Shown piece after piece: positions 1 to 41,435 of a stretch of 41,435 nt of DNA. Position numbers and translations under genes: made by a program. The DNA comes from an uncultured Pseudomonadota bacterium. Lineage in GTDB: Bacteria; Pseudomonadota; Gammaproteobacteria; Steroidobacterales; Steroidobacteraceae. The notes under the pieces are model-generated. The model did no database searches. It was not told the DNA's origin and saw only the letters and a program-made list of their open reading frames with translations. How positions within the stretch are numbered: the first letter of the stretch is position 1; every line of letters starts with the position of its first letter. The DNA is taken from NCBI GenBank assembly GCA_903832085.1, contig CAIKZZ010000024.1, positions 1 through 41,435 on the forward strand. Direction: 5' to 3'.

Positions 1-152
1 CCCCCGTGGGTCTTGCGCCACCGAAAGTAGGTCTTATCGGTAACCCCTAACTGCTTGCAGACCTCGGCTACCGTCTTGCCTTGACCTGACAGAACGTCAG
101 CCTCGCGCAGCTTGTGGATGATCTCTTCCGTCGTAAACCGTTGTTTTGGCAT
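1..152 (-). CDS. IS3-family transposase OrfA, N-terminal part (cut by window edge)
   Basis: The reverse strand reads from an ATG at 152 to the window edge as about 50 residues beginning MPKQRFTTEEIIHKLREADV. This is the helix-turn-helix start typical of IS3-family (IS407/IS2-like group) OrfA proteins: a basic N-terminus, then E-I-I-x-K-L-R-E-A, then VAEVCKQLGV and a Y-x-R-W-R-K recognition segment. OrfA is the DNA-binding half of the transposase, normally fused to the DDE catalytic OrfB by programmed frameshifting. OrfB would lie to the left of base 1, so it is not known whether the element is complete. The insertion-sequence end should lie within the roughly 100 bases to the right of the start codon, but I could not fix an inverted repeat without the other end. 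Confidence 0.85.
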   Translation of the reverse strand, partial: MPKQRFTTEEIIHKLREADVLSGQGKTVAEVCKQLGVTDKTYFRWRKTHG

Positions 153-298
153 GATCCTTAACCCTCCGTTCCACCATTCTAGGGAACATCAGTCTGGATC
201 AGGAATCGCAGGTCAGGTCATGTATTACAGAACACCATCGCTACTTTTTTGAGTAGGCGCTCTCGTTTAACGCCAGCCGCAATATCCCGTCAAACGAA

Positions 299-559
299 TC
301 ACTGCCCATTGCGACTGCCCCTTGCACCCTCAGCCGCCGCTTCAGCACGACACACATATGCACCGCTCTTCGTGACCCCATACCAGCGAGTTCCTTTGCT
401 GTGCCAGATCATGCTTGGTAAGTTCAGCCACACCACGATATCCGATGGGCAGTGCTGCTGGGCTTTGGATTCAGTTGGAAAGTGGTCTACGGCATATGAA
501 GGAAGAGTTAGTGTAAGCGAAAGACAAAGGCTCGCCAGAAAATGCATGAATATTTTCAT
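299..559 (-). CDS. small secreted protein of the 'CPxDxVVWxN...YG-TK-G-Y-C' type
   Basis: From the ATG at 559 the protein is 86 residues with a clear signal peptide (basic start, hydrophobic core LASLCLSLTLTL, cleavage likely after PSYA). The mature part carries CPSDIVVWLNLPSMIWHSKG, then RWYG-TK-G-YVC and AEAAAEGARGSRNG. I recognise this as a recurrent family of very small exported bacterial proteins with two conserved cysteines. Its function is unknown. An alternative start at 586 adds nine residues ahead of the signal peptide; I prefer 559 because a GGGAAG lies just upstream and the signal peptide then starts cleanly. It follows the broken gene upstream on the same strand with a short gap. 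Confidence 0.7.
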   Translation of the reverse strand: MKIFMHFLASLCLSLTLTLPSYAVDHFPTESKAQQHCPSDIVVWLNLPSMIWHSKGTRWYGVTKSGAYVCRAEAAAEGARGSRNGQ

Positions 560-589
560 AGACTTCCCAAAGTTAAATACATCCATTAT

Positions 590-1255
590 TTAAGGCTTCT
601 GAATACGGATACACTGCCCAAACCAAACTTTTACGGAAGCTAACTTGCCATCCTTATAGGTGTAGCCTGATTCTCGGTATATACCGCTCGTCTTTTCAAG
701 CTCTATGGAGTTCGAAAATCCAATTTTACTCTTGTCCCCGATTGAGGATGTAATTCCCCATGTGGTGTCCGTGCTGATGTTCCTCACTGAGCTATCCGAA
801 TCGCCAGTCCAAAACATATCTCCGCCGTCATCCCCAGCCATCTCTAGCCCAACCATTCGCCCAGCAGAGCTTGTTTGCGTAACTCTGAGCATAAAATGCA
901 AACCAGACTGGATTTGAGCATGAGCATCTCTGTAATAAACACCCATATCGTCACAGTGCCAGTTTTCTGTGGAAGTGCGGACATCCTCATTTGTAGATTT
1001 AGGTACAGTCGGCGCCTGCACATGCGCCCTTATAGGTGTACCCGCTTGAATTTGCTGTGGCGCCATATGTAAGGCAAAAGTGTACCCACCGAGTGCGGCA
1101 ACACAAATACAAAAGACAATCGCTGCCCAGCTTTTTGTAAATTTTATATTTACAGACTGGGACCTTTTGAATTACAAATTTACCTGACTGCTATTCAGCC
1201 TCATCGCTTCGCCCTTTGATGTTGTCAGGGCGATGATTCGGCCTTGCTTACTCAT
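590..1255 (-). pseudogene. membrane-anchored protein gene interrupted by an in-frame TAA
   Basis: Read on the reverse strand, an ATG at 1255 behind a good GAGG site opens a frame of 27 codons. An in-frame TAA follows at 1174-1172, and the same frame then continues without another stop to 590. Just after the TAA the frame encodes a basic stretch and a convincing membrane helix (SWAAIVFCICVAALGGYTF), then a soluble domain of about 160 residues with the C-terminus FGQCIRIQKP. No ATG, GTG or TTG lies between the TAA and the helix. The first usable ATG (1066) comes after the helix. The simplest reading is a single nonsense mutation in an originally 221-residue anchored protein. A start at a rare codon or stop readthrough is possible. 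I do not recognise the soluble domain. Confidence 0.6.
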
Positions 1256-1280
1256 CGTTAACCTCGGTATATCTGGCCAC
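1248..1280 (-). pseudogene. tiny remnant of a tyrosine-integrase 3' end
   Basis: The reverse strand from 1280 reads VARYTEVNDE and a stop. V-A-R-Y-T is the conserved end of phage-type tyrosine recombinases, where the Tyr is the catalytic nucleophile. The codon before it is a stop, so nothing upstream is left. The stretch is a near copy of the larger integrase remnant at 1761-2005 (15 of 16 bases between 1266-1281 and 1812-1827). Its stop overlaps the ATG of the interrupted gene at 1255. Eleven codons is short, so the call leans on the second copy nearby. Confidence 0.4.
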
Positions 1281-1281
1281 C
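1266..1281. repeat. 16-bp direct repeat, copy 1 (partner at 1812-1827)
   Basis: GGTATATCTGGCCACC here matches GGTGTATCTGGCCACC at 1812-1827 in 15 of 16 positions and in the same orientation. Both encode the VARYT end of an integrase on the reverse strand. The two copies bracket the single gene at 1324-1728. Confidence 0.7.
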
Positions 1282-1323
1282 TATAGAGCTATACATCTGT
1301 GTTTATAGATGTATTTCAGTCGT

Positions 1324-1728
1324 TCATTGCTTCCAAGCGCAGATGAATTTCATATCGACTGCCATCACCGTGTCCGGCACCACCGGTTCCCATGGGCCTG
1401 GAAGCGATTCTGCTGACGCGGACTCGTTAGTACCGTCCTCGTTGTAGAAGGTAAAGGCATGGCTACGCGTCATTTGCTCAGTGCAGTTGTATTCATCTTT
1501 CCCAACGATAAAACTCCTGTAGTTACCATGGGGCCCTTTCCGCGTGTGGGTCCTGAAGACATCCTTAAACCATGCTGCTCGGAGGTTGTCTTTAATCCGG
1601 ATGCTCGAAACGTCAATAAACGTCTCAATGTTTCCATCGTCGCTCTTGCCCACACTCAGCCAATTACTGGCCTGAGCCGTGCTGCAGACAATTACCAACG
1701 CCAACATCCCTGCTCTAACTCTCCACAT
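1324..1728 (-). CDS. secreted protein, surface-adhesin E-like family
   Basis: A 134-residue exported protein. Residues 1-20 form a signal peptide with a likely cut after AQA. The mature part follows the plan of the Adhesin_E-like family: W-x-x-V-G-x-S-D-D-G-N early on, an FIDVSSIRIKDN strand, a W-F-K-D-V segment, YRSFIVGKDEYNC with a conserved Cys, then GPWEPVVPDTVMAVDMKFIC. The two cysteines (YNC and FIC) may form a disulfide. Members are small periplasmic or surface proteins; most have no assigned function and the adhesin label comes from one characterised relative. The gene stands alone on the reverse strand and is bracketed by the two integrase-derived 16-bp repeats, as if carried in on a small mobile segment. 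Confidence 0.7.
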   Translation of the reverse strand: MWRVRAGMLALVIVCSTAQASNWLSVGKSDDGNIETFIDVSSIRIKDNLRAAWFKDVFRTHTRKGPHGNYRSFIVGKDEYNCTEQMTRSHAFTFYNEDGTNESASAESLPGPWEPVVPDTVMAVDMKFICAWKQ

Positions 1729-1760
1729 GACTCCCCCTTTTTTTTAGGCGTGTACTTTCA

Positions 1761-2005
1761 CTATCGAGCGTAAAACCGTGCCACAGCACCGCGACGTGCG
1801 GTGAGCTTCTGGGTGTATCTGGCCACCATGGCGGGAGTTGACCAGCCACCGGCTTGCATCACGCTCGCCAGATCCAGATCTGTGCCATCCCCACGCGAAG
1901 GCTGTGGCCAGAGATGGCCGTGCCGTGATCCAAGCGAGCGGTAACGGCCACGGCCTTCAAGATGCGGCGCACGTCGCGAGTATCGCGCAGATTGCCAGCA
2001 CGGTA
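1761..2005 (-). pseudogene. tyrosine recombinase (phage integrase) C-terminal remnant, frameshifted
   Basis: The reverse strand from 2005 reads YRAGNLRDTRDVRRILKAVA and continues to ISGHSLRVGMAQ, which contains the H-x-L-R active-site motif of tyrosine recombinases. The frame then shifts, and the next frame gives DLDLASVMQAGGWSTPAMVA followed by RYTQKLTARRGAVARFYAR and a stop at 1763-1761. G-G-W and R-Y are the conserved His/Trp position and the nucleophilic Tyr. One missing base around 1870 would restore a continuous domain. A stop lies just upstream and nothing further upstream matches, so only the last third of the gene survives. It is the best sign that the block beside tRNA-Glu arrived through an integrative element. 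Confidence 0.8.
1812..1827. repeat. 16-bp direct repeat, copy 2 (partner at 1266-1281)
   Basis: GGTGTATCTGGCCACC lies inside the integrase remnant, encoding V-A-R-Y-T on the reverse strand. It differs by one base from the copy at 1266-1281. Confidence 0.7.
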
Positions 2006-2039
2006 CTAATAAAGGCTAATTTTCTCATTTGTTGCTCGC

Positions 2040-2270
2040 TTAACCCTTCACCTTGTGATGGCCATAGTGATTCCGTGTCCTCGGGTTCGCGTAATGACCG
2101 CCCTTATGCGCTGACCCATGACCGTGCACATAGTGACCACCGTGGCTTTGTGTGTGTTTTGGCGGTGTGTACTGTGGGCCAGTGCTCGGCGGATTCTTTG
2201 CAAAAACGTTTGCTGTTAAAAGCACGCAAAGTCCAACGCTAAGCAACATGCGTTTTGAAACCGATAGCAT
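2040..2270 (-). CDS. small secreted His/Gly-rich protein
   Basis: From the ATG at 2270 (AGAGG six bases upstream) the protein has 76 residues. It has a signal peptide ending near ANVFA, then PPSTGPQYTPPKHTQSHGG and repeated G-G-H-Y units (GGHYVHG, KGGHYAN, NHYGHHK) with many histidines. Small exported proteins with SHGG and HKGGHY blocks are common in gammaproteobacterial genomes and are uncharacterised. Metal binding by the histidines is a guess. A longer start at 2303 would overlap the upstream lipoprotein gene and adds no signal-like sequence. It is the last of three closely spaced genes (3094-2795, 2791-2279, 2270-2040) that look like one operon. Confidence 0.7.
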   Translation of the reverse strand: MLSVSKRMLLSVGLCVLLTANVFAKNPPSTGPQYTPPKHTQSHGGHYVHGHGSAHKGGHYANPRTRNHYGHHKVKG

Positions 2271-2278
2271 ACGAACCT

Positions 2279-2791
2279 CTACTGTGGACATTGTGAGAAA
2301 CAAGCAACACCGGCGGCACCACCGCCTAGCGGGGCACAGCGACTTCGGCAGGCCTCACCAACTGAACTAAAGCCACTTGGGGCTGAGTGGGCCATGTTTA
2401 TTGGCGGTACATACTGGGTAACGCTTTGGGTTGGCGCTGAAATAAATTCGACCCGCTTAACCCAACCTTGTCTGCTCATACATGCATTGTAAGCGGTATC
2501 GGCTTCGCGACTTTCATTCATTCCGCGCAGTATCCCGGTCATTGCTGCAAGCCCGGCAGATGGCCCAGCGGACCGGCTATTCGCTGCATCACGGTCGGAT
2601 GCGGCGTTCAGGGCTTGTATACGCACGTAGTCACACGAGCCTGAATCTCCCTGCAATTCCGTATTCCCTCGGTTTGCTCCAGTAACGTCTTGCCAATACA
2701 CCCGTTGCTGGGGTTGGGTAACGCAGCCGTCGAGTAGCATCATAGGCAGCAGAGTTAGCACAGTGAGCCGCACATGGCTGTAGTGGCGCAT
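2279..2791 (-). CDS. putative lipoprotein
   Basis: A 170-residue protein with a basic start, a hydrophobic stretch (VLTLLPMMLL) and the lipobox L-D-G-C, so Cys23 is the likely lipidated residue after cleavage by signal peptidase II. The Asp at the second position of the box is unusual. The mature part has QDVTGANRGNTELQGDSGSC, an Ala-rich segment with the AAMTGILRGM stretch, YNACMSRQGW, and a Cys-rich end (CRSRCAPLGG, CFSQCPQ). The YNACMSRQGW part resembles a short segment common in small outer-membrane lipoproteins. The rest I do not recognise. It starts three bases after the stop of the upstream repeat protein and ends nine bases before the start of the next gene, which suggests one transcript. 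Confidence 0.65.
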   Translation of the reverse strand: MRHYSHVRLTVLTLLPMMLLDGCVTQPQQRVYWQDVTGANRGNTELQGDSGSCDYVRIQALNAASDRDAANSRSAGPSAGLAAMTGILRGMNESREADTAYNACMSRQGWVKRVEFISAPTQSVTQYVPPINMAHSAPSGFSSVGEACRSRCAPLGGGAAGVACFSQCPQ

Positions 2792-2794
2792 AAA

Positions 2795-3094
2795 TTACTG
2801 CTTCACCACACACTGCCCACGCGCTGCTTGCGCCGCCCGTTCACAGCTTGGCTCATCATAGTAAAAACACTGCGTACCGTAGCTGGTCACCACGCAAAAC
2901 GGTGCTGCGCCTGAGGGCGGCTTGGTTTCTTTTTGGTTGATGATGCAAGCCCCTCGCGCCGTTGCCGCCGCTCTCTCACAGCTAGGCTCATCGTAGTAGT
3001 AGCACTGCGATCCACTGCCAGTGACCACACAAAAGGGTGCCGCAAGCGCACCACCGTTGACAGCAAGGCACAGGAGCAGAAATAGAGGGCGCAT
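2795..3094 (-). CDS. secreted protein with two tandem FCVVT...YYDEPSCERAA repeats
   Basis: From the ATG at 3094 (AAGGAAG upstream) the protein has 99 residues with a signal peptide MRPLFLLLCLAVNGGALA. The mature part is two copies of about 34 residues: FCVVTGSGSQCYYYDEPSCE and FCVVTSYGTQCFYYDEPSCE, each followed by RAA-x-x-ARG-x-C. They are joined by a short Lys/Pro/Gly linker (KETKPPSG). Each copy has four cysteines, fitting a small disulfide-stabilised domain in the periplasm or outside the cell. Single-copy relatives occur as small hypothetical proteins; function unknown. A start 19 codons further upstream exists but would put a non-signal sequence in front. It is the first gene of the three-gene set. 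Confidence 0.7.
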   Translation of the reverse strand: MRPLFLLLCLAVNGGALAAPFCVVTGSGSQCYYYDEPSCERAAATARGACIINQKETKPPSGAAPFCVVTSYGTQCFYYDEPSCERAAQAARGQCVVKQ

Positions 3095-3408
3095 GGGACT
3101 TCCTTGTGAAGGGGCTACGAACCCCGTGCAACAGTGCCACAAAGCGCCCATGGGTGGTGAATTGAAGGAGCTACTGTGCTGTCATCCTAGCCATGAAATT
3201 GTACGCGCCGCCGCCGCGGAACCGGCTTGCTGTGGATGGTCGTGTGAGGGTGGTCTGAAGCCTCATACGGCGAACCTCGCGCCCAGCGTGATACGGGGTG
3301 ACACGTTGTGATGACGCGTTGGGGAGCCACGGTTTCCATGTGCTCGCGGTCGTAAGAGACTGCTAGGCATCAGTTTCGAAAGAAAAACAATGCAATTCAA
3401 ACAGTTAA

Positions 3409-3594
3409 GTGTCTAAAGCAGAATTATCAGCTTTTAATTCAGTAGAAATTAGTAATTCGCAACCAATTGATTTTTTTGAGGTTTTAAAGAGCTCATTACG
3501 ATGGGCGTTCGTACTATCGAGAAAATCGATTCTTAAATTTAGGACGTTAATCTTTTTCCTTATTAAGAGAAATGGAGCAGGTGGTGTGTTCTAG
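3409..3594 (+). CDS. doubtful AT-rich small open frame
   Basis: A GTG-started frame of 61 codons, with a basic C-terminal half containing a possible hydrophobic stretch (FRTLIFFLI). There is no clear ribosome site and no family resemblance. Its base composition is much more AT-rich than the neighbours, so it may be foreign DNA or chance. Confidence 0.15.
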   Translation: MSKAELSAFNSVEISNSQPIDFFEVLKSSLRWAFVLSRKSILKFRTLIFFLIKRNGAGGVF

Positions 3595-3638
3595 CCGGCC
3601 TCGATGGGCGTTTAAAACCCACGCAACGTCACGGACTG

Positions 3639-3678
3639 GTATCACCGTATCACCGTATCACCGTATCACCGTATCACC
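3639..3678. repeat. five tandem copies of GTATCACC
   Basis: Five perfect head-to-tail copies of the 8-bp unit GTATCACC fill 3639-3678 exactly. The unit length is not a multiple of three and no gene covers it. It has no spacers, so it is not a CRISPR array. Such a tract would be prone to copy-number change by slippage. Confidence 0.95.
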
Positions 3679-3818
3679 TGTCAGAAAGGGGTAGGGCGAG
3701 CACGCTGCGTATGGCGTGTGTTCGGTCTCAAGTGCGATTCAGTTCGGCATTCTTCGCTGTTTGCGCAACGTGCGACTTGCGGCTTGCATCGCATTTGTCG
3801 CGCATCGTTGGGTTGCAG

Positions 3819-3840
3819 AAAGTTCCCAAAAAGTTCCCAA
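3819..3840. repeat. 11-bp tandem duplication AAAGTTCCCAA beside tRNA-Glu
   Basis: AAAGTTCCCAA occurs twice back to back (3819-3829 and 3830-3840), about 55 bases beyond the 3' end of tRNA-Glu. Repeated short motifs next to a tRNA end are the arrangement of arm-type integrase sites around an attachment site. That reading is inference; only the repeat is seen. Confidence 0.7.
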
Positions 3841-3894
3841 AAATAGTTTAGAAAGCGCGTACTTTAAAAAAACTTCTATAAATTAGGTATTTAG

Positions 3895-3970
3895 TGGCGC
3901 TCCCAGAGGGATTCGAACCCTCGTACCAGCCTTGAGAGGGCTGTGTCCTGGGCCTCTAGACGATGGGAGC
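3895..3970 (-). tRNA. tRNA-Glu (anticodon CTC)
   Basis: The reverse strand folds as a standard 76-base tRNA with encoded CCA. The acceptor stem is GCTCCCA/TGGGAGC, the T-arm is GAGGGTTCGAATCCCTC, and the anticodon stem CAGCC/GGCTG encloses the loop CTCTCAA, giving anticodon CTC. The D-arm region TCGTCTAGAGGCCCAGGAC is typical of bacterial tRNA-Glu. Its 3' end faces the accessory block at 1-3894, the usual side for integration at a tRNA gene. Confidence 0.97.
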
Positions 3971-4013
3971 ACGAAAATGAAGACCAGGAGGCTCTGGTCG
4001 TGCGTAGCCTGCT

Positions 4014-4041
4014 ATTATACGTCTGCATGATCGCACCACAA
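4014..4041 (-). promoter_or_regulatory. promoter of tRNA-Glu
   Basis: On the reverse strand TTGTGG (4041-4036) is followed after 16 bases by a perfect TATAAT (4019-4014), placing the start of transcription around 4007, some 37 bases before the tRNA. A GACCAG/CTGGTC inverted repeat (3982-3999) lies between. The -35 element lies within 15 bases of the region where pcnB translation must begin on the other strand. Confidence 0.75.
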
Positions 4042-4054
4042 GCGAGAATCTCTC

Positions 4055-5479
4055 CTGACTACGCCGATTTCTGATCGTTCTGGCGCCGAAAACGCCGAAA
4101 TTCACTCGACTCCGGTCGTTATTCCGCGCTCCGAACACACTATTTCGCGAGCCGACATCTCCCCGCATGCGCTCAAAGTGCTCTACCGACTGAAAGACGC
4201 CGGCTACCAAGCGTTCTTAGTCGGCGGCGGCGTCAGGGATGTGTTGCTTGGAATCGTTCCCAAAGACTTTGATGTCGCAACCAATGCCTTGCCTGAAGAG
4301 ATTCGCCGCGTGTTTCGTAATTGCCGACTGATCGGTCGGCGCTTTCGTTTGGCACATGTGCACTTTGGTAACGAGATTATTGAAGTCGCTACCTTTCGTG
4401 CATCGGCCGTCGTCGATGACGGTGACGATGAGACAGACGAGCGTGGCGATGAGTCTGATTTAGACCCGCGCGAATTTAGCGACGCGCGCGTGCATGACAC
4501 GAGCGGTCGCATTCTGCGCGACAACTTGTATGGCGGTATCGATGCGGATGTGTGGCGGCGTGATTTCACCGCCAACGCGCTTTATTACAATATTGCGGAT
4601 TTTTCTGTGTGGGATTACGTGGGTGGCGTGGCCGACGTGCAAGCACGTGTGCTGCGCCTCATTGGTGATCCAGAAGTTCGTTACCGCGAAGACCCCGTAC
4701 GCATGCTGCGTGCCGCGCGCTTTGCAGCGAAGCTCGATTTCACGTTGCACCCGGCGACGCGTCAGCCATTACGTGAACTCGGCGTGCTCCTCGAGGGCGT
4801 GCCAGCAGCGCGCTTGTTTGACGAATGCTTAAAGCTCTTTTTAGCAGGGCATGCAGTCGCAGGCTTTGAACGCCTAAAAGAGTTTCATCTGTTAGAACAC
4901 CTGCTGCCCGGTGTGGCGCGAGAGTTGGCGATAGATCCTGAGGGTGAGGGCGCTAAAGTGCTAGCCCTTGGGCTTGCCGGCACCGATGCGCGTGTGCGCT
5001 CTGATCGCTCGGTGACCCCAATGTTCTTGTTTGCAGTTTTTCTCTACGGACCGATTATGCGTCTTACGCATGCACGCATTGCCGAAGGGGTGCCCCCCGC
5101 GCATGCGCTTGCCGATGCCTGTGATGCGATCATTAGCAGCCAAGTTAGGCGCGTGGGTGTGCCGAAGCGCTTTACCTTGCCATTGCGTGAACTACTGACC
5201 TTGCAGCCACGTTTTGAACGGCGTGATGGGCGACGTGCACTTGCGTTGTTGAGTCACCCGCGGTTCCGCGCAGCCTATGATTTCATGTTGTTACGAGCGC
5301 AAGCCGGTGGAGTTTCACAAGAAATCGCCACCTGGTGGACCGAGATACAGACGCTGACCCCTGAGGAGCAGATCGAGCGTGTGCAGGCGCTAGGCGCATC
5401 GGAAAGCGATTCAGCCGCACCGAAGCGCCGTCGGCGTCCGCGCGGCCGGCCAAAGCCCAATAACCCACCTGCGAGCTGA
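4055..5479 (+). CDS. pcnB: poly(A) polymerase I
   Basis: Adds poly(A) tails to RNA 3' ends and so promotes RNA decay. The protein has the class II nucleotidyltransferase fold of the CCA-enzyme family: LVGGGVRDVLLG, then the catalytic D-F-D in PKDFDVATNA, RRFRLAHVHFG, then the RNA-binding region RRDFTANALYYN and DPVRMLRAARFAAKL. The tail ends in a very basic stretch (PKRRRRPRGRPKPN) typical of PcnB rather than CCA-adding enzymes. Similarity to E. coli PcnB runs upstream of the first standard start (GTG 4178), through VVIPRSEHTISRADISPHAL. In that extension, after the in-frame stop at 4028-4030, there is no ATG, GTG or TTG. I place the start at CTG 4055 (GAGA seven bases before); ATT 4067 is an alternative, since E. 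coli pcnB is known to start at AUU. It ends two bases before folK. Confidence 0.9.
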   Translation: MTTPISDRSGAENAEIHSTPVVIPRSEHTISRADISPHALKVLYRLKDAGYQAFLVGGGVRDVLLGIVPKDFDVATNALPEEIRRVFRNCRLIGRRFRLAHVHFGNEIIEVATFRASAVVDDGDDETDERGDESDLDPREFSDARVHDTSGRILRDNLYGGIDADVWRRDFTANALYYNIADFSVWDYVGGVADVQARVLRLIGDPEVRYREDPVRMLRAARFAAKLDFTLHPATRQPLRELGVLLEGVPAARLFDECLKLFLAGHAVAGFERLKEFHLLEHLLPGVARELAIDPEGEGAKVLALGLAGTDARVRSDRSVTPMFLFAVFLYGPIMRLTHARIAEGVPPAHALADACDAIISSQVRRVGVPKRFTLPLRELLTLQPRFERRDGRRALALLSHPRFRAAYDFMLLRAQAGGVSQEIATWWTEIQTLTPEEQIERVQALGASESDSAAPKRRRRPRGRPKPNNPPAS

Positions 5480-5481
5480 CG

Positions 5482-5979
5482 ATGGCTGCTGGGGGTACTT
5501 GGACGCCTGTATATATAGGGATTGGCAGTAATCTTGACGACCCTGCCCGTCAGGTCAGATTGGCCGTTGTCAGCCTCGGCACGCTGAAGGAATGTCACAG
5601 TCTTTGTGTCTCCCCCCTGTACAGCACTCGGCCGGTAGGTCCACAAAACCAGCCCGATTTTGTCAATGCAGTGGCCGGCGTCCTGACGCGCCTTGAGCCG
5701 CCTGAGCTGCTCAGCGCACTGCGTGCCCTCGAAAAAGCGCAGGGTAAGCAGACTCCCGCTGAGCGATTTGGGCCTAGACGCATCGATCTTGATATTCTGG
5801 TCCACGGACAAGCGGTGTTTACGAGCGAGACCTTGGTGGTACCCCACCCGCGACTGCACGAACGCGCCTTCGTCCTGTATCCTTTGGCGGACGTTGCGCC
5901 TGATCTGTGGATTGCCGGCCGCGGCCGGGTGAGTGCCTTGAAGGCCACGGTGTCGGGTGACTTGGTGAGTGTTCTATAA
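5482..5979 (+). CDS. folK: 2-amino-4-hydroxy-6-hydroxymethyldihydropteridine diphosphokinase
   Basis: Transfers pyrophosphate from ATP to 6-hydroxymethyl-7,8-dihydropterin, a step of folate synthesis in the cytoplasm. The 165 residues show the HPPK hallmarks: YIGIGSNLDDP at the N-terminus, SPLYSTRPVGPQNQPDFVNA, ERFGPRRIDLDILVHG with the two magnesium-binding aspartates, and VPHPRLHERAFVLYPLADVA. The length is normal. It begins two bases after the pcnB stop, the common pcnB-folK pair. The gene after it is a nucleoside kinase rather than panB, which often follows in other gammaproteobacteria. Confidence 0.96.
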   Translation: MAAGGTWTPVYIGIGSNLDDPARQVRLAVVSLGTLKECHSLCVSPLYSTRPVGPQNQPDFVNAVAGVLTRLEPPELLSALRALEKAQGKQTPAERFGPRRIDLDILVHGQAVFTSETLVVPHPRLHERAFVLYPLADVAPDLWIAGRGRVSALKATVSGDLVSVL

Positions 5980-6032
5980 ACGAGCCGTCGATTTAATTTG
6001 AGAGTGACGCGACCTACAGTGACGACACCCAA

Positions 6033-6701
6033 TTGAGTACCGCTCCCGCCAGTCAAGCCCCGCAGTTTACCCATCGGTACGTTGTGATCGAAGGTCCGAT
6101 CGGCGTGGGTAAGACCAGTCTGACGCGTCGCCTCGCAGGCGTGCATGATGCTGAGGCGGTACTTGAGCGCGCCGAAGAAAACCCGTTCCTCGAACGGTTT
6201 TATAAAAACCCGCGCAGTGGCGCTTTGCCAGCGCAGTTGTATTTTCTGTTTCAGCGTACCCGTCAATTGCAGCAACTCAAGCAGTCGGATCTGTTTGCAC
6301 CGGTGCGCATGGCTGATTTCCTGCTCGAGAAAGATCGCCTATTTGCGCGAGTGACACTCGACGATGAGGAATACGCGCTGTACGAGCAGATCTATGAGCG
6401 TCTGTCGATTGATGCGCCACTGCCGGATTTAGTGGTGTACCTGCAAGCTCCAGTGGACGTATTGCAAGAGCGCATTGCCAGACGCGGCATCCGCTATGAG
6501 CAGGGCATGGAGCGTGAATACTTAGAGAGGCTCGTGGATGCTTACACGCGGTTTTTTCATAATTACAATGCCGCGCCTTTGCTAATCGTGAATGCAGGTG
6601 ATGTAGACTTTATTAATAACGAGCAGCATTTTGCGCAGTTAGCCGCTGAGATCGCCAAACCACGTAAGGGTCGGCATTATTTCAATCCGTTTCGTGGATA
6701 A
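6033..6701 (+). CDS. deoxynucleoside kinase family protein
   Basis: Phosphorylates deoxynucleosides in the salvage of DNA precursors. The 222-residue protein has the P-loop GPIGVGKTSLTRRL at residues 20-33, the FLERFYKNP motif and the Q-x-x-FLFQRTRQL helix near residue 75, VYLQAPVDVLQERI with RIARRGIRYEQ as lid, and a YLERLVDAYTRFF segment, all as in the dCK/dGK-like family (PF01712). The substrate (dA, dG or dC) cannot be told from sequence. The start is TTG at 6033; no ATG occurs before the P-loop, and the P-loop would be lost with a later start. It lies 53 bases after folK. Confidence 0.9.
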   Translation: MSTAPASQAPQFTHRYVVIEGPIGVGKTSLTRRLAGVHDAEAVLERAEENPFLERFYKNPRSGALPAQLYFLFQRTRQLQQLKQSDLFAPVRMADFLLEKDRLFARVTLDDEEYALYEQIYERLSIDAPLPDLVVYLQAPVDVLQERIARRGIRYEQGMEREYLERLVDAYTRFFHNYNAAPLLIVNAGDVDFINNEQHFAQLAAEIAKPRKGRHYFNPFRG

Positions 6702-6736
6702 AAGTCGTGAATAATTTTCGCGCGTAACTGTTTTTT

Positions 6737-7810
6737 TCAGCTTAATGTCGCGGCATGCGCCTCGTGCTGCGCAAGTGCCCAAGCCACATGTTCGCGTACG
6801 AGGTCCGATGGGTGATCGCTGCGCGACTTTAGTGCGGCAATAATCGCAGCCGATGCGGGGGCGTTGCCTAAGGCCACTGCAATGTTTCGTAGCCAGCGCG
6901 CATGTCCAATGCGCCGAATGGGGCTGCCCTCCATGTTTGTCACGAACTCCGTTTCAGTCCAGGCAAACAAGATGACGAGTTCTGCGCTATCAAGTGCATG
7001 CCGAGGCTCAAAGCCTGGAATGTGCGTGGTGCGCGCGAACTTATTCCATGGACAGACCAACTGGCAGTCATCGCAGCCATAGATGCGATTGCCCATCGGC
7101 TTACGTAGTTCCAGCGGAATACTGCCCTGTAGTTCAATCGTCAAATACGATATACAACGCCTCGCATCGAGTTGGTAGGGAGCGACAATCGCGCCGGTGG
7201 GGCATGCTGGGATGCAGGCAGTACAGCTGCCGCAATGCTCACTTGCTGGTGCGTCAATGGGCAGCTCTAGGTCGGTGTAGAGCTCGCCTAGAAAAAAATA
7301 TGAACCCGCTTTTTGGTTAATCAAATTCGTGTGCTTACCGATCCAACCGAGCCCCGCATTGCGGGCGAGTGGTTTTTCAAGCACAGGGCCTGAGTCCACA
7401 AACACGCGATGCCCAAACGGACCGATTCGCTCAGCAATTGTGTCGGCCAGTCGCTGTAAGCGGTTACGCATCAAGCGGTGATAGTCCTGACCGAGTGCGT
7501 AGCGCGAGACATAGCCCAGTTGCGGATTGTTCAGCACATCAAGCGCAGGTTTTGCAGATCCCGGCCAGTAGTTCAGACGTACCGAGATGACGCGCACAGT
7601 ACCGGGTTTGATGACTGCCGGTTGGGCGCGGCTTGCACCAAAGCGCTCCATGTAGTGCAGTTCCCCATGAAAACCTGCCTGCAGCCACTTAAGGAGGCGC
7701 GGCTCATCGGCGCTTAAATCAATGCCCGTGATTCCGACCTCGTCAAAGCCTTTGGCGAGCGCCAGTGCTTTGATCTCAGTGCCGAGTTGTGTGGCGGACG
7801 GTGTGCTCAC
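6737..7810 (-). CDS. queG: epoxyqueuosine reductase
   Basis: Catalyses the last step of queuosine synthesis, reducing epoxyqueuosine in the tRNA wobble position; cobalamin and two 4Fe-4S clusters are used by the family. The 357 residues contain GLGWIGKHTNLI (cobalamin/substrate region), the two ferredoxin-type cysteine clusters CGSCTACIPACPTGAI and YGCDDCQLVCPWNKFA, and a C-terminal HEAT-like end (WLRNIAVALGNA, VREHVAWALAQHE). It starts with GTG at 7810. It is divergent from nnr, leaving an 88-base shared upstream region, and convergent with the kinase gene (35 bases apart). In E. coli queG is also next to nnr. Confidence 0.96.
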   Translation of the reverse strand: MSTPSATQLGTEIKALALAKGFDEVGITGIDLSADEPRLLKWLQAGFHGELHYMERFGASRAQPAVIKPGTVRVISVRLNYWPGSAKPALDVLNNPQLGYVSRYALGQDYHRLMRNRLQRLADTIAERIGPFGHRVFVDSGPVLEKPLARNAGLGWIGKHTNLINQKAGSYFFLGELYTDLELPIDAPASEHCGSCTACIPACPTGAIVAPYQLDARRCISYLTIELQGSIPLELRKPMGNRIYGCDDCQLVCPWNKFARTTHIPGFEPRHALDSAELVILFAWTETEFVTNMEGSPIRRIGHARWLRNIAVALGNAPASAAIIAALKSRSDHPSDLVREHVAWALAQHEAHAATLS

Positions 7811-7898
7811 GATAGGGGGCTATAGGGGTCTCATGATCGGGAGCTCAGTATAGATCGCAGGCGCGTGCAGATGCGCTCTTTGGCTGATCGGGGTCATA

Positions 7899-9395
7899 AT
7901 GTGTGCCATGACGATACCAAGCGAATGGATCCATAACACCAGCGCACTGCGCGCCGTCGAGCGCGCAGTGGCCAAAGAACTCAGCGGCGCGCACGACACG
8001 CTGATGGAGCGAGCGGGGCAGGCGGGGGCCGCGCACGTGAAGCGGCTCTATCCGCTCGCGCGCCATGTGGTCATCGTTGTGGGCCCTGGCAATAATGGTG
8101 GCGATGGATTGATCAGCGCCCGTGTGCTGCGTGAGGCAGGTCTTGCTGTCACGGTGCTCGCGCCACGCGGCGCACCCGTGACGTTGGCTGCGCGCGCGGC
8201 GGTGATGGCCTTCGGTGAGTCACTCGGTGGGGCGACACTTGATACGCTAAAGACAGCCGATGTGATTGTGGATGCGCTACTGGGCATTGGCTTAAATCGT
8301 GATGTGGAGCCGGATCTGGCTGCGGTCATCCGTGCCATGAATGAGGCCACCTGTCCGGTTTTGAGCTGGGATGTGCCATCGGGTCTTGATGCGGACACAG
8401 GTCACGTGTGTGGTGTGGCGGTCCGCGCCGATCACACACTCAGTTTTTTAGGTTTAAAGACGGGTTTTTATTTAGGACAAGGCCCTGCATACACTGGGCA
8501 CATTGTGTTGGCCTCACTTGATATCCCAGATGCCTACTGGCGCGATGTGCCGGCTGGACTTGCTCGCATCACACCGCACGCGGTGCAATCACTGCTGCCG
8601 CGCCGTGAGCGCATGCTGCACAAAACATTGGCTGGGCGTGTGCTCGTGGTGGCCGGTGGGCCTGGCATGCCCGGCGCTGCGCGGCTCACGGGCGAGGCGT
8701 GCTTGCGCGCAGGCGCAGGACGGGTGGTGATTGCGACCGCAGCCGTGCATGCGCCAGTCATCAGTATAGGTTGTCCTGAGCTCATCGTGATAGGCATTAC
8801 GGAGCCGCAAGAGCTGCTGCCATTGCTGGCTGAGGCGGATGTGATTGTGATGGGGCCTGGTCTTGGACGCAGTGCATGGGCGACGCAGTTGCTCTCTTTG
8901 CTATGGGCAGCACCACAGCCACTGATTGTGGATGCGGATGCGCTCAATGCTTTGGCAGTGACCGGACATCGACGTAGCAATTGGTGTTTAACACCGCACG
9001 CTGGCGAAGCGGCTCGCTTACTCGGCTGCAGTGCAAGCGCTATTCAAGAAAAGCGTCTGCAGTCCGTATCGCAACTCGTCGTGCGTTACGGTGGCGTCGC
9101 GGTCTTAAAAGGTCCAAGCACACTCATTGCCGCTGAGGGGCTGTCTGTACCTTTGGTCTGCGAGCGTGGTAATCCGGGCATGGCGACGGCTGGTATGGGA
9201 GATGTGCTGTGCGGCGTCATCGCCGCCATCGCGGCCCAGCAAGCGCACCCCGCACAGACGCTGGCATTGAGTGCCGCCATTGGCGTGGACGTGCACGCAC
9301 GCGCCGCGGATGTGGCCGCCGGCAACCTTGAACGCGGCTTGATCGCGCGCGATGTGATTGCGCACTTACGCGCTTGCGTGAACCCATCGTGTTAA
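7899..9395 (+). CDS. nnr: bifunctional NAD(P)HX epimerase / ADP-dependent dehydratase
   Basis: Repairs hydrated NADH and NADPH. The N-terminal half (to about residue 215) is the YjeF_N epimerase domain with VVGPGNNGGDGLISARVLRE and the conserved VDALLGIGLNRDV. The C-terminal half is the ribokinase-like dehydratase with VVAGGPGMPGAARLTGEA, LTPHAGEAARLLG, VLKGPSTLIA and the active-site block GNPGMATAGMGDVLCGVIAA. At 498 residues it matches the fused enzyme of E. coli. A second ATG three codons on (7908) is also usable. Its 3' end overlaps the start of tsaE, as usual in this locus. Confidence 0.96.
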   Translation: MCAMTIPSEWIHNTSALRAVERAVAKELSGAHDTLMERAGQAGAAHVKRLYPLARHVVIVVGPGNNGGDGLISARVLREAGLAVTVLAPRGAPVTLAARAAVMAFGESLGGATLDTLKTADVIVDALLGIGLNRDVEPDLAAVIRAMNEATCPVLSWDVPSGLDADTGHVCGVAVRADHTLSFLGLKTGFYLGQGPAYTGHIVLASLDIPDAYWRDVPAGLARITPHAVQSLLPRRERMLHKTLAGRVLVVAGGPGMPGAARLTGEACLRAGAGRVVIATAAVHAPVISIGCPELIVIGITEPQELLPLLAEADVIVMGPGLGRSAWATQLLSLLWAAPQPLIVDADALNALAVTGHRRSNWCLTPHAGEAARLLGCSASAIQEKRLQSVSQLVVRYGGVAVLKGPSTLIAAEGLSVPLVCERGNPGMATAGMGDVLCGVIAAIAAQQAHPAQTLALSAAIGVDVHARAADVAAGNLERGLIARDVIAHLRACVNPSC

Positions 9396-9895
9396 CACTT
9401 GCCTTACCCAACGAGGAGGCAACCACTGCCTTAGGCGTACGTCTGGCGATCGCGCTGCGTGGTACGACGGCCGGTCTTTTTGTGACGCTTGCCGGTGAGT
9501 TAGGTGCCGGTAAGACCACGCTCGTGCGTGGACTGCTGCGGCAACTCGGCGTGCAGGGCGCGATTCGCAGTCCCACCTATGCGGTGCTTGAGACCTACCC
9601 CGTTGCCGGTGGCCACGTCCACCATCTGGATTGGTACCGCCTCGCCACGGTGCGGGATCTGGAAGGCTTAGGTTTTCGGGATTTACTCGGTGCCGGTCAA
9701 TGGGTGTTCGTGGAATGGCCGGATCGGGCGCCGGCCGTGGCAGCAACGGCTGATCTGTGTATTGAGCTGCGATATGCGCCCGTGGCGAGCGTTGAGGCCC
9801 AAATCCCGGATTCGCCCGAGGTGGGGCGCAGCGTCACGGTGTCCGCTCAAACTCTTGAAGGTGAGCAGGTGCTTAAGCGGTTCATCGCAGGTTGA
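9374..9895 (+). CDS. tsaE: tRNA threonylcarbamoyladenosine biosynthesis ATPase
   Basis: Partner ATPase of the TsaB-TsaD complex that makes t6A37 in ANN-decoding tRNAs. The sequence shows the Walker A motif LAGELGAGKTTLVRGLLRQL, then RSPTYAVLETYP, the HHLDWYRL motif and FVEWPDRAP, all family marks. The start is TTG at 9374, overlapping nnr by 22 bases; a GTG at 9389 (overlap 7) is an alternative. The C-terminus is longer than in E. coli (153 residues), with about 20 extra residues (VEAQIPDSPEVG) that look unstructured. An AT-rich stretch follows, likely the promoter region of the amidase gene. Confidence 0.94.
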   Translation: MREPIVLTLALPNEEATTALGVRLAIALRGTTAGLFVTLAGELGAGKTTLVRGLLRQLGVQGAIRSPTYAVLETYPVAGGHVHHLDWYRLATVRDLEGLGFRDLLGAGQWVFVEWPDRAPAVAATADLCIELRYAPVASVEAQIPDSPEVGRSVTVSAQTLEGEQVLKRFIAG

Positions 9896-9964
9896 ATGTA
9901 ATAATAGTTATGTAGCTTCATAATTTATATTGAGTTTTTGTTTTTTCGGGATTACAGTCGCGCC

Positions 9965-11383
9965 ATGCACGGGCGCCAAATCCTAAAACCCACCCCCAGC
10001 GTTCAGACGCGCGACCACCGGCGGGTGCGCGCGTCCCTGTGCGGGGCGCTCGCGTGTATTGCCTTGCCCTTCTCGTTCGCCCACGCGCGCATGGCGGTGC
10101 TGTCTTTGCCTCGTACCGTGGATGTGAGTGCCACACTCACCGCGGCGCATATTGATTTAGGGGTGCTTGGCACGGCACAACTGTCGGTGTTCACCTTAGA
10201 TAACCCGGCTCGAGTGGTGGTCGATGTAACACCCTCGACATGGACGCGGCAGCATCCGGCCTTACCTAAAGCGCAGGGACTCATTACGGGTGTACGCGCA
10301 GGTCCCCATGCGCCCGGCGTGCGCTTGGTTTTTGATGTGGCAAGTCCCGTCACCGTGAGTCGCCACGAGGATCCGGTGAGTCATCGCATGGCGCTTGAGT
10401 TCACGCGTCGCGGGACGCCAAGTGAGCAGCCGCGTCATGCGCCGCCCATGGCGCCTGCAGCGGCACCTGTGCCGGTTACTGCGTCCACGTCTGCTCTCAC
10501 GCAGATACCCACGGTCCCTAGTGCGGCAGTGGTCAATGCAGCCACCACTACCGTAGTCGCGGCTCCAGCAGCCGCTGTGCCAATGGGAGCTCACTTGTCC
10601 ACAGCGCGTGGTAATAACAGTTTTCGTAAGTTGGTTATCGCAGTGGATGCAGGTCACGGTGGTGAAGATCCAGGCGCGAGTGGTCGCGATGGCACGCACG
10701 AGAAAGATGTGACGCTCGCCGTTGCCCGGGAGCTTGCACTGCGCATTAATGCCGAGCCTGGAATGCAGGCGGTACTCACGCGAGCTGGGGATTATTTTGT
10801 GCCGCTGCGCGAACGCAGTCACCGCGCACGTGTGGCCCAAGCAGACTTGTTTGTATCTGTACACGCCGATGCAGTGCAGGATCGCTCGGTGGCAGGCTCA
10901 TCGGTCTATGTGTTATCGGCGCGTGGTGCGTCGAGCGAAGCCGCCAAATGGCTGGCTGATCGTGAAAACGCGGCGGATTTGGTGGGCGGCGTATCCCTTG
11001 ATACCAAAGACAGCGTGCTGGCGTCGGTCTTGTTGGACTTATCGCAGTCCGCTGCCATGAGTGCCAGCATGGTGGCAGCGGGCAAGGTGCTTGAGCAGTT
11101 AAACCAGGTCGGTGAGGTGCGTAAAGCCACGGTACAACAGGCCGGTTTTGTGGTGCTGAAGTCCCCCGACATTCCGTCGATGCTGATCGAAAGCGCCTAT
11201 ATCACGAACCCTCAGGAAGAGCGGCGCCTGAAAGATCCCCATCATCAGGCCGAGTTGGCTGACGCGATTCTGGCCGGGATCCGCAATTTCTTCCGTGAAA
11301 ATCCGCCGCCCGGTACCCACATGGCCTCCATGGTGGCTGACGCGGGGCCTGCCGTGATGAACGGACGCGCGCCGGGCCACTGA
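9965..11383 (+). CDS. amiB: N-acetylmuramoyl-L-alanine amidase (AmiB/AmiC type)
   Basis: Cuts the amide bond between MurNAc and the stem peptide to split daughter cells; acts in the periplasm. From ATG 9965 the protein has 472 residues: an exported N-terminus (basic DHRRVRAS, hydrophobic LCGALACIALPFSF, cut likely after AHA), an AMIN domain that binds the wall at about residues 40-140, an Ala/Pro/Thr-rich linker, then Amidase_3 from about 220. Zinc ligands are in VDAGHGGEDPG, THEKDVTL and VSVHADAV; the catalytic Glu is in MLIESAYITNP. The insert around DLVGGVSLDTKD fits the regulatory helix of division amidases. There is no LysM repeat. A TTG at 9938 would add nine residues. The symbol follows gene order (tsaE-amiB-mutL); AmiC is possible. 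Confidence 0.92.
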   Translation: MHGRQILKPTPSVQTRDHRRVRASLCGALACIALPFSFAHARMAVLSLPRTVDVSATLTAAHIDLGVLGTAQLSVFTLDNPARVVVDVTPSTWTRQHPALPKAQGLITGVRAGPHAPGVRLVFDVASPVTVSRHEDPVSHRMALEFTRRGTPSEQPRHAPPMAPAAAPVPVTASTSALTQIPTVPSAAVVNAATTTVVAAPAAAVPMGAHLSTARGNNSFRKLVIAVDAGHGGEDPGASGRDGTHEKDVTLAVARELALRINAEPGMQAVLTRAGDYFVPLRERSHRARVAQADLFVSVHADAVQDRSVAGSSVYVLSARGASSEAAKWLADRENAADLVGGVSLDTKDSVLASVLLDLSQSAAMSASMVAAGKVLEQLNQVGEVRKATVQQAGFVVLKSPDIPSMLIESAYITNPQEERRLKDPHHQAELADAILAGIRNFFRENPPPGTHMASMVADAGPAVMNGRAPGH

Positions 11384-11438
11384 GCGCTGCTACTATGGGC
11401 ACCTTGTGCCCATACGCTCTTAAGTGACGCGGTGCCCC

Positions 11439-13301
11439 ATGACGATCCGCGTTTTACCGTCCCACCTTGTCAATCAAATCGCTGCCGGCGAGGTCATCGA
11501 GCGGCCGGCATCGGTTGTGAAAGAACTCGTCGAGAATGCACTCGATGCCGGTGCCCATCAGATCGATGTGGTGATTGAGCAAGGCGGACTCAGTCTGATC
11601 AGCGTGCGAGACGATGGCATCGGGATTGCAGCGGCTGATTTAGCGATGGCGCTTGAGCGTCATGCGACCAGCAAAATTGGTAGCTTGGATGATTTAGAAC
11701 ACATCGTGAGCCTCGGGTTTCGTGGCGAAGCGCTGCCAAGCATTGGATCCGTGGCGCGCTTAAGCCTGATCTCACGTCAGGCGGATATGAGTCATGGCAT
11801 GACAGTCACCGTGGATGGCGGTGTGGTGGTTGAGCCCATGCCCGCACCGCATCCGGTAGGCACCACGGTCAATGTGCGGGATTTGTTCTTTAATGTGCCA
11901 GCACGGCGTAAGTTCATGCGCAGTGCAGCGACTGAAGTAAGTCACATTGAGCGCATGCTAACGCGACTGGCTCTGGCACGATCGGATGTCGGCATCAGTC
12001 TGACGCACAATGGCCGACGCAGCATTATGGTCAGTCCTGCCCACGATCGCCATGGCATGGAAAAGCGCCTCGATGCGCTCATGGGCGATGGGTTTTTGGC
12101 GGGCGCACTGCACGTGTCGCATACCGCGCTTGGAATGACGCTTACTGGTTGGGTGGCGCTGCCCACCTACACGCGCTCGCAACCGGACGAACAGCATGTG
12201 GCGGTGAATGGGCGCGCCTTGCGCGATCGCTTGCTCACTAATGCCGTGCGCTTAGGTTTTCGCGATGTCATGTTTCATGGTCGTCATCCTGCCTATGTGC
12301 TGAACCTGACGCTTGATCCGGCACGGGTGGACGTGAATGCGCATCCGCAGAAGCTCGAGGTACGCTTTCGGGATGGACGTACGGTGCATGATTTTCTGAT
12401 GCGCACAGTTGAGGGTGTGCTTGCAGGGACGCGCCCTAGTGAGGGCGTGCCTGGGCCGGTGCCGAGTTCTGTCCGCGAGAGCTTGGGTGGCGATGCGGTG
12501 ATGGCTCGACACGTGCATGAACAGAGTCATTTAGGTTTCAGTGCCGAGCAGCACGGCGGGCGTTCCTATGCAGCGCGCGACGCACTTGGGGCACACGATC
12601 AGTCGGCGGCATCAGGCGCTGAGATTCCCGGCGAGGTGGATTGGACGGCATTTGCAGCGACCCATGGTGTGGCCGCTAAGAGTCAAGCAAGTGCACCTAC
12701 ACACAGTGGCGCGAGCGCTCCACCGCTTGGCTATGCGCTCGGTCAGTTGCACGGCATTTATATACTGACCGAAACGGCCCAAGGCATGGCGCTTGTGGAT
12801 ATGCATGCCGCGCACGAGCGAGTGTTGTATGAGCAGCTCAAAAATGAGCGCATCACTGGTGTCGTGGTACGGCAGCAGTTGCTGGTGCCGCAGGTGCTCG
12901 ACTTTAGCGAAAGTGATATTGAGATGGCGCTTGAGCACGCAACAGCGCTTGAGGAACTTGGTATTGTGATTGAGCGTCTGGCGCCGCGCCAGTTGGTCGT
13001 GCGAGAAATGCCAGTGGCCTTTGGCCAGCGGGATCTGGCGGGTTTAGTGCGTGACGCGCTGACCGAACTGACCGAGCGCGGCGATACCGCAGCCGTCGCG
13101 GTGGCTGAGGATCAGTTACTGGCGACGTTTGCATGCCATGCCGCGGTACGAGCGCACCGAAAACTCACCTTGCCTGAAATGAATGCATTGCTACGCGACA
13201 TGGAGCGCACCGATCGCGCGGATCAATGCAATCATGGTCGCCCGACGTGGATTTCTCTCACGCTGGCGGATCTTGATCGACTCTTTTTGCGGGGACGCTA
13301 G
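11439..13301 (+). CDS. mutL: DNA mismatch repair protein MutL
   Basis: Couples MutS mismatch recognition to strand incision and unwinding. The N-terminal GHKL ATPase has IAAGEVIERPASVVKELVEN, ENALDAGA, DDGIGIA, HATSKI and GFRGEALPSIGSV, followed by VNVRDLFFNVPARRKF and the transducer domain NAHPQKLEVRF. A flexible linker runs over about residues 340-425. The C-terminal dimerisation domain starts near YALGQLHGIYIL and includes DMHAAHERVLYE, ATFACHAAVRAH and DQCNHGRPTW. I see no DQHA-x2-E endonuclease motif (DMHAAHE stands there). I choose ATG 11439, which gives the usual MTIRVLP start; a GTG at 11424 adds five residues. The stop is followed directly by the ATG of miaA. Confidence 0.97.
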   Translation: MTIRVLPSHLVNQIAAGEVIERPASVVKELVENALDAGAHQIDVVIEQGGLSLISVRDDGIGIAAADLAMALERHATSKIGSLDDLEHIVSLGFRGEALPSIGSVARLSLISRQADMSHGMTVTVDGGVVVEPMPAPHPVGTTVNVRDLFFNVPARRKFMRSAATEVSHIERMLTRLALARSDVGISLTHNGRRSIMVSPAHDRHGMEKRLDALMGDGFLAGALHVSHTALGMTLTGWVALPTYTRSQPDEQHVAVNGRALRDRLLTNAVRLGFRDVMFHGRHPAYVLNLTLDPARVDVNAHPQKLEVRFRDGRTVHDFLMRTVEGVLAGTRPSEGVPGPVPSSVRESLGGDAVMARHVHEQSHLGFSAEQHGGRSYAARDALGAHDQSAASGAEIPGEVDWTAFAATHGVAAKSQASAPTHSGASAPPLGYALGQLHGIYILTETAQGMALVDMHAAHERVLYEQLKNERITGVVVRQQLLVPQVLDFSESDIEMALEHATALEELGIVIERLAPRQLVVREMPVAFGQRDLAGLVRDALTELTERGDTAAVAVAEDQLLATFACHAAVRAHRKLTLPEMNALLRDMERTDRADQCNHGRPTWISLTLADLDRLFLRGR

Positions 13302-14240
13302 ATGTCGGTGCGAGCGGTGTTGCTCTTAGGGCCGACTGGAGCGGGTAAAACAGATTTTGCGCTGCAACTGGTTGAGCGTTTGCCGCTCGAGATCGTGAGT
13401 ATGGACTCGGTACTGGTGTACCGCGGCCTTGATATTGGCACTGCCAAGCCATCGCGCGCGATTCGTGAGCGCGTCATGCACCATCTCGTTGATATTTGTG
13501 ACGCGAGCGAGCGGTACTCGGTCGCGGATTTTTTGCGCGATGCTGCCGCCGTCATGACCGCCATCCATGCGCGCGGCAAAATCCCCTTGCTCGTGGGTGG
13601 CACCATGCTCTATTGCCGGGCACTGCAATCGGGTCTTGCTGACTTGCCGCCGGCGAATACAAGTGTCCGTGCGCAGTTACAAGCGCGTGCGAGCGAGGCG
13701 GGGTGGCCAGCTTTACATAGTGAGTTACTGCAAGTGGATCCAGTGGCTGGTGCGCGGATACAGCCACTGGATCAGCAACGCATCCAACGGGCGCTTGAGG
13801 TGTACATGCTCACCGGTCGGCCGCTGAGCGAGGTGCAGCGCGAGAATGTGAAGGGTGCTGTGCGTGCGGACTATCTGAAGTTGATCCTCGCGCCTCGCGA
13901 GCGCGCCCGTTTAAGCGCGAGTTTGGCAGTGCGTTTTGATGCCATGCTAAACGCAGGATTAGTGGACGAAGTGGCGCGCCTACGCACGCGCGCAGAGCTG
14001 GATCTGTCATTGCCGGCGCTGCGCGCCGTGGGTTATCGACAAGTGTGGGGACATTTGGCGGGCGAGTACGATCTTGCCGAGGCGCGGCGTTTAAGTATTG
14101 CCGCTACCTTGGCGCTCGCTAAACGGCAGTACACCTGGCTGCGCGCTGAGCCGAACGCGACCTGGGGGGAGCCAAGCCCGGGTTTGCTTGAGAGGTGGGT
14201 TTCTTTGATCGAAAACTGGAATTGCGGCCCTGCAACGTAA
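13302..14240 (+). CDS. miaA: tRNA dimethylallyltransferase
   Basis: Adds the dimethylallyl group to A37 of tRNAs that read UNN codons. Family marks in the 312 residues: P-loop LGPTGAGKTDFALQL at residues 8-22, DSVLVYRGLDIGTAKPS, LVGGTMLYCRALQSGLADLP, RIQRALEVYMLTGRPLS, LPALRAVGYRQVWGHL and LAKRQYTWLR. It begins on the base after the mutL stop, so the two are probably translated in a coupled way. It precedes hfq by 129 bases. Confidence 0.97.
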   Translation: MSVRAVLLLGPTGAGKTDFALQLVERLPLEIVSMDSVLVYRGLDIGTAKPSRAIRERVMHHLVDICDASERYSVADFLRDAAAVMTAIHARGKIPLLVGGTMLYCRALQSGLADLPPANTSVRAQLQARASEAGWPALHSELLQVDPVAGARIQPLDQQRIQRALEVYMLTGRPLSEVQRENVKGAVRADYLKLILAPRERARLSASLAVRFDAMLNAGLVDEVARLRTRAELDLSLPALRAVGYRQVWGHLAGEYDLAEARRLSIAATLALAKRQYTWLRAEPNATWGEPSPGLLERWVSLIENWNCGPAT

Positions 14241-14309
14241 ATGCTTTGCGTGCTAGTATTTTCCTATTCCGCCCCCATGGTGGTGATTGGACGCAAAAGA
14301 GCGGCTACT

Positions 14310-14328
14310 GGTAGCGGTAGTTGCTACC
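14310..14328 (+). promoter_or_regulatory. small hairpin in the hfq leader
   Basis: GGTAGC (14310-14315) and GCTACC (14323-14328) form a 6-bp stem with a 7-base loop, 41 bases before the hfq start. Hfq is known to repress its own mRNA through leader binding in E. coli, and the AT-rich run after the hairpin (14337-14353, with AATAAAAA) resembles an Hfq A-rich site. The role here is inference. Confidence 0.35.
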
Positions 14329-14369
14329 GAGTGTCATTTAAAGATTAATAAAAACAAGGAGATAGATTG

Positions 14370-14633
14370 ATGGCCAAGAGCCAATCCCTGCAGGATCCTT
14401 TTTTGAACGCGTTGCGTAAAGAGCGTGTTCCCGTGTCGATTTATCTGGTGAATGGCATTAAGTTGCAGGGGTATATCGACTCGTTTGACCAATTTGTGGT
14501 GCTCTTGAAGAACACCGTCAGCCAAATGGTCTACAAACACGCCATTTCAACCATCGTCCCATCGCGGGCTGTGCGCATTCCGGGTGACGATGGCGAGACC
14601 GTCGTTGGCGGTGAGGGTTCGGAACTTGAATGA
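14370..14633 (+). CDS. hfq: RNA chaperone Hfq
   Basis: Hexameric Sm-like protein that pairs small RNAs with mRNAs. The 87 residues contain the Sm core: [53 protein letters not shown]. They keep the proximal-face residues Q8, D9, F42 and the Y-K-H motif. The tail after VPSRAVRIP is short and acidic ([16 protein letters not shown]), shorter than the E. coli tail. The start is ATG 14370, with AAGGAG eight bases upstream; a TTG one codon earlier is not needed. The miaA-hfq-hflX order is the classic one. Confidence 0.98.
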
Positions 14634-14660
14634 TGCCAAGCTCCGTGTCTGAGCTTCGCA

Positions 14661-15995
14661 TTGTTTGATCGACCCCGCAGCGGCGAGCGCGCCTTGTTGG
14701 TGCGTATCGGCCTCGGTAGCCCCGTTAATCCGGCGGAACTCGCTGAGTTTGAAGCGCTTGCGGTCTCCGCAGGCGCCGTGCCTGTTGGGCAAGTCACCGG
14801 CTCGCGGGCGCGACCGGATCCACGGTATTTTGTCGGCAGCGGCAAAGCTCAGGAGTTAAAAGAGCGCGCGGATGCGTGTTGTGCTGAGGTGATCTTGATT
14901 GATCATCCTTTAAGTCCCAGCCAAGAACGAAATCTTGAAAAGTTGACCGAGCGGCGTGTACTCGATCGCAGCGGGTTGATCTTGGATATTTTTGCGCAGC
15001 GTGCGCGCAGCCACGAAGGCAAGTTGCAGGTGGAGCTTGCGCAGCTGAAACATTTAAGCACGCGCCTCGTGCGCGGTTGGACACATCTTGAGCGGCAAAA
15101 AGGCGGCATTGGTCTGCGCGGTCCTGGCGAGACGCAGCTGGAAACCGACCGACGTTTGTTGAACAACCGCATTCGGACGTTAAATCGCCGTTTAGAAAAA
15201 CTCGCGTTGCAACGCGATACCGGTCGCCAGACGCGCAAAGAAGTGCCTATACCGGGGGCTGCCTTAGTTGGCTATACAAACGCCGGTAAATCAACGCTAT
15301 TTAACGTGCTAACGGGAGCCTTGAGTTTTGCGGCAGATCAGTTGTTTGCCACGCTCGATCCCACGGTGCGGCGTTTGAAACTGCCGCATTGTGGTGAGAT
15401 TGTGCTAGCCGATACGGTGGGCTTCATTCGTGAGTTACCACACGAGCTCGTTGCCGCATTTCGGTCGACCTTGCTGGAGGCGCGTGAGGCGGACTTGCAT
15501 TTGCACGTCATAGATGCGGCGGATCCGGAGCGCACTGAACGGATCGCGCAAGTGAACGAAGTGCTCGCAAGCATTGATGCTGATGGCATTGCGCAACTGC
15601 AAATTTATAACAAAGTCGATCTTTTGGGTGAGGAGCCGCGCGTTGAGCGCGACGAGCAAGGACTCGTCTGTCGCATTTGGCTGTCAGCCGCGACGGGTCA
15701 AGGGCTTGAGTTGCTGCGCGAGGCGCTCATTGAGCGTTTTGGCTCGCGCTTGGCGCGGGTCGTGCTTGCTTTAAGTCCCGCACAGGGGCGGGCACGCGCA
15801 GTTTTGTACCAGCGCGGCGCTGTTTTGCGCGAAGATCCGGCCGAAAATGGCGGTTGGTTAGTCGAAGTGGAGTGCGCGGAGGCTGATCTCGTTGAGTTTT
15901 GTCGCCGTGAAGGGCTTACAGTACCCATTACAGGTGCAGGATCCGGATCTGCGCCTTGTCTCGCCACCGAGGGGTTCCTACAATCGGGCCTCTAG
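14661..15995 (+). CDS. hflX: ribosome-associated GTPase HflX
   Basis: GTPase that binds the 50S subunit and splits stalled or stress-damaged ribosomes. The N-terminal HflX domain shows RARPDPRYFVGSGKAQEL, HPLSPSQERNLEKL, DRSGLILDIFAQRARSHEGK and the glycine-rich GGIGLRGPGETQLETDRR. The G domain has G1 GYTNAGKST, G3 DTVGFIRELPHEL and G4 NKVDLL. The start is TTG at 14661: the resulting MFDR matches the E. coli N-terminus and no ATG is available. The length, 444 residues, is normal. It follows hfq by 27 bases and precedes hflK by 71. Confidence 0.96.
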   Translation: MFDRPRSGERALLVRIGLGSPVNPAELAEFEALAVSAGAVPVGQVTGSRARPDPRYFVGSGKAQELKERADACCAEVILIDHPLSPSQERNLEKLTERRVLDRSGLILDIFAQRARSHEGKLQVELAQLKHLSTRLVRGWTHLERQKGGIGLRGPGETQLETDRRLLNNRIRTLNRRLEKLALQRDTGRQTRKEVPIPGAALVGYTNAGKSTLFNVLTGALSFAADQLFATLDPTVRRLKLPHCGEIVLADTVGFIRELPHELVAAFRSTLLEAREADLHLHVIDAADPERTERIAQVNEVLASIDADGIAQLQIYNKVDLLGEEPRVERDEQGLVCRIWLSAATGQGLELLREALIERFGSRLARVVLALSPAQGRARAVLYQRGAVLREDPAENGGWLVEVECAEADLVEFCRREGLTVPITGAGSGSAPCLATEGFLQSGL

Positions 15996-16066
15996 GCTGT
16001 TTAAGTCGCTGCGCGGGCGCGTTGGGTTCTACACACGAATGTCTTTAGATAGAAACGGTATATCGC

Positions 16067-17260
16067 ATGGATCAATCCCACATGGCATCTGACAATCCGT
16101 CGGATCCAAAAAATCCTTGGGACCGCAAACCAGCCGGCGGCCCGCCGGATTTAGACGACATCGTGCGCTCCTTAAAGCGCAAGCTCGCCGGGCTCTTTGG
16201 TGGTCAGCCACCGCGTGCGAGTGGTCCTGCGCCGACGCACCGCGCACACTTGCCGCGACTCCCGTCGGGCGCTGTGTTGGCAGCTCTTGTCGGTGTGTGG
16301 TTAGCCAGTGGCTTTTATGTCGTGGGGCCTGCTGAGAAGGCGGTGGTCACTCGCTTTGGTCGCTACACCATGACGGCAGGTGAGGGTCTTAACTGGCGAT
16401 TGCCATGGCCCATAGAGACCAAGCAGTTAGTCAACACGCAAGAGTTTTTAAGTTTTACCGACCACACGCGCATGCTGACTCAGGATGCGGCTCTCGTGGA
16501 TATTAATGTGGCGGTGCAGTACCGCCGCTCCGATGCGAAAGCCTTCGTCTTTAATATCGTGGACCCTGAGCGCACATTGGGCGAGGCTTCTGAAAGCGCG
16601 ATTCGCGAGAGTGTGGGTCAAAGTCAGTTGGAATTTGTACTGGAAAAAGGCCGTCAAGAAATTGCAGTGCGTACACGGCAACTGATACAGCGCACGCTCG
16701 ATGGCTATAAGTCGGGCCTAGAAGTCATCAGCGTGAACTTGCAAGACGTCAATGTGCCGGAGCAGGTCGCTCCCTCGCAGAAGGACGCCATTAAGGCGCG
16801 CGAGGACAAGGATCGGCTGCGGGTCGAAGCGGAAACGTACTCGAACGATATTTTGCCGCGGGCACGCGGTACAGCAGAGCGACAGTTGCTGGATGCTGAA
16901 GCGTATCGGCAGCGCATTGTGGCGGATGCCGAAGGCGAGAGTTCGCGTTTTGCACAGGTCGCCACCGCCTATGAAAAAGCACCGGTCGTGACCCGGCAGC
17001 GACTGTATTTAGAGACGATGGAAAGTGTGCTCAGTAACAGCGGTAAGGTGATTGTGGATGTGAAGGGTACGGGCAACATGCTGTATCTGCCGCTCGATAA
17101 GCTCATGGAAAAGCGTGCAAACGAAACGCCACGTACAACCGCGCCCTCGCAACTGCCCGAGGTGACGGTCACGCCGAGCGCGCCAACAGCCGCGCCGGGG
17201 CGTGCCGAGGCGGTGGATGCCGCGTCTGATACGCGTACACGTGCACGGGGGAATCGCTAA
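16067..17260 (+). CDS. hflK: FtsH protease modulator HflK
   Basis: Forms with HflC a large inner-membrane complex around the FtsH protease and limits its access to membrane substrates. The 397 residues have a polar Pro/Gly-rich N-terminus (NPWDRKPAGGPPDLDDIVRS), one membrane helix near residues 65-85 (VLAALVGVWLASGFYVVG), then the SPFH/band 7 domain in the periplasm (AEKAVVTRFGRY, GEGLNWRLPWP, ESAIRESVGQS, ISVNLQDVNVPEQV) and a long coiled-coil with KAREDKDRLRVEAETYSNDI. The tail is Thr/Ala/Pro-rich. Its stop shares one base with the hflC start (TAATG), so the two are translationally coupled. Confidence 0.96.
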   Translation: MDQSHMASDNPSDPKNPWDRKPAGGPPDLDDIVRSLKRKLAGLFGGQPPRASGPAPTHRAHLPRLPSGAVLAALVGVWLASGFYVVGPAEKAVVTRFGRYTMTAGEGLNWRLPWPIETKQLVNTQEFLSFTDHTRMLTQDAALVDINVAVQYRRSDAKAFVFNIVDPERTLGEASESAIRESVGQSQLEFVLEKGRQEIAVRTRQLIQRTLDGYKSGLEVISVNLQDVNVPEQVAPSQKDAIKAREDKDRLRVEAETYSNDILPRARGTAERQLLDAEAYRQRIVADAEGESSRFAQVATAYEKAPVVTRQRLYLETMESVLSNSGKVIVDVKGTGNMLYLPLDKLMEKRANETPRTTAPSQLPEVTVTPSAPTAAPGRAEAVDAASDTRTRARGNR

Positions 17261-18129
17261 TGGATAAGCGCATCGTCATCATTGCGGTCGCGATTTTAGT
17301 GGGCTTAACTCTCGGCCAAAGTCTTTTCACGGTGCGTGAGACGGAGTTTGCGATTAACTTGCAGCTCGGCGAGTTGGTCCGTTCAGATTATGCGCCCGGC
17401 TTGCATGCCAAAGTCCCCTTGCTGCAGGGCATCGCGAAGTTTGAGAAGCGTGTCATGACACGCAATTATCCGGCCGAGCAGTTTTTGACTAGTGAAGGCA
17501 AGATTTTAAATGTCGATTTTTATGTGAAGTGGCGTATTGCTGACGTCAGTCAGTATTACCGCTCCACAGGCGGCAGTGAAGACACCGCAGCGGCACGTCT
17601 TGCTGAAGTCGTAAAAGACGGCCTCAAAGGCACGATTGCCAAGCGCACGATCCAGCAAGTGGTTGCAGCAGAGCGGGCAGAGTTAATCGCTGATGTGCTT
17701 AACTTTGCGGGCAGCAGCGTGAAGCAACTCGGGATTACGCTGGTGGATGTGCGCGTGAAGCGTATTGAGTTGCCGGACGATGTCAGTGACTCGGTGTTTA
17801 ATCGCATGCGTCAGGACTTTGCCCGCCAAGCCGCCCAGCTACGTGCCGAAGGTGAGGAGCAAGCAATCAAGATTCGTGCGGAGTCAGAGCGCCAGCGCAC
17901 TGAGATCCTCTCGGGAGCGGCGCGTGACGCCGAGAAAATGCGCGGTGAGGGAGACGCGCATGCCGCTAATATTTTTGCGAGCGCCACCGGCAAGAACGCC
18001 GAGTTCTTCGCTTTTTATCGCAGCATGCAGGCGTATCGCAAGTCAGTCGGCCATGAAGGCGATGTCATGGTGCTGTCGCTCGATGGACAGTTCTTTAAGT
18101 ACATGCAGCAGCCCGGCGGCGCTAAGTGA
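17260..18129 (+). CDS. hflC: FtsH protease modulator HflC
   Basis: Partner of HflK in the membrane complex that modulates FtsH. The N-terminal signal anchor (IVIIAVAILVGLTLGQSLF) is followed by the SPFH domain: VRETEFAINLQLGELV, GLHAKVPLLQGIAKFEKRV, FLTSEGKILNVDFYVKWRI, VDVRVKRIELPDDVSDSVFN. Then comes the coiled-coil MRQDFARQAAQLRAEGEEQA with a repeated R-A-E-S/G pattern, and the end YRSMQAYRKSVGHEGDVMVL. The 289 residues match the family. It starts on the last base of the hflK stop. Confidence 0.96.
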   Translation: MDKRIVIIAVAILVGLTLGQSLFTVRETEFAINLQLGELVRSDYAPGLHAKVPLLQGIAKFEKRVMTRNYPAEQFLTSEGKILNVDFYVKWRIADVSQYYRSTGGSEDTAAARLAEVVKDGLKGTIAKRTIQQVVAAERAELIADVLNFAGSSVKQLGITLVDVRVKRIELPDDVSDSVFNRMRQDFARQAAQLRAEGEEQAIKIRAESERQRTEILSGAARDAEKMRGEGDAHAANIFASATGKNAEFFAFYRSMQAYRKSVGHEGDVMVLSLDGQFFKYMQQPGGAK

Positions 18130-18177
18130 GCCTGATCGCACAAATCCCATGCCGCTCCCAGCCTTGATCTGCTAGGC

Positions 18178-18375
18178 ATGGCTATTCAGTGGCATGATCT
18201 GGGGGCGGCCCTTGCGCTTTATCTGGTGCTTGAGGGCGTATTGCCCTTTTTAAGCCCCAAGACGGCAAGTCAAGTGTTTGCAGCCATGGCAAAATCGCCC
18301 CTGACTCAGCTGCGCATTGTGGGTTTGCTGAGTATGCTGATTGGCTGTGCTCTTTTATTTTTCATCCGCGGCTAA
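18178..18375 (+). CDS. DUF2065 small membrane protein (YjeT-like)
   Basis: A 65-residue protein with two predicted membrane helices (LGAALALYLVLEGVLPFL and LRIVGLLSMLIGCALLFFI) separated by SPKTASQVFAAMAKSPLTQ. This is the layout of the DUF2065 family, found between hflC and purA in many gammaproteobacteria, as here. Function unknown. It lies 48 bases after hflC and its stop is 24 bases before the purA start. Confidence 0.9.
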   Translation: MAIQWHDLGAALALYLVLEGVLPFLSPKTASQVFAAMAKSPLTQLRIVGLLSMLIGCALLFFIRG

Positions 18376-18387
18376 AGCCGCCTTTGA

Positions 18388-19692
<1,305 letters not shown>

Positions 19693-19732
19693 AGAGGGCG
19701 ACGGGTACTGATACCTTGGGCGCTTGCGCACT

Positions 19733-20185
19733 TTAATGCGTGGCGCAGGCAGCTCCCACGCATGCGTTGCCCTTTTGTAAGGCGTCTTGCACTTCCTGTG
19801 CTTGGCGCAAGGCCTCGGCGAGTCCCTCAGGCGTCACGCACACGCTGCGCGTGAAGCGGGTGCCAATGGTGCCTTCTTCCCGGCAGTAAACCACTTTGTC
19901 GGCACGTTTTTGCACGTGGTAACCCATCATTTTGGCGTGTCGCTCGAGATCTTGGGCCAGTTTGACGCGCGCCTCGTCCTCAGGCACCGCAGAGGTATTG
20001 GGCGTCGCTGAGTCAGCGGTAGGGCGTGCGGTGGGGGTGCTCGGCGCACGTGCCGCAGTCGCTGCAGGCGCCAACGCGGCTGGTGCAGGGGGGGACGCAG
20101 GTGGCAGGCTGGTGCAGCTCGCGAGGCTCATACTGATGAGGCCCATGGCGAGGCCACGGGCGAGGTAAGGGGCCCATCGGCTCAC
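19733..20185 (-). CDS. small lipoprotein with C-terminal R/CREE-x-G-T/S-R-x-x-R-x-C motif
   Basis: From GTG 20185 the protein has 150 residues. It has a signal sequence SRWAPYLARGLAMGLISMSL ending in the lipobox L-A-S-C, then a long Ala/Pro/Thr-rich low-complexity spacer (about residues 28-70) and a C-terminal part VYCREEGTIGTRFTRSVCVT. That part resembles a motif seen in many small proteobacterial periplasmic proteins of unknown function, followed by a charged helix (PEGLAEALRQAQEVQDALQK) and two more cysteines. The open frame extends further upstream into tRNA-Leu, so a longer start is ruled out. ATG 20146 would cut the signal short. It lies downstream of tRNA-Leu on the same strand. Confidence 0.7.
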   Translation of the reverse strand: MSRWAPYLARGLAMGLISMSLASCTSLPPASPPAPAALAPAATAARAPSTPTARPTADSATPNTSAVPEDEARVKLAQDLERHAKMMGYHVQKRADKVVYCREEGTIGTRFTRSVCVTPEGLAEALRQAQEVQDALQKGNACVGAACATH

Positions 20186-20308
20186 TAAAACACCGGTTTT
20201 ATGTGACAAAGTACGCTCCGTGATGAGAAAGACGGGCAAAACTTGCCCCATTACAGCACAATTGCGCTCGCTGCTACCGCGCGACGTCAGATCCGTCGCT
20301 GGTGTCGA

Positions 20309-20393
<85 letters not shown>

Positions 20394-20445
20394 AAGGTGC
20401 TGATCCTGTGAGGCGAGGCTCTTAGATCCTTCAGAAGAGCGCGGA

Positions 20446-20474
20446 AATGTACGCAGTGGTCTATCCCCTGTCAA
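20446..20474 (-). promoter_or_regulatory. promoter of tRNA-Leu
   Basis: On the reverse strand a perfect TTGACA (20474-20469) and TACATT (20451-20446) are separated by 17 bases, about 50 bases before the tRNA. The -35 box sits in a 7-bp inverted repeat GTCAATC-AAG-GATTGAC (20470-20485), which also gives a TTGACG pointing towards rnr on the plus strand. Confidence 0.8.
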
Positions 20475-20563
20475 TCAAGGATTGACGTCCCCAACTAGGT
20501 AAGGGAGTAAAGGGTCCGTTTTGAGAAGTTTAAAGGCCCCACCGGCCATGGATGAGAGTTTAG

Positions 20564-22900
20564 ATGAGTAAAAATCAGCATTGGCGACAAGCAGATGCGC
20601 GACAGGCCTCAGAGTCAGAGCGCTACGCGCGCCCGATCCCGAGCCGTAGTTTTTTGTTGGAGGTGCTTGCCAAGGCGGGTACCCCCTTAACCGCCGAGGG
20701 CTTTGCGGCGCTCTTGAAGCTGCGGGATAAGGGTTTACGCGCGGCGCTGGAGGCGCGTTTAGGTGCGATGGTGCGCGACGGCGAGCTGTTGCGGAATCGG
20801 CGGGACGAGTATTTATTGCTCGAGCGCGTTTCCGTGGTGACGGGTCAAGTGACTGGCCACCGTGACGGTTTCGGATTTTTAGTGCCCGACGATGGGTCGG
20901 ATGATCTTTTTCTGCCGCCAGGCCAGATGCGCACCGTGATGCACGGTGATCGGGTGGCAGCACGCGTGGTTGGTATTGATGCCCGCAATCGCAAGGAAGG
21001 CGCGATCGTGGAGGTGCTCGAGCGTCGCACGCATCAGGTGGCAGGGCGCTTTCATCTGGAGCGTGACGTCGGCTTTGTGGAGCCGGATAACCGGCGCATC
21101 AGTCAGCGCATCGTGATTCCAGCGCGTGACCGCAATGGCGCCACGCACGGCGCGCTCGTCGTGGCGGAACTCGTGCAGGTGCCGAGTCGTCATGCAGAGG
21201 CTATTGGTCGCATTACGCGTATTTTGCCGGAGCTAGGCATCGCCGATACGGCGATTGAGTTGGCCATTGCGTCCCATCAGTTACCCCATGAGTTCTCACC
21301 CGCCGTCTTGCGCGAAGCGCGTCGTTTTGGCAAGCAGCTCGATGGAGCCACCATGGGCGAGCGCGTGGATTTGCGTCTCGTGCCGCTCATCACCATTGAT
21401 GGCGACGATGCGCGTGATTTTGATGATGCGGTCTTTGCAGAGCCGACGCGCGGTGGCTGGCGCTTGTTGGTTGCCATCGCGGATGTGAGTCATTACGTCC
21501 GCCCCGGCATGGCGCTCGATACAGAAGCGCGCTTGCGTGCGACGAGCGTGTATTTTCCGCATCGAGTCATTCCGATGCTGCCGGAAGAACTCTCTAATCA
21601 ACTGTGCTCCTTGATGCCCGATGTGGATCGTGCCTGCATGGTGGCTGAGATGTCAGTCACCCGCGAGGGTAAAGTGACCCGCGCCAAGTTCTATGCCGCA
21701 GTGATGCGCTCGCACGCGCGCCTGACCTACACCAAAGCCGCAGAAGCCCTGGTGGATCGCCGTCCTGATGTACGCGCCTCCATCACTGCTGAGGCGTTGA
21801 CCTCACTCGAGGCGCTGTATGACGTGTATCGCGCTTTACGGCGTCATCGTGAGGTGCGTGGTGCGCTTGATTTTGAATCAGCCGAAGTCAAAGTCGTGGT
21901 GGGCGAAGACGGGCGGGTCGCGGAACTGAAGTCCTATCCCCGGAATGATGCGCACCGATTGATTGAGGAATGCATGATCGCGGCCAACGTGGAAGCGGCC
22001 GGATTTTTGAAAAAACACAAGATGCCAGCGCTGTATCGTGTGCATGCGCAGCCCGATGAGGATCGCATTCTTGAGCTGAAGCGCTTTTTGGCAACGCGTG
22101 GATTACTGCTTGAGACCGATGGCGAGATGGATCCGCAGAAGTTAAGTCGCCTCTTAAAACAAGTCCACGGCCGGCCGGATGCGGCGATGCTCGAGGGCAT
22201 GATTATTCGCTCGCTCGCGCAAGCGGTCTATCAGCCCGAGAACATTGGGCATTTTGGATTAGCGCTCACTGAGTATGCGCACTTTACCTCGCCCATCCGT
22301 CGCTATCCGGACTTGCTGGTGCATCGCGCAATCCGCCATGCCTTAAGTGGTGAAGCGGTGGAGGATTTTGAGCACCCGACACGCGAGATGGTGGTGTTCG
22401 GTCAGGAGTGTTCGAGCCGTGAGCGGCGCGCGGATGAAGCGACCCGTGGGGTCGTGACGTACTTAAAATGCGAGTTCATGAAAGAGCGTGTGGGCGAGAC
22501 TTTCGCTGGCGTGGTGACAGGCGTGACGGATTTTGGACTCTTCGTGCAGCTTGAAGGTTTGCAGGTGGACGGGCTCATTCATGTGGCAACCTTAGGGCGT
22601 GATTATTATCGCTATGAAGAGGATCGGCGCACCTTGGTGGGTGAGCGTTCAGGCCAGCGCTTTACGCTAGGTGATAAACTGACAGTCCGAGTGACGCGCG
22701 TGGATCCATCCGATCGCAAGATTGATCTGGAGTTAGTGGCGCAAACGGAAGTCGCGTTTCATCCACGACGCAAAGCGGGTAAAAAAGAAGTGAAAGTCGC
22801 ACCGCGTATCGCAGCCAAGCGTGGGCCGCTTAAAGGTCCGCGCAATGGTCCAGCAAAGGGTCCACGACATGGTTCGGACAAAAAGAGTCGGTCACGATAA
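20564..22900 (+). CDS. rnr: exoribonuclease R
   Basis: Processive 3'-5' exonuclease that degrades structured RNA, including rRNA in quality control. Domain order in the 778 residues: an N-terminal helix-turn-helix-like part (EVLAKAGTPLTAEGFAALL), cold-shock domains (GHRDGFGFLVPDD, VMHGDRVAARVVG, REVGFVEPD-like), the RNB catalytic core with DGDDARDFDDAVFAE carrying the metal-binding aspartates, VSHYVRPGMALD, FPHRVIPMLPEELSN, HFTSPIRRYPDLLVHRAI, then an S1 domain (FAGVVTGVTDFGLFVQLEGL) and a Lys/Gly-rich tail. The tail and N-terminal domain favour RNase R over RNase II. The rlmB start follows 38 bases later, the usual pair. Confidence 0.96.
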   Translation: MSKNQHWRQADARQASESERYARPIPSRSFLLEVLAKAGTPLTAEGFAALLKLRDKGLRAALEARLGAMVRDGELLRNRRDEYLLLERVSVVTGQVTGHRDGFGFLVPDDGSDDLFLPPGQMRTVMHGDRVAARVVGIDARNRKEGAIVEVLERRTHQVAGRFHLERDVGFVEPDNRRISQRIVIPARDRNGATHGALVVAELVQVPSRHAEAIGRITRILPELGIADTAIELAIASHQLPHEFSPAVLREARRFGKQLDGATMGERVDLRLVPLITIDGDDARDFDDAVFAEPTRGGWRLLVAIADVSHYVRPGMALDTEARLRATSVYFPHRVIPMLPEELSNQLCSLMPDVDRACMVAEMSVTREGKVTRAKFYAAVMRSHARLTYTKAAEALVDRRPDVRASITAEALTSLEALYDVYRALRRHREVRGALDFESAEVKVVVGEDGRVAELKSYPRNDAHRLIEECMIAANVEAAGFLKKHKMPALYRVHAQPDEDRILELKRFLATRGLLLETDGEMDPQKLSRLLKQVHGRPDAAMLEGMIIRSLAQAVYQPENIGHFGLALTEYAHFTSPIRRYPDLLVHRAIRHALSGEAVEDFEHPTREMVVFGQECSSRERRADEATRGVVTYLKCEFMKERVGETFAGVVTGVTDFGLFVQLEGLQVDGLIHVATLGRDYYRYEEDRRTLVGERSGQRFTLGDKLTVRVTRVDPSDRKIDLELVAQTEVAFHPRRKAGKKEVKVAPRIAAKRGPLKGPRNGPAKGPRHGSDKKSRSR

Positions 22901-22938
22901 GTCCTTCGTGTATTTCAGTTAAGTAGGTATGGCGTGTT

Positions 22939-23679
22939 ATGAGTGATGAAATTGTGTATGGCTTGCATGCGGTACGAGCGTTACTTGAGAGTCGCCCTGC
23001 TGCTGTGCGGCGCATTACCTTGCAAGCGGGACGCAGCGACAAGCGGATCACGGAGCTTGTAGAGCTCGCGCGTGAGCGCAATGTATTACTGGAGACCCGT
23101 CCGGTTGCGGAACTTGATCAGTTAAGTGCGGGAGGCGTGCACCAGGGGGTGCTGGCGCGCGTGGAAGCGGCTAAGCCATTGGACGAGGATGAGCTCCTCA
23201 TCCGCCTGGATGGTGCGACGAAGCCGCCGCTCGTGTTAGTCCTCGATGGAGTGCAGGATCCCCATAACTTAGGTGCGTGTTTGCGTAGTGCCGATGGAGC
23301 AGGCGCTGTGGCGGTGGTGGTGCCTCGCGATCGCGCGGTCGGATTAACGCCTGTGGTGCGTAAGGTGGCTGCGGGAGCTGCTGAGACGGTGCCGTTTGTG
23401 CAGGTCACGAACCTTGCGCGGTTTTTGCGTGGGTTGAAGGATGCGGGATTGTGGATCGTGGGTGCCGATGATGATGCGCCGATATTCCATTACGGCGCGG
23501 ACCTCAAAGGCCCACTGGCGGTCGTTATGGGTGCCGAGGGCACCGGTATGCGGCGTTTAACGCGCGAGCACTGTGATCAGGTCGTTAAATTACCAATGCT
23601 CGGTGGTGTGTCGAGCTTAAATGTCTCGGTCGCGACCGGTATTGTGTTGTATGAAGCTTTAAGACAGCGGGCTCCATAA
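22939..23679 (+). CDS. rlmB: 23S rRNA (guanosine-2'-O)-methyltransferase RlmB
   Basis: Methylates the ribose of G2251 in the peptidyl-transferase loop of 23S rRNA. The 246 residues have the substrate-binding N-terminus (YGLHAVRALLESRPAAVRRI, GVHQGVLARV) and the SpoU/TrmH knotted SAM domain: LDGVQDPHNLGACLRSADGA, VMGAEGTGMRRLTREHCD, and LPMLGGVSSLNVSVATGIVL. The arrangement rnr-rlmB is conserved in gammaproteobacteria. The length matches E. coli (243). Confidence 0.96.
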   Translation: MSDEIVYGLHAVRALLESRPAAVRRITLQAGRSDKRITELVELARERNVLLETRPVAELDQLSAGGVHQGVLARVEAAKPLDEDELLIRLDGATKPPLVLVLDGVQDPHNLGACLRSADGAGAVAVVVPRDRAVGLTPVVRKVAAGAAETVPFVQVTNLARFLRGLKDAGLWIVGADDDAPIFHYGADLKGPLAVVMGAEGTGMRRLTREHCDQVVKLPMLGGVSSLNVSVATGIVLYEALRQRAP

Positions 23680-23770
23680 AAAAGTTTTTAGCGGTCTTAG
23701 GGCTGGGTTGTCAATGACTGCCTTACTGCTGAGTAAATTGACAAAAGGTGACGTTAAGCCACGGTTTTTC

Positions 23771-23799
23771 TTGCCATTCGAGTCGGTGCCTTCTACACT
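23771..23799 (+). promoter_or_regulatory. promoter of the rpsF-rpsR operon
   Basis: TTGCCA (23771-23776) and TACACT (23794-23799) are 17 bases apart, each close to consensus. The expected start near 23806 is followed by a GC-rich discriminator (CGCGCCC), a feature of promoters under stringent control. This gives a leader of about 100 bases before rpsF. Confidence 0.7.
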
Positions 23800-23805
23800 A
23801 CGCGC

Positions 23806-23906
23806 CCTTTGACGGCCCTCTGGCCTCAAAAGTTGAGTTAAGTTACTGATTCTCCTTGCTGCACTAGCTGTCTCGCTAGGTGGCGAATATCCATAAGGGA
23901 GTCGAC
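23806..23906 (+). promoter_or_regulatory. candidate autoregulatory leader of rpsF
   Basis: The predicted leader holds two small hairpins, GGCC-CTCT-GGCC (23814-23825) and CTAGC-TGTCTC-GCTAG (23864-23879), ahead of the AAGGGAG ribosome site. In many bacteria an S6:S18 complex binds a conserved structure in the rpsF leader. I cannot confirm the known motif by eye; only the hairpins are seen. Confidence 0.3.
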
Positions 23907-24365
23907 ATGAGACATTATGAAATCGTGTTTCTGGTCCATCCGGATCAGAGCGAGCAGGTCCCTGCCATGCTCGAACGTTATCGGGGCCTGATTACGGGCG
24001 GCGGCGGAGCCGTGCACCGGATCGAGGACTGGGGTCGGCGCCAGCTGGCCTATCCGATCTCCAAAGTCCATAAAGCGCACTATGTGCTGATGAATGTCGA
24101 GTGCGACGGCAAAATTCTTGCCGAGCTCGAGGGCAGCTTCCGTTTCTCGGACGCCGTCATTCGTCATATGACCACGCGTGTGAAGGCCGCCGTGGTTGAG
24201 CCATCGCCCATGGCGAAGGCTGGCGACGACAAGGGCGAGGACGTGCGTGATCGTGGTGATCGCGATGACGATCGCGATGATCGTGACGATCGCGATGATC
24301 GTGAGCCACGCCGTGGCCGTGGTCGTGATCGTGGCGATCGCGATGATTTCATGGGTCGCGAGTAA
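23907..24365 (+). CDS. rpsF: 30S ribosomal protein bS6 with long charged tail
   Basis: Binds 16S rRNA together with bS18 in the 30S platform. From ATG 23907 (AAGGGAG eight bases before) the protein has 152 residues. The core is normal: [48 protein letters not shown]. From about residue 108 the C-terminus is a low-complexity run of Arg and Asp ([20 protein letters not shown] and [12 protein letters not shown]), encoded by near-perfect repeats of GATCGTGATGAC-type units. E. coli S6 is 131 residues and ends in a Glu tail extended by RimK. The frame open to 23880 has no role. Confidence 0.95.
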
Positions 24366-24379
24366 CGAAGGATATCTAT

Positions 24380-24604
24380 ATGGCACGTTATTTCCGCCGC
24401 AAAAAGTTTTGCAAATTTACAGCTGATGAAGTTGTCGAGATCGACTACAAGGATCTGGCTACTTTGAAGAACTACATTACTGAGACTGGCAAGATTGTGC
24501 CGAGTCGCATCACGGGTACACGGTCGTTCTATCAGCGCCAGCTGTCAGAAGCGGTCAAGCGGGCACGCTTTTTGGCGTTGCTGCCGTACACCGATCAGCA
24601 TTAA
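24380..24604 (+). CDS. rpsR: 30S ribosomal protein bS18
   Basis: Small-subunit protein that pairs with bS6. The 74 residues match the family throughout: [74 protein letters not shown]. It lies 14 bases after rpsF. The priB gene that sits between rpsF and rpsR in E. coli is absent here, as in many non-enteric gammaproteobacteria. Confidence 0.98.
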
Positions 24605-24610
24605 GTAGAG

Positions 24611-24635
24611 TGTCAGCGGGGCCTGCCCGCTGACA
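24611..24635 (+). terminator. strong hairpin between rpsR and the DUF2232 gene
   Basis: TGTCAGCGGG (24611-24620) and CCCGCTGACA (24626-24635) pair perfectly over 10 bp around the loop GCCTG, six bases after the rpsR stop and seven before the next start. No T-run follows, so it is more likely an attenuator, processing site or mRNA 3'-end stabiliser than a full intrinsic terminator. Confidence 0.7.
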
Positions 24636-24642
24636 GTTACCT

Positions 24643-25596
24643 ATGCACGGTGTAGTCGCTTGGTTGATGGCAACGCGTGTGCGGGCGATTTTCGCCGCCG
24701 CCGTGCTCGCGATTCTTGCGCTGACGCCGTTGTTTGTGACGTGGCTGCCGGGAGCCTTCATTGTGCTCTTAGGGTTACGTGGCTCACAGCCGGTGTCTGA
24801 AGTGAAGGGCGCGTTGGTGGCCGGTGCGACCTTGAGTTGGTTGTTGTTATCGGTGGGGGCGGGCCCTGTGCCTGCCATGCTGGTGGCAGTGGCGTTGATT
24901 GTACCGCCCTTGCTGGTGGGTCGACTGATGGCGCGTGGTGGCACGTTAAGCTCCGCGTTTCAGTTTGCCACCGCAGCGGCGCTGGTGATGTTGGTCGGTG
25001 TGCACTTAGTGCTATCGGATCCGCCCGGGGTCTGGCAGCCCTTCGTGGAGCGCTTGGCCGCCGATCTCGATCGCATGGCAACCATGATGTCGAGCACTGG
25101 CAGTGGCTGGCACCCTGGGGATGCCGAACTGCGTGAAGCGGCGTCGGCGTTTGTGAATTGGGGTGTGGTGGCGTGGTTGTTACTGTTTAACACCGTTGCC
25201 GCCGCCGCAGTCGGGTTGTATTTGCACGGGCGTGAGCTCGGTGTTGCGCGCTTGGGGCCTGAGTTTCGGCAGTTGCAAGCAGGGCGTACGCTCGCGAGTG
25301 CAGCGGTCGTGGTCGCGTTGCTCGCGGCAGTGACGCGCTGGGATTTTGCGTCGGACGCCTCGCGACTGCTTTTAGGAGCCTTCGTGCTGCAGGGGCTGGG
25401 CCTTTTGCATGCGGCGCGGGCCCTGCTGGGGCTTGGTACGGGTTGGTTGGTTGGGGCGTATGTCCTCTTGTTTGTGCCGTTTGCAGCGCTGTTTGTCGAG
25501 GGTGCGCTGGCGGTGTGTGGTTTCCTCGACAACTGGTTTCCTCTGCGGGCGAAGCTTGCGGCGCGCGCAGTGAAGATGAAGGCCCGCGGCGGCTGA
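24643..25596 (+). CDS. DUF2232 membrane protein
   Basis: A 317-residue integral membrane protein with about eight hydrophobic helices, for instance IFAAAVLAILALTPLFV, LSWLLLSVGAGPVPAMLVAV, FQFATAAALVMLVGVHLVL, GVVAWLLLFNTVAAAAVGLY, and a last pair around GWLVGAYVLLFVPFAALFV. Position between rpsR and rplI and the helix pattern match the DUF2232 (YybS-like) family, which is widespread in this operon in proteobacteria outside the enterics. Its role is unknown; the location in a ribosomal-protein operon does not by itself imply a link to translation. The ATG at 24643 follows the hairpin closely. Confidence 0.85.
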   Translation: MHGVVAWLMATRVRAIFAAAVLAILALTPLFVTWLPGAFIVLLGLRGSQPVSEVKGALVAGATLSWLLLSVGAGPVPAMLVAVALIVPPLLVGRLMARGGTLSSAFQFATAAALVMLVGVHLVLSDPPGVWQPFVERLAADLDRMATMMSSTGSGWHPGDAELREAASAFVNWGVVAWLLLFNTVAAAAVGLYLHGRELGVARLGPEFRQLQAGRTLASAAVVVALLAAVTRWDFASDASRLLLGAFVLQGLGLLHAARALLGLGTGWLVGAYVLLFVPFAALFVEGALAVCGFLDNWFPLRAKLAARAVKMKARGG

Positions 25597-25643
25597 GCCG
25601 AGCGGGGATTTTTCGGCGATTAATAGACCCAATAGGTGCTTCC

Positions 25644-26093
25644 ATGGAAGTGATCCTGATTAAAAAAGTAGCGAACCTCGGCGGCATTGGCGATCGCGTC
25701 AAAGTGAAGTCTGGGTACGGTCGTAATTTTCTGCTCCCTACCGGGCGTGCAACGCTTGCAACCGCATCAAACGTTGCTAAGTTTGAGGCGCAGCGGGCGG
25801 TGTTTGAGGCTAAGGCCATTGCCGATTTATCGGCAGCCGAAGGCCGGGCTGTGGCGCTTAAAGAGTACCGTCTTGCCATGACCTCAAAAGCCGGCAGCGA
25901 GGGCAAATTGTTCGGCTCGATCGGCACTGGCGACATCGCTGAGGCTTTGACCCGAGCCGGCCACCCAGTGGCACGGGCTGAGGTTCGTATGCCAGAAGGC
26001 CCCATCCGGACGCTTGGCGAGCACGTGCTGACGCTGCACCTGCACACGGACGTCAATGTGGATGTCACGGTCGCTGTGACCGGCGAAGACTAA
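25644..26093 (+). CDS. rplI: 50S ribosomal protein bL9
   Basis: Binds 23S rRNA near the base of the L1 stalk. The 149 residues, from ATG 25644, show the family N-terminal domain MEVILIKKVANLGGIGDRVK and KSGYGRNFLLPTGRATLAT, the long connecting helix (ASNVAKFEAQRAVFEAKAIA), and the C-terminal domain with GKLFGSIGTGDIAEALTRAG and the VDVTVAVTGED end. The open frame upstream of 25644 is the overlap with the DUF2232 gene and is not coding. The length equals that of E. coli L9. Confidence 0.98.
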   Translation: MEVILIKKVANLGGIGDRVKVKSGYGRNFLLPTGRATLATASNVAKFEAQRAVFEAKAIADLSAAEGRAVALKEYRLAMTSKAGSEGKLFGSIGTGDIAEALTRAGHPVARAEVRMPEGPIRTLGEHVLTLHLHTDVNVDVTVAVTGED

Positions 26094-26105
26094 GAAAACG
26101 ATAGC

Positions 26106-26126
26106 GGGGCGGCTTGAAGCCGCCTC
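26106..26126 (+). terminator. hairpin after rplI
   Basis: GGCGGC (26108-26113) pairs with GCCGCC (26119-26124) around TTGAA, extended by a G-T and a G-C pair. It lies 12 bases after the rplI stop and is not followed by a T-run. It may attenuate transcription into dnaB or mark the mRNA end. Confidence 0.5.
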
Positions 26127-26188
26127 GCGTTCGGGCCGGAACGCGGTAGAATCAATGGCGTTCCCCTTCCCACCGCCCGAGGTTACCG

Positions 26189-27583
26189 ATGGCCCCTCCC
26201 GGCCTCCAGCGCCGCTCTGCCGATGACACCGATGGAATGCGGTTGCCACCGCATTCGGTGGAATCAGAGCAAGCCGTTCTCGGCGGACTCATGTTGGATG
26301 CCACCTCATGGGATGGCGTGGCTGACATTATTCGTGCGGGTGATTTTTACCGGCGCGATCATCAACTCATTTTTGATGCAATTGCTGAACTCGTAGAGTC
26401 GCAGCATCCGTGTGATGCGGTCACTGTGTCGGAGCGTTTATCGGGGCGTGGTCTGATCGATGAGGTGGGAGGGCTTGGTTATCTTGCGCGTTTAACGCGT
26501 GATACGCCAAGCGCACTCAATGTGCGCGCCTATGCTGCCATCGTGCGTGATCACGCGCTCTTGCGCTTGTTGGTACAGGCAGGTGGCGAGATTGCGTCCT
26601 CGGCGCTTGAGACCCGCGGGCGTGCGCCTGGCGAATTAGTTGAAGAAGCGGAGCGGCGCGTCTTTGAAATTGCGGAGCGTGGCTCGCGCAATCGTGGCGG
26701 CTTTCAGGCGATTAAAGATGTGTTACCAGCGACCATCGATCGCATCGATACGCTGCATCAAAACCCAGGTGCCTTTACTGGCATTCCAACCGGCTACACC
26801 GATCTCGATAAGATGACTGCCGGCTTGCAGCCGGGAGACTTGGTGATCATCGCGGGTCGGCCTTCCATGGGTAAGACGGCGCTTGCCGTTAATATTGCAG
26901 AAAACGCAGCGATTGAGCGCAAGGTACCCTCGGCTATCTTCTCCATGGAAATGTCTGCCGAGCAGGTGACGCTGCGTATGATTTCCTCGCTCGGGCGAGT
27001 GAGCCAAAGTCAGTTGCGCACCGGGGACTTATCGGCCGAAGACTGGCCCAGGATCACGAGTGCAACCGAAGTGTTGTCGCAGGCGCCGATTTATATTGAT
27101 GAGACGCCGGCGCTCACGCCCACTGACTTACGCGCGCGGGCGCGACGTTTAAAGCGCGAGAAAGGTTTAGGGCTCATCGTGGTTGACTACCTGCAGCTGA
27201 TGCAAGTAGCAGGGACGAAAGAAAACCGGGCGACCGAGATTTCTGAAATCTCACGCTCCTTAAAAGCGCTCGCCAAAGAACTCAAAGTTCCGGTGATTGC
27301 CTTATCGCAGCTCAATCGCGGTGTCGAACAGCGCGTTGAGAAAAAGCCAGTGATGAGCGATTTACGTGAGTCGGGCGCTATCGAGCAAGACGCCGATGTG
27401 ATTTTGCTGATCTATCGCGAGGACGTGTATGAGCCGAATACGCCACGAAAGGGTATTGCGGACATCATTATTGCGAAACAGCGTAATGGCCCCACAGGCG
27501 AGGTGCATTTAACCTTCCTTGGTGAGTACACCCGCTTCGAGAATCTGGTGTCCGAATCCTATGGCGAGGGTGTGTTTCGTTGA
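26189..27583 (+). CDS. dnaB: replicative DNA helicase DnaB
   Basis: Hexameric helicase that unwinds the replication fork. The N-terminal domain (LPPHSVESEQAVLGGLMLDA, FYRRDHQLIFDAI, ERLSGRGLIDEVGGLGYLA) is followed by the RecA-like core: Walker A IIAGRPSMGKTALAVNIAEN, IFSMEMSAEQVTLRM, Walker B LIVVDYLQLMQ, LKALAKELKVPVIALSQLNR, RESGAIEQDADVILLIYR and KQRNGPTGEVHLTF. At 464 residues it is a normal length. ATG 26189 is used; ATG 26237 (MRLPPHS) is another option. No intein is present. Its stop overlaps the TTG of rluF (TTGA). Confidence 0.97.
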   Translation: MAPPGLQRRSADDTDGMRLPPHSVESEQAVLGGLMLDATSWDGVADIIRAGDFYRRDHQLIFDAIAELVESQHPCDAVTVSERLSGRGLIDEVGGLGYLARLTRDTPSALNVRAYAAIVRDHALLRLLVQAGGEIASSALETRGRAPGELVEEAERRVFEIAERGSRNRGGFQAIKDVLPATIDRIDTLHQNPGAFTGIPTGYTDLDKMTAGLQPGDLVIIAGRPSMGKTALAVNIAENAAIERKVPSAIFSMEMSAEQVTLRMISSLGRVSQSQLRTGDLSAEDWPRITSATEVLSQAPIYIDETPALTPTDLRARARRLKREKGLGLIVVDYLQLMQVAGTKENRATEISEISRSLKALAKELKVPVIALSQLNRGVEQRVEKKPVMSDLRESGAIEQDADVILLIYREDVYEPNTPRKGIADIIIAKQRNGPTGEVHLTFLGEYTRFENLVSESYGEGVFR

Positions 27584-28344
27584 CCGCAGACACGGCGCTG
27601 CGGATTAATAAGTACTTAAGTGAGCGCGGTCTGTGCTCGCGGCGTGAGGCCGATGCGTGGGTTGCGGCGGGGCGCGTTGCTGTCAATGGCACGGTCGCGA
27701 CGCTGGGTACCAAAGTGGCGACGTCCGATACGGTCACGGTCGATGGTAAAGCGGCGGGAGTGCCTGCGAAGCACATCTATATCGCGCTCAATAAGCCCGT
27801 GGGTATTGAATGCACGACCGATAGTCGGGTGGCTCATAACATTGTGAATTTTGTGGCGCATGCCGAGCGGGTATTTCCGATCGGTCGACTGGACAAAGAT
27901 TCTGAGGGTCTAATTCTGTTGACCAACGATGGCGATATCGTTAACCGCTTGCTGCGCGTTGAGCACCGTCATGAAAAAGAGTATGTCGTCACGGTGGATC
28001 GGCCGGTCACGGATGAGTTTTTACGCGGTATGGCACAGGGCGTGCGCATCTTGGATCGCGTCACCGCACCTGCACGCGCGCAACGTGTGGCGAAGAACGT
28101 CTTTCGTATTGTGTTGACGCAGGGGCTGAATCGGCAGATTCGTCGTATGTGCGATGTTTTTGGTTACACAGTGCGTCGCTTGGTGCGTGTGCGCTTTGTC
28201 AATATTGAACTCGAAGGTATTGAGCCCGGGCGCTGGCGCAATTTAACCGCGAAGGAGCTAGCAGGGCTCGTGCCTGCGCGCAGTACGCGCGCAACAGTAT
28301 TGATTGATCAGGCGTCGATCGCCACAGAATTTACTGAGGAGTAG
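27580..28344 (+). CDS. rluF: 23S rRNA pseudouridine synthase, RluF type
   Basis: Isomerises uridine to pseudouridine in 23S rRNA (U2604 in E. coli). The N-terminal S4 domain (LRINKYLSERGLCSRREADA) is followed by the RsuA/RluB/E/F catalytic domain: ALNKPVGIECTTD, VFPIGRLDKDSEGLILLTND with the catalytic Asp in G-R-L-D, HEKEYVVTVDRPVTDEFLRG, QGLNRQIRRMCDVFGY. The pattern is closest to RluF (NIVNFV, GLNRQIRRMC). The start TTG at 27580 overlaps the dnaB stop by four bases, so translation is likely coupled; alanine racemase or radA more often follow dnaB elsewhere. Confidence 0.92.
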   Translation: MTADTALRINKYLSERGLCSRREADAWVAAGRVAVNGTVATLGTKVATSDTVTVDGKAAGVPAKHIYIALNKPVGIECTTDSRVAHNIVNFVAHAERVFPIGRLDKDSEGLILLTNDGDIVNRLLRVEHRHEKEYVVTVDRPVTDEFLRGMAQGVRILDRVTAPARAQRVAKNVFRIVLTQGLNRQIRRMCDVFGYTVRRLVRVRFVNIELEGIEPGRWRNLTAKELAGLVPARSTRATVLIDQASIATEFTEE

Positions 28345-28351
28345 CTCGCCC

Positions 28352-29497
28352 TTGAAAATCCTTATTTTCGTGTTGAGCTTAAGCATCGGCATGGGTGCAG
28401 CATTCGCAGGCGAGCCGCGCGCACGCGATTTAGGAGTGCCGTTTCCAGGCACGCCGGGTCCTTTGAATGCGATCACGGATGTCAGTGGTGTGACGGTCGG
28501 GCATACCACTTTGATCGCGGACCCGGACTTAAAGCATGCAGTACGCACAGGTGTCACGGCTATTTTGCCGCGCGGTGCGGCGAGCGTGGATAAGCCGGTG
28601 TTTGCAGGTACCTTTGCTTTGAACGGCAATGGCGAGATGACAGGAACCGCGTGGATTGAGGAGTCCGGCCAGTTGGAAGGCCCGGTGTTGATCACCAATA
28701 CCCATAGCGTGGGCGTGGTGCGCGATGCGGTGATTGCCTGGCGCGTAAAGTCAGGTGCTGCTGATGCAAGCGGGTTTTGGTGGAGCTTGCCGGTCGTGGC
28801 TGAGACATATGATGGTTATCTCAATGATGTGAACGGCTTTCACGTAAAACCAGAGCACGTCTTTGCAGCGCTCGATACGGCCACCTCTGGGCCCGTGGCT
28901 GAGGGTAATGTGGGTGGCGGCACCGGCATGATCTGCCATGAATTTAAATGCGGTATCGGCACCTCATCGCGTGTGGTGCACGTCGGTAAAACGCCTTACA
29001 CGGTGGGCGTGTTGGTGCAGGCCAATTATGGTCGACGCGACACTATGCGTATCGCGGGCGTGCCCTTAGGCAATGAATTGAAAGAGCATCGCGTTTACAC
29101 GGATGTAGCAGATGAGCGCGGTGATACCGGTTCCATCATCATTGTGGTGGCGACTGATGCACCCTTACTGCCGCATCAGTTAAAGCGGTTAGCGAAGCGC
29201 GCGGCCTTAGGCCTTGCGCGTAACGGCAGCTATGCTGGCAATGGATCAGGAGATCTGTTTATTGCTTTTTCGACCGCGAATGAGGCAGCTTCACATGATG
29301 CGCCCATGAATCTCGCGAGTTTTGTGGGGAACGACTCCATTGATCCTTTGTTTATTGGAGCCGTGGATGCAACCGAAGAGGCAATCGTGAATGCACTCAT
29401 TGCTGCTAAAACCATGCATGGCCAGAATGGCCACTATGCAATGGCCATTCCGCACGATCAGTTGCGCAGTATTTTGAAGCGATTTAACCGCATGTAG
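28352..29497 (+). CDS. secreted P1/S58-family peptidase (DmpA/BapA-like aminopeptidase)
   Basis: An autoprocessed N-terminal-nucleophile hydrolase. From TTG 28352 (GAGGAG ten bases upstream) it has 381 residues with a signal peptide (KILIFVLSLSIGMGAAFA, cut before GEPRARD), so it acts in the periplasm. Family marks: RARDLGVPFPGTPGPLNAIT, DVSGVTVGHTTL, RTGVTAILPRG, GNGEMTGTAWIEESGQLEGP, ITNTHSVGVVRDAVI, VAEGNVGGGTGMICHEFKCG, and the cleavage region AGNGSGDLFIAFSTANEA, where Gly-Ser (Ser299) is the likely autoproteolysis site and nucleophile. Some members remove N-terminal beta-alanine from dipeptides, including carnosine; others act on D- or L-amino-acid amides. The substrate here is not known. 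It follows rluF by seven bases and is convergent with ltaE. Confidence 0.88.
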   Translation: MKILIFVLSLSIGMGAAFAGEPRARDLGVPFPGTPGPLNAITDVSGVTVGHTTLIADPDLKHAVRTGVTAILPRGAASVDKPVFAGTFALNGNGEMTGTAWIEESGQLEGPVLITNTHSVGVVRDAVIAWRVKSGAADASGFWWSLPVVAETYDGYLNDVNGFHVKPEHVFAALDTATSGPVAEGNVGGGTGMICHEFKCGIGTSSRVVHVGKTPYTVGVLVQANYGRRDTMRIAGVPLGNELKEHRVYTDVADERGDTGSIIIVVATDAPLLPHQLKRLAKRAALGLARNGSYAGNGSGDLFIAFSTANEAASHDAPMNLASFVGNDSIDPLFIGAVDATEEAIVNALIAAKTMHGQNGHYAMAIPHDQLRSILKRFNRM

Positions 29498-29510
29498 TCG
29501 ACATGCGGTT
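29486..29510. terminator. hairpin across the stop codon of the P1 peptidase gene
   Basis: AACCGCATG (29486-29494) and CATGCGGTT (29502-29510) form a perfect 9-bp stem; the peptidase stop TAG is in the 7-base loop. A 12-bp palindrome GGACCTAGGTCC (29516-29527) follows. Lying between convergent genes, it may end transcription from both sides, though the T-runs are short. Confidence 0.55.
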
Positions 29511-29543
29511 TGTCAGGACCTAGGTCCTCGGCAAGTCGTTTGG

Positions 29544-30596
29544 TTAGGGGGCTATTGCAGGCATGCGTGCCCGTGAGAGCAGCCCGTCTACATCGGTCGG
29601 TTGCGTGTTGTAGGCCGTGACGAGCCGAAACACCTGCGCGGTCGTGCCACGCGGCGCTGGCCAGTCGTAGAACTGATAGCCATCAGCGCGTAGTTCCGTG
29701 ACGATAGCTGCAGGTAAAGCGATAAAAATTTCATTGGCATCGACTGGTGCCATCAACGTGCCGCCGAGTGCCGCGAGTCCTACACTTAAGCGCTGGGCCA
29801 TTGCATTGGCATGACGCGCGTTCTTTAACCACAGATCGTTGTCCAAATAGCTCAGTAGCTGGGCGCTTAAAAAGCGCATCTTCGACCACAGGTGACCGCC
29901 ACGCTTGCGGTGCCTGGCAAAGGTCTGCTCTTTGCTTTTATCGAAAATAATTAACGCTTCTGCCGCCAGTGCACCATTCTTCGTGGCGCCGAGTGACAGT
30001 ACATCGATCCCACGCTTCCAAGTCGCCTCTGCCGGGCTGCAGCCTAGATGCACGAGTGCATTCGCAAAGCGGGCGCCATCCATGTGCACCGAGAGTCCGT
30101 GTGCGTGGGCGGCAGCAGTCATGGCATCAAGTTCGGCAAGGCTATACACCGTGCCCCATTCGGTCGCTTGCGAAACGGTGACTGCGGAGGGCTTGACATG
30201 ATGAATCCCCATGGAGGCTGCAAACGCCACGCCCGCATGAATATCCTGCGGGTTTATTTTGCCGTTCGCGCCTGCAAGGCCTAAGAGTTTAGCGCCGGCT
30301 GTATAAAATTCTGGTGCGCCACCTTCATCGGTCATGACGTGCGCGGTTTCATGGCAGTAGATGCCACCAAAGGCAGGGCTCATCGCCGCAAGCGCGATCG
30401 CATTGGCGGCCGTGCCGGTGGTGACCGGTAAGATCGCCAGCTCGCACTCAAAGAGTTCTTGGGCTTTTTGGGTAAGGCGCGTCGTCCAAGGGTCTGCGCC
30501 ATAGGACGGTGTGGGATCGGCATTTGCCGCGGCTATGGCCGCAAGAATCTCAGGACACGCGCCGGTCACGTTGTCACTGCTAAAAAATTTAACCAT
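29544..30596 (-). CDS. ltaE: low-specificity L-threonine aldolase
   Basis: PLP enzyme that splits threonine or allo-threonine into glycine and acetaldehyde. The 350 residues show FFSSDNVTGACPEILAAI, the SYGADPWT segment, PVTTGTAANAIALAA, the H-E-T-A-H-V motif with DEGGAPEF, GLSVHMDGARFANAL (PLP-pyridine Asp) and the PLP lysine in SLGATKNGALAAEALI. The start is ATG 30596. It is read on the same strand as hutI and starts 37 bases after the hutI stop, so the two probably share a transcript that begins at the hut operator. Co-transcription with a histidine gene has no obvious biochemical reason beyond amino-acid catabolism. Confidence 0.92.
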   Translation of the reverse strand: MVKFFSSDNVTGACPEILAAIAAANADPTPSYGADPWTTRLTQKAQELFECELAILPVTTGTAANAIALAAMSPAFGGIYCHETAHVMTDEGGAPEFYTAGAKLLGLAGANGKINPQDIHAGVAFAASMGIHHVKPSAVTVSQATEWGTVYSLAELDAMTAAAHAHGLSVHMDGARFANALVHLGCSPAEATWKRGIDVLSLGATKNGALAAEALIIFDKSKEQTFARHRKRGGHLWSKMRFLSAQLLSYLDNDLWLKNARHANAMAQRLSVGLAALGGTLMAPVDANEIFIALPAAIVTELRADGYQFYDWPAPRGTTAQVFRLVTAYNTQPTDVDGLLSRARMPAIAP

Positions 30597-30633
30597 GAGC
30601 CAAGCCTTCAGTGGTGGAGTGCGTCATTAAAAA

Positions 30634-31860
30634 CTAGGAGTGCAGCGTGCTCACGCGCCCGCGGCGAATGCGCGTGTGCAGACAGCTGTTCCCCAGCCAA
30701 TACCCAAATTCACGTGGATGGCTCAAATCCCACAGACACAAGTCGGCAGGCGCGCCCACGCTGACGGTGCCGGCGCCTTTTTTCATGCCAAGGGCGCGCG
30801 CCGCTTCCACGGTCGCGCCTCGCAAGGCTTCACTCGCCGTCAGGCCAAATTCAGCGCGTGCAAGACTTGCAGCTAAAGTAAGGGACGTGCATGGCGAGGT
30901 GCCCGGATTGCAATCGGTGGCAATCGCGAGCGGCACGCCTGCGGCTCGCAAGGCCGCGACGGGCGGCTTTTGTGTTTCACCGATGACGACAAAAGCGACC
31001 GGCAAGAGCACCGCGACGGTGCCCGCACGCGCCAGCGCATCGATGCCCGCGGGCGTGGTGTATTCCACATGATCGGCTGATAGCGCGCCATATTCGGCGG
31101 CAAGTTCGGCCGCTCCAATCGCACTTAACTGATCCGCATGCACCTTCACCGCAAAGCCATAGTCCCGCGCCACAGTGAGTACCTGTGCGCACTCTGTCCG
31201 TGTGAATGCGATTTTCTCGCAGAACACATCCACGGCGGTGGCGAGTTTTAAGCGCGCCGCTTCCGGAATCAGTTCGCGCGTCACTAAATCAATGTAGCCC
31301 TTGCGATCGTGCGCAAAGGCCTCGGGTAGCGCATGCAAGGCAAGTAAGGTCGTGTGAATTTCGACATCCAGCAGCGTCTCGAGACGCTGCGCCGCGCGTA
31401 GCATTTTTAATTCGCTCGCCACATCAAGGCCATAGCCCGACTTGATTTCGATTGTGGTGATGCCATCGCGTAGTAAGGCTTGGGCGCGCGGCAGGGCAGC
31501 CTGCGCGAGCGCTTCCTCGCTTAAGTTGCGGGTGAGGGCGACGGTGGAGCGGATACCGCCACCGGCAGCCGCGATCGCCTCATAGCTCGCTCCTTCCGCG
31601 CGGAGCGCAAAATCAAGTGCTCGGTCCCCGCCAAAGACTAAATGCGTATGGCAATCAATGAGCCCCGGAGTCATCAGGCGACCCGCGCAGTCGTTCACTG
31701 TCTGCGCAAGCGTGGCAGGCTCGCTCGGGAGACTCGCTTGCGGGCCGACCCAGGTGATGCTCCCGTCGCGGATGGCGACCGCCGCTGTTGGTAGCAGGCC
31801 AATGCCATCGGGCCCGTTGAGGGTCGCGACGGTTGCATTGATCCAAAGCGCATCCCACAT
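30634..31860 (-). CDS. hutI: imidazolonepropionase
   Basis: Opens the ring of 4-imidazolone-5-propionate to N-formimidoyl-glutamate, third step of histidine breakdown. The 408-residue amidohydrolase shows TPGLIDCHTHLVFGGDRALD (metal-binding His-x-His), TTIEIKSGYGLD, VDVFCEKIAFT, KVHADQLSAIG, ADHVEYT and the metal Asp in ATDCNPGTSPC. It is read leftwards from the shared hutI-hutF region and its start is 54 bases from the palindromic operator. The gene downstream is ltaE. Confidence 0.96.
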   Translation of the reverse strand: MWDALWINATVATLNGPDGIGLLPTAAVAIRDGSITWVGPQASLPSEPATLAQTVNDCAGRLMTPGLIDCHTHLVFGGDRALDFALRAEGASYEAIAAAGGGIRSTVALTRNLSEEALAQAALPRAQALLRDGITTIEIKSGYGLDVASELKMLRAAQRLETLLDVEIHTTLLALHALPEAFAHDRKGYIDLVTRELIPEAARLKLATAVDVFCEKIAFTRTECAQVLTVARDYGFAVKVHADQLSAIGAAELAAEYGALSADHVEYTTPAGIDALARAGTVAVLLPVAFVVIGETQKPPVAALRAAGVPLAIATDCNPGTSPCTSLTLAASLARAEFGLTASEALRGATVEAARALGMKKGAGTVSVGAPADLCLWDLSHPREFGYWLGNSCLHTRIRRGRVSTLHS

Positions 31861-31914
31861 GACACACGGCCTTTGTCAAAACCCACGGCAGGGGGCTATT
31901 ATCGCAGGAGTTAA

Positions 31915-31928
31915 GCTGTATATACAGC
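31915..31928. promoter_or_regulatory. putative HutC operator
   Basis: GCTGTATATACAGC is a perfect 14-bp palindrome midway in the 83-base gap between the divergent hutI and hutF. TGTATATACA is the core reported for HutC operators in gammaproteobacteria, and hutC is in the same cluster. The central TATATA may also serve as -10 box for hutF, whose start lies 15 bases further on; a GATAAT facing hutI lies close by (reverse strand near 31899-31904). Repression of both arms, relieved by urocanate, is the expected scheme. I see no second copy elsewhere in the window. Confidence 0.8.
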
Positions 31929-31943
31929 CCACGAGGTCACCGC

Positions 31944-33305
31944 ATGAAATACCGCGTTGCGCGCGCCTTATTGCCTGATGGAGTTCATCGCAATCAGTGC
32001 ATTGAGGTGGGTCGTGATGGCCGCATCGCCTCAGTCGCGGCCGCGCGCGGGGACGAGCCGCTGATGCCGGGGCTGTTATTGCCTGGAATGCCAAACTTGC
32101 ACAGTCACGCATTTCAGCGCGCCATGGCGGGCAGTGCGGAGGTGATGGCGGGTGCCGAGCATTCCTTTTGGGGCTGGCGCGCTGTGATGTACCGCTTTTT
32201 AGAACAGCTGACGCCCGAGGATGTCAGCGCCATCGCCGCCTTTGCCTATCTTGAGATGCTCGAAGCCGGTTACACCTCGGTGGCTGAGTTTCATTATCTG
32301 CACCACACGCTCTCGGGCGCGCCGTACCCGGAGCCTGCCGCGATGGCCGATGCCGTGCGCGCAGGTGCGGCGCGGGTGGGGATGCGTCATCTGTTATTGC
32401 CCACACTGTATCAACAGGGAGGCTTTCAGGGCGAACCTTTAAGTGGCGCTCAACAACGTTTTTATCATGACACGGATGCTTTTCTGCGGTTTTACGAGCG
32501 GCTGCGCCTACGGGCCACAGGCCTGCACACCACAGGAATTGCGCTACACAGTCTGCGTGCGGTGCCCAAGGATGCCCTGCTGGCGGTGACTGATGCGGTG
32601 GATGGGGCGCGTCAGGCGTGCGTGGTGCACATTCACGTGGCGGAGCAAGCGCGCGAAGTGAGCGACAGCGTCGCGGCTACGGGTCGCCGGCCCGTGGAAT
32701 GGTTGCTGGAAACGGGGCGAGTGTCGGAGCGCTGGTGCCTCGTGCATGCCACGCACGTGAGCGCGACCGAGTTGCGAGACATGGCAGCGAGTGGCGCGGT
32801 GGTCGGCTTGTGTCCGACCACCGAAGGAAACTTGGGTGATGGACGCTTTCCCTTGGATGTGCTGCTGCAGGAAGGGGGACGCTTCGGTATCGGCTCGGAC
32901 AGTCACGTGTCGCTGGATCCGCGTGAGGAACTGCGCTCACTCGAGTACACGCTGCGCCTATGGCGGGAACGGCGTGTCATCAGTGCAAGTACTGCCATTC
33001 CCCACTGCGGCACGTATTTGTACACGCAGGCACTGGCTGGCGGTGCCCAAGCCATGGGCGAGACCTCCCACGGGCTCGTGGTTGGAGCGGTGGCAGATAT
33101 GGTGCTGCTCGATACGGATCGCGCCGAGTTCGCAGGTCTTACGGATGATGCATTGCTCGATGCATGGCTGTTTGCACCGCGACCACAGGCGGTGAGTGCT
33201 GTGTGGGTGGGTGGGCGAGCGGTCGTGCACGCCGGGCGTCATACGGCTCACGCCGAGGTGGCAGCATCCTATCGCGCTGCGCTTAAGCGCCTCGCAAAAG
33301 CCTAG
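31944..33305 (+). CDS. hutF: formimidoylglutamate deiminase
   Basis: Converts N-formimidoyl-glutamate to N-formyl-glutamate and ammonia, the first half of the two-step route (HutG finishes it). The 453-residue amidohydrolase has LPGMPNLHSHAFQRAMAGSA (metal His-x-His), FWGWRAVMYRFLEQLTPEDV, AEFHYLHH, CVVHIHVAEQ, WCLVHATHVS, VGLCPTTEGNLGDGRFPL and FGIGSDSHVSLDPREELRSL with the metal Asp. GAGG lies seven bases before the ATG. Its stop is three bases before hutC. First gene of the right-hand hut arm. Confidence 0.95.
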   Translation: MKYRVARALLPDGVHRNQCIEVGRDGRIASVAAARGDEPLMPGLLLPGMPNLHSHAFQRAMAGSAEVMAGAEHSFWGWRAVMYRFLEQLTPEDVSAIAAFAYLEMLEAGYTSVAEFHYLHHTLSGAPYPEPAAMADAVRAGAARVGMRHLLLPTLYQQGGFQGEPLSGAQQRFYHDTDAFLRFYERLRLRATGLHTTGIALHSLRAVPKDALLAVTDAVDGARQACVVHIHVAEQAREVSDSVAATGRRPVEWLLETGRVSERWCLVHATHVSATELRDMAASGAVVGLCPTTEGNLGDGRFPLDVLLQEGGRFGIGSDSHVSLDPREELRSLEYTLRLWRERRVISASTAIPHCGTYLYTQALAGGAQAMGETSHGLVVGAVADMVLLDTDRAEFAGLTDDALLDAWLFAPRPQAVSAVWVGGRAVVHAGRHTAHAEVAASYRAALKRLAKA

Positions 33306-33308
33306 CGC

Positions 33309-34016
33309 ATGAACGCGGTCGTAAAACCGTTGTATGAACTCGTCAAGAACCATGTGCTTGGGCGCATCAGGTCAGGCGAACTAAAACCCGGTGCGCGTGT
33401 TGAGTCCGAGTATGAGTTGGTGCGTGCACTCAAAGTCTCGCGGATGACCGCAAATCGGGCGTTGCGTGAGTTGGTGCAATCGGGTGTGCTTGCGCGCGTG
33501 CCTGGCAGCGGTACCTTTGTGGCGGATTTGCGCTCAGCCGCGCATCCTTTACAAATTCGTAACATTGCAGCTGAAATTCAAGGCCGCGGTCATGTGCATC
33601 GTGCGCGAGTGATGCTTAAAGAATTAGTCAAGTGTCCAGCGGAAATTGCTCGACTCTTAGGTCTTTCTGATGGCTTGGCATTTCATTCATTAATCGTTCA
33701 TCACGAGAATGAGGCGCCGTTGCAGGTCGAGGAACGTTTCGTCAATCCGTTCGTCGCGCCCGATTATATGTCGGTTGATTTTACGCGTACCACACCACAT
33801 GAGTACTTGATGGCGGTGGCTCCCTTGGAGCGAGTCGAGCATGTGGTGCGCGCTATGGCGCCGAACCCAACGGTTGCGAGCTTGCTGCAGCTGGAGTTGA
33901 GCGAGCCGGTACTGTTAATCGAACGCACGACGTGGAGTCAGGAGCTACCGGCATCTTTTGCTTGTCTTTATCACGCCGGCAGCCGCTTTGAGCTGCGTGG
34001 TGTATTTTCAATCTGA
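33309..34016 (+). CDS. hutC: histidine utilisation repressor (GntR family)
   Basis: Represses the hut genes and is released by urocanate in known cases. The N-terminal winged helix ([50 protein letters not shown]) is followed by a UTRA ligand domain ([61 protein letters not shown]) typical of the HutC subfamily. The 235 residues match. It sits between hutF and hutU in the same direction, so it would control its own expression through the operator at 31915. Confidence 0.94.
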
Positions 34017-34021
34017 GTCCA

Positions 34022-35722
34022 ATGTCAAAGAGTAAGGCTATGAGCAACATCAATCTGAATCTCAAAGATCCATCGCGCGTGATTCGTGCAGCGATCGGTA
34101 CACAGTTAACTGCAAAGAGTTGGCAGACGGAAGCGGCATTGCGCATGTTATGCAATAACCTTGACCCTGCTGTGGCGGAGCGGCCCGATGAACTCGTGGT
34201 TTATGGTGGTATCGGACGCGCAGCGCGCAACTGGGAATGCTTTGATGCCATTGTCAAAGCCTTAACAGTGCTGGGTGATGATGAGACACTGTTGATTCAA
34301 TCTGGAAAGCCGGTGGGGGTGTTTCGTACCCACGCCGATGCGCCAAGGGTACTGCTCGCCAATTCAAACCTCGTCCCTCATTGGGCAACTTGGGCGCACT
34401 TTAATGAACTCGATCGGCGTGGGCTGATGATGTACGGTCAGATGACTGCAGGCTCTTGGATCTACATCGGTAGCCAAGGCATCGTGCAGGGAACTTATGA
34501 GACCTTCGTTGAGATGGGTCGTCGGCATTATGGCGGCGATTTGACCGGGCGATGGATCTTGACTGCGGGCTTAGGCGGTATGGGTGGAGCCCAGACCTTG
34601 GCTGCCACCATGGCAGGCGCCTGTATTTTAGCAATTGAGTGCGACAAAACGCGCATCGCGAAACGCATCGAGACGGGTTATGTCGATGAGGAGGCCGATT
34701 CCTTGGATGATGCGATGCATCGCATCAAGCTCGCCATTCAAAAAGGAGTCGCGCGTTCGATTGCGCTGTGTGGCAATGCGGCCGAAGTCTTGCCTGAGTT
34801 GCTGCGTCGTGGGATTAAACCAGATGCGCTCACCGATCAAACCTCGGCTCATGACCCGGGAAATGGCTATCTGCCGGCAGGTTGGACGGTGGATGAGTGG
34901 CAGCGAGCGCGCACTGCAGATCCTGAATCGGTCGTGCGCGCAGCGCGTGCCTCGATGGCCGCGCATGTACGCGCGATGCTTGAGTTTCAGCGCCTAGGGG
35001 TGCCGACCTTTGATTACGGCAACAATATCCGTCAAGTCGCGTTCGAAGAAGGCGTGACCGATGCCTTCGAGTTTCCGGGGTTTGTGCCAGCTTATATACG
35101 GCCACTTTTTTGTCGTGGCATTGGTCCTTTCCGTTGGGTTGCTTTGTCGGGTGATCCTGAGGACATTCGGCGCACAGACGCCAAGGTGAAGGAGTTAATT
35201 CCTGATGACCCGCACTTGCATCGTTGGCTTGATATGGCGGGCGAGCGGATTCGGTTTCAGGGATTGCCTGCACGCATCTGTTGGGTGGGGTTGGGGCAGC
35301 GTCATCGTTTAGGGCTCGCCTTTAACGCCATGGTTAAAAGTGGTGAACTCAAGGCGCCCATCGTCATTGGTCGGGATCATTTGGATTCGGGTTCTGTGGC
35401 GAGCCCGAATCGCGAGACGGAGGCGATGCAGGACGGCTCGGATGCGGTGTCGGATTGGCCGTTGTTAAACGCGCTCCTAAATACCGCTGGTGGTGCGACA
35501 TGGGTGTCCTTGCACCACGGCGGTGGCGTCGGAATGGGGTTCTCGCAGCACTCCGGTGTCGTGATCGTGTGTGATGGCACCGATAGCGCGGCGCGGCGCA
35601 TCGAGCGCGTGCTGTGGAACGATCCTGCGACCGGCGTGATGCGCCATGCCGATGCCGGTTACGTGGAGGCGATTGAGTGCGCTAAGGAGCGTGGTCTTCA
35701 CTTGCCGATGGTGACCGGCTGA
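34022..35722 (+). CDS. hutU: urocanate hydratase
   Basis: Adds water to urocanate to give imidazolonepropionate, using NAD+ as an electrophile. The 566 residues show [56 protein letters not shown], the NAD-binding [89 protein letters not shown] and [19 protein letters not shown]. The first ATG (34022) is used; a second at 34040 (MSNINLNL) is possible. hutH, which normally supplies urocanate and often sits next to hutU, is absent from this window. Confidence 0.97.
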
Positions 35723-35761
35723 TATGTGTGCTTACCGCCTAATGATGGTGCATTTGCCGTG

Positions 35762-36556
35762 ATGTCCATGTCAGATGCAGTGTGCATATCCCATCAGGGT
35801 GTCTCGCCGCTGGTGATCAGCTTGCCGCATGTGGGTACGGAGCTTCCGGCGAAGATTGCGTCCCAATTGACGGCGCGGGCTCGCCAAGTGGAAGACACCG
35901 ACTGGCATGTGGATCAGCTGTATGCCTTTGCAAAAGATGCGGGCGCATCTTGGGTGGCGGCGCGTTATTCACGGTATGTGGTGGACTTAAATCGGCCGCC
36001 TGATAACGCCTCGCTCTACCCGGGTCAGGCAACCACAGGCTTGGTTCCCACCGAGAGCTTCGATGGGGAGAGCTTGTATGAGGGTCTGCTGCCTGATGCG
36101 CAGGAACTGCAAGCACGTCTGTCAGAGTATTGGGCTCCTTATCACGCGGCACTACAGAGGCACTTGGCTAATGCGGTTGCTCGTCACGGGTATGCCTTAC
36201 TACTCGATGGGCATTCAATACGCAGTCATGTGCCGCGCTTATTTGCAGGCCGGCTGCCTGATATCAATTTAGGCACCAATGATGGTGCATCCTGTTTACC
36301 GCATGTGATTGAGGCAGTCACGCGCGTGTTGCAGACACAGACCGCGTTTTCATTTGTACTAAATGGCCGGTTTAAGGGTGGCTACATTACGCGTCACTAT
36401 GGCAATCCTGAGGCTTCGGTGAGTGCGCTACAGATCGAACTCGCGCAGAGCAGTTACATGGATGAGGCAGGCACTGCATTTGAGCACGCCCGCGCACTGC
36501 CGCTGATTCACACGCTACAAAGTATTGTCTTCGCCATGCAAAGTGCGGCCCCATGA
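35762..36556 (+). CDS. hutG: N-formylglutamate deformylase
   Basis: Splits N-formylglutamate into formate and glutamate, last step of the HutF/HutG route. From ATG 35762 it has 264 residues: SPLVISLPHVGTELP, DTDWHVDQLYAFAKDAGASW, VAARYSRYVVDLNRPP, YPGQATTGLVPTESFDGESL, YALLLDGHSIRSHVPRLF, FSFVLNGRFKGGYITRHYG, and LQIELAQSSYMDE, all of the FGase family (PF05013). An ATG two codons on (35768) and a GTG at 35726 are other options. Its stop overlaps the next ATG (ATGA), tying it to the aminotransferase. Confidence 0.95.
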   Translation: MSMSDAVCISHQGVSPLVISLPHVGTELPAKIASQLTARARQVEDTDWHVDQLYAFAKDAGASWVAARYSRYVVDLNRPPDNASLYPGQATTGLVPTESFDGESLYEGLLPDAQELQARLSEYWAPYHAALQRHLANAVARHGYALLLDGHSIRSHVPRLFAGRLPDINLGTNDGASCLPHVIEAVTRVLQTQTAFSFVLNGRFKGGYITRHYGNPEASVSALQIELAQSSYMDEAGTAFEHARALPLIHTLQSIVFAMQSAAP

Positions 36557-37866
36557 GTATGGAACGCGATACCGTTTTGCATAGCTGGTGTGTGCAAGCC
36601 GAATGGGATGCGCCCACCATCGTTGGTGGTGAGGGGGCTTATTTTTTTGATGCCGCGGGCCAGCGCTATCTGGATATGAGTAGTCTTGCGGAGTGCATGA
36701 ATTTAGGTCACCAGCACCCTCGCGTGGTGCGCGCCATACAGGAGCAGGCACAGAAACTGTGCTTTGTGACCAACGCCTGGGGCGCTGAACCGCGCGCGAC
36801 CCTTGCGCAATTGCTCCTCGAGAAAAGTGGCTTTGAGGGCGGACGCGTCTTTTTTACACTAGGCGGCGCGGATGCGAACGAGCATGCAGTGAAATTCGCA
36901 CGACTCGCTAGTGGCAAGGGGCAGGGTCAGGTGATTACGCGCGAACGGTCCTATCACGGCGCCAGTTTCGCGACGATGGCATTATCCGGTGACTCACGCA
37001 CAGCCACGCAGGTAAAGCCTGCACAGTTTGGTGTGTTGCGGGTGAGCGCGCCGTATGCCTATCGATGCCCTTACGGCACGGCATCGGAGACTGAGTGCGG
37101 CGAGGCTGCAGTGAGGCACATTGAGCGCACAGTGGAGTCGGTGGGCGCAGGCGCGGTCGCTGGCGTTCTGATGGAAACGAATGCGGGGACCAACGGTATT
37201 GTCGCGCCACCTAATTATTGGCCTTTATTGCGCGGCCTAACCGAGCGGCACGGAATTTATTTAATCGCCGATGAAGTGATGAGCGGTTTTGGGCGCTGCG
37301 GCGAGTGGTTCGCGTGGCAGCGCTACGGCGATGCGGGTCGACCTGATCTGATGACCCTCGCCAAGGGGCTCACCGGGGCGCACGCGCCTTTAGGTGCCGT
37401 GGTAGTCAGCGCAGCCATCGCGGCGCGACTCGACAAACAGATGTTGTACACAGGGCTGACCTATTGTGGTCACCCCTTGTCCTGTGCGGCCGGCGTGGCC
37501 GCTGTGCGCGCATACGAGGATGAGTCGCTGATCGAGCGCTCCCGGGTATTGGGGCAGCAGTTGTTCGAGCAAGCGCGCGAACTACAGAGTCGCCATGCGG
37601 TCATTGGTGATGTGCGCGGTGGGGACGGGTTATTCGTGGTGGTTGAACTTGTGCGCGATCGTGCGACGCGTGAACCGTTGTCGCCATGGGCGAGTACACA
37701 CCCGGCGCTGCGCGCCTTGGTTGCAAAGGCGCTAACGCACGGCGTGTCCTTTGCCTGTAGGGGCAATCTACTCATTCTGGCGCCGCCACTTGTGATTGAG
37801 GAGCAGGCGCTCACGGATGCAGTGCACTTACTGGACCGCTTGCTGGCGAACGGGGTGTGGTCGTGA
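36553..37866 (+). CDS. class III aminotransferase (taurine/beta-alanine:pyruvate-like)
   Basis: PLP-dependent omega-aminotransferase, moving an amino group from a terminal amine to a keto acid. The 437 residues fit fold type I class III: AYFFDAAGQRYLDMSSLAEC, NLGHQHPRVVRAIQEQAQKL, FFTLGGADANEHAVKFARLA, RERSYHGASFATMALSGDSR, LIADEVMSGFGRCGEWFAWQ with the PLP Asp, and the PLP lysine in LMTLAKGLTGAHAPLGAVVV, then GLTYCGHPLSCAAGVAAVRA. The SYHG-GD and GLTY-GHPL parts resemble taurine:pyruvate aminotransferases, which also take beta-alanine. The exact substrate is open. It overlaps hutG by four bases and the next gene by four, so it belongs to the hut operon. Confidence 0.88.
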   Translation: MSMERDTVLHSWCVQAEWDAPTIVGGEGAYFFDAAGQRYLDMSSLAECMNLGHQHPRVVRAIQEQAQKLCFVTNAWGAEPRATLAQLLLEKSGFEGGRVFFTLGGADANEHAVKFARLASGKGQGQVITRERSYHGASFATMALSGDSRTATQVKPAQFGVLRVSAPYAYRCPYGTASETECGEAAVRHIERTVESVGAGAVAGVLMETNAGTNGIVAPPNYWPLLRGLTERHGIYLIADEVMSGFGRCGEWFAWQRYGDAGRPDLMTLAKGLTGAHAPLGAVVVSAAIAARLDKQMLYTGLTYCGHPLSCAAGVAAVRAYEDESLIERSRVLGQQLFEQARELQSRHAVIGDVRGGDGLFVVVELVRDRATREPLSPWASTHPALRALVAKALTHGVSFACRGNLLILAPPLVIEEQALTDAVHLLDRLLANGVWS

Positions 37867-39428
37867 GTTTTAAGCTGACGTACTCGACGATGTTCGACCC
37901 GCCGGAGAGTATGCACGTCGAGTTTGAACGTGCGCTTGGCGTGGTACGTGGGCGACTAGGCGCCGACCATCCGCTTTATATCAACGGCTTGAATGTTTGG
38001 GGTGCAGGTTTTATAGAGAAAACGAGTCCCATCCGACACGAGCTCATTGGACGTTTTTCGGCGGCGGGTCGCGCGGAGTTGGAGGCGGCCGTCACTGCTG
38101 CTGCTCGTGCGCACAGCGCATGGCGCGGCCTTGAGGTGAGCGCGCGTGTCGCGCTCATGCACCGCGTGGCGCAGCTGATCGAGGAGCGCGTCTATTTAAT
38201 TGCGGCAGCATTGTGTCTGGAGGTGGGTAAAAACCGTCTTGAGGCGCTCGCTGAGACCCAAGAGACGGCGGATTTTTTCAAAATTTACGCGGATGAGTTT
38301 CAAGCGAGTGGAGGCTTTGATCGGCCACTGCCGGATGATCCGTTGCCCAATGTGCGCTCACGCAATCGCAGCGTTTTGAAGTCCCATGGGGTCTGGGCCG
38401 TCGTTGCACCGTTTAACTTCCCACTCGCGCTCGCCGGTGGTCCGACAGCAGCTGCGCTTGTGACCGGCAACACCGTCGTTCTCAAAGGTGCGAGTGATGC
38501 GCCGTGGGCCACACGCTTGCTTGCCGACTGCATTGCTGATGCGGGTGTGCCACCGGGCGTCTTTAATCTGCTCTGGGGTCAAGGTAGTGAGGTGGGTGCG
38601 GCGCTGTGCCAGCATCCAAACATAGCCGGCCTTACTTTTACTGGCTCCTATGAGGTGGGCATGTCCTTGTGTCGGCACATGGTGTCGGGTGCCTACGTGC
38701 GTCCGTGCATTGCTGAAATGGGCGGCAAGAATGCCTGCATCGTGACCGAAAGTGCAGATCTCGATCAGGCCGTGCCCGGGATTATTCGGTCAGCCTTTGG
38801 TCTGGGTGGGCAAAAGTGCTCGGCGCTGTCGCGGCTGTATGTAGAGGCGTCCGTTATGGACAAACTCGCGCAGCGGTTAATTCAGGCGATGCAGGCGCTC
38901 GCGATTGGGGACCCCACGCAGCGACAGCACTGGCTGGGGCCGCTGATTTCGGAGCGTGCTGTGGCGAAGTACGAGAGCTTTATTCAACAGTTACATGCTG
39001 GTGGCGCACAGATTGTCAGCGGGGGTAGCCGTTTAGTCACTGGTGAACTGGCCAAGGGGTGCTATGTCGCGCCTACGCTTGCCGCCGCTGCAGCGACGCA
39101 CCCGCTCATGAGTGTGGAGATGTTTGCGCCCATCTTGATGATGAGCGCAGTACCTGATGTAGAACACGGTGTCGCACTTGCCAATGACACACCGTTAGGT
39201 TTAACGGCAGGAATCTATGGTAGCGCCAGCGACGTGGCTTACTTTTTAGAGCACATTGAAGCCGGAACCTTGTATGTCAATCGTCAGCTCGGAGCCACCA
39301 CAGGCGCTTGGCCTGGATATCAGGCATTCACTGGCTGGAAAGGTTCTGGTTCAACCAACAAAGGCATAGGCTCGTTTTATTATTTATCCCAGTACTTACG
39401 CGAGCAGTCACAAACGGTGATTGAGTGA
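37863..39428 (+). CDS. aldehyde dehydrogenase, P5C/glutamate-semialdehyde dehydrogenase-like
   Basis: NAD(P)-dependent aldehyde oxidation. From GTG 37863 the protein has 521 residues. It has VAPFNFPLALAGGPTAAALV and NTVVLKGASDAPWA (cofactor binding), LTFTGSYEVGMSLC, the general-base Glu in CIAEMGGKNACIV, and the catalytic Cys in GLGGQKCSALSRLYVE, then GTLYVNRQLGATTGAWPGYQ. The G-Q-K-C-S-A-x-S-R block and the C-terminal YYLSQYLREQSQT place it near the RocA/PutA P5C dehydrogenases, but the usual PFGG near the C-terminus reads AFTGWKGSGS, so the substrate may differ. The start overlaps the aminotransferase stop (GTGA); the pair most likely works in series, amine to aldehyde to acid. Confidence 0.88.
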   Translation: MSFKLTYSTMFDPPESMHVEFERALGVVRGRLGADHPLYINGLNVWGAGFIEKTSPIRHELIGRFSAAGRAELEAAVTAAARAHSAWRGLEVSARVALMHRVAQLIEERVYLIAAALCLEVGKNRLEALAETQETADFFKIYADEFQASGGFDRPLPDDPLPNVRSRNRSVLKSHGVWAVVAPFNFPLALAGGPTAAALVTGNTVVLKGASDAPWATRLLADCIADAGVPPGVFNLLWGQGSEVGAALCQHPNIAGLTFTGSYEVGMSLCRHMVSGAYVRPCIAEMGGKNACIVTESADLDQAVPGIIRSAFGLGGQKCSALSRLYVEASVMDKLAQRLIQAMQALAIGDPTQRQHWLGPLISERAVAKYESFIQQLHAGGAQIVSGGSRLVTGELAKGCYVAPTLAAAAATHPLMSVEMFAPILMMSAVPDVEHGVALANDTPLGLTAGIYGSASDVAYFLEHIEAGTLYVNRQLGATTGAWPGYQAFTGWKGSGSTNKGIGSFYYLSQYLREQSQTVIE

Positions 39429-39519
39429 ATAAGCGTGCTTCTGTCATGAGTTGTGCAAGGGTCAGGGTTGTGAGCCTCATATGACGTGCGCGGCTTAAAT
39501 AAAGGATGAGACACAGTCG

Positions 39520-40857
39520 ATGAAAACACCACATATAAAAACTGAGCTACCGGGGCCTGTAGCGCGACAGATGCTCGCGCGTGACGCTGAGTACGTGTCG
39601 CCCTCTTATCCACGGGATTATCCGTTTGTGATGTCGCACGGTCGTGGCGCGGAGGTGTGGGATGTGGATGGCAACCGATTTTTGGACTTTGCCGCGGGCA
39701 TCGCTGTTTGCAGTACAGGACATAGCCACCCGCGCGTTGTTGCGGCAGTGAAAGCCGCCGCTGACCAGTTTTTGCATATCTCCTCAGATTATTGGCACGA
39801 AGGTCAGATTCGACTGGCTGAGATGATGAACGCACTGGCGCCGATGAATGAACCCGTGATGAGTTTTTTTACGCAATCCGGTACCGAGAGTGTGGAGGGT
39901 GCTTTAAAGCTCGCGCGTTACGTGACTGGTCGGCCACGGTTCATTGGTTTCTTGGGTGGTTTTCATGGCCGTACCATGGGCTCGCTGTCGTTCACGTCCA
40001 GTAAATACACACAGCAAAAAGGATTTTTTCCAACGATGCCTGGCGTGACGCACGTCCCTTATCCAAACAACTATCGACCGATTTTTGCAGGTAGCGACCA
40101 AGGTGTGGCGGTGCTTAATTACATTGAGAACGTGCTATTTGCTAGCAACGTCCCTGCAAGTGAAGTCGCGGCCATTTTGATTGAGCCCATACAAGGCGAG
40201 GGCGGTTATGTAGTGCCCCCTGATGGCTTCCTTAAGGGGTTGCGTGCGCTGTGTGATCGGCACGGCATCTTGCTAATTTTTGATGAGGTGCAATCGGGAG
40301 TGGGTCGGACCGGTGCGATGTTCGCAGCGCAACACTGGGGTGTGGCTCCGGACATCATGTGTTTGGCGAAAGGCTTAGGCTCAGGGCTACCGATAGGCAT
40401 GGTGGTTGCCAAGAAGACAATCATGTCGCAGTGGGCCCGTGGCGCTCACGGGAATACCTATGGGGGTAATCCACTGTGCTGCGCGGCTGCCATTGCTACA
40501 TTGGAATTGGTGAGTGAGTCCTACCGCCAGAATGCGGCGAATGTGGGCGCTTACTTTTTGGATCAGCTTGCCGGCTTAGCTGCGCGTCACAGTGTCATTG
40601 GGCAGGTGCGCGGTAAGGGGTTGATGATAGGTTTGGAATTTGTGACCGACCCTGTGAGTCGGAAGCCTGCGCGCGCGCTATGCGACCGGCTGATTACACG
40701 CAGCTATCACAACGGGCTGATCTTGCTGTCGTGTGGCGTGAGTACGGTGCGCTTTATGCCGCCACTGATGATCACTCGAGCGGATGTAGACGAGGCGATT
40801 CATATACTGGAGTCGAGCTTAGTGGAAGAATTAGCGACTCCCGCAGCGCTCAGTTAA
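39520..40857 (+). CDS. class III aminotransferase (4-aminobutyrate/ornithine-like)
   Basis: A second omega-aminotransferase, 445 residues. Marks: VWDVDGNRFLDFAAGIAVCS, TGHSHPRVVAAVKAAADQFL, FFTQSGTESVEGALKLARYV, GFLGGFHGRTMGSLSFTSSK, AAILIEPIQGEGGYVVPPDG, LLIFDEVQSGVGRTGAMFAA, the PLP lysine in IMCLAKGLGSGLPIGMVVAK and HGNTYGGNPLCCAAAIATL. It resembles the broad group of GABA, ornithine and acetylornithine aminotransferases and only distantly the taurine-like one upstream. An AAAGGATGAG lies upstream of the ATG, and 91 bases separate it from the dehydrogenase, so it may have its own promoter or be the last gene of the operon. Confidence 0.88.
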   Translation: MKTPHIKTELPGPVARQMLARDAEYVSPSYPRDYPFVMSHGRGAEVWDVDGNRFLDFAAGIAVCSTGHSHPRVVAAVKAAADQFLHISSDYWHEGQIRLAEMMNALAPMNEPVMSFFTQSGTESVEGALKLARYVTGRPRFIGFLGGFHGRTMGSLSFTSSKYTQQKGFFPTMPGVTHVPYPNNYRPIFAGSDQGVAVLNYIENVLFASNVPASEVAAILIEPIQGEGGYVVPPDGFLKGLRALCDRHGILLIFDEVQSGVGRTGAMFAAQHWGVAPDIMCLAKGLGSGLPIGMVVAKKTIMSQWARGAHGNTYGGNPLCCAAAIATLELVSESYRQNAANVGAYFLDQLAGLAARHSVIGQVRGKGLMIGLEFVTDPVSRKPARALCDRLITRSYHNGLILLSCGVSTVRFMPPLMITRADVDEAIHILESSLVEELATPAALS

Positions 40858-40871
40858 GCAGGTATTTCTTC

Positions 40872-41435
40872 ATGGAAATCTCCCTGCCGGTGTCGCCGTC
40901 CGCCGAGCGCAATAAAGGACCCATACTGGACGTGCTGCAGCGCGTGTTGCCCGCCCGTGGCCTTGTGCTTGAAGTGGCCTCTGGCACTGGCCAACACATC
41001 GTACACTTTGCGCAAGCCATGCCCCAGTGCACATGGCAGCCCACCGATGTGGATCCGGCGCGGATGGATGTTTTACGCGCACGAATTGCTGATGCTCGGT
41101 GTCTTAATGTGCGGGCGCCGCTGTGTTTGGATGTGCACGCAGTGCCTTGGAATCTGCAGATGGCGGCGCCGCCTGTTGCCGTCCTTGCTATAAATATGAT
41201 TCACATTGCGCCATGGTCGGCCACACGCGCTTTTTTTGTGGGCGCGAGTCACTGTATGGCGGCCCAGACGGGGAGCATCGCGTTGCTCTATGGTCCTTAT
41301 CAAGTCGATGGAGCGCCCATGGGTGAGTCAAACGCCGCATTTGACCTACGCCTTCGAGCAGAAAATCCGACTTATGGGGTACGTGATTTGAGGGAGGTGA
41401 GCGCCATTGCTGCAGAGTATGGGTTCTCAGACCCA
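40872..41435 (+). CDS. DUF938 SAM-dependent methyltransferase-like protein (cut by window end)
   Basis: An open frame of 188 codons from ATG 40872 to the window edge. The sequence APSAERN-like start (SPSAERNKGPILDVLQRVLP), LVLEVASGTGQHIVHFAQAM, WQPTDVDPARMDVLRA, NMIHIAPWSATRAFFVGASH, LYGPYQVDGAPMGESNAAFD, LRAENPTYGVRDLREVSAIA matches the DUF938 family closely. It has a Rossmann-type SAM motif (E-V-A-S-G-T-G). Its substrate is unknown. Only about 20 residues at the C-terminus should be missing. It lies 14 bases after the second aminotransferase. Confidence 0.93.
   Translation, partial: MEISLPVSPSAERNKGPILDVLQRVLPARGLVLEVASGTGQHIVHFAQAMPQCTWQPTDVDPARMDVLRARIADARCLNVRAPLCLDVHAVPWNLQMAAPPVAVLAINMIHIAPWSATRAFFVGASHCMAAQTGSIALLYGPYQVDGAPMGESNAAFDLRLRAENPTYGVRDLREVSAIAAEYGFSDP

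Follow-up and report, generated by a model that had tools for sequence, protein, structure and literature searches.

A histidine operon joined, in one genus of Steroidobacteraceae, to a widespread and distinct gene set with a possible role in the use of an unusual lysine-like amino acid

In one genus of Steroidobacteraceae, a histidine utilization (hut) operon is joined to a separate and widespread gene set that may serve an unusual lysine-like amino acid. The window analysed here, a 41,435-nucleotide stretch of DNA from an uncultured member of this family, carries hut genes followed by genes for a class III aminotransferase (AT1), a P5C dehydrogenase (P5CDH)-like enzyme (ALDH) and a second class III aminotransferase (AT2). 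Our preferred reading, to which we assign a probability of roughly 0.4, sees in AT1-ALDH-AT2 the reduced form of a widespread catabolic module leading from a beta,omega-diamino acid to 3-oxoadipate, with beta-lysine (3,6-diaminohexanoate) as the best candidate substrate.

Table 1. Features of the hut-aminotransferase region, in window coordinates
Feature	Position	Strand	Evidence
S58 (DmpA/BapA-type) aminopeptidase gene	28304..29497	+	PF03576, 404 bits
Threonine-aldolase-like PLP enzyme gene	29544..30596	-	PF01212, 188.2 bits
hutI, imidazolonepropionase	30634..31860	-	TIGR01224, 433.2 of 298.15 bits
Predicted sigma70-like promoter, TTGTCA-18-TATTAT	31873..31902	+	consensus scan
Putative HutC operator, CTGTATATACAG	31916..31927 (TGTA-N2-TACA core 31917-31926)	.	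consensus match
hutF, formimidoylglutamate deiminase	31944..33305	+	TIGR02022, 531.7 of 413.05 bits
hutC, GntR-family repressor of histidine utilisation	33309..34016	+	TIGR02018, 265.3 of 220 bits
hutU, urocanate hydratase	34022..35722	+	TIGR01228, 970.2 of 375 bits
hutG, N-formylglutamate deformylase	35726..36556	+	TIGR02017, 336.8 of 278.75 bits
AT1, class III aminotransferase, proposed beta-amino-acid aminotransferase	36553..37866	+	PF00202, 263.1 bits
ALDH, P5CDH-like dehydrogenase with CSA and TGA	37863..39428 (start GTG 37863)	+	solved P5CDHs closest
AT2, class III aminotransferase, proposed omega-aminotransferase	39520..40857	+	PRK05769, 578.7 of 552 bits

All genes from hutF to AT2 are read in a single direction, and the coordinates bear out the four-base joints and the trailing second class III aminotransferase described in the sequence-only reading: hutG overlaps AT1 (ATGA, read directly) and AT1 overlaps ALDH by four bases each, with AT2 following ALDH after 91 bases. 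The five hut genes pass their NCBIfam equivalog cut-offs. As in Pseudomonas-type hut operons of the HutF/HutG branch, hutF, hutC, hutU, hutI and hutG are accompanied by a HutC-consensus site; here, however, AT1-ALDH-AT2 is appended, a threonine-aldolase-like gene lies by hutI, and hutH is on another contig. The sequence-only reading had noted its absence from the window; in the genome, a profile search of the contigs places it on C41 at equivalog level (605.1 of 539.15 bits). The interval first drawn around the cluster, 31861..40857, excludes hutI and the relevant S58 peptidase gene.

To place the AT1 genes in context, gene positions in relatives were taken from tblastn mapping and codon-scored gene calls; locus counts (out of 92, 79, 67 or 8) are among the matches listed, and totals across all genomes may be higher. 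Among these, AT1-ALDH-AT2 was found in at least 92 distinct loci carrying labels of several phyla, usually in the order AT1-ALDH-CoA-transferase alpha/beta-AT2. Downstream sequence of 5.2 kb or more is available for 67 of the listed loci; in these, AT1 is followed by ALDH, both CoA-transferase genes and AT2 in 47 and by ALDH-AT2 in 10. Separately, of the AT1/ALDH junctions, 67 were measurable and 7 more were not, and the four-base overlap recurs in 40 of those 67. CatIJ-type CoA-transferase genes are present in 62 of the 92 listed loci, and, among the 79 listed, a divergent PcaR-like (IclR) regulator in 39 and a PcaF-like thiolase in 31. Dyella japonica has a divergent regulator that scores above the PcaR/PcaU cut-off (303.9 of 284.75) and a thiolase that reaches the PcaF equivalog level (626.7 of 597); in genome G025, PcaR and PcaF, both over cut-off, adjoin AT1. 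Leeia combines AT1-ALDH-AT2 with a thiolase and a different CoA-transferase pair, whose alpha subunit is of the PcaI/ScoA family. Plasmid relatives of the alpha subunit are 62-66% identical among the matches listed, and in 3/3 records opened a thiolase gene comes after the CoA-transferase pair in a neighbourhood of pca or cat genes; two of these records call it PcaF.

AT1-ALDH-AT2 is no histidine module. Of the 26 genomes in the family sample that carry AT1, 20 have the module unaccompanied by hut, in agreement with the earlier view that an amine-to-acid module is superfluous for histidine, and its CoA-transferase, PcaF-like and PcaR-like partners point to 3-oxoadipate as its end product and away from histidine. 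These partners resemble or pass the families of the lower beta-ketoadipate branch (CatIJ/PcaIJ, PcaF, PcaR), but where that pathway is supplied by ring-cleavage enzymes, the module has a dehydrogenase and its two aminotransferases. The window genome also differs from that branch: AT1, ALDH and AT2 are present in module order, but no CatIJ-type CoA-transferase was found in the cluster or genome, where the family search returned only a different pair on contig C7 and a search with the alpha subunit, run without a positive control, gave no match. Nor was a thiolase over the PcaF cut-off found in this genome (best 310.1 of 597); both absences weigh against our preferred reading. PcaF passes its cut-off in 14 of the 26 AT1-bearing genomes, a set that includes incomplete ones, and no PcaF-like thiolase lies near AT1 in the 8 hut-linked loci listed.

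Among solved structures, ALDH comes closest to P5CDHs (best E 1.3e-82), and among its relatives CSA is conserved in 71 of 72 distinct sequences and TTGA in 70 of 72, where a truncated sequence accounts for one of the two exceptions; we take CSA and TGA to be the substrate-binding motifs of P5CDH. ALDH shares both motifs, yet scores far below the curated P5CDH cut-offs (373.2 of 648, 346.5 of 659.65 and 253.9 of 485.2 bits), and the genome encodes another P5CDH that exceeds its own (632.3 of 485.2 bits); the open frame of this one, at 1071 aa, resembles PutA in length. On both counts we rejected the recycling of glutamate-derived (P5C) semialdehyde that the sequence-only reading had offered. 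The closest solved relative of AT1 is taurine:2-oxoglutarate aminotransferase (6jix, E 4.9e-83), although the gene context of AT1 is different, and that of AT2 is 7vno (E 6.6e-110).

Given two aminotransferases and a P5CDH-like dehydrogenase ending at 3-oxoadipate, beta-lysine fits best. Judging from family and context, AT2 would take the omega-amine off beta-lysine. The product, 3-amino-6-oxohexanoate, would cyclise to a five-membered pyrroline, a shape handled by P5CDH-type enzymes. ALDH would then oxidise it to 3-aminoadipate, and AT1 would remove the beta-amine to leave 3-oxoadipate, which in relatives the CatIJ-type CoA-transferase and PcaF-type thiolase would convert to succinyl-CoA and acetyl-CoA. 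In the window genome, the module lacks the CoA-transferases and AT1 begins within hutG.

The same aminotransferase-dehydrogenase-aminotransferase logic could serve an alpha-diamino acid, taking lysine to 2-oxoadipate or degrading ornithine. Lysine is far commoner than beta-lysine, AT2 belongs to an ornithine/GABA-type family, and a module permease, the only one scored, is similar to basic amino-acid/polyamine antiporters, albeit below cut-off (257.5 of 409.05). This would, however, leave the 3-oxoadipate-type CoA-transferase and the PcaF-like and PcaR-like partners without explanation, and ALDH scores higher as P5CDH (373.2 bits) than as piperideine-6-carboxylate dehydrogenase (252.6 bits), both below cut-off, with another P5CDH already present; we therefore consider an alpha-diamino acid an improbable substrate. 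The 3-oxoadipate-type partners would likewise be unexplained by a polyamine route to beta-alanine or GABA, which was rejected, as was a 6-aminohexanoate (nylon-type) route, where one aminotransferase would have no role and beta-oxidation genes are not among the recurrent neighbours. Nothing pointed to a histamine-type route.

For the beta-lysine reading, the source of the substrate was also considered. Lysine 2,3-aminomutase family proteins were matched in 7 of the 26 AT1-bearing genomes and in 55 of the 100 genomes of the sample, but in 0 of 7 genomes of the genus and in none of the 109 module stretches searched. Internal production by this enzyme was therefore rejected, and beta-lysine would need an outside source, which tells against our preferred reading.

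The hut operon and AT1 are linked in at least 8 distinct loci among the matches listed, and AT1 adjoins hutG in 6 of 7 genus genomes sampled, indicating that the joint is not an accident of one strain. The placement of hutG directly before an aminotransferase recurs, but the four-base overlap is seen in the window genome only among the hut-linked loci examined: hutG and AT1 are 97, 93 and 82 bases apart in L055, L057 and L059, and a 259-aa gene, a short-chain dehydrogenase by Pfam in the L056 copy, sits between them in L056, L058, L084 and L124. The threonine-aldolase-like gene accompanies hutI in 7 of 8 distinct hut-linked loci and was not detected in L056. The window AT1 forms a long branch, and all 8 hut-linked AT1s, which may still form a single group, come together in 8% of bootstrap trees.

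The HutC consensus is given in the literature as TGTA-N2-TACA (PMC12977541). Such a site precedes hutF in every hut-linked locus, at one site per hut-linked stretch, and the only one in the window lies at the promoter of the presumed transcript carrying AT1. The exact operator 12-mer occurs once in the window genome and once in each of 5 other genus genomes, and is absent from the seventh, G072. A consensus scan of 28000-41435 found 1 promoter-like site against 6.5 expected in shuffles, and thus no second one in this interval, including before AT1, where a separate promoter would have spoken against the joint transcript. A PcaR-type regulator over cut-off was found in 0 of 7 genus genomes, as opposed to 5 of 5 genomes chosen for an IclR gene seen beside AT1; among the 79 loci listed, AT1 lies beside an IclR gene (39) or hutG (8) but never both. 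With no PcaR-type regulator over cut-off in the genus and the sole HutC site before hutF, the module looks captured by HutC. It lies downstream of the predicted HutC-controlled hutF promoter, its own PcaR-type regulator is gone, and from this arrangement we infer that urocanate should induce it. In this genus the gene layout makes joint expression of AT1-ALDH-AT2 and hut likely, with a single switch that senses histidine probably in control of the two.

It could instead be that a single event in the ancestor of the genus brought two unrelated catabolic operons side by side and that the linkage has no function, as would suit the small share of hut-linked loci (8 of 92 distinct among the matches listed) and the missing module parts, namely the CoA-transferases in the window genome and ALDH in the cluster of G023, of the same genus. 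A linkage without function seems unlikely given that adjacency is kept in 6 of the 7 sampled genomes, that HutC has apparently replaced the PcaR-type regulator, and that no other promoter-like site (28000-41435) or HutC-consensus site (whole window) was found.

The main competing reading is carnosine-type use, in which the S58 enzyme splits beta-alanyl-histidine, Hut takes the histidine, AT1 converts beta-alanine to malonate semialdehyde and methylmalonate-semialdehyde dehydrogenase finishes. The S58 family match spans the protein, whose closest solved relatives are DmpA (aminopeptidase 1b65, E 4.9e-113) and BapA (beta-peptidyl aminopeptidase 3n2w, E 9.7e-101), and which is likely exported, to go by visual inspection for a signal peptide. 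Activity on carnosine is reported for DmpA and Pseudomonas BapA/BapF (PMC9235088). In 4 of 8 hut-linked loci a single cluster contains S58, hut and AT1, a setting that sets this gene apart from known DmpA/BapA aminopeptidases. AT1 relatives of ~45% identity (Deinococcus, Thermus) adjoin methylmalonate-semialdehyde dehydrogenase in 2/2 records opened, a beta-amino-acid setting that also suits the beta-lysine reading, and this dehydrogenase is over cut-off in all 7 genus genomes. Against this, the S58 gene occurs in 31 of 92 distinct AT1 loci among the matches listed, 27 of them hut-free, which argues that the S58-AT1 link is not about histidine. Carnosine would also give no role to AT2, ALDH and the CoA-transferases, present in 5 of 8 hut-linked loci (two of the other three end at a contig or stretch end). 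We hold this reading unlikely; of the earlier suggestion, close to it, of a histidine-containing compound releasing an omega-amino acid, what stands is that a histidine-containing compound may be involved, as a peptidase of the S58 family, members of which cleave carnosine, lies in the cluster; the module's partners point to 3-oxoadipate.

Returning to beta-lysine, we tentatively propose, as a possibility we would not yet bet on, that AT1-ALDH-CoA-transferase-AT2(-PcaF-PcaR) is an undescribed aerobic route in several phyla by which beta-lysine, or a beta,omega-diamino acid close to it, is degraded via 3-aminoadipate and 3-oxoadipate, and that in one Steroidobacteraceae genus HutC has taken the place of the PcaR-type regulator, urocanate switching the route on with histidine use. 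A literature search returned no title or abstract on the module among the matches listed. If true, a conserved gene set with only generic aminotransferase and aldehyde dehydrogenase matches would acquire a defined end product along with a substrate that can be tested, soil and freshwater bacteria would commonly feed on beta-amino acids, and the hut linkage would clearly exemplify a catabolic module that has given up its regulator and come under the one of an adjacent pathway.

The Bacillus subtilis operon that we take to read yodT-yodS-yodR-yodQ-yodP-kamA, to serve beta-lysine and to hold an acetyltransferase/deacetylase pair is, by description only, like the module in joining a class III aminotransferase to CoA-transferase subunits, with a beta-amino acid as the presumed substrate. 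It carries kamA, whereas here a second aminotransferase and ALDH replace kamA and the presumed acetyltransferase/deacetylase pair. KamA activity is shown, and YodT described as uncharacterised, in PMC6522883. In 7 Gemmatimonadota loci, AT1 is adjoined by a dimethylargininase-like gene for which the proposed route does not account, the one copy scored reaching 256.7 of 340 bits.

The sequence-only reading had the hut operon joined to aminotransferases and a P5CDH-like dehydrogenase, and this arrangement was confirmed. The hut genes of the window exceeded NCBIfam equivalog cut-offs; the gene for a first class III aminotransferase (AT1) starts within hutG, at the ATGA at 36553, the dehydrogenase gene (ALDH) starts within the end of AT1, and the gene for a second class III aminotransferase (AT2) follows after 91 bases. 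A gene for a threonine-aldolase-like PLP enzyme adjoins hutI, as in 7 of the 8 distinct hut-linked loci listed (loci with hut genes beside AT1), and also lies close to hut in G072, another genome of the window's genus.

Coordinates of features in the window and in retrieved stretches (L-numbers)
Feature	Stretch	Position	Strand
S58 peptidase gene, DmpA/BapA type	window	28304-29497	
Threonine-aldolase-like PLP enzyme	window	29544-30596	-
hutI	window		-
HutC operator 12-mer	window	31916-31927	
hutF-hutC-hutU-hutG-AT1-ALDH-AT2, in this order	window		+
AT1	window	36553-37866	
ALDH	window	37863-39428	
AT2	window	39520-40857	
Histidine-ammonia-lyase-like protein, first	L076	7666-9231	+
Histidine-ammonia-lyase-like protein, second	L076	10603-12099	-
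Ammonia-lyase-like protein, 607 aa	L077	7840-9663	-
259-aa gene	L056	8617-9396	
Dimethylargininase-like gene	L121	9102-9899	-
Divergent block	L102	1815-9895	-

The reported lack of hutH holds for the window but not for the genome, in which one of four PF00221 matches, on contig C41 adjoining ettA, scored 605.1 bits against the hutH cut-off of 539.15. Elsewhere in this genome, two histidine-ammonia-lyase-like proteins encoded near a TonB receptor (L076) fell below that cut-off (460.6 and 168.1) and may be MIO ammonia-lyases or aminomutases of another kind, and a fourth, distant ammonia-lyase-like protein (L077; 165.9 bits against hutH) is encoded near a metabolite/H+ symporter.

AT1 orthologues (at least 62% identity) were sought in a family sample of 100 genomes, the window's own among them, and found in 26. 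All 26 neighborhoods, some on short contigs, were inspected. In six, all from the window's genus, hut genes adjoin AT1; none were seen beside it in the other 20. Of the seven genus genomes, the remaining one, G072, has hut, and no AT1 orthologue was found there. With the best 80 loci from a scan of named genomes included, and 14 loci repeating an already included contig removed, there were at least 92 distinct AT1 loci, and the eight hut-linked ones among those listed, window included, place the fusion in more than one strain. Record labels of the loci listed include Pseudomonadota, Acidobacteriota, Gemmatimonadota, Verrucomicrobiota, Chloroflexota, and Myxococcota, many records being metagenome bins that are possibly mislabelled. 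A tree built from 91 AT1 sequences places seven hut-linked AT1s in a supported group and that of the window outside it on a long branch; all eight may have one origin. In some members of the genus, a 259-aa gene, a short-chain dehydrogenase in L056, lies between hutG and AT1, namely in L056 and at the same position in L058, L084, and L124. In L082 (genome G048), the AT1 match is split into two pieces, so the gene is probably broken there or the contig in error.

The 67 loci listed that extend 5.2 kb or more past AT1 exclude the window, because its contig ends too soon; 47 of them have the order ALDH-CTa-CTb-AT2, where CTa and CTb match a CoA-transferase family, and 10 have ALDH-AT2, as does the window. 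Rarer orders are CTa-CTb-AT2 (3), ALDH-CTa-CTb (3), AT2 (2), ALDH (1), and ALDH-CTa (1). No description of the conserved AT1-ALDH-AT2 module was found in the literature searched; its union with the known hut operon is a genomic merger. CTa shares 62-66% identity with plasmid relatives among the matches listed, and in all three plasmid records opened the CoA-transferase pair is followed by a thiolase amid pca or cat genes. Where at least 2.6 kb lies upstream of AT1, a divergent IclR-type regulator adjoins it in 39 of 79 loci listed and a PcaF-like thiolase precedes it in 31. In Dyella japonica the regulator exceeds the PcaR/PcaU cut-off and the thiolase that of PcaF, in G025 PcaR and PcaF, both above cut-off, adjoin AT1, and in Leeia a thiolase and a different CoA-transferase pair, with an alpha subunit from the PcaI/ScoA family, replace CTa/CTb. 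From these CoA-transferase, thiolase, and PcaR-type partners we infer that the module would end at 3-oxoadipate. A divergent block (L102) conserved in Dyella and its relatives comprises a PcaR-type regulator, PcaF, an M20 peptidase, a TPR-sulfotransferase, and a TonB receptor.

Two aminotransferases and one dehydrogenase ending at 3-oxoadipate imply as substrate a six-carbon acid with amines at 3 and 6, i.e., beta-lysine. Its omega-aldehyde would close to a five-membered pyrroline, which would suit a P5CDH-like ALDH. In P5CDH, the CSA and TTGA motifs bind the amino acid, and among 72 distinct ALDH relatives listed they are kept in 71 and 70, respectively, one TTGA miss being a cut-off fragment. 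AT1 relatives of about 45% identity in Deinococcus and Thermus adjoin methylmalonate-semialdehyde dehydrogenase in both records opened, a beta-amino-acid setting. The suggestion that the cluster recycles glutamate-derived semialdehyde was not supported. Several observations count against beta-lysine. The lysine 2,3-aminomutase family had no match in the seven genus genomes or the module stretches searched (7/26 AT1-bearing genomes and 55/100 of the whole sample had one), so beta-lysine would have to come from outside; osmolytes of methanogens, antibiotics, and modified EF-P are such sources. A CTa search of the window's genome, run without a positive control, gave no match, and a CoA-transferase family search that detects CTa/CTb in relatives found only a different pair, on contig C7. 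No thiolase of this genome exceeded the PcaF cut-off (best 310.1 versus 597; 14 of the 26 AT1-bearing genomes have one above it), and in the eight hut-linked loci listed AT1 has no PcaF-like thiolase in its vicinity. The cluster of G023 lacks ALDH, and seven Gemmatimonadota loci listed, L121 included, carry near AT1 a dimethylargininase-like gene, the one copy scored falling below the family cut-off.

Neighbors of AT1 in the 33 loci listed with 9 kb on either side include a thiolase (19), S58 peptidase (16), S9 peptidase (16), TolB-like protein (15), M20 peptidase (15), and APC permease (8); an M3/M32-like peptidase was near AT1 in none of these and in 9 of all 92 listed. Since peptidases recur, the substrate may be released from peptides or amides. 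In four of the eight hut-linked loci (the window, L055, L057, and L059), hut lies between S58 and AT1; S58 was not seen in L056, and the other stretches end early. The main rival is that the cluster serves carnosine use: DmpA and Pseudomonas BapA/BapF, S58-type peptidases, are reported in PMC9235088 to act on carnosine, and methylmalonate-semialdehyde dehydrogenase occurs in all seven genus genomes, so S58, hut, and AT1 in one cluster suit this substrate. Degradation of a histidine-containing compound, as originally proposed, is thus possible, but we do not favor it over beta-lysine. All 27 listed loci with S58 and AT1 but no hut are labelled Pseudomonadota or belong to the window's family, so this hut-free association was seen within that phylum.

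The HutC consensus is given as TGTA-N2-TACA (PMC12977541), from which the site of Pseudomonas aeruginosa hutIG is described as departing (PMC12772324). The window contains one site matching this consensus, and it directly follows the one sigma70-like promoter that a search of 28000-41435 gave. Looser matches to its 12-mer number one with one mismatch (5507) and four with two, including 32406 in hutF and 38835 in ALDH. Six of the seven genus genomes each have a single exact copy of the 12-mer, which precedes hutF in each hut-linked locus, and G072 has a form with one mismatch, still within the consensus. Beside AT1, the IclR gene (39/79 loci listed) and hutG (8/79) are mutually exclusive (both in 0/79). 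A PcaR-type regulator above cut-off was found in 5/5 comparison genomes, picked for the IclR gene observed next to AT1 in each, and in 0/7 genus genomes, with weaker matches in G072 and G083. These results suggest that the module came under predicted HutC control in the hut-linked genus, and the merger is probably regulatory as well.
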